DNA of 64,000 nt from Brachypterus glaber (Eukaryota > Arthropoda > Insecta > Coleoptera > Kateretidae). Under the pieces are notes generated by a model that was not told the DNA's origin, did not search any database, and saw only the letters and a program-made list of their open reading frames with translations. A program made the translations under genes and the position numbers. This document shows positions 1 through 64,000 of this stretch, piece after piece. Within the stretch, counting starts at the first letter, position 1; each line of letters begins with the position of its first letter. Location of the stretch: assembly GCA_958510825.1 (NCBI GenBank), contig OY294046.1, positions 9,960,847-10,024,846 of the forward strand. The letters are read 5' to 3'.

Positions 1-1165
1 TCTGACCATGTGTCAACATGGTCCAATTTTGTCCAATCATATTCTTATTAGAGATCTGCCCTGCTTCGTTAAAACGTCCTAACTAACATTGCTATTTTCC
101 CTACATTTTTCGAATAAATGGCCAAATACCTTGACTTTCAGGTTTCAATTTCAATTTTCCTGACTTTTTCCTGTTTCTGACCACGTGTTTCTGTCTATCC
201 AATCGTTTAACACTATTTCTGACCATGTGTCAAAATGGTCCAATTTTGTCCAATCATATTCTTATTAGAGATCTGCCCTGCTTCGTTAAAACGTCCTAAC
301 TAACATTGCTATTTTCCCTAAATTTTTCCAAAGTCCAAATTCCCTGACTTTTAGGTTTCAATTTCAATTTTCCTGACTTTTCCCTGTTTCTGACCACGTG
401 TTTCTGTCTATCCAATCGTTTAACACTATTTCTGACCATGTGTCAAAATGGTCCAATTTTGTCCAATCATATTCTTATTAGAGATCTGCCCTGCTTCGTT
501 AAAACGTCCTAACTAACATTGCTATTTTCCCTAAATTTTTCGAATAAATGGCCAAATTCCCTGACTTTCAGGTTTCAATTTCAATTTTCCTGACTTTTTC
601 CTGTTTCTGACCACGTGTTTCTGTCTATCCAATCGTTTAACACTATTTCTGACCATGTGTCAAAATGGTCCAATTTTGTCCAATCATATTCTTATTAGAG
701 ATCTGCCCTGCTTCGTTAAAACGTCCTAACTAACATTGCTATTTTCCCTAAATTTTTCGAATAAATGGCCAAATTCCCTGACTTTCAGGTTTCAATTTCA
801 ATTTTCCTGACTTTTCCCTGTTTCTGACCACGTGTTTCTGTCTATCCAATCGTTTAACACTATTTCTGACCATGTGTCAAAATGGTCCAATTTTGTCCAA
901 TCATATTCTTATTAGAGATCTGCCCTGCTTCGTTAAAACGTCCTGACTAACATTGCTATTTTCCCTAAATTTTTCGAATAAATGGCCAAGTTTCCTGACT
1001 TCCAGGTTTCAATTTCAATTTCCCTAACTTTTCCCTGACTTTCCTGTTTTCCCTGACTGGTGGGAGTCCTGGAGAAAAGATAAATATGACATCGAACAAC
1101 CAGCAGATAAGCCGAAAATGGCAAAAATGTTACTTGGGACGTTTTAACTAAGGAGGGCAGAGATT
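1..1165. repeat. 217-bp satellite array with inverted end
   Basis: Five head-to-tail copies of a ~217-bp unit start at 1, 218, 431, 648 and 865. The second copy is 4 bp shorter, and the last decays after about 1015. Each unit contains the segment TCTGCCCTGCTTCGTTAAAA. A diverged inverted copy of that segment occurs once, at about 1137-1160, beyond the array, so the array looks like the core of a larger inverted-repeat element and not a bare satellite. The array touches the left window edge, so its full size is unknown. No coding capacity is seen. Confidence 0.9.
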
Positions 1166-1389
1166 ATGTTGTATATTAGGTGAAGTATTTATTTTTTTAA
1201 AGTCCATATTAAAGTTTATTTTTATATATCTTGTCATGCATTTATTAGTTCCAAAAAAAAGCGATGTAATGCAACTCAATAAAAAAAAACTGCTGCCATC
1301 AAAATAATACTTTCCCCTATACACTAGAAAGCAGTAACTACATTTGTCGCATAGCAACGTTTTCACGTTAACTCTGATGCAATATTTTG

Positions 1390-1800
1390 CTTTCTAGCAT
1401 ATTAGGGCAGTATAGGCCCAGATTCATTAAAATCAAAAACAAAAAAAAAAATAAAACAAAAATAATTTTTTCAAGTATTTCAAATTTTTTCGTTAAACGA
1501 AAAATAAATTGGAAAAAATATGTTTTTGAAAAAAATTGTTTTTACCCTGTTTTACCCGAACCCGATTTTTACCAAAAACAATCCCAGCCTAGAATCTGTG
1601 GTCCAAATTTGAAGTCTTTAGCCCGAAGCGTTTCTGAGTTATCGTGGTCATAAATTTCCCGGACACATAGACCGACAGACAGATTTTTTTTTACGAAAAT
1701 CATATTTTTTGGATATAAAACGTCCAGAAACGTAAAAAAAGCAATTATTTTTTAAATTGTTTTACTAACGCAAGACTTTCCTTGAGGTAAGTAATATATT
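1390..1800. repeat. Interspersed repeat with CCCGGACA/GACCGACAGAC core
   Basis: AT-rich stretch containing a motif chain (TTGAAGTCTTTAG, then GAGTTATCG, then TTTCCCGGACA, then GACCGACAGACAG). The chain recurs in diverged form at 18530-18720 and, inverted, at 24735-24840, so this is a dispersed element family. No ends or coding region could be defined. Confidence 0.6.
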
Positions 1801-2010
1801 TATTTATAATCCAGCTGATTTTTTAAATAACATATAAAGCATTTTTTGGGTGAAGATCTGCTGATTTTAAATAATCAGGAGAACTTATCAGTCATAGTTC
1901 ATACAGTTCATTCCAAGCAAAAAATAAAACAAGCAGTGAAGATACGTAATGCTTTGCATCCCATAAAATACTCTTTATAGCCACTGAATATACTGCCCAA
2001 AATATGCTTT

Positions 2011-2256
2011 GATCTATACTCGTGACAATCTGAGAATGCGACTCTGACGTCACAGCGCGCAAATTAAAAAGCACTCTGTAGTGTAACTGAAACTTATTTA
2101 TTAAGACTTAATACATAATTATTACATAAAAAATGTGTATAAACAAAAATCATTTATTACATCTTAAAAAATAGGTTTCAATTACTCTACAGAGTGGTAT
2201 TTAGTTTACACGCTGTGACGTCAGACTCGCATTCTCAGATTGACACGATTCTAGAT
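2011..2256. mobile_element. MITE with ~82-bp terminal inverted repeats
   Basis: 2011-2093 is the inverted copy of 2175-2256 with about ten differences; both arms include GCTGTGACGTCAGA-type sequence. The ~80-bp spacer is AT-rich and non-coding. No clear target duplication was identified, so the superfamily is unassigned. Confidence 0.85.
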
Positions 2257-3414
2257 AGTACTTACCCTTTTTAACGAGCGTTCGACAATAACCAAATTTT
2301 TTTATCGTAACTATAACATACTAAATAAAAGTTATGAAATTCCCAAGTTCAAGATCCATTGTATTAAGGAGTAAAGGGTACAAAAGCCAAAATCTTGATA
2401 AAAACGATTAATTTTTTATTCCTAAAACACCATGACGCGTTTCGACCATCATTTTCAAATGGTTACATATAAAAAACTACGTCAAAACCTCCATAGTTAA
2501 CCAAAGAACACAAAAATTTAACATTTAATTATGAAATATCAATTATTTATAATAAAAGTTTTCCCACACACACACACACACAAAGTACATTGATTTCAAA
2601 ATTTTGCTAAATATGACATATACTGCCCAAAATAGTCTTAAACAATAACACTGAATGGTTTGGACTTTTAGCATTCCATTTTAAAAAAAATGGAGTTTTT
2701 CATGTTGAAAATCCAAAAGTTTAAATATTTATATTGAACGCCCTGTATAAAATATTTTATTTTTTGCACATTAAGTAATTAGATACACCCTTTTAAGATA
2801 GGCTTACAAAATTTTATTAATTTTTGACAAAAAATAAAGAAATTGGACTTTGGTTTTATCTTAACACTTAAAATGCATTTTTTCTCAAAAAAAAAATTAT
2901 ATCTCAAAAACTATAAATAATAGACCCATACAATATGGTATCAAAATAAAGGCATTTTAATGAAAAATAAGATGGCATAATAAAAAATATACCATTCCAT
3001 TAAAAAAAAAAAAGTTAGATGTTACCCACCCTAAGAGGACAATCCTGTATATTTTAAAATATTTTTAAAATGTGCCTTTTTTAAAACCGTACAACTTTTC
3101 CATTTAAAGTTTTTCTCTAAATTGGATACTTTACTATATATCAACCGACTCGGCTTCGTTGAGACACCCTGTATATAATCATGTATGCATGTGCGCTGCG
3201 AAGAATATAATAACAGATTTCTTATTTATCAAAATAGATAACAAAATAATATTTATTTTGTTATCTATTTATATATAGGGTTAAAAAACCATAGAAGTTC
3301 TTCACTGTAGTGATGTGGAATAATATTTACCTACCCTTGTGATTAATTAAATTAAATCAATTATAAATCAATATTACTAAACTATACGTTGCCAAAGAAT
3401 CAAAAAAAAAAAAA
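2257..3414. other. Non-coding AT-rich stretch with repeat remnants
   Basis: No gene is visible. It contains a short CA microsatellite at 2565-2582. A CCCTGTATA end signature, typical of arthropod TIR elements, occurs at about 2743 and again at about 3168, but matching outer ends were not resolved. Confidence 0.5.
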
Positions 3415-3672
3415 AACAAAAGTTTTGGGTTAATTTTGGCACTTTTTATTCGTCACTTCTCAGTACACTTTACGTTTCATCATATATTATTACTTTCTCA
3501 AAAGCTAAAATACAACGGGATAATTTTTTTTTGTATTTTCTATATAACTTAAGTAATAAATTATCCCGTTGTATTTTTAGCTTTTGAGAAAGTCATAATA
3601 TATAATGAAACGTAAAGTGTACTGAGAAGAAAATAAAAAGTGCCAAAATTAAACCTAAACTTTTGTTTTTTT
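3415..3672. mobile_element. Foldback MITE, ~115-bp arms
   Basis: 3415-3530 and 3559-3672 are near-perfect inverted copies around a 28-bp spacer. The innermost arm sequence is AAATTATCCCGTTGTATTTT. The outer ends are runs of A on the left and T on the right. Non-coding. Confidence 0.9.
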
Positions 3673-4349
3673 GATTCATGATTAATTATAAATAATTTTC
3701 TATGTAGATCATTTATTTTTATTAAAAAGTTGGCCAAGTGAGATAGAAGTTTTGCAAAAGGAAGAAACCTATTCTTTTTAAAAAACATACCTTATTAATA
3801 TTTATTGACATAAAAAATTACTTTTTGGGGTTTCAATTCACAATTCAAAATCCGTTTTTTTTTTTCATTTTGAACTTTTGAACCCATAAAATACATAGAT
3901 TAATAAATGTTTGCATTAAAGTTATAATTTTAACCTAAAATATAGGTTAAAGTTGGTACTTTTGTGCAAAAAATATTGATCTGTGATCAAATGGACTTTA
4001 AAAGTTGAAAATAAAATAAACGGTTTCCGAAGCGTCCAGTATTAATTAAAAGAAAACCAGGCAAAAATAACAAATAAATTTAACTGGTGTTTTTTTTAAC
4101 ACAACTGGTATTTTGAAGTGAAGTGAAATAAATATACAGCATTAATTTTAAATTTAAAAATATTGATTTAGTCATATTTTTATATCATAAGAAGTAGTTT
4201 TTCTAATATATTGAAAAAACAAGGGAGTTATAATTTTTGTCCACAATGACAGCATTGTGAGACGGACGGAACTGAGCGATCCTAAAAGGGTTTGGATTTT
4301 CGTCATTGATTTCGAAACCCTATAAAAAGGATGAAAATAGAGTATACCC
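3673..4349. other. No gene seen
   Basis: AT-rich sequence with no coding signature that I trust and no resolved repeat boundary. A short GAGACGGACGGAAC motif near 4260 recalls the CCGGACAGACCGAC repeat family. Confidence 0.4.
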
Positions 4350-4619
4350 GTATATTTCAACGAACTAATAACTCTTTTCTCTAGAATAGGCATTTCATTT
4401 GTAAAAATTGACAAAAACGTAGCCAACATATATATTTGTCTGTCTTACTCGCACAGCTTTGTTCTAACAGAGACAACAATAACAGTTACTGGTAATTGTT
4501 ATTGTTCAGGCCTGAATATACCTACTATTTGTTTACAAACAAACCGATATGTTGGCGATACTTTATATTAACGGTATGCGTATTCTAGAGAGAAGAGTTG
4601 TTAGTTCGTTGGTATATTT
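4350..4619. mobile_element. hAT-type MITE copy 1 with 8-bp target duplication
   Basis: The element spans 4358-4611, begins CAACGAACTAATAACTC and ends with its inverted copy GTTGTTAGTTCGTTG. It is flanked on both sides by the exact 8-mer GTATATTT (4350-4357, 4612-4619). Eight-bp target duplications are the hallmark of hAT transposases. Copies 2 and 3 lie at 51033-51477 and 53699-53952 with their own different 8-bp duplications. Non-coding and about 254 bp, so non-autonomous. Confidence 0.95.
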
Positions 4620-6049
4620 GCAGACGATTGTAATGTTTCTCATTAGGCACAGTGTTTTATAATAATTGATGATTATTTTATAATAAATGATGATTATTTT
4701 ATAATAAATTAATTTTCGTTCAATTAAAATTACAAGGCACTTAACTAATTAAATTATTTGAATAAAAACTAATTCGTCACGCACAATTTTAAAATAACAA
4801 TTCCCATTGTTATCTGTCGCTTGAGAAATCCACCAATTATTTAAAAACTTTTTTATAAGCATTAAAAGTGTAAAAACATACGTTTTATAACTAAAACAAG
4901 CCTTGAAGGTACATAATGGTTCGCATTCTATAGTATACACGCTACTCTTGTATCTTATTTAGGTTTAAAAAATATTGCGTATAAAATAAACAACGGATTT
5001 TATTTATTTAGCATCTAGACGTTATAGGACCATTTACAGCAAAATCTCATTCGATCGCCTTCACAAGATAATGGTAAATCTCCTTTGATGATGGCCTTTT
5101 GCACTTTGATGATGGCCACGTTAAGAATCAATTGATCGCGGTGGACAAAATCGCCTTATTCTTATATTTTATATGCAGATTCTAAATATGTTGAGTAATT
5201 TGCTCTAGGTATTGCCACTTTGGATAAAAAAAAAACATTGTTACAAAGTCCCGAAAAACCCCTTACATGCGATTTAGGCTATCTTTGGATATTTATAAAA
5301 GTAACAGGACCTTCATTGTGGGCTTAAATAAAACATTTAATGTTATATTTTTTAAACATATTAGGGAACTTTCAAGTATTACGTAACGCAAAATGTACCG
5401 AAATTCATACACTTCATACCTCAGTTCTCGCGTTATTCAAGGCTGTAGAGATTTTATATTTTGGCTATAATTTCGCCGTTCTTTCACACGATTTTGGGGT
5501 ATATTTTTGCAAGGGTCTTTTCTGAACTTCTTTTTGCGCGTTCCTACATGCAAGTCAATCCTATTGCTTATTTTTTTCTAGATCGGGTCCCAAACTGGGC
5601 CCCAGCAACCAAAACATCATACCTTTTCAGAAGAGCCCCAATTTCCTAATTATTGTTCAAAATTCTTATTATAAAATATATTGATTTAAAATTTAAGCAA
5701 CAAGTGACCCTCATGAGTGACCAAAATTTTGTGGGAAAAAAATTGGTTTGTCTTTAACGCATAGGGGGGCGCTGTGATCAATTTTCCTTAAAAGAATACC
5801 TTTTTCGGAGATCCACATTCTAGATGTTCAGAAAAATCATGAGATATGCGTGAAACTATATGTATCCAACTCTTTAGTTCTATGGTATTTCCACAGACTA
5901 ACGATGCCCCCGCTTGCTAGATCAATTATAGTGAAGGACTGCACGGATGCCATTTTTCCTGTCTTTTTGGGGTAAATTTGGTCGATTGCAGTCTTATACA
6001 AAACAAATCGTCGCATTTTGGACAGACATTAAAACAAAAATTGTAGCTT
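4620..6049. other. Non-coding stretch with a half MITE
   Basis: No gene is recognised. 5363-5465 is one arm of the AAGTATTACGTAACGC family seen complete at 21659-21898 and 31745-31957; its partner arm is missing. The short open frames here have no family resemblance. Confidence 0.5.
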
Positions 6050-6965
6050 TTATAATGTGGGGTGAAAAAGTAATTTTTTTCTATTTTTGAATAAGAAATC
6101 AGTATTGCCCAGGTAGCAAAATAACATGAAATTCACGTGAAAGTCACGTTAATATGTGACATGTGATGTTAAGATTGTAATCTCATTTAACAAGAATGTA
6201 GCATGGTGGGGATGTCCTAAGTCCGCCCCTAATAACATCACACAATGACATCCCGAAAATAACGTGTTTGTGACATCATAAATCCACATTCCTGTTATAT
6301 CTAATATCTTATGGATGCCGTTACTTTAATATTTAAATAATATTTTAGGATATTAGCTTTTTCTAAATTAAAACCATTAAAAACGCTATAACCCTATAAA
6401 AAAATCGGATTTAAAATCAATCAGTAATTGAAACAATCACAGATTGAAACAGATAGATTCTAAATACGAAATTGCAGATTAAGCGGAGAATATATCCTTT
6501 AATCCGTGTCCGTGGTCTTGAGAAGCCCGGCAGAGACCCCTATCCATTGGAAATCGTATAATGTGTATACAATTTCCTTATAATAATTTACTCTATCAAC
6601 ATCATCTTATATCGATTTTTTTGCTTTGAACGTCGGTGAGAAGCAAAATAACATGACATTCACGTGAAAGCCACGTTAATATGTGACATGCGATATATTC
6701 ACAGCGTTGCTAAATATTTGTTATTTAATAACATGGTTGTCACGTCACACGTGTTACGTTGCAAATGTGATGTTAAATACATGTTATTTTTCAATATTAT
6801 GTGATGTTATGATTTAGTTTAAAAATACACCCAAAAGTGATGTTAATTTCTTGTAATATAACATCCCTTGCTACCTGGGTGGTTTACATGTTTTGGAATT
6901 TTTGGTACTTTTATAATGTGGGGTGAAAAAGTAATTTTTTTTTATTTTTGAATAAGAAAGCAGTT
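6050..6965. repeat. ~57-bp direct duplication flanking the CCCAGGTAGC element
   Basis: 6050-6104 and 6909-6965 are nearly the same sequence, both containing TAATGTGGGGTGAAAAAGTA, in direct orientation on either side of the 772-bp element, with ~30 bp of spacer on the right. This is far longer than a transposition target duplication. It implies a pre-existing or later segmental duplication. Confidence 0.85.
6108..6879. mobile_element. 772-bp CCCAGGTAGC element, copy 1
   Basis: Begins CCCAGGTAGCAAAATAAC and ends with the inverted form TTGCTACCTGGG. A nearly identical copy in the same orientation lies at 11430-12200. The interior has no reading frame but is full of AACATG, GTGATGTTA and CACGTGAAAG words. 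The first ~45 bp recur inside at about 6645-6692. Flanking dinucleotides (TG here, TA in copy 2) suggest a 2-bp target duplication. Superfamily unknown. Confidence 0.9.
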
Positions 6966-7250
6966 TTCATGGCGACCACCGTTTTTGATGTTGAAAAAAG
7001 ATTAGGGCCAAAAAATAGCACTTCAAAAATCTAAAAAAAAAGTATTCTTTGAGTATAAATACAAAATTTCACAATGAGATCTTTTTTATTTCTATAAAGA
7101 TGTTTAAAAAAAGATTATTAGGTAAAAAGCCCCCTTAAAAGTGAAATTAGATAAGAAAAAACACAAATATATGCACTCTATTGAAGTTTTAATTTCGCGA
7201 ATATATTCGTCTTATTCAGTAATTAACTCCTAAAGAGGTTTTTTTATATA

Positions 7251-7391
7251 CAGTGAAACTCCGATATAAAAAGCGAGTTGGGGCCAATTCAGCGTTCATT
7301 ATAACCAGAGCAAAATAAACATAAAGGAACAGCTTGGGGTTAAAAAATGGGTCCCTTATAACCGATTTTTCGTAATAACCAAGTTCCACTG
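7251..7391. mobile_element. Short pogo/Tigger-like MITE
   Basis: 141-bp element with imperfect inverted ends CAGTGAAACTCCGATATAA and (inverted) CAGTGGAACTTGGTTATTA, flanked by TA on both sides. CAGTG-starting ends with a TA target fit the pogo/Tigger branch of Tc1-mariner. Non-coding. Confidence 0.7.
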
Positions 7392-7514
7392 TATATATTT
7401 TTTGACTGTATTTGTTGTTGACAGTAGTATTTATATGACTACACTTTACTCCAGAGGAACAAAAGGTTACTTTCTACACTTTAAAGTAAAGTATTACTTT
7501 TTATTATGACATAC

Positions 7515-10500
7515 CTTTGGGAAGCGGAATCTTGGTTACTGATGGAGGCCCAATCGTTGCTCCTCTCCTTCACCTCCTTCCTCTCAGACTCGACGAGCTC
7601 TCCGATTTTGAATTTGGCCATCATTTCGCGGGCGTCGCTGGAGTGACCTACATCTTCGAAGGGTTCACTGCCGTCCTTTCCAGCCTGCTCGAGAAGGACT
7701 TCTTCACCACCAGGGTGCTGGAGCAATAAGAAATGAAATAAAGTAGAGTTTATCGACAAAATACCCCGAATAAAAAAAAGCTTTTACAAAATATCTGGTG
7801 ACTAAAACGGGTGCAACAAAAATTCCGACGACTATTTCACAAACAATATATAGGCCAATCAAAACCTTGCATTTTTAGTTTCTTGATCAATCAGATCAAA
7901 ATGAATCTGATAATTTTTGCACATGTGCAATTATCACTAGGTTACTATGGAAACAAGAAACTGACAGTTACTGACATCTTAATAAATGTTATATTTTTGC
8001 AAAATGGGTTTTTAATTTGTGAAGCTTACCTTTAGTTGATTTATTTTTATTGACCAAAACATCCTAGGTATAAACCCTAATTAATTTCAGATAATATATT
8101 ATATTTTTGCACTTTGCATCTTAAAAGCTTTAAATCACTGATATTCATAAATTTTAATTTATTTAATTGAATCTTGGTATTAAAAACAGGCCACTCAACT
8201 CAACTTTATTAGAAACCGATCGCAAATTGTTTTTTTACGGGTGGAAACACCCGTTATTTTATTTCTTTTCAGTTGAAAACTAAACTTTTTAAACAAAAAC
8301 AGCAATGATCTTTATTTAAATTCTAAAAGATATATAACAACTATTTTATTGGAATAATCTCAAGCATAAAATATCCCTCAAGCGAAGTTTAGACTTGGAA
8401 ACATTCGCGAACAAGTGAACATCATGGTTTTAAAAAGCGCGGCAAATTTGAGATTAAATTTTTTAATTATAGTTGTAAAGTAATATTGTTGTTTAGTTCT
8501 TAAATTTTTAATTTAAATATGAAACAACATTAAACATGGTAAAATTATATACTTCCTTATTTTTTTTGTGAAATAATCTTTCAAAATACCATTCGTGCAT
8601 GTTGTTATACATCTTTTTTTACTGTATATAAAAAACATTTTGCTTAAGGAAATTGTTTTCGTGCATTTTTCGTCAAAATTCCTCCACTTGCGGTCTCGGA
8701 ATTTTGTAACACGAAAAATGCACTCAAACAATTGCCAAGCAAAATATTTTTTTAATACAGTAAAAAAATTATCGATAATTCAACATGAACTTATGATATT
8801 ACTACTGATAAAATATTCAGTTCCAGAATGTCCTAAAAGCAAGGTTCACAAAATAACCCAATTTTCTTGGGGTAAACGTCTCTTAAAAACAGTAGCGGAC
8901 TGGGTACATAGAGCCTGGGCTGGCAAAGTCCTCAGGGGCTCGCGAAACAGCCTAAGGGGAGCCCGCAAAACTGTCTTTTTAAAAATAATCTAAAAAGGTA
9001 TTTTTGTCCAACATTCACTGAATGTGAGGAAGACTTTTTTATTATCAGATTCACCAACTCAAAACACCACATGTACTTATAAATTTATGTGAAAATTTCA
9101 AAATTATTAACTCCTAACACTGGGGGTGAATTCACAATAATTATAATTATCACCAAGCTCCCAAAAATCCCAAAACAATTAAAAAAAAATGAAAAAAAAA
9201 GTTGAGTCTTTTGCATCCCTGGAGAAATTTTTATTAAGGATTATTTTTTAAACCATAATTACAAATTTAAAATAAAATTTAAAGTTAATGATTAGAAAGC
9301 TCATTAGAAAGTGTTGTTTTCTGGACTTTTTCTAAGTGGAAAAAAACATGGTTTTTTGCATGTCTTTTTCTAAAGTTGTTTTTTTTTTCACCTGTGGCAC
9401 ATATAAAATGTTCCAATTTTACATGATGAAAAGGAGACAATGTGGGAGGGGGTCTAAGAATAGCAAAAATCGATGACATAATTGTTGAACAGTCCCTCAG
9501 AATTATTTTGCTACCAGATATTCTATCTGTTACCTCTGAAATCGGCAACCTTATTAGACAGTTATTTTTTTTAAATGACTATATATCAAAAACTAACAGT
9601 CCTATGATAAAAATAACTGAAGATGTTTTTACAGAAAATTGATGGTGTACAAAAAGTCTTTCAAAAATCTCAAAAATCAAGGTAATTGTTAACAAGATTT
9701 AAAGATTTTTTATAAATTTTATTGAAAAGCTCAAAAATCTAGATTTTAACTCTCCATTAACCAGATGGGGTATTACAAACCCCAATGAGTTTAAAAACAT
9801 TCTTTTTGTCAAAATTCAGTGGTAAAGGCACCAAATTTCAATATTAAAAAAATACTAAGATGGGTCAGATATTGTACTACAAACTATTATAGCTCAAACA
9901 ATGTATTAAAATTATTGATATAATTATAATACATTGTATAATACAGGGTGTATTTGAAATAGGGTAGGAAATTTTAACAGGTGATTCTACATGATAAAAT
10001 ATGACAAAAAGTTCCTATAAACATATGTCTAAAAATGCGTCATAAGGGAGCTACGCCTCTTTGAAATTGGCTAAAAAAATCGGTTTTTATTTAATAACTC
10101 AGGAACCCTTTAAGATATGTTAACGAGGTTTTGCACGTGAATTAATCCTAATAAGGCCCATTTTTGCATGTCATTTTCACGTACTTATTTAAACCAGGGG
10201 TGTGCGAATCGGGGGGGCCTGATCAGTTTTTTGTCCCAAACTTTTTTCTGTGTAACTTTTTTGCAATTTTATTTTTGAAATATGATTGCTCAGGTCAAAA
10301 TACATAAAAAAGGTACTCTTGTTGTAATACTGTAGGATTAACCGTTTTCGAGAAAAGTTCATTTGAAGGTGACATTTTACGGTTCGAGGACGAAAAATTA
10401 AATACGAAAATGTCGAAAACCAAAATTTTAATGATGCATTGTTATTCTACATCAAAAACTAAGAAAAAAAGTTTCCATACATGTAGGTCGAAAAATCGCT

Positions 10501-13500
10501 TTTAAAGCTACCATAGCCCTTTAAAAATGGTGCATATTTAGGAGACCATAGCTCCATTAGGATTGATTTTTGGAAGTACCTGTATATGAGGTGTTTTTCT
10601 TAGTTTTTAATGTACATTCGCCCTGCATCATTGGTTTTCAACATTTTAGTATTTAATTTTTCGTCCTCGAACCGTGGAATTTCACCTTCAAATTAATTTT
10701 TCTCGAAAACGGTTAATCCTAGAGTATTACAACAAGAGTACCTTTTTTATGTATTTTGACCTGAGGAATCATATTTCAAAAATAAAATTGCAAAAAAGTT
10801 ACACAGAAAAAAGTTTGGGACAAAAAACTGATAAGCCCCCTCCGTTTCGCACACCCCTGGTTGAAATAAGTACATGAAAATAACACATAAAAACGGGCCT
10901 TGGTAGGATTAGTTGACGTGCAAAACCTCGTTGATATATCTCAAAGGGTTCCTGAGATATTAAATAAAAACCGATTTTTTTAGACACTTTCAAAGGGGCG
11001 TAGCTCCCTTATGACGCAATTTTAGACATATTTATAAGAACTCTTTGTCATATTTTATGATGCAGAATCATCTGTTAAAATTTCCGACGCTATTTCAAAT
11101 ACACCGTGTATAATATAATAAGTCTGTGTACAAATATTTTTTAGTGTTTCACCCCCAGGGCTATGACAAAGAAGATTTGGGGAGGGGAAAGAATTTAAAA
11201 TCACAACTTTTTGGCATATAACTAACTCCTTTAAAGTTGTAAATTTCATGAAAAACTAGTTAAAAATAAAAAGGTTTTATAGCTAAGTTACTTATTTATA
11301 TTTTTACACAGAATTTAAATTTTTTATTCTTTGTTTGAAAGCAAAAACGCGAATTGCGAAAATATTAATAAATTAAAATAAAAAAGTTGTAAATTTTACA
11401 TTTACACCTTCTGGTAAAATGATTATGTACCCAGGTAGCAAAATAACGTGACATTCACGTGAAAGTCACGTTAATATGTGACATGTGATGTTAAGATTGT
11501 AGTCCTATTTAACAAGAATGTAGCATGGTGGGGATGTCCTAAGTCCGCCCCTAATAACATCACACAATGACATCCCGAAAATAACGTGTTTGTGACATCA
11601 TAAATCCACATTCCTGTTATATCTAATATCTTATGGATGCCGTTACTGGTACTTTAATATTTAAATAATATTCTAGGATATTAGGTTTTTCTAAATTAAA
11701 ACCATTAAAAACGCTATAACCCTATAAAAAAATCGGATTTAAAATCAATCAGTAATTGAAACAATCACAGATTCAAAAAGATAGATTCTAAATACGAAAT
11801 TGCAGATTAAGCGGAGAATATAATCCGTGTCCGTGGTCTTGAGAAGCCCGGCAGAGCCCCCTATCCATTGGAAATCGTATAATGTGTATACAATTTCCTT
11901 ATAATAATTTACTCTATCAACATCATCTTATATCGATTTTTTTGCTTCAAACGTCGGTGAGAAGCAAAATAACATGACATTCACGTGAAATCCACGTTAA
12001 TATGTGACATGCGATATATTCACAGCGTTGCTAAATATTTGTTATTAAATAACATGGTTGTCATGTCACACGTGTTACGTTGCAAATGTGATGTTAAATA
12101 CATGTTATTTTTCAATATTATGTGATGTTATGATTTAGTTTAAAAATACACCCAAAAGTGATGTTAATTTCTTGTAATATAACATCCCTTGCTACCTGGG
12201 TAATGTCAATGGAGCTCTCTACAACTAGATTTATGAAACAAAAGACGTCTAATAATAATAATAATAATAATAATAACTAATTGCTTGAACTGTCAAAGTC
12301 AAATTATTTTAGAGAATTTTAATTTTACAAAATTATGGTATTTGCTGCTTAATAAACTTCTGGAATGTATTCACACAATGTGAAGAAAGTGCATGGAATG
12401 AACGGTATAAAACATAGAACAGAGGAACATATTTTTTAAAATATTGGAATAGAATGAAATAGTATGTAGCACTAAAATTTTTTGTAATGTAACCAGTCTA
12501 TTATGGTATAAAACACCTTCGAGGTCCCAGAATGACTATAAACAAATAAATAAAAAAAAAAAAAATCTACCCTATCTCTATCTCATTTGTGCTACACATT
12601 CCAGCCAACCAAATAAATACTGTATTTTCATACAACAAATACAGTTTATTAAGTTGGCCGGAAAGTGTAGCAGTGAGCGGCACGTACGAACATAGCTAAT
12701 ATGAATCTGTAGAATAAGATAATTCTACTAAAATTTAGATGGCGCCAGTAATTTCTTTAATAATGCACTTTTCGCCCGGCCAAGTAAATATTGTATTTGT
12801 TCAACAAAGAACAAATACAGAATTTGTTTGGTTGGGTGGAAGTGGGAGTGTATGTATGTCTTCTATCCTTTTTGGGTAGAACTTTTGTCCCTGTCTAATC
12901 TAATGGGAGAATTCTAAATTTTAAGAATTAAAAGCTTTTTTTCTATTGTACTTGATATTTAATCTATATTTTTTATGAAGCTGAAGTTTGCAACGTTTTT
13001 TTGTACTTTAGAAAACTCGCAAGCGGCTTGTTTTCTAAACTTGTAGTCGTGCACTAAAAAGGTATGTTATGAAACTAGTACTTTAATATACTATTTGAAT
13101 TACCAATGCAAAAAAAACGTTGAAAACTTCAGCTTCATTATTTTTTTTATAGTTTTTTTTTCCATATACTTAATTTACTTAAGATACTCTAAGTTTTGAT
13201 TTTATATTTTATGTAACTTTGGCAGAAACCTTTTGGTTCTCCAATATTATTATTATTGATTTTTTTTCCAAGAGATGCAATGTCAATTTTAAGAATTTTA
13301 AGAATTAAAAATTATGAAATGTAAGTATGTAAAACTATGTATTTAAATTTTTACTTAAGAGATAAAATTAACAACATTTTGAGCAAATTTTACTTTTTTT
13401 TAAATTAAAAAGAAAGTTGTAAATTTTCTGAATACAAAAGTTGATAATTATAATATAATTATTATATAATTATTATATTATGTAAATTTTATTCCTTGTA

Positions 13501-14137
13501 AAATTATTTTCATCTTTTCCCAATAACTGAAATTAAACATTTTTAATTTTTTACCAAAAAAAAGTTGCAGCATGAATTAAAAATGCTGTAAATTTACAAA
13601 AAAGTTGTCTATAGAAAAGATATGTATTTCACAAAATAGTTTAGATTTTCTTAACTAGTGTATTAAGTGAATAAAATTACTTATACATGAGTTAAGAATA
13701 AAATTTTACCCAACACTGTTTAATTTTAAATAAAAATCTATAATTTAGCAAAAATTATGAAAAAAATTTTTTAGTCACTAGTGGAAAAACGTAACTTTTG
13801 ATATTTATAATAATGCTAAAAACAAGTGTTTTATATCACCAAAAATAAATCCTTTGGCAAAGGCTTTGCCCACATAGTTAAATGCAAAGCTAAAACCAAT
13901 GATTTCAAAGAAATTACATCAGAATGCAATAAGATAAGAAATACATTAAAATTTAATTAAACAAATCAAAAAAACCTTGAGAATATGATATTGCAGTTTT
14001 TAATATATAACACTTAATCTATAATTTACCTCATTTAAAAATTCAGTCACATCGTAAATATTATTATGAATCACAATCCAACTACTTTTGTTGTCTTGAT
14101 GTTTTTTAACATCTTCCATGGAATATAAAGTAGTCAT
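7515..14137 (-). CDS. Cytochrome b5 (partial; membrane-anchor exon not found)
   Basis: Heme-binding electron carrier of the ER membrane, serving desaturases and P450s. Exon 1 is 14137-14030, 36 codons from an ATG, ending GAG before donor GTAAAT. Exon 2 is 7717-7515 (203 nt), with acceptor CAG and donor GTATGT. The join is phase 0 and gives YDVTEFLNE followed by [13 protein letters not shown]. Visible family marks are the W-IVIHN-YDVT core, HPGG with heme ligand His37, and the second ligand His61 in [12 protein letters not shown]. Exon 2 ends two bases into a codon after the SASQ tail, where the family continues with a C-terminal transmembrane anchor. I could not find that exon, and it may lie beyond the left edge. 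The 6.3 kb intron is filled with mobile elements. The start codon lies 0.55 kb downstream of the ARMH3 stop, same strand. Fold and family are clear; paralogue identity is not. Confidence 0.93.
7740..9942. other. Cytochrome b5 intron, no feature resolved
   Basis: AT-rich intron. A plus-strand open frame at 8595-8993 shows no family resemblance and has no splice or start context; I treat it as chance. Confidence 0.5.
9943..11110. mobile_element. 1.17-kb foldback element (ACAGGGTGTATTTGAAAT ends)
   Basis: The left half (9943 to about 10470) is the inverted copy of the right half (about 10590 to 11110). The outer ends read ACAGGGTGTATTTGAAATAG and the inverted CTATTTCAAATACACCGTGT. Landmarks mirrored in both arms include CTCGAAAACGGTTAATCCT, TTTTTCGTCCTCGAACCG and GGGAGCTACGCC. 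No coding region, so it is a non-autonomous snap-back element. A second copy with a shortened left arm is at 39836-40690. Diverged relatives are at 20515-21080 and 62030-62620. Confidence 0.9.
11430..12200. mobile_element. 771-bp CCCAGGTAGC element, copy 2
   Basis: Same element as 6108-6879, same orientation, nearly identical by eye (a handful of substitutions and small indels), flanked by TA on both sides. It lies inside the cytochrome b5 intron. Confidence 0.9.
12251..12276. repeat. (AAT)n microsatellite
   Basis: About nine AAT units just right of the CCCAGGTAGC element. Confidence 0.95.
12589..12844. repeat. Two related hairpins in tandem
   Basis: Hairpin one is 12589-12672 (arms GTGCTACACATTCCAGCCAA and GTTGGCCGGAAAGTGTAGCA). 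Hairpin two is about 12766-12844 (arms CACTTTTCGCCCGGCCAAGT and TTTGTTTGGTTGGGTGGAAG). The inner arms of both are variants of the same CCAA-AAATA-TGTATTT sequence, so the unit was duplicated and then diverged. Confidence 0.75.
12974..13138. mobile_element. Small TIR element enclosing an 85-bp shared module
   Basis: Ends TGAAGCTGAAGTTTGCAACG and the inverted CGTTGAAAACTTCAGCTTCA. The interior 13010-13095 (GAAAACTCGCAAGCGGCTTG to TACTTTAATATACTATT) also occurs at 16990-17096 and 42178-42266. Confidence 0.75.
13640..13860. repeat. Interspersed repeat shared with 30360-30870
   Basis: The phrases ATAAAAATCTATAATTT, AATTTTTTAG(T/C)CACTAGTGG and AAACAAGTG occur in the same order at 30360-30490 plus 30780-30870, where about 290 bp of other sequence interrupts them. 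Confidence 0.7.
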
Positions 14138-14690
14138 TTTAAAAAAAATTGGGGTTTAAAATAAAGAAATGTACGATTTAAAATGTCCGAAGTACGAAAC
14201 ACGTTTAACCACCGACTGTGACGACGTTAAAATAGTTGTAAATTAATATCCTTGATCTATGAACGCTGACGTAAAATAATGAGCTGTCAAATTAAATTTT
14301 GGTTCCCATTTGAACAAAATTCCATTGGAACAAAAAAAAATTTACAATGTCATGAGAAATTATAATTTAAACATTATTGATTTGTTACACTTTACCCAAC
14401 AACAAAACATCATAAGGTTTATTATATTTACATTATAAGAATGTAAAGCTCATAATTTCCAAGATAATTTTTCCATTTATACAAATACTTATTTGATTAT
14501 CTGCAAAATAGTTCCTATGTACCAAGAAGCAAACATTTAAAATAACAGGACCGTACTTCATTTTTTAGGCGGATATTTAAAATAACAGATCCGTATTCCA
14601 AATTTTCGAATAAAAAAAATCGTAGTTTTACGAATTAAATACTTTTTATTAAATATGGTAAGAAGATTATAAACAAAGATATAATTTAAA
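14138..14690. other. Intergenic spacer, ARMH3 3' end to cytochrome b5 start
   Basis: About 550 bp with no repeat recognised. It must contain the ARMH3 3' UTR and the cytochrome b5 promoter and 5' UTR, both on the minus strand. No TATA box could be assigned. Confidence 0.6.
14645..14650 (-). promoter_or_regulatory. Candidate ARMH3 poly(A) signal
   Basis: AATAAA on the minus strand, 40 bp past the ARMH3 stop codon. Confidence 0.6.
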
Positions 14691-27973
<13,283 letters not shown>

Positions 27974-29836
27974 CTTATCATTTAATAACACTTATTAACT
28001 AAATATACTTATAAATAAATAACATTGCAAAACAAACAAAAACGTCAGATTATAATTTAGAGGTTAAGTTTAATTTGACAGATTTACATAAAAAAATAGG
28101 TTGGAAGAAAATAATAATTTTTAAAAAACAGTGTTAAATTATCATTAAAAAGTGCTATTTTAATTTCTTTATAATAATATAAGAGATGTATACTTATCTC
28201 TTAAATTTAATGCAACTTTACAAGAGTAAAAATGAAAAAGAAATAAGAATTATATTTCTTATTAATGTGAAAAAAAAAACAAATTTCCTTCCATTGTAAT
28301 TGTAGCAGTGCGTAGGCAACACACATAACATCTCTTTGTTTTCTAAATTGCATACTTTAAGGTAAAATATTCGGAAATAATTATTTTGGTCCGCACCGAA
28401 CTCAGTTCGTTGAAAATTTTCTATTTCGTACAATAAATAAATAATACTTCAAAACGAAACTTGTAATAAATTATTACACTTATTTTAAATGTTATTTATG
28501 CTATTTAAAATACCAAATATTTGTTTGAGGTTTATTTAAAAAAAGGTTTGAAAATAGTCCTGTAAAATTAGTGATAAATTTTAAAAATATCCTGTAATCA
28601 AGAATCTTGATTCATGATTTTTTAAATTTAAATTTAAACCTCGAACAACAATGAAAAAATCCTATTTTTTCCAAATAGATCACAAAATAGATGAGAGCGC
28701 ATGGCACTTTGAAAATGCGCAAACTCAAATCCAACGTTGTCAAATTTACTATGCTTTTTTAAAATAATATGTAAATAATGGACTTATATTATCTGTAATC
28801 TATTTAAAACAACTGAACTTTCATCTATAAACTTTAAATTCTTGTTTATAGAATGTTTATCATAGTTTAAAGTGGCTCAGTTTTCTACAACGTTTGTTTA
28901 TCAAACTGGAAACTGCATAACTTGGCAACGTCGTTTATGTATGGATAAAATAATTTTAGTTTCACAAATTCTCGCCTACTAATCATGACAAAGAAATAGT
29001 TTTTAACGTATTTCTGGTAATAAAATCGCGCTTTTTCATAAAATATCACATTAATCGTACTTCAAACTACAATTTACTCAAATTTCGGTCGAAATATAGA
29101 ATGCTGATGCTGGAAAAAACCGTTTATTGACTCGCTAGTATCGAAAGTGGTGGAGAACAATCAACTTGTATGCTCTGGAAAAAATGCTATAGAAACTCAA
29201 AAAAGCTACTTAAAAGGTTCGTAATCGACTATTTGACATTATTAAACAATTACTAACAAGAATAAAATAAAAATTTCTCATAATTTTGAAGCAAAATGGG
29301 TAAAAATTGGTTTCAAAGGCAATCTAATTAAGTATGGCCAACTCTGTCGTAATTTTTTGACAGCTTTAATTACGGTTCTTGCTTCTTGTAAAAAAAAATG
29401 TTTCAACGAGTTCTTGATTGTGTAATTATGAAGTATTTTATAGATCCAAGTGTTATTTGAATTTAACTATTTTTTGTTTCCAATAAAATATTTAAAAATC
29501 TGAAATAACTAGAATTTTCTTTGTCTAGGAAAATAGTGTGAAAAAAATTATTATTCCAATTTGGAATAGAAAATAATTTGTATAAATTCTTATCCATTAC
29601 CCATATAATAGTCCAAACATGCTTTATATGCCATACTTATAGGCAACTGAAGTCGATTGTCACCAGCAGGGGTCAACTTATATTTATTTTATTTTTTTTT
29701 CGAGCCTGGTTTTACCTTTTTGACCCACTTCTCCCCTACTGCTCAAACATAATTCCCACTCAGATATTCATCTACACTACTCACCAAATTCCCAGTCAAT
29801 ATCTTATACAGTTGTCAACTTATATTATTATTAGTC

Positions 29837-29869
29837 CACGAAACCAATTGGTTTCGTGAGTTAACTCAC
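29837..29869. repeat. Two overlapping perfect palindromes
   Basis: CACGAAACCAATTGGTTTCGTG (29837-29858, described as arms CACGAAACC and GGTTTCGTG around AATT) overlaps GTGAGTTAACTCAC (29856-29869). Confidence 0.9.
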
Positions 29870-30359
29870 AGAAAACCATGTTTTAAACATCATCAAGAAA
29901 TGTAAAAATAAAAATTAATTTCAATAGATACTTTTATTTGTCTAGTTAAATATAAAATGAATAATAAAAAAGCAAAATAACTGTTTTCTAGCAACTTTTT
30001 CTTTGTATACTTTCTATAAGTACAAAATTACACATCAATTTAAAGGATATACCAGTATAGTCCTTTTTTTAATTTTTTTCTTTATATTTTATTTTTTTAC
30101 TTTATTAGCTCAAATTATGAAATTTTTGCTAAAATAATGAAATTTTTTCTAATTTTCATGCAAAAAATAACATATAAGAAATAAATAAGGGTTCTGTACT
30201 GATTTAGGTTTATCTTTAACTTAAAGACTTCAAGCTTTATATTAATATATGATTTGATATACTTTTCCATTAAAATAATGCTTAAAAACTTTTTAATAGC
30301 TTTGAAATTCACGAAAAATGCTCTAAAATAGTTATTTTCTTAAATAGTTTAGACGGCCT

Positions 30360-30870
30360 TATGGGCTGATATTCTTAAGTGGATAAAATCACTTAATACA
30401 CGAGTTGAGAATTTAATTTTATCCAACACCTTTTATTTTTAAATAAAAATCTATAATTTTGCGAAAAATTATGTCAAAAATATTAAGATTAAGTTTTCTT
30501 AATACTAAAATAATAGGTAGCCATGGCCTAAGTATGCCTATTAAAAATAAACAATTGCTAGTTTTACATTTCTTACAAACGTCAAAATGGACGCGGTGAT
30601 GACAGAATTTTTAATAAAAACAGTATTTTATTCAAAAACGAAAGAATAATTTGGGGTTTCCTTTAATTTTTATGGTTTAGTTAACGTGCTTCTATTTATA
30701 GAATAGTTATAATACTTAATTAATAGGGTATGTAACTAATTTTGGGTGAGATCAAAAGCTGTACGTAAAAGAGTGGGTGAAAAATTTTTTAGCCACTAGT
30801 GGAAAAAAACTCACTTTTGACATTTAAAATAGTGCTCAAAACAAGTGGTTCTGTGAAGGTGTTGGATAAA
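30360..30870. repeat. Interspersed repeat related to 13640-13860, interrupted
   Basis: The two ends match 13640-13860 in order. 30490-30780 is extra sequence, an insertion here or a deletion in the other copy. Confidence 0.65.
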
Positions 30871-31180
30871 AATATTTTTTTTGCAATATGACATATTTAT
30901 TTTAACAAACCCCTCAAAATCTTTGATTTACAGGTCAAAATATAACATACAAATTAAGTTAAAAAAATTGTTTAGTTTGATGGTCAATTGTAATGTTTCC
31001 ATGACGCTGGCTGCGTTGCCTTTTTGTATTTCTCCTGATTTAAGAAACATTTTAAAAGGCTTTTGTTTTTCTTTTTAGTTTTCTGAAAGCTTAAACTAAA
31101 TCAAGTCTCGCAAAATTATTTTCAAAATTCCGAAATTTTTATCAAAATTCCTTTCGAAATCCCTAAATTTTTACCGAAAT

Positions 31181-31253
31181 CCCGAAATCCTTATCATAAT
31201 CCCGAAATCCTTATCATAATCCCGAAATCCTTATCATAATCCCGAAATCCTTA
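31181..31253. repeat. 20-bp minisatellite, 3.6 copies
   Basis: Unit CCCGAAATCCTTATCATAAT is repeated exactly at 31181, 31201 and 31221, then partially. Degenerate CCGAAAT words extend on both sides from about 31125 to 31290. Confidence 0.95.
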
Positions 31254-31744
31254 AAATCTCAAAATTCCCGAAATCTTTGCCGAATTCTTCGAAAACCCAC
31301 TCAAAAAAGTCTTGTGTACACAAATTTTGGAGGAAATTAACCCCTTGGTATTTTTTAACACTTTCACTATAATCCGGTTGCATAGCCGGATGCTAAGGTA
31401 TTTTTTGTATATAAAGATCGTGCCGACATTAGGGTGGTTCAATTTTTTTTAAAAATGTCCCATTTAGCTGAAATTTGGTATAAAGGCTTCTTTTGTTAAT
31501 CTTAACCCATTAGCGCCCAGTTTAATTTTTTTGATCCAATTCAGGTGAAAATGTCATTATTTTGGACCTTCTATGCGTGACTTTATAGAAAAGAAAAAGT
31601 CTCTTTTTTTTTTAAAAAGTGCTGTCCTATAAGGACGCTGCGAGGATATAGACATATTAATTTTAAATTCCAAAAAATATATATGCATATTTAAGAATAA
31701 AAAATATGTATTTTTTAAGATATTGGTATAAATTATAATACCTA

Positions 31745-31957
31745 TAGGAACGTTTAAGTATTACGTACCGAGATTCATACACTTCATACCTCGGTTCTCG
31801 CGTTATTCAAGGCTGTAGAGATTTCATATTTTGGTTACCCCCCTAATAGGGGGTATGATAGGGGTATGTAGTATGATCTATAATAACGCGAGAACAGGGG
31901 TTTGAAGTGTATGAATTTTGGTACAATTTGCGTTACGTAATACTTGAACGGTCCCTA
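31745..31957. mobile_element. Palindromic MITE, GTTCAAGTATTACGTAACGC family
   Basis: Inverted halves with ends AGGAACGTTTAAGTATTACG and CGTAATACTTGAACGGTCC. Same family as 21659-21898. The left arm has a short deletion. Confidence 0.9.
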
Positions 31958-32074
31958 TTTATATGAATATGATCATATTACATACTACATATACATAACT
32001 ATTGAAGATGTACAAAACAAATGAAACTAAAAATAAAAAAAAGCTATTACGAAAAAAAAATTGTTTTCTATGGT

Positions 32075-32252
32075 TAAATTATTCGAAATTATTGCACCTC
32101 TAATGACTAAAAAAATAGTGAAAAATCTGTTTTTTTTGTGTCATTAGGGTGGTTCAATTTTTTTAAATTACTCGAAATTATTGCACCTCTAATGACTAAA
32201 AAAATAGTGAAAAATCTGTTTTTTTTGTGTCATTAGGGTGGTTCAATTTTTT
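32075..32252. repeat. 89-bp tandem duplication at the edge of a TIR element
   Basis: ATTGCACCTCTAATGACTAA starts at 32091 and again at 32180, with the following sequence through TCATTAGGGTGGTTCAATTT repeated. Confidence 0.92.
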
Positions 32253-32985
32253 TTACATGTCAGATTTAGCTGAACTTTGGTATAAAGGCTTCTTTTGTTA
32301 TTCTTAATGCGGACCAATACCCAAAAACTGAAAATTCAAAATGGCGAAATAAATATGGCCGATTTATTTTTAAAATTTTGCCAAAATAAATTAAATATGA
32401 CAACAAAAAATTATGAAAAATTCCGCCAGTTGTTTATGGGTTATTTTCCTTATATGTACTTGTGATTACTTTAAAAAATTATGATTTTTTACCATCCTGT
32501 TTTTTGAAAAAAAAAAAACATTAAAAATTTGGCAAAATATGAGAATTTTTTTAATTCTTTTTATAGCAAGCAAAATAAGCCTAAAATAATTACAGATTTA
32601 CGAAGAACTGTTAACTTCCAGACATAATTTATTTTTAATATTTAAGGAAGAAAAATCGTTTGTTAGCCAACTTGAATGATTTTATTTTCAAAATTAAATT
32701 AAAAAAACAGGCAGATACAAAATCATTAAATTTTTGCAGTAATTATATAAGGAAAATAACCCATACAAAAATGAGCTGAAGTTTTCATAAATTTTTGTTT
32801 TATGCCATATTTTATGCCATTTTTTTTATTTTGGCAAAATTTAAAAAATAAATCGGCCATATTTATTCCGCCATTTTGAATTTTAATTTTTTGGGTATTG
32901 GTCCAAATTAAGATTAACAAAAGAGGCCTTTATACTAAATTTTATCAAAATCGGACATTTTTGGAAAAATTGAAACGACCTAATG
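32226..32985. mobile_element. ~760-bp foldback element, CATTAGGGTGGTTC ends
   Basis: Left arm 32226 to about 32460 and right arm about 32745-32985 are inverted copies (AAAGGC-TCTTTTGTTA, GACCAATACCCAAAAA, AAATATGGCCGATTTATT, GGGTTATTTTCCTTATAT mirrored). The end motif also occurs singly at about 31432. Non-coding. Confidence 0.88.
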
Positions 32986-33195
32986 TTTCAACTTTCATCC
33001 CTTTTTTGAGGTTAGCAACCAAATGTGACCTGACTGAGTCAAACTAACCTCAGATTCGGATTCAGAGACCCCAAAAACGTATAGAAATGTTTGTCTCGTC
33101 TGGAGAAACAGACCTTTTTTCTTTTTTGTGTGCCTGTGCAATCGATTGTTTGTTACAGAAAATAACTTAAGCAACCAACCATACTAACCAACAAA

Positions 33196-36100
33196 ATGGT
33201 CTCCACTCGACAAATGACCACAGGGGGTAGTTCCGGCCAAGATGCAAACCAAATAGCTGAATACCGACCGGCCAAGTTTACCCGCAACAGTGCCATAAAC
33301 GCCGTCCCGGCCGTCGCGGTGGCAGGCCCCTCGACGCAAGCCACCACGCACCAGACCGTTAACTTTTTGGATTTGCCCCCGGAGGTGATTGAAAAGATTT
33401 TCAGCTATTTGAAGTACAAGAATATCTGCCAGTTAAGACTTGTAAGTATCCCTAGCTATACAATACTACAAATACTATCTATATACAACAATTACATTAC
33501 ATTACATGTTTGTTTAACCTCGTACTATTCTACTTAATTAAGCATCCCCTAAGTCCAGGACTTGTGTGGGCTAGTAGTAGAGGGAACCACCGGCTTATAC
33601 TGACTTTCGAACCAGTTTCTAGGGAGTGTCCGTTTCACTTATCGCCTTCGCCAAATTTCAATTATTAATTAACTGAAAAAGGCAAATCGGCGCCAGTGAG
33701 AATCGAACTCACGGTAGTAGACTTGCTATGCATACGCGCTAGCCACTACGCTATGCCTCCCATAATACAATAACTTTTACAATTACCAGATTATATATAT
33801 AAAAGTCCGTCCAATTATGCAAGATAGTAGTTTAAAATTCCCGCGATTTTTAAGCTACATCATTGGTTAAAAACTTGTACCTTTTAACATATAAAATATT
33901 GTGTCATTTTTTGTTTATGACAATGATTTATGGTTGTTAAAGCTAATAAAAGAAGAGAAAGTTACATAAGAAATAGTTATTTATGGTACTAGTGGGTAAA
34001 GTAAGAAACTAGAAAATTAACCTGCGAGGCGTCAGCGTGACATTTACAAGAAAATAATTTGACAAGTGAAAGTTGAGTGGGTAAAATAAATAATTATCCA
34101 CTCAATAAAGTAAAAGCCACGCGGGGGTTATTATTGAGTTTATCTATTTAAAATAAAGCTGGTAATTGTCTCATTATCTGTATGTATTGGATAAATGGTT
34201 ATACTTAATGTTATTTTGTATGGTATTAAAACAGGTACTTTTTTGGTTTATTCTTCATAAACTCACTCTAAATTAGCATATTCTACATATTGTACAAACG
34301 TAAATTATATTGAACACAAGGAAAACGTCAAATTTTTAGGTTACAATTACAACTTAAGGCCTATCCAGAGGCTCGCATAACAACCATTACAAGATACATG
34401 ACGACACATCAATCCTGGCATCGCATTCTTATGTACTATGCTTGTTATGCGAGTCTTTGGATTGGCCCTTTCCAGGAAAACAGTGTTAAATTATTGATAC
34501 ACTAAGATTTATGCATGATTATGCTATTTATGCGCTCTGTGGTGTAAAATGGGCCGCGACCCTTAGTATAGTTGGCTGTTCTGTTCTGTAAGTCTTGAGT
34601 CAAGCACAAACTTACGACCAATCAGAAAGTTATTCAAAATATGCATGAAATGTCAAAAATTTTCACTTTGTGACAACTTTTACTTTAATATTAAAAATGC
34701 GAATTTTGGCAATTTAATCTTTTATCCAATACATACAGATAATAAGACAATTACCAGCTTTATTTTAAATAGATAAACTCAATAATAACTCCCGCGTGGC
34801 TTTTACTTTATTGAGTGGATAATTATTTATTTTACCCACTCAACTGTCACTTGTCAAATTATTTTCTTTTAAATGTCATTAAAATTTTTAATAAAAATAT
34901 GAATTCCTAAGCTATTTATTTGATAAAACCTTGTATGGCACTCATGGGTAAACCGATATTGCCCTCTCGAAAATTAACCTGCGAGGCGTCAGCCAATATC
35001 TTACTCTACCCACTACCATAAATAACTATTATCGTTAACTCTTTCGTTGACGACTAAAATAGGTTAAGAATAGGGACGGGAAAGATTCTTTTAGGTACGG
35101 CAGTTTCCTTCCCTATTTGTCCCTATTAACCCCAGAGTTTTCTTTTTCAGGTATGCCGTACTATAGACTCAATCTGCGGTCACATCCTGAACTCTACGTT
35201 CAACCGTCTTCAAAGCCAGATGTTCCTGAAATTCCAGGACATCAAGAAGAAGATGCCGCGCAGAGAGAGCGCCAGACGGAGCCATCATCTGGCCGGCGAA
35301 AGCGATCTCATCGAGACTCTGCACATGCGCCTCACGCTGCTGCAGATGTCATTCGGCAAACATATCGAGAGGAAACATATTTATTTCTTCCCGGGGGAAA
35401 TTTTGGACGAAGTGTACCATATTTTGTACTATATTAAGGTGAGATTACAAACAAGGCATGTAGGGTCAAATAGTTCAGCTTGGCTAACTTTTGGAAAAAC
35501 GCAAAAAACTGCCATTCTTTTTGTATGACGCTTATATAATTGAAACCTGTAGCATTTTATAAAGACTAATTGGAGTTATCATTGGTACAAACATTGCCAG
35601 AAAATATTGTTACGTAATCCGGACTCACTAAAAAGTCCAAACTTAACAAATAGTTATTTATAATACAAGGGCGAAAAGTTAAATTTTTCGATTGAGGGCC
35701 GGCCGATAGGGCGAAATTTAACTTTTTACCCATGTATTATACAATATTTTTTATTCGATTGTTACTAATTATAATAAATAATTAAAATATAGTCAATTTT
35801 AAACTGCAAAAAATATTTCTTTTTACTGTCTTATTACTTATCTAGTTATCCATGACAAATTGCTGTCCAATCAAATCGCTACAAAAACAATTGAATCGTT
35901 TCTTTTGCTTGCGGTTTCATTTTCAAATTAAAAAAGCTATAGCTTGGTGATTAATTTCTGTTAAAACGTGTCTGTTGTGAAAATAATACTTGTGAAACTG
36001 TTCTATGAATATTATAAATATTGAAAGTGATTTTACAATTGAAATTTTGTCTTTTTAATTTCTTTAGTGGGTGAATACAGATTAATCAGTTGACATATAT

Positions 36101-39100
36101 TTTGAGGTTATGTTATGGATTTTTTTATTTTGTATAAAATGATTATAATAACTGTATCTGATCAAAAAGAACGGTTAGTTCAAGACACAAGTGACCAAAA
36201 GGTCATATTTCTTTATAAATATTACAGTAAAGGTAAAGCATTTTCTTTTAAAAAGCTTAAAAATACCAAGTTTTAGTTAGCCCGCGAAAAAAACTTTTTG
36301 GCTACAAAGTTCAACTTTTCGCCTGTAAAACAAGAACAAAAAGTGTTGCTTTTAGAATCAATCGAATAAAAAAATTATTTAGAAACACTTATTTAATAAT
36401 AACACTACTTTAAAACACTTAAGAACACTTTTAACTTCTTTCTAAACACTTCTACTTACTGACTAACTTCTCATTGAATTAATGAATTAGCGCGCGACGC
36501 ATGCGTACTCATTTGCACAGCATGGAACCTTCTAGAGTTTTTGCGTCTCTGGGCTCTTCCCATGACTTATTTTGACAAATTACTTTCCATTTTACAGAAA
36601 ATCAGTAAATTTCCGTTTGATTTTTCTATGGAAAAACCAAATGATTGAAAACTCACTGTTCCTTTTTTTTAGGTGACTCCTAAATTGGATTTGCCCTACA
36701 AAGTGACTGACGAATTATTTGATTTGTCCACAATGGCCATGGAATACTTTAAAGAGAAAATTGAGCCACATTTGCCAGAAATAGCTTACTTTAATTTGGT
36801 CAATTACTCAGGTAAGTAGTAGATTACACATTTACTTAAAATTACCCTTTTTACTTTCCCCTAAAGAAACTTATTATTTACATTGGCACTTAGTGCTACT
36901 AAGAGTGCCGATGTATTGAAATCTTCGCCGAAAAGTCAAAATCTTTGACTACGTTTTTTTCACATTTCTCGACGTTTTAGACCATTCTGAGTCGAAATCA
37001 GTAAAAAAAATGTTTGCGTCCGTCTGTCTGTCTGTCATTCTGTCTGTCTGGGTGTAAACTCCATTTCTACATGTTATCGACTTGCGGTTTTTTGCATATT
37101 GTTTCTTATCGTATTCCGAAGAGCTAATTAGATTTTGGGGGTAAACGATTTGGTGGTAAGCGGGTAAAAATAGGGTAAAAGTCCTATTTTTAGCGTTTTT
37201 TGTTTATAATTAAGGCAATTATTATTGTATTTGGTTAATTTAGCACTTATATAAAAGATAATTTTAAATTGGTCAAAAAACCTTATTGGCCTTTAAATCA
37301 GTAAAAGGTTATTTTTAGCATATCTCACATATTTATAACCCGATTTCAAAAAATTATATTTTAAATTTAAGCTCTTTTTAAGCCCTATAAAAAATGTTAT
37401 ATACAGTTTTTGCTAGAATATAATGTTTTAAAGATACAGAATTTAAAATCAAACAAAACACCTAGTTTGAAATTTGCAAACTAGATGGCTCTAGTGTACA
37501 ATAGTGCCGATGTTTTGACAGGGTGCTTGCAACGTTTCATCTAGTTTGTTTTGCTTATGTAGTCTTGTCTTTTCATAATTCGTGGAGAAATATCGGAAAA
37601 AGATAAAAGTTTCTATCTATTGGTCCGTCTGTCATGATAACTTTTGTCCCTTTTAACTTATAGGATTCAGATTTTATATTATATGGCGGTGGTTGTAAAT
37701 GGATAATATAGGGGGTTTTGAAGGGTTGATGTGCTTAAGAAGAGCGAATTTCGTTTTTTTTGTTATATTTTTCCTGGAACGGTTCTGGGGTTCCATTTCT
37801 TTTTTTTTTAACAAAAAAAAACAAATGTTTTTTAATTTTTAACAAAAATTCATCTCGATCATCCTTGTCTCGGAATCTGTGACAGATGTTTTCTATTTCC
37901 GTAGATTTAACATTTATTTTTTGGTAGTAAAAGTCAAAGTTTAGCTTCTAAACTTGTTTGGACTTTACTATTGTAAACTCACTCCCACTTTATGATTATG
38001 AGGCAAATTGGGAAGGTCATTCAATCATGTGACACGCTTGGTTGCTTGGAAGACATATAAAAATGATTTTCTTTTTAGATTTTGTTAAAAATTAATATAA
38101 TTAGGTTAATATGTTAGGTACTATGTTAGATTTTTGTCCATAATTATACCTAAAAAATTTTCATTTATGTAGATGTAGACGCCCAGACAGGACGAGATAT
38201 CCAGTGGACATCTATTTTTTTAAACTCCCTAAAGTATATCCATTAGAGATTCATCATGGATATCCAGGATATCCATGATGGATCTCTAGTGGATATACTT
38301 TGGGGAGGTTAAAAAATAGATGTCCACTGGATATCTCGTGGATATCCTGCCAGGATCTGGATATAGGCGGACATTTGGATGTCTATGGGATATCTAATGG
38401 CAATCCAGGCTATCCACTGGATATACTGTAACGTAATATTTGAGCAGCCCCAACTGCTTAAATTACGCATATGTAGTGGGGATAATGCAAAAAATGTTCT
38501 GTTACAATACCCTATATCCAGAAAGTATATCCCCTGGATATCTAATAGTTATCGTGTGCTATCTGGGCGTGCACATGTATTTATTAAATATTATTTAACA
38601 TAATACCATGTTAGATTTGTATCCATAATTGTACCTAGAAATTTTTTTATGGGAGATTTTTCTTACAGCAACCAGCTCAACAAAATACCTCGATTCGACG
38701 ATAACCTCAGACGTTTCAAAAGACAGCAACCAAATTTCTGACGACATTTTGGAATCTGAGGACACAATCGATCCGACACCGCAGTCCAACATGGTTCTGC
38801 GCAAGCGCATCCGCAAAATCAAGCAGGGCATGAAAAAGTACAACAATCAGCTGACGTTGCTCAGACAGGACTTGAGATCCTGCAGAAGGAAAACTCAGGA
38901 CCAGCAGAAACAGATTACCGACCAGCAGAAACAACTGGCTGACCAAGCTAAGCAGACTCTTGAATATGCTACAAGGTAGTAATTGTGTATTGCTAGGGGC
39001 TTTAGTCTTTTTTTTTTTGTGAAAAAATACGTAAAATTTTCACAGTTGTTTTGAGCCAAGATATTTAAATTCAGTGGCTCATCCAGGATTTATCTTGGGG

Positions 39101-39724
39101 GGGGGGGCTGAGCCAGGGACGGCCACAGTATTTTTTTATGGTCTATTTATGGCCTAACCCCTGTCTCTACAAGTTGCTTAGATAGTTTCTCTATATTTCA
39201 GATTAGACGAGTACGACAAAAAGAATGAAGAGATCTCACGAAAATTCAGCACTTTGCTGCAAGAACTGAACAAGTGCAAAACTGAACTTCAATACTGGCG
39301 TAGTAAAAACCCCCCAACCCCCGTTTGCACAGCCTGCGGAAACCAAGTCTTGCCGCCCGCCGAAGAGCTTCAAGCTCTGATGAATCAGGGTGTAAACCCT
39401 GAGGTACTGGGTTTAAATCTGGAACCTTTGCAGGCCGAGTGCACGGAGCCCAACACAGAGAGCGTAATTTCCGCCACAAACGCCATTTCGGCGACCAACG
39501 TCATTTCGGAAACGGGTAAAAAGAACGTAAATTCGGTCACAATTTTGGAAATGGGTAAAAAAGACGTCGCTGTAAATAATATAGATAGTAATGTAGAAAA
39601 TAAATTAAATTTGCCTTCGGTCTCGCCGATTTGCGTGAAAAATCAAAAACGGAAAGCGGAGGAAATAAAGGACGAGGTTACAACAAAGAAAACTAGAAGT
39701 AGATTGAGGGTTAAAAAAGTCTAA
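33196..39724 (+). CDS. FBXO28: FBXO28-type F-box protein
   Basis: Complete gene, five coding exons: 33196-33441, 35151-35438, 36673-36811, 38669-38975, 39202-39724 (stop TAA). GT-AG introns, phases 0, 0, 1, 2, total 1,503 nt, 500 residues; the human protein is 368. The F-box spans about residues 56-95 (NFLDLPPEVIEKIFSYLKYK, then VCRTIDSICGHILNSTFNRL). FBXO28 marks follow: MPRRESARRSHHLAGESDLI, LTLLQMSFGKHI, FFPGEILDEVYHILYYIK, and STMAMEYFKEKI. Residues 270-355 form a Gln/Lys-rich coiled coil (DQQKQITDQQKQLADQAKQ). The family acts as an SCF ubiquitin-ligase substrate receptor in the nucleus. The C-terminus is longer than in human, with a CTACGNQ pair of cysteines, SATN repeats, and basic KNQKRK and KKTRSRLRVKK segments that look like nuclear signals. 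The ATG has a good context (ACAAAATGG). Confidence 0.96.
33540..33762 (-). mobile_element. tRNA-derived SINE (tRNA-Ala-like head)
   Basis: On the minus strand 33760-33689 folds as a 72-nt cloverleaf: four-base D stem, seven-base anticodon loop ATAGCAA (anticodon AGC, alanine), perfect TPsiC arm GTGAG/CTCAC around TTCGATT, and A-box (TAGCGTAGTGGCTAGC) and B-box (AGTTCGATTCT) promoter elements. The acceptor stem has two mismatches and the anticodon stem one, so a working tRNA is unlikely. The body downstream (to about 33540) resembles 47936-48052. It lies in FBXO28 intron 1, antisense. Confidence 0.8.
33978..35036. mobile_element. ~1.06-kb TIR element, ATAGTTATTTATGGTA ends, in FBXO28 intron 1
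   Basis: 33978-34202 and 34729-35036 are inverted copies, ending AATAGTTATTTATGGTA and its inverted copy. Mirrored words include AAGTAAAAGCCACGCGGG and AATTAACCTGCGAGGCGTCA. The left arm has an internal deletion. A lone right half is at 16510-16843. Confidence 0.87.
35662..36328. mobile_element. TIR element in FBXO28 intron 2
   Basis: Ends ACAAGGGCGAAAAGTTAAAT and the inverted TTCAACTTTTCGCCTGTA. The interior words AGTTCAAGACACAAGTGACC and AAAAGGTCATA also occur at 43650-43700, so the two elements share a family. No coding region. Confidence 0.75.
36880..37518 (+). mobile_element. ~640-bp dispersed element with GTCTGTCTGTCTG core, copy 1
   Basis: Full-length inverted counterpart at 45355-46010. 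It starts near GGCACTTAGTGCTACTAAGA and ends near AGATGGCTCTAGTGTACAAT. AGTGCCGATGT occurs at both ends as a direct repeat. The core holds a CTGT tract at 37018-37050. It lies in FBXO28 intron 3. Unclassified and non-coding. Confidence 0.85.
38179..38571. mobile_element. GATATCC-saturated MITE, GCCCAGATAGCAC ends
   Basis: Ends CGCCCAGACAGGACG and the inverted form of CTATCTGGGCG. A near-perfect palindrome with ~70-bp arms fills 38193-38340, centred on GGATATCCAGGATATCC. The words GGATAT or ATATCC occur well over a dozen times in under 400 bp. It lies in FBXO28 intron 3. Non-coding. Confidence 0.85.
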
Positions 39725-39747
39725 ATAATCGTACAAGGTGTAAGTTG

Positions 39748-39753
39748 ATTAAA
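39748..39753 (+). promoter_or_regulatory. Candidate FBXO28 poly(A) signal (ATTAAA)
   Basis: ATTAAA 24 bp past the stop codon, the first poly(A)-like hexamer; weak evidence. Confidence 0.4.
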
Positions 39754-39835
39754 GTTACTGGGTTTTATTTTGGAAATTGCGAAATTATTTTTATGAATGC
39801 ATTTAGCTGGAAAGTAAAAACATATAATTTTAACA

Positions 39836-40690
39836 TACACGGTGTATTTTGAAATAGGGTCCGAAATTTTAAGGTGTTTAAGATTCTACATCATAAAATA
39901 TGACAAAAATTTAAAGGTGAAATTTTATGGTTGGACGACAAAAAAATAAGTACTAAAATATTGAAAACCGAAATTTCAATAAAGCAGGGTGAATGTAGGT
40001 ACATCAAAAAAGTTTCTATACATCCAAAACTAAGAAAAAAAGTTTCTTTACATGTAGGACGAAAAATCGCTTTTAAAGCTACTATGGCCCTTTAAAAATG
40101 GTGCATTTTTAGGAGACCATAGCTGCCTTAGTATTGATTTTTGGAAGTACCTGTATATGAGTTTTTTTCTTAGTATTTTATGTACATTCACCCTGCATCA
40201 TTGAAATTTCGGTTTTCAACATTTTAATAATTAATTCTTCGTCCTCAAAACGTGAAATTTCACCTTTAAATGATCTTTTCTCGAAAACGGTTAATCCTAC
40301 AGTATTATAACAAGAGTACCTTTTTATGTATTTTGACCTGAGGAATCATACTCAAAAGATAAAATAACAAAAAAGTTACACAGAAAAATGTTTGGGACAA
40401 AAAACTGATAAGGCCCTCCCGTTTCGCACACCGCTGGTTAAAACAAGTACATGAAAATAACATACGAAGCTGGACCTTATTAAGGTTAGTTCACTTGCAT
40501 AACCTCGTTGCTATATCTCAAAGGGTTCCTGAGATATTAAATAAAAACCGAATTTTTTAGTCACTTAAAAAGGGGCTTAGCTCCCTTACGACGCATTTTT
40601 AGAAATATGTTTATAGGAACTTTTTGTCATATTTTATGATGAAGAATCACCCCTTAAAATTTCGGACCCTATTTCAAATACACCCTGTAT
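39836..40690. mobile_element. Foldback element, second copy of the 9943-11110 family
   Basis: Ends ACACGGTGTATTTTGAAATA and the inverted TATTTCAAATACACCCTGTA. The right half matches the whole right half of 9943-11110. The left arm lost about 0.3 kb. Confidence 0.9.
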
Positions 40691-41163
40691 TCTTGAATAG
40701 TTCAATGCTCTTTCAACGATATATTAGAAAAATAATATTCTCCCACATTTTTCGCGTATGGGCTGTACATTTTTAAATTAAAGATGGGAGGGGTAACTTT
40801 TTAATTAGTTACTAATGGAGGAATTATCTTCCCACTTGATCGATAATGAGCCACTTTCCACGCGCATATGGATTTGTAAATGCTTACTTGCCGATTATAG
40901 AAAAAATATATTTTTGCAATTTTCATAAAATCCAGTTATATCGTAAACTTTATGTACTTTTCTAGGTACTGTAAATATTAAATATTTTTCTTATGTAGGT
41001 ATATAAAAAACGCGATGATACAATGCTTTAACGGTGTTTCTATAGAGTGGATACTTTTTCTTAGTGTCAATATTTTTTCTGTTTCAAATCGGATCAAAAA
41101 TAAAATGTGAATCAAATCAAATTTTAAACCGGACAAAGCTGTCTAGATTAAGTAATTTATTTT

Positions 41164-41779
41164 GTACAGTTAATTTCAACAAAACTGGAAAAGTGGGGTT
41201 ATAAAAAAATTACATTGTGAACTATCTTTCATTTGACAAATATTTGTTTACTTGTTAATAAATTTAGTGTCAATATTGTTATTGCCACATCAATGTCAAA
41301 GTCAAAAAATGTTGGTGTATTTTTTAATTGCGAGAGATAAAGCAGAAAAACAAGAATACTCGAAGAATACTGGTATAAAACCCATAATTATAATTTTTAA
41401 ATTAAGGAACTATGAGGAATACCTAGTTGTAGGAGACCAATATACTAGTAGTGTTTTTTAAAAATAAAGTTATTTAAAACAAGTTTATTAGATACAAAAT
41501 ATATTGATAAGGGGATTTAATAATAGACATTTTAGAATAGGTATATTTTAGAACAGAAATACAGTAATTAACAATAGAGATACGCTTCAAAATCCAAATA
41601 GTATTTACTAAACACAAATGCATAGAATAACATATGATTTTTGACATGGTTAAACTAACCTTATTTTTCAAACAGGCATAACCCCATTTAAATAATCCAC
41701 ATTCACACAACTAAATTTTATGGAAAACATGAAATTTTACTTAACCCCACTTTTCCAGTTTTGTTGAAATCAACTGTAC
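41164..41779. mobile_element. 616-bp TIR element, GTACAGTTAATTTCAACAAA ends
   Basis: About 37-bp near-perfect inverted ends (GTACAGTTAATTTCAACAAA to AAGTGGGGTT). Interior AT-rich and non-coding. Confidence 0.85.
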
Positions 41780-42177
41780 GACCACTTTAAAAGTTTGGAT
41801 ATGTATTCTGCTGGTATCTTGATCTCTGTTTACTTACAATCCTGGATAAGAAAATCTTTTAAATGGATAATGTGAACTATTTGGGATTATTATGAAATCC
41901 TACCGATTCAGTAAAACCGTAAAATAATAAAAAAATTAATAACAACAATTTCTCCCCTTTAAAAATCGAGTTAATATGGCCATTTATCAGATTGCGCTAA
42001 AAAGTATTTTTTTACGCATCCTAAAAACAACAGACTAATGTCTAGCGCACAGTGTTTTTTTGCCTATAGTTGTAGTAAAAAAATAATTAAGTTTTGATTA
42101 TTTATTTTTTGTCGTGGATTGGTTCTCTATTAATGGGGCTGTAGGCCAAAAAAAGCGGATTTAAAATATCTTTATTC

Positions 42178-42266
42178 GTTTGTTCGCCGCAAGCGGTTCG
42201 TTATCTAAACTTGTACCCGTGCGCTAAAAACGGGTGTTATAAAACTAGTACTTTAATATACTATTA
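42178..42266. repeat. Shared 85-bp module, third copy
   Basis: CGCCGCAAGCGGTTCG, TAAACTTGTACCCGTGCGCT and ACTAGTACTTTAATATACTA, matching 13010-13095 and 16990-17096. Confidence 0.8.
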
Positions 42267-42761
42267 ACCTTTTGAGGGACACAGGCACATTGTGCCTGGC
42301 ACATAGGTGCACAGTTAAAAATACATACTTATTAACGCTGAGTGGTCATAGCTGACATTTGCTTTGACTCCAATCACAAGCGACATCCAATGGCCAAGAT
42401 TCGTACATCTTTAGTTATTTACTTGTGTTTACCTAAAAAGCATTTTTGCTACTAAATAATTTCAATCGTTCCTCAAGAGGTTAAGATATTTATTAAGGCA
42501 AAATGACCATAAAATAATAATAACAATAATAATACATACCGGTTATGGTTACCCACAAAAAAAATGTCTAGTCACACAATCGACTATGTTTTTAGGATAG
42601 TTATTATAACGGCATTTTCGTCGTGGTTGCCAAGCAACGGCTGACTGCAGATCACGTCAGAGGCGAAATCCGGCCTTAAAAAAATAATTTTCCATTTAAA
42701 ACGTTAACTTTTATAATTATAAAAGTTATAGAAGGGAATTACGAGTAACAAAGGTTGGTTT

Positions 42762-42826
42762 TAATATCTAGGACCTAGATTCAGGTATACCTATTATAGG
42801 TATACCTAGAATCTAGGTATAATAGT
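42762..42826. repeat. Short strong palindrome
   Basis: AGGTATACCTATTATAGGTA-type symmetry at 42784-42808, extended by TAGATTC and GAATCTA on the two sides. Confidence 0.85.
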
Positions 42827-42928
42827 ATAGTCCCAATATCCCATGATACGTAAAAAGCGCAATGGTGGGCGGCTTATGTTACTGCGCATTCAAGGTTGAC
42901 TGTTCATGAGATATTATACCAGCTCTGC

Positions 42929-44240
42929 TATACAGGATTAGCTTCTTTATAAACTTTGGCAACGAAAAGTAGATTTAATTTCATGAAAATATATTCATAT
43001 AAACGTAGGTCCTATCTTTGTTCAGAAGTTATAGCGTTTTTAAAATTTTTAAGTTAAAAAACGTAGTAGCCATATTTTAGCAAAACAAAATTTAGCTACT
43101 ATCATTTTAAATAATCACCTGTCAAAAACTGTTTGTCAACCCTACATTTAGATTAGATTAAGAGAGAAGTTCTACAGGAGGAGACAAAAGTATAATTATT
43201 ATGTTTTAAAATAGAATTATGCATGTTTTAGGTAAAAATAACATTTTAAACAGGCTAATGGATACCTAAACTATGCATAATTTTATTTTAAAACCTAATT
43301 ATACTTTTGTCTTCCTCTGTAATCTAGATGTAGCGCTGATTATTGAAGTAATTCGCGTGGGTGACGCGAAGGTGGTAGTGTGTTAAACATATAGGGTGAA
43401 ATTAAAAATGGCGTAAGTTTTTCGCGCCAGCTGTATCAAGTAATTTATGTAAAAATGTGTTTGTTAAGAAAATATTATTAAATCTACAATCGGTATAACT
43501 ATTGATATTGAATTTACAATGGAATGTTAGTATATGTGATGTAATTTAGTGGTTCAATCTGGATTAGGGTAATCCACATGTTTTTGAGGTTATGATAGAA
43601 GAAATTTTATTTATTTGAAACAAGGATAACACTTGTACCTGGCAAAGGGACGAGTTCAAGACCAAAAATGACCAAAAGGTCATAATTAATGAAGGGAAGA
43701 AGAAGTAAACAGTTTAGAAGTCTTACAAAAGACCAGGCCAAAAGAAAGCGATATATATGTGATGTAATTTAGTGGTTGAATCTGGATTAGGGTGATCCAC
43801 ATGTTTTTGAGGTTATGTTAGAAGAAATTTATTTATTCCTACGCACATTTAAACAGAATTGGGAGGTCCCACAAGAAGTCTTACAGAAGACCAGGCCGAA
43901 AGAAAGCGATGGTATGGTAGCAACCAGGCAAACCATCTGCAGAAATTAAGAGAGTAGCGAGCTGGCTAATTGACATAAAGCAAAGGCCAAAAATAAAGAG
44001 AAGAAGAAGACTATTGACGTAAATAAAACTATTTTTGGCAGGTGATTTAAAATGATAGTTACTAAATTTTGTTTCGCTAAATCATGGCTGCTACGTTTTT
44101 TTAACTTAAAAATTTTAGAAGCGCTATAACTTCTGAACAAAGCAAGAGAGGGCCTACTTTTATATGGACATTTCTTTATGAAATTAAATCTACTTTTCAT
44201 TGCCAATGTTTGTAAAGAGGCTAACTGATCACCCTGTATA
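42929..44240. mobile_element. 1.3-kb TIR element with ~200-bp arms and internal duplications
   Basis: Left arm 42929-43135 and right arm 44028-44240 are inverted copies (GATTAGCTTC and AAAAGTAGATTTAATTTCAT mirrored), with a CCCTGTATA-type right end. Inside are a second hairpin (43165-43325, arms with ACAAAAGTATAATTA) and an ~80-bp direct duplication (about 43531-43615 and 43756-43836, TATATGTGATGTAATTTAGT). No transposase. Confidence 0.82.
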
Positions 44241-44771
44241 TTTTCATTATAAATTTAAAAAAACACGCAAAATTCCGACAAGGGAATCTTGTCGATTACG
44301 GGTAGCTTTATTTTTAACGAATTATTAAGTCGAAAACGTTTGCTTTAGAGCAAAATTTCACGAAAATAAAAATATAGCTTTCAATAGTTTAAGGTAAAAT
44401 TAATCCATCAAGGGATACCTATATCTCAAGCTTAGTTCCCAAATAAAATGAAAAAATAGCGTCAAAAGTCTAGGTTCGGTTTAATCGCTGTTAGCCAAAG
44501 CTTGCTTCGGTTTATTCATGTTAAATTTAATTTTATTAGCCACCTTATTTGATACCAATAAATTATTTTTAAAATCGAGAAATAAAAAATTTGTGATACG
44601 CAGATGGAAACATTTTCTTTCGGACTCGGCCGCGATCGCCGGCAACAAACGAGGAGCTCATTTTCAAAACGCAACATAACATAACAAACGGAAAAAGTCC
44701 ACATAATTTTAGTAAATACCCATTTTCAGCATGTTTTCAATATTTTTTATTTTAACCCTGCTGAAAATGAC
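44241..44771. other. No gene or repeat resolved
   Basis: AT-rich intergenic DNA. The open frame on the minus strand at 44516-44704 has no family marks. Confidence 0.4.
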
Positions 44772-44862
44772 GGGTCTGGGCGGGTATAAATGGTGCATAA
44801 ACCGGACTTGGGCGGATGTAATTCACCCGCTCAAGTCCGGTCTATTCAACATTTATACCCGA
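44772..44862. repeat. Hairpin, GGGCGGGTATAAATG arms
   Basis: Arms with CGGGTATAAATG and CATTTATACCCG plus ACCGGACTTG and CAAGTCCGGT around a short loop. Confidence 0.8.
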
Positions 44863-44975
44863 TAGATTTTAATTTTTAATTTTTTTTGCACATGGATATA
44901 TTTTTCTAATTACGGTTTTATATAATTTTTATCATTTTATTGGTTTATAATTCTTATCAAGTACCTACATACCAA

Positions 44976-45195
44976 AACATCCCGTTCGAAAAGTGTCACT
45001 TAGACAGGCCCGCCATCTTGTTTTTTTTGTTTTGTCCATTTCTGTTTTTCATTGTACCCGGAAGTACCAAATTTCAAGTTTCTACGACGTCCCGTTCGAA
45101 AAATGCCACTTTGACAGGTCCGCCATCTTGTTTTTTGGTTTATTTTTGTTTATCATTGTACCCCTACATACTGAATTTCAATTTTCTACTACCTC
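44976..45195. repeat. 110-bp tandem duplication
   Basis: CCCGTTCGAA starts at 44981 and 45091. Both are followed by a CACTT-GACAGG-CCGCCATCTTGTTTTTT segment and CATTGTACCC. Diverged, so not recent. Confidence 0.88.
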
Positions 45196-45354
45196 TTAAA
45201 CTGAGCTTAGTCCTACCTCTCTTTTCAAAACAAAACAGGTCCAGCCTTTATTTGACAATAACATTAACACAATGCAGCTATGTTTTTAAAAATTTGTGTA
45301 CATTTCTTCCTAATAAAATGTAAAGAGAAAAATAATATTTCGCATTGAAACTAT

Positions 45355-46010
45355 TGTACACTAGAGCCATCTAGTTTGCAAATTTCAAACTAGGTGTTTT
45401 GTTTGATTTTAAATTCTGTATCTTTAAAACATTATATTCTAGCAAAAAACTGTATATAACATTTTTTTTTAGGGCTTAAAAAGAGCTTTTATTTAAAATA
45501 TAATTTTTTGAAATCGGGTTATAAATATGTGAGATATGCTAAAAAAACCTTTTACTGCTTTAATCGCCAATATATTGAAAACAGTGCGTTTCAGGAAAAT
45601 GTTGTTTATAACATTTTAAAACAATTTAAAATTATCTTTTATATAAGTGCTAAATTAACTAAATACAATAATAATTGCCTTAATTATAAACAAAAAACGC
45701 TAAAAATAGGAGTTTTACCCTATTTTTACCCCCTTACCTCCAATCGTTTACCCCCAAAATCTAATCAACTTTTCGGAATACGATAAGAAACAATATGCAA
45801 AAAACCGCAAGTCGATATCTCATGTAGAAATGGAGAGAGAGTTTACACCCAGACAGACAGAGAGACGGACGCAAAAAAATTTTTTACTGATTTCGACTTA
45901 GAATGGTCTAAAACGTCGAGAAATGTGAAAAAAAAAACGTGGTCAAAGATTTTGACTTTTCGGCGAAGATTTCAATACATCGCCACTCTTAGTAGCACTA
46001 AGTGCCGATG
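45355..46010 (-). mobile_element. ~650-bp dispersed element, copy 2 (inverted)
   Basis: Inverted full-length counterpart of 36880-37518, ending ACTTAGTAGCACTAAGTGCC-like after inversion and carrying the CAGACAGACAG tract at 45851-45870. Confidence 0.85.
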
Positions 46011-47935
46011 TAATAATTGGCATGAGTTTACAACCATAGTTTATTAATTCTAAAAAAGTTAAGAAGTTGACTTGTTTCATTTTGAAAATGAGCTCCTCAT
46101 ACGCATTCGTCCGAAAAATTGTGGCTTTTGTCCTTGTATCATAAATAACCATTTTTTTAGCGCAGCAGAATTTTGGGCAATTTTTATAATGTAGCATTGT
46201 TGCTTTACCAAGTTTTGAATTTTAAATTTCAAGAATTCTTTAACGATGTTTTAGTTTTTAAGGAATCACAGTTATAAAAAAAAACGTCAAAACTTTTTAA
46301 AACTGCGACTGTGATTGGTGAATTCTTTAAAAACTAAAGCTTGATTGGTGAATATCTCAAAAATTAAAACGTAAAATAAAACTGGGAAAATCCCTGTTAA
46401 CATGTTTAGACAAACGTATTTGTGTCATGTTGCTAAGAAACTGATGCACAATCGACAATAACAGTGACGTGATATCACGTCAAACTGACGTAGATATGTT
46501 GTTAATGATTGTGTCAGGTTCCTTAAAGAACCCCGCACATTTCCTGAGAAAAATGTTTTTCGTGGTTTTCTCTGAAATTTTTGTTGTAGTTCTTGGTTCG
46601 CAAATGATCAAAATAGAAAAAGCCGCACCCCTTGCTGGTAAACCATTTTGGCGCATATGGCGGCATTATATTTATAAAGGGCAGAACTTTTGGTCGCCAT
46701 GTTTGAAAGAAGGAAAAAAAAACGTACGATGAAAATCTAAAAGCAATGGGAACGGAGAATTTTTTTTTTTATTATTTTCAATATGATAGCCAAAAGAAAA
46801 ATCTACTTCTTAGCACTAATAGTTTATTTAAAATCCAGTTTTTTACAATTGGGAAATAAATTCGTTTTTTTTTTCTATAAAACTCGCTGCCATTTTGTTT
46901 TTAAAATATATATTGGTAAGATCAAAGAAGATTAAAATTACTAAAAAAACGGGATTGGGATACTGTTTATTTGAATTCGTGAGCGATTTCAATTTTTGTC
47001 AAAAACTGTTTGGAAATGTCCCAAAACAACCTAAAATAAAAAATCAGGGGTGGTTTGACTTTTCATTTAATTTTTTTAAGGCTAGCCGTGGCACACGATA
47101 AAAAATATAGAAAAAATTGCGTAGGGTTTTGATCATTTGGACCACGACTAAACGCATATAATATTATTTAAAAATTAATTTAGTTAATTTATAGAATTCG
47201 ATTTTATAATTTTTAATTTAAGTGTTATAATCAAATTGTTATTATATATATTTCTAAGAATCCAGAAAATATATTATTTTTTTCTACATCATTTTACAAC
47301 TTCAGTTAATAGCTTGGCTATTTTATTTTAGAAAACCATAAAAGCCAAATTATTAACTGTATTATATTGAAAAAAGTACATACTTAAAAAAATATATTAA
47401 TTTTAAAAGGGCAACTTTTCTTCAAAATAAATTATTTATGAAGTAACTACCTACAGTTTTTTGCATAAAATCGAAAAAACTACGTATAAAAATAATATTT
47501 TTTTATTTTTTTAAACAATGTTATGGACTTTTAAACAAAGAGAATAATTTGATATTTAAGTAATATTCACTTTTAAGTCATAAAAAACACGTTTGTCAAA
47601 TTTTCAGAATTTTAAATTTGACTAATTCTAATTAATTATTTAGTAAAAGTGGCATTGTCAAAATAAAATCAATTTTATAAGCAAGATCCAAGAGCCATCT
47701 TGTTTAAAAGTACCAATTTTAAGGCTCTTCGATATTCTCCGATTATTACATTGTTTTATGATTCATACTAAAACCAAAGCACTTTAAAAAGGTAATTTTA
47801 CCTTTAAAGCTCTTTTGATGTCCTCTGGTAATAAATGTAATCAAGATTAATCAAATAACCAAAGTATAGTTAATAAAGTTACATTGAAGGGGGATAATAC
47901 AACAGGAATGAATGATATCACTTGCACTCGGGCCA
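46011..47935. other. Intergenic, nothing resolved
   Basis: About 1.9 kb of AT-rich DNA. A GTGATTGGTGAATTCTTTAA-type phrase is duplicated near 46310-46355. Open frames at 46469-46732 and 46895-47101 lack any family resemblance. Confidence 0.4.
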
Positions 47936-48052
47936 AATGCCCATTGTTCGTACTACCTTCTGTGAACCACCGGTTATAGTGACTTCCGAACCACTGTATA
48001 AATTTAAAACGGATATAATTGTTGTCCAACAATTCTTGGTCCCTATTCTTCC
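47936..48052 (-). repeat. Diverged SINE body, relative of 33540-33660
   Basis: GAACCACCGGTTATAGTGAC and TTCCGAACCA-T parallel GAACCACCGGCTTATACTGA and TTTCGAACCAGT in the SINE at 33540-33762. No tRNA-like head was found. Confidence 0.5.
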
Positions 48053-48078
48053 CTCATCTAAAGTTTATTTTGTTTAAA

Positions 48079-48472
48079 GTATAGTTATTTTAAACCTTCC
48101 CGCTTGTAAACAATCTCGAAATTACCATAGCAACGTAAGATACGCATGCGTCGTAAGCGAAATGACTAGGCCCAATTTACACAACCGTAAAACGTTGACG
48201 TGCCATTAACGGGAACAAAACAATGGTTTATTCCTCTAAATTATTGGAATAAAAGTGATTTTATAAGCAAATTTTGTTTCTACAGGAATACAAAAGTGTT
48301 TTTAGCAACAGTAACATCAATTCTCTTTTTTTACACCAAAAAATCATAAAAACAAAGTAAGTAAACAAAAATTATAAATTTTGATTATGTTGACATTCAA
48401 AACAAGCCAGATGCTTCAGTGTAAATCGGACTTTGTGGAGTATTTAGCGGCAAATTTAAAATAACTATACCT
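48079..48472. mobile_element. ~400-bp TIR element, GTATAGTTATTTTAAA ends
   Basis: GTATAGTTATTTTAAA at the left and its exact inverted copy at the right. The interior is non-coding and includes CGCATGCGTCGTAAGCG. Confidence 0.75.
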
Positions 48473-49569
48473 TAAAAAAATAAACTTTAATAGGTTTCCT
48501 CCTTTTATAGAAATTGAATAAACTTCTGCTCCCTAGCTCAATCTCAGGCAAGTAGAATCACATTTTAAAAATTCACGATAATGCCTCAAGGAGAGCAGCA
48601 TTACAGTACGTCGGCCAAAAGTTTCCATTTCCTGAAGAGAGCAGCCAGTTAAAAATCTAACCAGAGTAATCGAAAAGCCTTATTGAAAAACACTTTTTTG
48701 TAGGCAGTTTTTGTTGTCCTTTATTTCAAAAGTTTTCCAAACCCGTAGATTTCAATATCAACTTCAAATTTAAATCAAAACAAAGTAATTATTAATTATA
48801 ATTATATTAGAAATTAAATATTAAAAAAAATCTTGTATATTTTATAGAGGGTAAAGTTTACTCTTTATTTCTGACAATAGAGGTCAAAAAGTAGCTTGCA
48901 CTCTGTGGTACTAAAAACTTAATTGTGCAATACACCTGTTTGAAATTTGAAGTTGATACCTCATTCCATGTAAAAGTTGGAAATTTTTTGAGTGAATATA
49001 ATTTTGACACCAAAATCAATAGAAAATCATTTTATAGAAAAATTTTCTTTCTGAAAAAGCAAGTGCAGAATTACAAGTTCATTTTAAATATAACCTCACA
49101 CCTAGCCCTATGATTAAAATAAAATCATCAACTCAACGTTCTTTTTATATGGTTCAGGGGTACCCTGTTTTTTACAGAAACAAAAATGATTTGCAAAAGG
49201 GCTCACTTTTTAATTATTAGAATTTCTATTGTTTAAGTTTATTTCGTTTTTGAGTTATCTTTAAAGCTTTATTTAAAGAAAAATCATATTTTGAATCAAG
49301 TAAGTTTTAAAAATTATTGAAATTTTTACATTTTTCTCGGGTTTTCACATTTCTCGACATAACTCAAAGTGTTAAAACTTTAATACAATTTTATAAAATA
49401 ACGATAGATTATTTTTTTTATTCGCAAGATTATTTTTATTAATAACACAGACCTGCGAAATAAAGGTAATTAAAAGTTGGATTCTCAAAACTAATTCTTA
49501 CAGTTTTCGGTATGCTAATTTCGAAAATCATTCCATTTTTTTCAACTACCTCAGGATTTTTTGCAATTT

Positions 49570-49680
49570 GTGATTAGTAGTAATTATATACCAAGGTAAA
49601 GAAGACTTTTTTATAGCCGAGCCGAGGCTTTAATAGTCTTCTCTACCGTGGTTTATATATTATTACTTTCACTAGTAGAT
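49570..49680. repeat. Hairpin MITE, ~45-bp arms
   Basis: Arms TAGTAATTATATACCAAGGT and (inverted right arm) TAATAATATATAAACCACGG, continuing AAGAAGACT/AGTCTTCT, around GCCGAGCCGAGGC. Confidence 0.8.
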
Positions 49681-49982
49681 TTATCCTTATTATTTAACAT
49701 ATTTATCAAGAATAAACTAAAATGTTTGCTGGATCTTAATTAACCGCGCAAAAACAAGTAGCCTTTGAAATCGCCATTTCTGAAAACAAATGAATAAATT
49801 GATTTATTCACTGAAAGTTGATATTTTTAAAATGTGTAAAAGCATCAGTAAGTTGATTATTTACTGAATAATATGTTATACTCCATTATAATTAATTCAT
49901 TTATAATATTTGTCATGCTCATTTTTTTATCCAGTGGCAAAACATTGTTGCATTTTGTCCATTAAAAACATAGGCGTAACTA

Positions 49983-49996
49983 GGGGGGGGGGGGGG
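49983..49996. repeat. G14 homopolymer
   Basis: Fourteen consecutive G in otherwise AT-rich DNA. The length is prone to sequencing error. Confidence 0.85.
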
Positions 49997-51024
49997 CTTG
50001 GCTTTTGAAAGGAAATTCAAGTGGCAGATATCAATGGTTTATAAAATTTACTCCTACTAGGAGAGAAAAAATTATTATTGCTATAGGTGAAGAACATTGA
50101 TTTCAGAGTCTGAAAACATGATAAATAAATAGTTACTCAATCTATTGGCACCAGCTGTAGTTTAGTTGCTAAATAGAGTGAATTTAATTAAAACAAAAAC
50201 AAAAAAGGTACTAAATTAGCATTTATGATTAAAGTTTTCTTTTAGGAGTTTTAGTGCTTCTGCGTATGCTAATTCTAATATGACTTCATTTTATTTTCAT
50301 CATTTGAGTATTTTTTTTTCAAACTTGATTAAAAAATATATTAAAAACTTCTAAAGTTAGTTTAATTTTCATAAAATCCCGTTGTGATGGAAAAAAATGG
50401 AATTCAGCATACTCAAAAGTACTAAAACTTATTATTGAGTCACTCACTAAAGAAACCTGTTTTAACCAATACAAATGTGTTAATCTAGTAGTTTTTGAAA
50501 AAAATCTTGACGTGATAAAAAAAATAATTGCGATTTTCGGAATGAGCATATCAAAGGCCATAAGAATCAGTTTTTAGATTCCAAACAACTTTTTTATCAC
50601 AGGCCTGTGTAAACAGAGCCGTCTTTGAATCATTATCCCAAATGCGCGGAGGTGACATATTTTAAATTAAATTTATTCAAGGCTAGGGTGACCCTTTAGT
50701 TAAGTTTTAACACTTAAAACAATAATAATTAGAAACTAGAGGTAACACCTAGCGGGTGTAATAATAATAATAATACAAAAATATTATGTAAAAAATACAA
50801 AAAGAGAAATTTTCTGTCTATTTTCAAATTTCGTATATGTACTATGTACCCTATATTTTATTTACTTAATAAATTATTTGTGTGAAAAATGGTCAATTTT
50901 TTTAGTGATTCCTTCTTGAAATGGTGGGCTCTTGGTAGAAACAAACATACTAGTCGACGTTTCTATTAATTCGCAATAAAAGATGATTTTAACCTGGGTA
51001 ATATGTGGTACTTATTACCTAGGC
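49997..51024. other. Intergenic, nothing resolved
   Basis: AT-rich. Short AAT repeats near 50760. No gene seen. Confidence 0.4.
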
Positions 51025-51485
51025 TTATAATCCAACGAACTAACAACTCTTCTCTCTAGACTACGCATACCGTTAATATAAAGTATCGCCAACATCTCGG
51101 TTTGTTTGTAAACAGATAGTAGGTATATTAGAAATATATCCAGGTAGATTTCACCTTCCCGCTTCTGGTCACCACCCACCGCTATGGCGGTTTGTTAACA
51201 AATATGTTATACTTCACCTCCTCGCAACCTCACCGCAATAGTGGTTTGTTTACAATTGGCTTTGTATATGTTTATAAAACAAATCAACATTAATGCCATA
51301 TCTATGTATATATGATCTAATTCAGGCCTGAACAATAACAATTACCAGTAACTGTTATTGTTGTCTGTTAGAACAAAGCTGTGCGAGTAAGACAGACGAA
51401 TGTATATGTTGGCTACGTTTCTGTCAGTTTTTACAAATGAAATTCCTATTCTAGATAGAAGAGTTATTAGTTCGTTGTTATAATC
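51025..51485. mobile_element. hAT-type MITE copy 2 with 8-bp target duplication
   Basis: Element 51033-51477, ends CAACGAACTAACAACTC and inverted copy, flanked on both sides by TTATAATC (51025-51032, 51478-51485). It is about 190 bp longer than copies 1 and 3 because of extra internal sequence at about 51120-51330. Confidence 0.95.
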
Positions 51486-52059
51486 TCGGGAGTCGTGAGA
51501 CCCCAGGAAACCAAAAGACGTCTTTTTGACGTCAATTATTGGGCACTAACTGACCTACATGACGTCATATTATGAAACCTTGCTGTCGTCCCACTGAGGT
51601 TTACAAGTCACAGCCCAGGGATGTAACATTAATGACGTTATAATAACGTCAGACATATGACGTTAGAATAACGTGCTCAACATTTTATATCTCAAATTAA
51701 TAGTTATTTATGGTATGAAAGAGAAAACTAGGGTTTTTTCCCACAAGAAAATTAACCCACAAGGCTGGAGGCGGATTTCATATAAAATTTCTTGCCATTA
51801 CTCCCTCCACATATCTGCTCTTGTCCAGTGAAAGAAATCTTCCACAGGCATAAAAAATCCATACTAATCCGATAATGTACATCAAATTAGCAGGTTAACT
51901 ATAGTCGCTATAGCAGCTGAACAGTACTGTTTAGTATACATAGTACCAGAAAAGACTTTAGGAATCATCATCAATAGTTTGTTTGGGTCTTTAAGAGACA
52001 GGCGCAGCCTATGGCTCATTTATCTAAAAAAATACTTGATCTGAATTGAAAGTTGGGGC

Positions 52060-52255
52060 AGTGAGTCTATGCTCACTGATGCGAGTTGCATCTGTCATAA
52101 TTTAGGGGGGAGTGAGTCTCTGTTCACTGATGCGAGTAGCATCTGTCATAATTCGGCGCTGGGGAGTGGGTGGGAGGGGGATGGGATAGGGAGAGGAGGG
52201 ATGTGCGGGAGGAGTGAGACTAGCTCACTGATGCTGGGAATGCATCTGTCCTGTA
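52060..52255. repeat. Degenerate ~48-bp repeat, three copies
   Basis: GTGAGTCT-TG-TCACTGATGCGAG followed by GCATCTGTCATAATT starts near 52061 and 52109, with a weaker copy near 52212. It lies in the 3' non-coding part of the minus-strand non-LTR remnant. Confidence 0.8.
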
Positions 52256-52268
52256 TTAGTGGGTACCA

Positions 52269-52866
52269 TTACTGGTTGAGGACGTTTTTGATCTTTTTGT
52301 AAGTGTTGTGTATTTCGTGATCGTAATCTAGAAAGTTTGAAATGAGGGGGTTTGGGTGATCTAAATTGTCTTGTATAAAAGACGTGCTGTAGCGGATGAT
52401 TTCCGTTTTTAGGAGGGGCATTTCGAGATCTCTGTGTATCTGGTTGTTCCTCATGAACCAGGGGGCATCGAGGCATATTCTGAGTGCCTTGTTTTGGAAG
52501 GCCTGAAATTTTGCTGAGAGCGCTTTGTTAAGGGTGATTTTGTTTCAGGCTGGGGCTCCGTAGAGAAGTACCGGCTTTAGGGTTTGGTTGTAAAGAAGAA
52601 GTTTGTTTTTAATGGACTCTTTCTACCTATTAAGGAGTAGAGTTTGGAGAGGCGGCAGTTTGCTATTTGGAGGGTGTTTTTGACGTGCTGATCCCACGTC
52701 AGGTTTTTGGAGATTGTAATGCCGAGGTATTTGGCATGGTTTTCCCAGTTAATGGGTTGGCCATTTATCTGAATGGGTTGAGGTGGGCCTCTTCTAATCC
52801 TGGAGATTAGAATGCCTTTGGTTTTATTGGCGTTTACTTTGATTTTCCATTTGGAGACTTTAGGAA
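52269..52866 (-). pseudogene. Decayed non-LTR retrotransposon, reverse transcriptase 3' part
   Basis: Minus-strand translation in shifting frames gives KVSKWKIKVNANKTKGILIS, YLGITISKNLTWDQHVK and, in the last 61 codons (52454-52269), APWFMRNNQIHRDLEMPLLK followed by a stop. These are the end of a jockey-like reverse transcriptase (thumb and C-terminus). At least one frame break near 52500-52620 shows it is dead. It is a different, older family from 19198-20004. Confidence 0.85.
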
Positions 52867-53690
52867 GTCATCAATATATAGAATTTAAAACCTTTTCTGG
52901 TGGTAGAAAATAATATGTGGCGCCACCTATAGCCTCAGCATTAAATTGACGTCCCGCGACGTACAATTTTAATTAAGTCAAGATTTGACCAAAAACTAAC
53001 GTCTTGTCGCCGTCTGATATGTTACATACGGTATGTATGACGTCGCAAATATGACCTAAAACTGACGTCGGTAGTACGTCGGGGCCTTTTCTGGTTTCCT
53101 GGAAACTTATGTAGTTGTCGCTGCTGAAAAAAAAACAAACCAATACTTTTAAAAATAAGTATGGAAAAAATATATTTATTTAAAATTATATACAGTTTTT
53201 ATCTACAAACAACAAAATTGCTTTACAAAGAAACAAAAAATTATTTTGAATTCTAACGTCGCATATTAAAATCAAATTTGAAAACTTAAAATGTATCTTC
53301 AAGTCCGTGGCGACGGGTTTTAAAATGTTGTTTTTTTTATTGTTTTTACAATAGCCCTAAAGAATCTTTACAATTCTTAAAATAAAATGATTGAAAGAAA
53401 ATGGGTTTTAAAATTTTTAGGTTAATTAAACATTGCCTAAATTTTCTGTACTAAACACAAACATCGAATGACCCTAGGTCACATGGCCCTTGCAATAAAA
53501 AAAGAACCGACAGTTTTGGCTATTTTAAGCCCCTTTATCGTAATTAAAAACAAATAAAGCTGATTCAGGCATAATTGCAGGACAGCTTATAAGCTGTTTC
53601 GTCTTTTTAATTAGCCAAAAACATTGGGGCTTCTCACCTAGCCAAAAAAAAGGACAGAATGAATTAGTTTAGTTAGTGATAATTATACCT
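52867..53690. other. Intergenic with GACGTC-rich tract
   Basis: 52945-53085 is rich in GACGTC and ACGTC words. 53540-53698 has an inverted pair CTGATTCAGGCATAATT and AATTATACCTGAATCAG, the second of which was the target for hAT MITE copy 3. Confidence 0.5.
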
Positions 53691-53960
53691 GAATCAGCCA
53701 ACGAACTAACAACTCTTCTCTCTAGAATACGCATACCGTTAATATAAAGTATCGCCAACATCTCCGTTTGTTTTTAAACAAATAGTAGTTATATTCAGGC
53801 CTGAACAATAACAATTACCAGTAACTGTTATTGTTGTCTCTGTTAGAACAAAGCTGTACGAGTAAGACAGACAAATGTATATGTTGACTACGTTTTTTTC
53901 AGTTTTTACAAATGAAATGCCTATTCTAGAGAGAAAAGTTATTAGTTCGATGGAATCAGC
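53691..53960. mobile_element. hAT-type MITE copy 3 with 8-bp target duplication
   Basis: Element 53699-53952, begins CAACGAACTAACAACTC and ends in the inverted copy with one substitution, flanked on both sides by GAATCAGC (53691-53698, 53953-53960). Confidence 0.95.
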
Positions 53961-53981
53961 CTATGTTTAATTACACTAAGT

Positions 53982-54037
53982 CTTAATGTAGTATCCCATG
54001 GGATACTGGAAGTAGACTGCAGTCTACTTAACATTAA
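53982..54037. repeat. Palindrome cluster beyond MLX 3' end
   Basis: GTATCCCATGGGATAC (53991-54006) and AGTAGACTGCAGTCTACT (54011-54028) are both perfect palindromes, bracketed by TTAATGT and ACATTAA. Confidence 0.92.
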
Positions 54038-54091
54038 TTAAAGATTGATTTTCTACAAAAATTAAAAACGGGAATACTATACTTCCCCGCA

Positions 54092-54097
54092 TTTATT
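54092..54097 (-). promoter_or_regulatory. Candidate MLX poly(A) signal
   Basis: AATAAA on the minus strand, 15 bp past the MLX stop codon. Confidence 0.65.
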
Positions 54098-54112
54098 CTC
54101 CATGATTTTTTG

Positions 54113-57100
54113 TTACTGGCCTCGCATCTGTACGTTGTGCCTTCTCAGGACCTGGAAGACCGTATCTTTAAGTGTTTGGGGCTTGCAGTACTCCTCCAGC
54201 CATGTAAACACTCCGGCAGAGAGTTCGGTGAAGTTATTTACAGAAACGCCGCTAAATGTTAGAAATAGTTGCTCCATAATTGCCTGGAACTAAAATATAT
54301 GTTTTTATTCGACTGTATACAGGAGCTTTCCGAAGGGGGGTCACGTCCCTTCGCGAAATGACACAGGAGTCTACGTTTTTCTTTGGTAATCAAAATGTTA
54401 TAAGATTTTTTTTGCTCATTAATAGTATATTGTAATCCTAGATGGGAAAGTGTTTGCTTTCTGGGTCGATAGAAGATCTCGCCTGTCGAGCCTGGCCACT
54501 TAATGAGACCCAGAAAACCACATATCCGGCGTGGATTACATATAGTTTTTTATCCTACACAAAAAATAGTATAAAACAGTATACAATACTAGAGAGCCTT
54601 AATATTAAGGCATTATAATGTGAACATTTTTTTTTTGTAGTCGGCAAACCTCAGGCAAGTCGGCAAACCTTTATGTCAGTCGGCAACATTTTTTGGTAGT
54701 AAGTAAATCTTAGGCGAGTCGGAAACCTTTTATTTTTTTTTAGATGCGAGGAGCTTTTATTGTCATTAAAATTTCTGCCAGGGGAAAGCTTTTTTTGGAG
54801 GTGAAAAAATAATTTTGAAAGCAAATCTCAGGCGTGTTTGCAACAAAAAATTTTGGCAGTCTGAATATCTTACCTTCACAATACCACGACAAAAACCTCG
54901 AAACAACCCTTGTATGTAAAAACGCCAATTTTGTGTACATGTATAAACTTCTAGAATAGGTCAAGGTTAAGGTTATTCGTGCCTGTTTCTGATTGGCCGG
55001 TTCGAGTAAACGCGAGTATGCGCTTCTCCTTCTTTGTTTTGTGAGAGCCTTGGCAAACGCCGTTTCTACCAGTTTAGTATGCGAGCGGAACTAGGTCAAG
55101 CCGCACCACGTCGGTATGCGGTTTCCGCTAAATCGTCGGTTATTCACTATACTCAATTTTGTACCATAAAATATGGTTTTTATACTAATAATTATTTGTA
55201 TCCATTAAATTAGTGGAATTAAAGTAATGTGTAACAAACTGAACCAGTGTTTTAATTAATATAACTATAATACAAAAGATATTCGACGCGTGTAGCAACA
55301 TAGCAGAACCCCATCCCAAATACAACGGGAGGTTCTCAATATTTTCCATGGTCGACTTCGAGCCGAATCAGCAAAATTTAACGGTCCTTCAAAAGCTAGT
55401 GATAATCAATAACAATCAAGTGAAAAACGATAATAAACAATGTAAAATCAGTGTGAAACCACGCCGGGACGCAGAGCAACGAAGAGTGCACCAATCAGCT
55501 GTTCCTACCGGAGATATGCAAGTTCAAACCTTTATTTTTTATTCCTATCCGTAAAAAATACTTTCTAGGATCAATAAGGTAAAATATTTTTATTATTTAT
55601 AGCTTATAAACAATTATTCATTTTTTAAGCGTTTTATGTGATGTTCTACGGAATATTACATTTTCTTTTATGCATTTTATTTGTATTGAATATTCAGCGG
55701 AATATTCTTTTAGGCAATCAGCGGATTGTCTACGAGTTTGTTTTTGGAACGGTTGGCGGATTGTTCCAGAACAAAAATAAAATAACTCTATAGTTATTTT
55801 AGTTTAGGCGTAATATTCAGCGGAATATTACAAACGATAATCAGCGGATTATCAAACATTTTTATTGAATATTCAGCGGAATATTCTTTTAGGCAATCAG
55901 CGGATTGTCTATGAGTTTGTTGTTGGAATAGTTGGCGGATTATTCCAGAACAAAAATAAAATAACTCTATAGTTATTTTAATTAAGGCGTATCAAATATT
56001 TGGTTTGAGACAGTCAGCGGATTGTTTCAATTCAAAAGTAAAAACAATACAGTTTTTAAAAAACATTTATATTTAATATTCAGCGGAATATTAAAATAGG
56101 CAATTAGCGGATTGTCTATGAGTTGTTGTTGAGATAATTAGCGGATTATTTCAGCACAAAATTATACATACATTATAACGTTCAATATTCAGAGGAATAT
56201 TGGAATATTCAGACAAATTGTTTTGTGCATGCAGTCAGCGGACTGACGCAATTCAATTAATACATTTTTTTATTTAAAAAAAAAAAAGACATTTTTATAA
56301 GTCTAATTTTCAGAGGAAAATTAGAAAGAAAAGCAGCGAAATTCAGCGAAGTTCAGCGAATTGTTTTGTGAATACAGTCGGCGGATTGTCTCAATTCAAT
56401 TAATACATTTTTTAAGTTTAATTTTTAGCGGAAAATTAAGCATCTATTATAAATAATCAGCGGGTTATTTTGCGAATTTGTTTTTGGAATGGTTAGCGAA
56501 TTGTTTCAATTCAAATAAAATAAGAATATTTTTTAAAGTTAAAGCATTTTTGTACCAAAATGGCGCAAGCAAATGTCAATTTAGAAGCGTTACTAAAACG
56601 TCGCGAAGCAATAAAGGGACATTTAAAAAGATTTAGGGGTTTTATTGACGAAGTAGGAGATGACGTCGATAAAATTAGCCAAATTCAAGAACGTCTGGAT
56701 GCGATTCTTAACATGCGATTTGAATTTGATGGCATACAGACAGATATAGAAATATTAAGCGATTTAGATGCGATTGCGCATGAGCAGGAAAGATCCGAGT
56801 TTGAAAACTATTATTTTAAATATGTATCCTTAGCGAAAAAATTAATTACGAGTAATATAAAAAATGAAGAGGCTTCGGCAAAAAGTAATGTCACTACGGT
56901 TATCACAGCGGGTGATACCAATAATTTAAATATTAAATTACCGAATATAAACCTACCGGAATTTACCGGACGATATGACCAGTGGTCGCAGTTCAAGGAC
57001 ACTTTCGAAAATTTAATTGACAAAAATAAATCTTTAAATAATATACAAAAGTTTTACTATCTACAGGCGGCTCTAAAAGGAAATGCTGCTCAAGTCATAC

Positions 57101-60100
57101 AGTCATTACAAATAAACAGTGAAAATTATAACTCAGCCTGGGAGTTATTAAACGAGCGTTTTGAAAATAAAAAAGCTATAACACATGCGCATATCAAAGC
57201 AATATTTGAAATACCAAACATAACTAGAGAATCACATTCAAATTTGAGAAACTTTTTAGACACTTTTAATAAGAATTACCGCGCCTTAGAAAATTTAGGG
57301 GAGAATGTGTCACAATGGGACACTATTCTAATTTATATCTTAAATTCAAAACTAGACAATTATACAAAAAAGGAATGGGAAAACTATGCCAAAGATATAA
57401 CTAATCCAAAAATAACCGATTTTAAAAAATATTTAGGACAGCGCTGCGCATTATTAGAAACAATAGATTGCAAATATCAAAATACTCAAGCAAATAATCA
57501 GTTTAGTGTACAACAGTCTACAGTACAAACAAAAAATAAAGTATTTATGACGTCAACAAAACAATACAGTTGTTATTATTGTAAAAATCCACATTCCATA
57601 TACGATTGTAAAAAATTCAATGATATGTCAATAAATAATCGATATACTGAAGTTAAAAAATTAAATTTATGCATGAATTGCTTAAGACCAAATCATAAAA
57701 CGCAAGAATGTCAATCACGCGGTTGTCAAATATGTTACAAAAAACACAATTCTCTTTTGCATTTTAATAATCAAGTTATTCAAAGAAATAATACACAAAA
57801 TCGAGAAAATATTTCAAGTACAAATACGAGTACAAATACATCAAATGAAAATAAAAATTCGAATAACACGTCAAGTGCCAATGCACAAGATACTTCTTCA
57901 AAAAATAGTCAACAATCTAATGTAGTTACATTAAATTGTAGTTTAAAAGATAAAACCGTTGTGATGCTATCTACAGCATCAGTTTTTATATATGACGCGA
58001 ATAATAAACCCGTACAATGCCGAGCGCTACTCGACAACGGATCGATGAGTAATTTAATTACAAATAAATTATTTAAAAAGTTAAATTTGACATCAAATAC
58101 TATAGATTTGCCAGTTGTTGGTATAAATCAAACTTTAACCCACATTAATAAGCGTACACAAACAAATATTCAATCAATGCATAATAATTTTAAAACTCAA
58201 TTATCATTTTTAGTAATAGATAATATAACAGACGCTTTACCACAATATTCTATGACAAAGTCAAGTTTTAATATACCAGAATCAGTTAATTTAGCAGATC
58301 CCAATTTTAATGTTTCTTCCGAAATAGACATTTTGTTAGGAGCAGGCATATTTTTTGACCTGTTATGCGTTGGTATGATAAAGCTTGGCAGAGGATTACC
58401 CTCCTTAATAAAAACAAAATTAGGTTGGATAGTTTCCGGTGAAATATCTAATTTTAAAAATCAGTCAAGACCACAATGCTTTTTTGTTCAAAATAATATT
58501 CAAGGTCAACTCGAAAAATTTTGGGAAGTAGAGGAAGTAAATACTAGAAGCTATTCCAATGAAGAATCCGAATGCGAAAAACATTTTGTTGATAACGTGT
58601 CACGCGATAAAAATGGTAATTTTTTAATAAAGCTACCTTTAAAAAATAATTATAAAGACTTAGGCGATTCTGAACAAACGGCAATTAAACAATTTAATTC
58701 TTTTGAAAACAGATTAAATAAAAACATTATTTTAAAAGACGAATGTAATAAATTTATGGGCGAATATTTAAAACTTGGGCACATGAGCGAAATACCCAAG
58801 GACGAATATGATTTAGATTCAATTAAATTCTACTTACCGTACCATTGTATAGAAAAGGATAGTATTACGACTAAGGTAAGATGTGTTTTTAATGCATCAA
58901 TGAAGAGTAGTTCGGGAATATCATTTTTTATTTATATCATTAAACGACTGTCTCATGGTGGGTCCATGTATACAGGATGATTTATTTACAATTTTAATCA
59001 GGTTTAGGAAACACGACATTGTTATAACAGGCGACATTGAGAAAATGTACAGACAAATTAATATACATAACTCAGACCGCGATTTACAACGAATTGTTTA
59101 TCGGGCAGATCCAAATTTAGAGTTAAAACATTTTCGACTAAATACATTAACATACGGTACGGCACCTGCATCTTTTATTGCGACAAGATGTTTAGCGAAA
59201 TTAGCAGAGGAAAATGACAAATGGCCTAAAGGTCCATGTAATCAAACTATTAATGAGGAATTTTTAGAAATTAAGCCAAAAAGCTTAAATTTATTTGTTA
59301 AACCGGACATAGATAATTTAATTAATAGATATTCTAGCCTAACTAAGTTACAAAGGGTAACTGCATATTGTTTAAGATTCATACATAATACAAAGGTGGT
59401 GAAAGAAACTAGAATAACTGGTAAATTACAAAATTCAGAGTTAATACAAAGTTTAAATGTTTTAATTAAAATAGTTCAAAAAACCGAATTCCATAATGAA
59501 TTTATGGCATTATCTAAATCAAAATCTGTTGATTTAAATAGTAAACTTAACTCTTTAAATCCTTTTTTGGATGAGAATAAAATAATACGGGTAGGAGGTA
59601 GACTTAAAAACACTTCTTTAAATTTTAATCATAAACATCCTGCTGTTCTTCCAGCACATAACCATTTTACTAGATTAATAGTTCTTTATGAACACGAGAA
59701 AAACTTACATGCAGGTATAAATGCCACCTTATCATTTGTAAGACAGAACTTTTGGCCTATAAATGGTAGAAGTACTGTCCGCGGAATAGTCAGAGGCTGT
59801 GTCCAATGTTTTAGGGCCCGACCTACAATAAAAAATCAAATAATGGTCGACTTGCCTAAATCGAGAGTAACGCCCACGCGACCTTTTTACGCTTGCGGCG
59901 CAGATTTTGCTGGTCCATATTTAATTAAGGACAGTAGTTTTCAAAATCGAAGATACATAAAGTCATACATATGTTTGTTCGTCTGTATGAGCACTAAGGC
60001 AGTCCATCTTGAGTTAGCAACAGGACTAACTACTGATTGCTTTATAAACGCATTCCAGAGATTCACATCCAGACGCGGAATTTGTGCTGAAATTAACACT

Positions 60101-63051
60101 GATAACGGTACAAACTTCGTAGGAGCGTGTAATGAATTAAAAGAAATTAGTAACATTTTAAATAGCGATAAATTTCAAGGTTTTTCTTCCGCAAATAATA
60201 TTAAATGGAATTTTATTCCTGCAAGGTCTCCGCATGTAGGTGGGTTGTGGGAATCATCTGTAAAGTCCGTAAAACATCACCTATCACGCATTTTAACAGA
60301 TGTTAAATTAACATATGAGGAATTTTATACCTTATTGACGAAAATAGAGGGTATCCTTAATTCACGTCCCTTGATTCCTATGTCCTCGGATCCTGAAGAA
60401 TTGGATGTTTTAACGCCCGGACATTTTCTAATTGGTGGGCCAATTAATGCATTACCCGAATTACCAGTGGAAAAAACACCTTCAAATAGACTTAAATATC
60501 GTTATGAACTAGTTAATAAATTATCACAATCATTTTGGCGTTGTTGGACGAGAGATTACTTACATACGTTACAGCAAAGGTCAAAGTGGAAATTTAAAGC
60601 GAAAATAGAGTCATTACCAGGCTCAATGGTATTGCTTATTGATGACAACCTTCCGTCACGTAAGTGGCAACTTGGACGCATCGTAGAAATTCATCCAGGT
60701 GCTGATGGAATTGTGAGAGTGGCGACTGTTAAAACTGCTAGTGGACTCTTTAAGCGTGCCATTAATAGACTAAGTTTTTTACCCTTAGAAATTAATGAAA
60801 AAGAGACTTAAAGACTTTGATACATTTTTAAGTTATAGTTATTAATGTTTTTAAGCCAAACCCACGCACTGTTCTTTGTATTTTTTTTGTGTTGAAAGGG
60901 TGCTTTCAAGGGGGGCGGCTTTATGTATAAACTTCTAGAATAGGTCAAGGTTAAGGTTATTCGTGCCTGTTTCTGATTGGCCGGTTCGAGTAAACGCGAG
61001 TATGCGCTTCTCCTTCTTTGTTTTGTGAGAGCCTTGGCAAACGCCGTTTCTACCAGTTTAGTATGCGAGCGGAACTAGGTCAAGCCGCACCACGTCGGTA
61101 TGCGGTTTCCGCTAAATCGTCGGTTATTCACTATACTCAATTTTGTACCATAAAATATGGTTTTTATACTAATAATTATTTGTATCCATTAAATTAGTGG
61201 AATTAAAGTAATGTGTAACAAACTGAACCAGTGTTTTAATTAATATAACTATAATACAAAAGATATTCGACGCGTGTAGCAACATAGCAGAACCCCATCC
61301 CAAATACAACGGGAGGTTCTCAATATTTTCCAGTACAAAAGGTTCAATTTTTCGTACTATGGTCTGTTTTTTCAAGCAAGATAGTAAATTAAAAATTGCA
61401 CAGTTAATATTTTTACAACAGGTTTTTAATACAATATATATGTGTATATAATATAGTTATGTTTTATAAAATAAGCTACGCAGTATATTCGCACATCCAA
61501 TATTCGAATCTGCTTTGAAAATATTCACTGTGCGATTTTTAATTTACTATCTTGCTTGATGAAACAGACCATAGTGCCTATTGAAACGGACATTTGAACT
61601 TAAACGTCAAAATTTGACATTTAATGTTTTGTCAAAAATACGTATTTATTGATACTATGGTCTGTTTCATCAAGCAAGATAGTAAAATAAAAATCGCACA
61701 GTGAATATTTTCAAAACAGATTCGAATATTGGATGTGCGAATATACTGCGTAGTTTATTTTATAAAACATAACTATATTCTATACATAAACATATACTTT
61801 TCAAACCTGTTGTAAAAATATTTACTGTGCGATTTTTAAAAAAGTTACTATCTTGCTTGATGAAACAGACCATATGTAGCAGTTTTCAATGATAGCGCCT
61901 TCGCCAATTTTGTAAATAAAAAAAAATCTCACAGGTCCCCCTTAAAAAAAAAATGCGTGCATGCTAAGTTTCAGGTTTCCAGCTGTCCCAGAACTTGCGA
62001 CCATAATATATTGAAAAATAAGAACAAAAAAATCATATAAACATAGGGCCGCAAATCGGTCCTAATCCATTAATGGACTTATGGCCCATTGAATGTAGGT
62101 CTCATAAATAGGGCTCAAAAAAAGCACTAATAAAATAATTTAACACTACAGGGCAATTCCACATTAAAACCTAAAATAAAGTTTATCACATCCTGGCCCA
62201 AAAATGAATATTAAGTTAGTTATAGACTCTTTAAATAGTAACACTTTTTAAGCCCTGGGGCATGTCCTGTATTTTTCTCGAAAACAGTTGCTTTTACAGT
62301 ATTACACTAAGAGAATCTTTTTTATTTATTTTTACTCAAAGAATCCATGATCTGTAAAAAGAATGCAACAAAAATACACAGAAAAAAAATTGGGGCATAA
62401 ATGTGGTAACCCACAGCCATTTCGCACGCCTAGGCGCACCTCCAGTAAAGTTTACAAACTAAAATAACTTAAAATAATACTAAACCACATGCAAAACCTC
62501 ATCTCCCTAGCTCAAAGGGCTCCAACGATATTAAATAAAATCCCATTTTTGGTATCCCCTGTAATGGGCTATAACTCCCTTAGGACCGATTTGCGGGTCT
62601 CCGTTTATATAAACTTTTTTTTATATTTTTTTATGTAGTATGTGTACCTTTAAGGATGGTCGCGAGTCCCAGACACACCTATTTTTATGATTTTCAGACA
62701 AAAATTAGAAGTTTTATCCATTTAGAGTGGAAAAAGACAAAATATTTTTTTCAAAATAAGATTACAAGGCACTTACCACCGAAAATTTGACGTCGTCCGA
62801 TATCCTAGTCTCAGTGTGCCCTGGCTGCGACTGTTGAGCTTTGACGATCTGTTCATAGTTTGTCTGCATTATCCTCAGGGCAACAACTTCTTTGCGCAGC
62901 GCGTTTCGTTCTTCTTCCTGTTTGCGCTTCTGTTGCTGCAAGTATTGGATGTAGTCGATGGATTTTTGTAGCACAGTTGCCTTGCTTAATTTGTAGCCAG
63001 ACACGTCTGTCTGTTGGCAAGTTGGCACTAATTCTTGGAGTGTGTCGTAAC
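54113..63051 (-). CDS. MLX: MLX / bigmax bHLH-zipper transcription factor (3' part)
   Basis: Max-like protein X is the obligate partner of Mondo/ChREBP factors in sugar-responsive transcription. Two coding exons are in the window: 63051-62777 (275 nt; acceptor CAG, donor GTAAGT) and 54289-54113 (177 nt; acceptor TAG, stop TAA). They join in phase 0. The first gives the end of the loop and helix 2 (GYDTLQELVPTCQQ, KLSKATVLQKSIDYIQYLQQ) and the leucine-zipper-like coil through NYEQIVKAQQ and SDDVKFSV. The second gives FQAIMEQLF and LSAGVFTWLEEYCKPQTLKD, the dimerisation and cytoplasmic-localisation tail typical of MLX and not of MAX. The basic DNA-binding region and N-terminus must be upstream, beyond what I could find before the right edge. 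The 8.49-kb intron carries the BEL/Pao element, two MITEs and a foldback relative. Confidence 0.95.
54431..54540. repeat. Hairpin in MLX intron
   Basis: ATTGTAATCC and CTTTCTGGGTC on the left are mirrored by GACCCAGAAAA and GGATTACAT on the right. A probable small MITE. Confidence 0.7.
54640..54735. repeat. Degenerate AGTCGGCAAACCTCAGGC repeat
   Basis: Four loosely spaced AGTCGGCAA/AGTCGGAAA words with CCT-AGGC between them. Confidence 0.5.
54940..55348 (+). repeat. BEL/Pao 5' LTR
   Basis: 409 bp, TG at the start and CA at the end. By eye identical to 60924-61332 at a constant offset of 5,984. Confidence 0.97.
55349..55368 (+). promoter_or_regulatory. Primer-binding site, tRNA-Tyr-like
   Basis: Directly after the LTR: TGGTCGACTTCGAGCCGAAT. 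A tRNA-Tyr 3' end would predict TGGTCCTTCGAGCCGGAT, so the match is good apart from a two-base GA insertion and one substitution. The tRNA is inferred from memory of insect tRNA-Tyr. Confidence 0.55.
55688..56507 (+). other. Leader with ~21 covarying AGCG-loop hairpins
   Basis: Between primer site and gag, short hairpins follow one another every ~20-60 nt. Positions: 55688-55707, 55713-55730, 55746-55767, 55779-55800, 55811-55830, 55836-55853, 55867-55886, 55892-55909, 55925-55946, 55958-55979, 56006-56029, 56072-56095, 56099-56116, 56131-56152, 56181-56204, 56232-56245, 56302-56325, 56374-56389, 56418-56439, 56451-56470, 56486-56507. Stems are 5-10 bp. The four-base loop is AGCG in most, GGCG in three, AGAG in two and CTAT in two. 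Stem sequences differ yet still pair. Confidence 0.92.
56560..58980 (+). CDS. BEL/Pao gag-protease and start of reverse transcriptase
   Basis: 806 codons from an ATG in context CAAAATGGC. Residues 1-110 are coiled and charged. 125-300 is the DUF1759 gag region (LPEFTGRYDQWSQFKDTFEN). Three zinc-knuckle-like motifs follow: CX2CX3HX4C at 338-350, CX2CX4HX4C at 371-384 and CX2CX3HX4H at 389-401. The retropepsin site is LLDNGS at 490-495; most relatives have D-S-G or D-T-G, so Asn is unusual but reported-type variation is possible. DILLGAGIFFDLL follows. The reverse-transcriptase N-terminal segment FYLPYHCIEKDS and RCVFNASMKSSSG reaches about residue 788. A 16-nt insertion at 58924-58939, with the neighbouring ATATCA duplicated, then throws the frame, and the last 19 codons are not reverse-transcriptase sequence. 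Confidence 0.95.
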   Translation: MAQANVNLEALLKRREAIKGHLKRFRGFIDEVGDDVDKISQIQERLDAILNMRFEFDGIQTDIEILSDLDAIAHEQERSEFENYYFKYVSLAKKLITSNIKNEEASAKSNVTTVITAGDTNNLNIKLPNINLPEFTGRYDQWSQFKDTFENLIDKNKSLNNIQKFYYLQAALKGNAAQVIQSLQINSENYNSAWELLNERFENKKAITHAHIKAIFEIPNITRESHSNLRNFLDTFNKNYRALENLGENVSQWDTILIYILNSKLDNYTKKEWENYAKDITNPKITDFKKYLGQRCALLETIDCKYQNTQANNQFSVQQSTVQTKNKVFMTSTKQYSCYYCKNPHSIYDCKKFNDMSINNRYTEVKKLNLCMNCLRPNHKTQECQSRGCQICYKKHNSLLHFNNQVIQRNNTQNRENISSTNTSTNTSNENKNSNNTSSANAQDTSSKNSQQSNVVTLNCSLKDKTVVMLSTASVFIYDANNKPVQCRALLDNGSMSNLITNKLFKKLNLTSNTIDLPVVGINQTLTHINKRTQTNIQSMHNNFKTQLSFLVIDNITDALPQYSMTKSSFNIPESVNLADPNFNVSSEIDILLGAGIFFDLLCVGMIKLGRGLPSLIKTKLGWIVSGEISNFKNQSRPQCFFVQNNIQGQLEKFWEVEEVNTRSYSNEESECEKHFVDNVSRDKNGNFLIKLPLKNNYKDLGDSEQTAIKQFNSFENRLNKNIILKDECNKFMGEYLKLGHMSEIPKDEYDLDSIKFYLPYHCIEKDSITTKVRCVFNASMKSSSGISFFIYIIKRLSHGGSMYTG
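58955..60811 (+). pseudogene. BEL/Pao pol remainder: RT stub, integrase, C-terminal domain
   Basis: 618 codons open, but the first Met is internal to reverse transcriptase, not a true start. Residues 1-86 are RT fingers/palm (VGPCIQDDLFTILIRFR, GDIEKMYRQI, TYGTAPASFIATRCL). At about residue 87 (nt ~59215) the sequence jumps to the pre-integrase region; the Y-x-D-D catalytic box and RNase H that should lie between are absent. Then come the H2C2 zinc-binding region (HEKNLHAG to GCVQCFRARP), the integrase core with Asp in ACGADFAGPY, Asp in INTDNGTNFVG and Glu in SPHVGGLWESSVK, and the DUF5641 tail (SQSFWRCWTRDYLHTLQQR). Integrase residues look intact, RT cannot work. Confidence 0.93.
60908..60923 (+). 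promoter_or_regulatory. Polypurine tract
   Basis: AAGGGGGGCGG just before the 3' LTR, the expected plus-strand primer. Confidence 0.75.
60924..61332 (+). repeat. BEL/Pao 3' LTR
   Basis: 409 bp, TG to CA, matching the 5' LTR without gaps, followed by the GTACA duplication. Confidence 0.97.
61357..61575 (+). mobile_element. ~220-bp MITE, CTATGGTCTGTTT ends, copy A
   Basis: Inverted ends CTATGGTCTGTTT and AAACAGACCATAG extend inward for about 50 bp (AAGCAAGATAGTAA, TTTTTAA, GCACAGT). The central ~115 bp is unique and matches copy B inverted. Confidence 0.9.
61655..61874 (-). mobile_element. ~220-bp MITE, CTATGGTCTGTTT ends, copy B (inverted)
   Basis: Same element as 61357-61575 in the opposite orientation, 79 bp away. 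The pair could form a large hairpin in MLX pre-mRNA. Confidence 0.9.
62030..62620. mobile_element. Diverged foldback relative of 9943-11110
   Basis: Ends GGGCCGCAAATCGGTCCTAA and the inverted TTAGGACCGATTTGCGGGTC. The interior keeps CTCGAAAACAGTTGCTTTTACAG-type and TGCAAAACCTCATCTC phrases of the family. Confidence 0.75.
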
Positions 63052-63054
63052 CTG

Positions 63055-63499
63055 TAAAAAATTTTATTAAAACAGACCGGATTTTTCGCCATGGCGTAAA
63101 ACGCAAGATTTGGGAAAAGTAAAAATGTCAACGATCGGATTTTTCCTACAACGCGCATTTGGTAACCTACATTTTTCGCGTAAAAAAACGCGCAAAATAT
63201 ATTTTTGCCCTTGACATAAACCGCGCATTTTAAATTAGCGCAATCGTAACCACTTGGTATAAAACCAGTATAAAACCACGCAAACATAGATCTCGTATAG
63301 AAGATTCCGCGTCTTTTCATTAAAATCCCAACAAACAATGGTCCGGCGGCCGGAAAATGATTATCGCTTTTTGACGTTGGCTCATTATCATTGATAATCA
63401 ATATACTACATCGGCCCAACGTCGGGATATTGTTGGCATCTGCCACTGTTTAGCCAATTATTTACTTACTTTTTTTCAATTTTGTTTTTAAAACATTAA
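63055..63499. other. MLX upstream intron, no exon found
   Basis: The exon with the MLX basic region was not found. The long minus-strand open frame 62853-63446 reads across the acceptor and is not MLX beyond it. ATCGGCCCAACGTCGG near 63412 looks like a TIR-element end. Confidence 0.5.
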
Positions 63500-63754
63500 T
63501 TGGGTCGCGTTAAGCAGAAAGCTACCAGCCCACATTGTGAGATGACAGTAAATTGTTGAACTTTTTCCCTAACAACTTTTAAACATTTTGACTAATATAC
63601 TTAAAACCATTTGTTTCACCTATTCATTTATCAGAACATGTACAAAATATGTAATCCTCAATTCAATTCCTGCAAAAAAAGTTGGGTAAAATGTTCCGTA
63701 TACTACTGTCATCTCACAATGTGGGTTGGTAGCTTTCTGCTTAACGCAGCCCAA
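63500..63754. mobile_element. 255-bp MITE with ~51-bp inverted ends
   Basis: Ends TTGGGTCGCGTTAAGCAGAA and the inverted TTCTGCTTAACGCAGCCCAA, continuing through AGCTACCA, CCACATTGTGAGATGACAGTA on both sides. Interior non-coding. It lies in the MLX intron upstream of the 63051 exon. Confidence 0.9.
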
Positions 63755-64000
63755 TTATAATTAACTAAGTACCATTGGTTTGGACTTTTCTGGAAAGATA
63801 CAATTTTCTTTTTTGATTTTTTATTTTTTTTTATATGAACAATAGGAAAAAATATTCTTTTGTTTCTTTGTTTTCTTATATTTAAATTGTAACTTACCTA
63901 GTTAAAATTTATGATAAATATGTATATGAAATATTTAAATTGTAACTAAATGTTTTTACAAGAAACAAATATCTTTTTTTTTATCAATATTTTTTTTTGC
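63755..64000. other. Right edge, nothing resolved
   Basis: AT-rich, T-tract-rich DNA with no exon or repeat that I could define. Confidence 0.4.

Follow-up and report, generated by a model that had tools for sequence, protein, structure and literature searches.

A row of sense-strand RNA hairpins under one tetraloop rule in the leader of a BEL/Pao retrotransposon: a possible multivalent Gag-binding packaging signal

Why does the untranslated leader of an LTR retrotransposon in Brachypterus glaber carry some twenty short hairpins that largely share a loop and differ in their stems? Hairpins between the primer site and gag are a known feature of retroviral packaging signals, such as HIV-1 SL2/SL3, RSV SL-C and the GACG hairpin pair that belongs to murine-type retroviruses, and the hairpins described here occupy the same place. 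Retroviral leaders carry few, unlike hairpins, whereas in this leader 19 hairpins obey one loop rule and their number varies between genomic copies by a repeated unit. To our knowledge, RNA selection by LTR retrotransposons other than those of yeast has been little studied, and a search of open-licence PMC papers found no BEL/Pao leader array of this kind. A first-pass annotation of the locus had described the array and suggested that base pairing, rather than primary sequence, has been kept in its stems; we examined this suggestion by pairing, covariation, strand and copy comparisons, and weighed the functions that such an array may have.

The window, i.e., the whole 64-kb stretch of DNA that was analysed (G000:C4:9960847-10024846, within a 648-Mb assembly of 842 contigs), contains the element whose features are listed in Table 1. 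This element is a BEL/Pao LTR retrotransposon, with TG...CA LTRs, a 5-bp target duplication (GTACA, directly 5' of the 5' LTR and directly 3' of the 3' LTR), a DUF1759 Gag, an integrase and DUF5641. The primer-binding site was recognised by the TGG adjoining the LTR and not by a priming tRNA, its length of 18 nt being an assumption. In Pfam, H2C2 and DUF5641 scored above their cut-offs, and rve, at 23.8 bits, fell short of the 32.6 that it requires. The frames of the window gave no Pfam match to the Pao peptidase A17 or to a reverse transcriptase at E 0.001; near 59210, the copy at C2:47.06 Mb has about 1 kb of RT sequence that is absent here. The window copy is shortened at this point, yet its two LTRs are identical.

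The Gag protein displays three zinc knuckles by Cys/His spacing, at residues 338-350, 371-384 and 389-401, and their ligand residues are invariant in 17/17 aligned Gag proteins. DUF1759 is likewise found in all 17 of these proteins, with the Pao peptidase A17 in 9/17 and RVT_1 in 10/17 (E 1). Among 7993 candidates scored, 47 Gag relatives were identified; those with a named source were mostly from insects, the exceptions being one coral and one bacterial MAG. The best match among these candidates reached 44%, and the nearest named ones came from the beetles Harmonia axyridis (42%) and Anoplophora glabripennis (40%). In a PDB profile search, the knuckles resembled nucleocapsids weakly: the best HIV-1 NC entries obtained E 0.66-0.73 and one other Gag 0.09, with spike coiled coils, surely spurious, ranking above the nucleocapsids. 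No relatives were detected in IMG/VR contigs, GTDB contigs or phage records, the last searched at the DNA level.

Table 1. Coordinates of the element and of its leader array in the window
Feature	Position	Strand	Remarks
5' LTR (TG...CA)	54940..55348	+	identical to 60924-61332 (identical block 410 nt)
Putative primer-binding site	55349..55366	+	TGG start immediately after LTR
Upstream hairpin	55636..55661	+	loop TACG at 55647, 11 bp; weak covariance-model match, E 0.44
179-nt repeat unit 1	55679..55857	+	RGMG loops 55696, 55720, 55755, 55819, 55843; CTAT 55788
Repeat unit 2 and following stretch	55858..56036	+	RGMG loops 55875, 55899, 55934, 56016; CTAT 55967
Diverged unit 3	56056..56175	+	RGMG hairpins at 56082, 56106, 56140
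Further RGMG hairpins	56176..56512	+	56191 (AGAG), 56237 (5 bp), 56312 (AGAG), 56380 (GGCG), 56427, 56459, 56495
gag-protease open frame	56560..58980	+	DUF1759; three zinc knuckles
pol remainder, different frame from gag	58955..60811	+	integrase (H2C2, rve), DUF5641
3' LTR	60924..61332	+	identical to 54940-55348

Other repeats are present in the window. A foldback at 61358-61874, 86% self-complementary, begins about 26 nt past the 3' LTR, and further foldbacks are located at 3410-3672, 9933-11119, 21659-21896 and 32231-32985. Positions 1-1037 are made up of tandem copies, about 94-97% alike, that recur roughly every 217 nt. Furthermore, two direct copies of a 785-nt segment (6096-6880 and 11417-12201), some 5.3 kb from each other, are 96% identical. 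This repeat was not taken for an LTR element and includes a stop-to-stop frame that resembles a possible host cytochrome-b5-type exon.

The leader carries 22 hairpins with tetraloops, their stems measuring 5-13 bp, at 55636-56509 (874 nt), between the primer site (55349-55366) and the start of gag (56560), as the first-pass annotation had placed them. That annotation had counted about 21 hairpins in some 820 nt, and 21 with a stem of at least 5 bp are indeed found in 55688-56509 (19 RGMG and 2 CTAT). The variants that it had listed beside the prevailing AGCG loop were also recovered: 19 loops follow the pattern R-G-M-G (14 AGCG, 3 GGCG and 2 AGAG), two are CTAT, and one, TACG, belongs to the upstream hairpin. 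The RGMG rule consists of a purine at position 1, G at positions 2 and 4, and C or A at position 3; since the 19 hairpins were selected by their loop, the presence of the loop guanines in 19/19 is circular. Their closing pairs are C-G in 13 cases, U·G in five and U-A in one. The block duplication noticed at first pass was borne out as well, with 55858-55991 of unit 2 lying 179 nt from 55679-55812 of unit 1 and being 94% identical to it.

The loop word is closely tied to a stem. In 55636-56515 there are 24 RGMG tetramers, 19 of which cap a stem of at least 5 bp, versus 3/402 on the + strand in the rest of the window. The remaining 5/24 cap no 5-bp stem; three stemless AGCG (56335, 56345 and 56355) sit in a 10-nt tandem repeat, where the closing pair is C·A. 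This repeat, CAGCGAAATT, at 56334-56360 inside the array, carries the loop word without stems.

Shuffled leaders had been named at first pass as a check, and this was carried out: 18 RGMG-loop stems of at least 6 bp occur in 55687-56507, against a mean of 0.044 and a maximum of 1 in 1000 dinucleotide shuffles, and the minus strand of the same interval has 0. When hairpins were picked blind to the loop, by 8 near-perfect pairs, 19 leader hairpins were obtained (16 RGMG, 2 CTAT and 1 TACG). A covariance model of 19 hairpins, run over the 64 kb on both strands at E <=1, returned 27 matches, every one in the leader. Nineteen of these are necessarily the hairpins from which the model was built, one is the TACG hairpin (E 0.44) and the remaining seven come from the array read on its minus strand; elsewhere in the 64-kb window there was no match at E 1.

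Pairing between the arms is specific to each hairpin. Over pairs 1-8, 147/152 cells were formed, and exchanging the 3' arms among hairpins lowered this number to 117.2 on average, with a maximum of 135 in 5000 exchanges. For the 18 distinct hairpins of the window, 96.5% of 144 stem cells pair, two-sided changes occur at 6/8 pairs, and the covariation score was 0.708, versus 0.326 when shuffled (0/500) and at most 0.223 with slid partners. Adding the hairpins of three further loci (26 distinct hairpins from four loci, broken relics included) gave 94.7% of 208 cells paired, two-sided changes at 7/8 pairs and a score of 0.677 versus 0.329 shuffled. The number of two-sided pairs was matched by 22/500 shuffles in the smaller set and by 17/500 in the larger, and that of pair types by 9/500 and 5/500, respectively; the evidence from these two covariation measures is modest, and, since duplication links the hairpins, and likewise the copies, to one another, the statistics are not phylogenetically independent. 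The particular stem change quoted at first pass, from 55746 to 55925, is C-G to U-A, as stated, and is accompanied by G·U to A-U in the neighbouring pair.

The strand on which pairing is kept was assessed by counting G·U and A·C mismatches under a strand-symmetric definition that allows both alike. In the 19 leader hairpins, G·U occurs 17 times and A·C once, versus 186 and 157 times in 170 hairpins from the rest of the window. Since G·U is acceptable only in the sense RNA, this large excess indicates that sense-RNA pairing is conserved. When all 24 RGMG tetramers are considered over pairs 1-6, the count of G·U is 19 and that of A·C is 5, the latter lying without exception in the stemless 10-nt repeat. 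These counts bear directly on a function at the DNA level, in which the hairpins would be sites of a DNA-binding protein or a palindrome-rich regulatory array. The gypsy insulator likewise consists of repeated sites in an insect element, located after the 5' LTR and before gag; that insulator, however, acts as DNA and has a fixed primary sequence, whereas here the stem sequence varies while sense-RNA pairing is kept and the mismatches are strand-biased. DNA palindromes should give G·U and A·C about equally, as the hairpins of the rest of the window do, and on this count the DNA-site reading was set aside as most improbable.

Folding of the leader is consistent with a structured RNA. The minimum free energy of the leader corresponds to z -11.9 in the sense and -7.9 in the antisense orientation (200 shuffles each), and eight of nine control stretches ranged from -3.1 to 1.2. 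The ninth, at window position 1500, reached -12.3 and comes with an inverted repeat (2012-2256), so that a strong z by itself proves little. In the fold of the whole leader, the mean pair probability is at least 0.9 for 11 of the 22 hairpins, 0.36-0.56 for seven and 0.00 for four, the low values of some hairpins presumably arising because the repeats pair mutually.

The array is known from one element family at four loci in one genome: a search of the assembly with the leader gave 10 matches, distributed among the window, C2:47.06 Mb, C19:25.27 Mb and C12:11.91 Mb. The C2 copy represents the same element, its LTRs matching at 98.8% and 93.7% and its main internal blocks at 97.5-99.1%, and the C19 and C12 copies are about 70-82% identical. 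The young C2 copy has three 179-nt units and 23 RGMG hairpins with a stem of at least 6 bp, versus two units and 18 hairpins in the window; one of its hairpins has lost its outer pairs, and its counterpart of the hairpin at 56312 bears AGCG instead of AGAG, a C/A switch at loop position 3 between near-identical copies. Three RGMG hairpins plus one with an AGCA loop are retained in C19, and one clean RGMG hairpin, one mismatched near the loop and one broken AGCA hairpin in C12, both copies ending soon after. A search with the LTR gave 17 matches, and RGMG hairpins of at least 6 bp were found at the four leader-bearing loci only, all of which carry them (about 1.5 kb per side inspected). Three LTR pieces read by eye (C1:65623531, C1:65620193 and C2:67721940) are rearranged remnants with no array. 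In that at C1:65623531, the segment before the array (55414-55485) is kept at 97% and the LTR part at 87%, and the hairpins that follow it are absent.

Comparison of units and copies, in alignments built from sequence only, without structure, reveals how the stems have changed. Three pairs changed and one broke between units 1 and 2, and five changed and none broke between units 2 and 3. Relative to unit 2, the C19 copy shows seven changed stem pairs and none broken, one of them two-sided (U-A to C-G), and relative to unit 1, ten changed and one broken; hairpin C of C12 has eight changed and one broken, with two two-sided changes, and hairpin B three changed and one broken. Most stem changes in these two old relics thus preserve pairing. 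Single comparisons, with P 0.07 to 0.6, are each weak. When they were first combined, the test gave 14 changed and 0 broken pairs against a null of 4.46 (P 0.0018), its comparisons and its 8-bp cut having been chosen post hoc. Eight variants of this test were then considered, with either unit as reference, with or without C12, and cut or uncut; broken/changed pairs ranged from 1/21 to 4/29 with C12 and from 0/14 to 2/18 without it, and, with 4.5 to 10.1 broken pairs expected on average under the null, P was <=0.004 in every variant, C19 and C12 sharing some changes and hence not being independent. Two-sided changes gave P 0.016 to 0.20 across the variants and are, taken alone, weaker evidence for kept pairing.

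A neutral expansion, i.e., an ordinary tandem repeat that contains palindromes by chance and whose covariation is an artefact of few duplications, would agree with the growth of the array by 179-nt units (two in the window, three in C2), with the weak single tests and with the three AGCG tetramers of the stemless repeat. We nevertheless consider it improbable, as broken pairs fall below chance in all eight combined variants, two-sided changes are seen in several hairpins, mismatches are asymmetric between strands, and hairpins occur at all four leader-bearing loci found. With pairing and covariation above the arm-shuffle and slid controls, the G·U/A·C asymmetry and the few broken pairs, the first-pass suggestion holds, and the evidence supports the conclusion that sense-RNA pairing, and not sequence, has been kept in the stems.

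As to what this RNA would do, anatomy and analogy give as the best reading a multivalent recognition array at the position of packaging and dimerisation signals in retroelements. Structured sense-strand RNA between the primer-binding site and gag, and a Gag with zinc knuckles, both features of retroviral-type packaging signals, are seen here. We propose that the leader RNA would fold into a row of about 20 short hairpins, mostly presenting an R-G-M-G tetraloop, with stem sequences free to drift provided that pairing holds; the zinc knuckles of the Gag that the element encodes would bind each loop with low affinity, guanines 2 and 4 being the putative contact bases, and the row of sites would raise avidity, so that Gag could select, and nucleate on, the full-length element RNA. 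A multivalent Gag-binding packaging signal is given a probability of roughly 0.48, its function being drawn from anatomy and analogy.

Gag binding is favoured by the guanines at loop positions 2 and 4, the three conserved Gag knuckles and the parallels in HIV-1 and HBV. Tetraloops of HIV-1 with G at positions 2 and 4 are bound by zinc knuckles, a module that the present Gag also has; NC contacts G7 and G9 in G6-G7-A8-G9 as well as G9 and G11 in G8-G9-U10-G11, in both cases loop positions 2 and 4 (PMC7599994). The SL-C tetraloop of RSV includes G218. The HIV-1 leader is described as binding about two dozen NC (PMC7395439). The HBV core protein recognises RGAG loops, which fall within RGMG, in several stem-loops with one loop motif; these multiple packaging signals are dispersed over the genome and bind the core protein, whereas the present hairpins are clustered in the leader of an element that encodes Gag (PMC7612645). 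A protein that recognises two guanines in the loop would conserve just such a rule. Against the packaging reading counts the replacement of the GGAG loop in HIV-1, which had no significant effect on packaging (PMC7599994), as does the weak profile similarity of the knuckles to nucleocapsids, and against a fixed G at position 4, the AGCA loop seen once in C19 and once in C12.

The same leader position and the presence of self-complementary sequence are shared with the retroviral dimer initiation site, a hairpin whose loop is a palindrome of some 6 nt; here the loops have 4 nt, with a self-complementary centre of at most 2 nt, and the sites are many. An array for dimer linkage, in which near-palindromic hairpins would open, anneal to their counterparts on another RNA copy and zip two genomes together, the central GC of the loop self-pairing between molecules, is a serious rival. 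In 22/22 cases, prediction favours the homodimer over two separate hairpins (-31.9 versus -20.8 for 55934), although such an energy gain is expected of any near-palindrome. The central loop dinucleotide is self-complementary in 19/22 hairpins (GC in 17, UA in both CTAT loops), but not in the two AGAG loops or the TACG loop, and loop positions 1 and 4, unpaired in the predicted AGCG and GGCG dimers, are yet mostly R and G. The 6-nt palindrome of the retroviral initiation site is absent from these 4-nt loops. Kissing of GC-rich palindromic loop residues is described for HIV (PMC4588261). We regard dimer linkage as a less likely main role of the array than packaging, and packaging and dimer functions may coincide.

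The location of the array within an untranslated leader would also agree with binding of a host RNA-binding protein, or with a translation or export element acting on the long leader. The array contains 7 ATG, about 20 being predicted by base composition; TGA (9) and GTA (4), which share its composition, are likewise scarce, so that the scarcity of ATG is not special. No host motif was identified, and Rfam gave 0 matches at E <=1 in 54900-56700. A host-protein, translation or export role is judged quite unlikely.

Returning to the Gag-binding packaging signal, a broader claim would be that the array represents a new type of encapsidation signal, modular and variable in copy number, in which about 20 interchangeable hairpins confer specificity through loop valency and not through a unique fold, under an R-G-M-G rule independent of those of HIV-1 and HBV; this is possible, with the odds leaning against it. 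A row of like sites with variable stems would lend itself well to testing the valency model of RNA packaging, and, if the packaging reading is true, the number, spacing and loops of the sites could be related directly to Gag binding. Further, our results suggest that covariation among the repeats within one element can flag functional RNA without a deep alignment.
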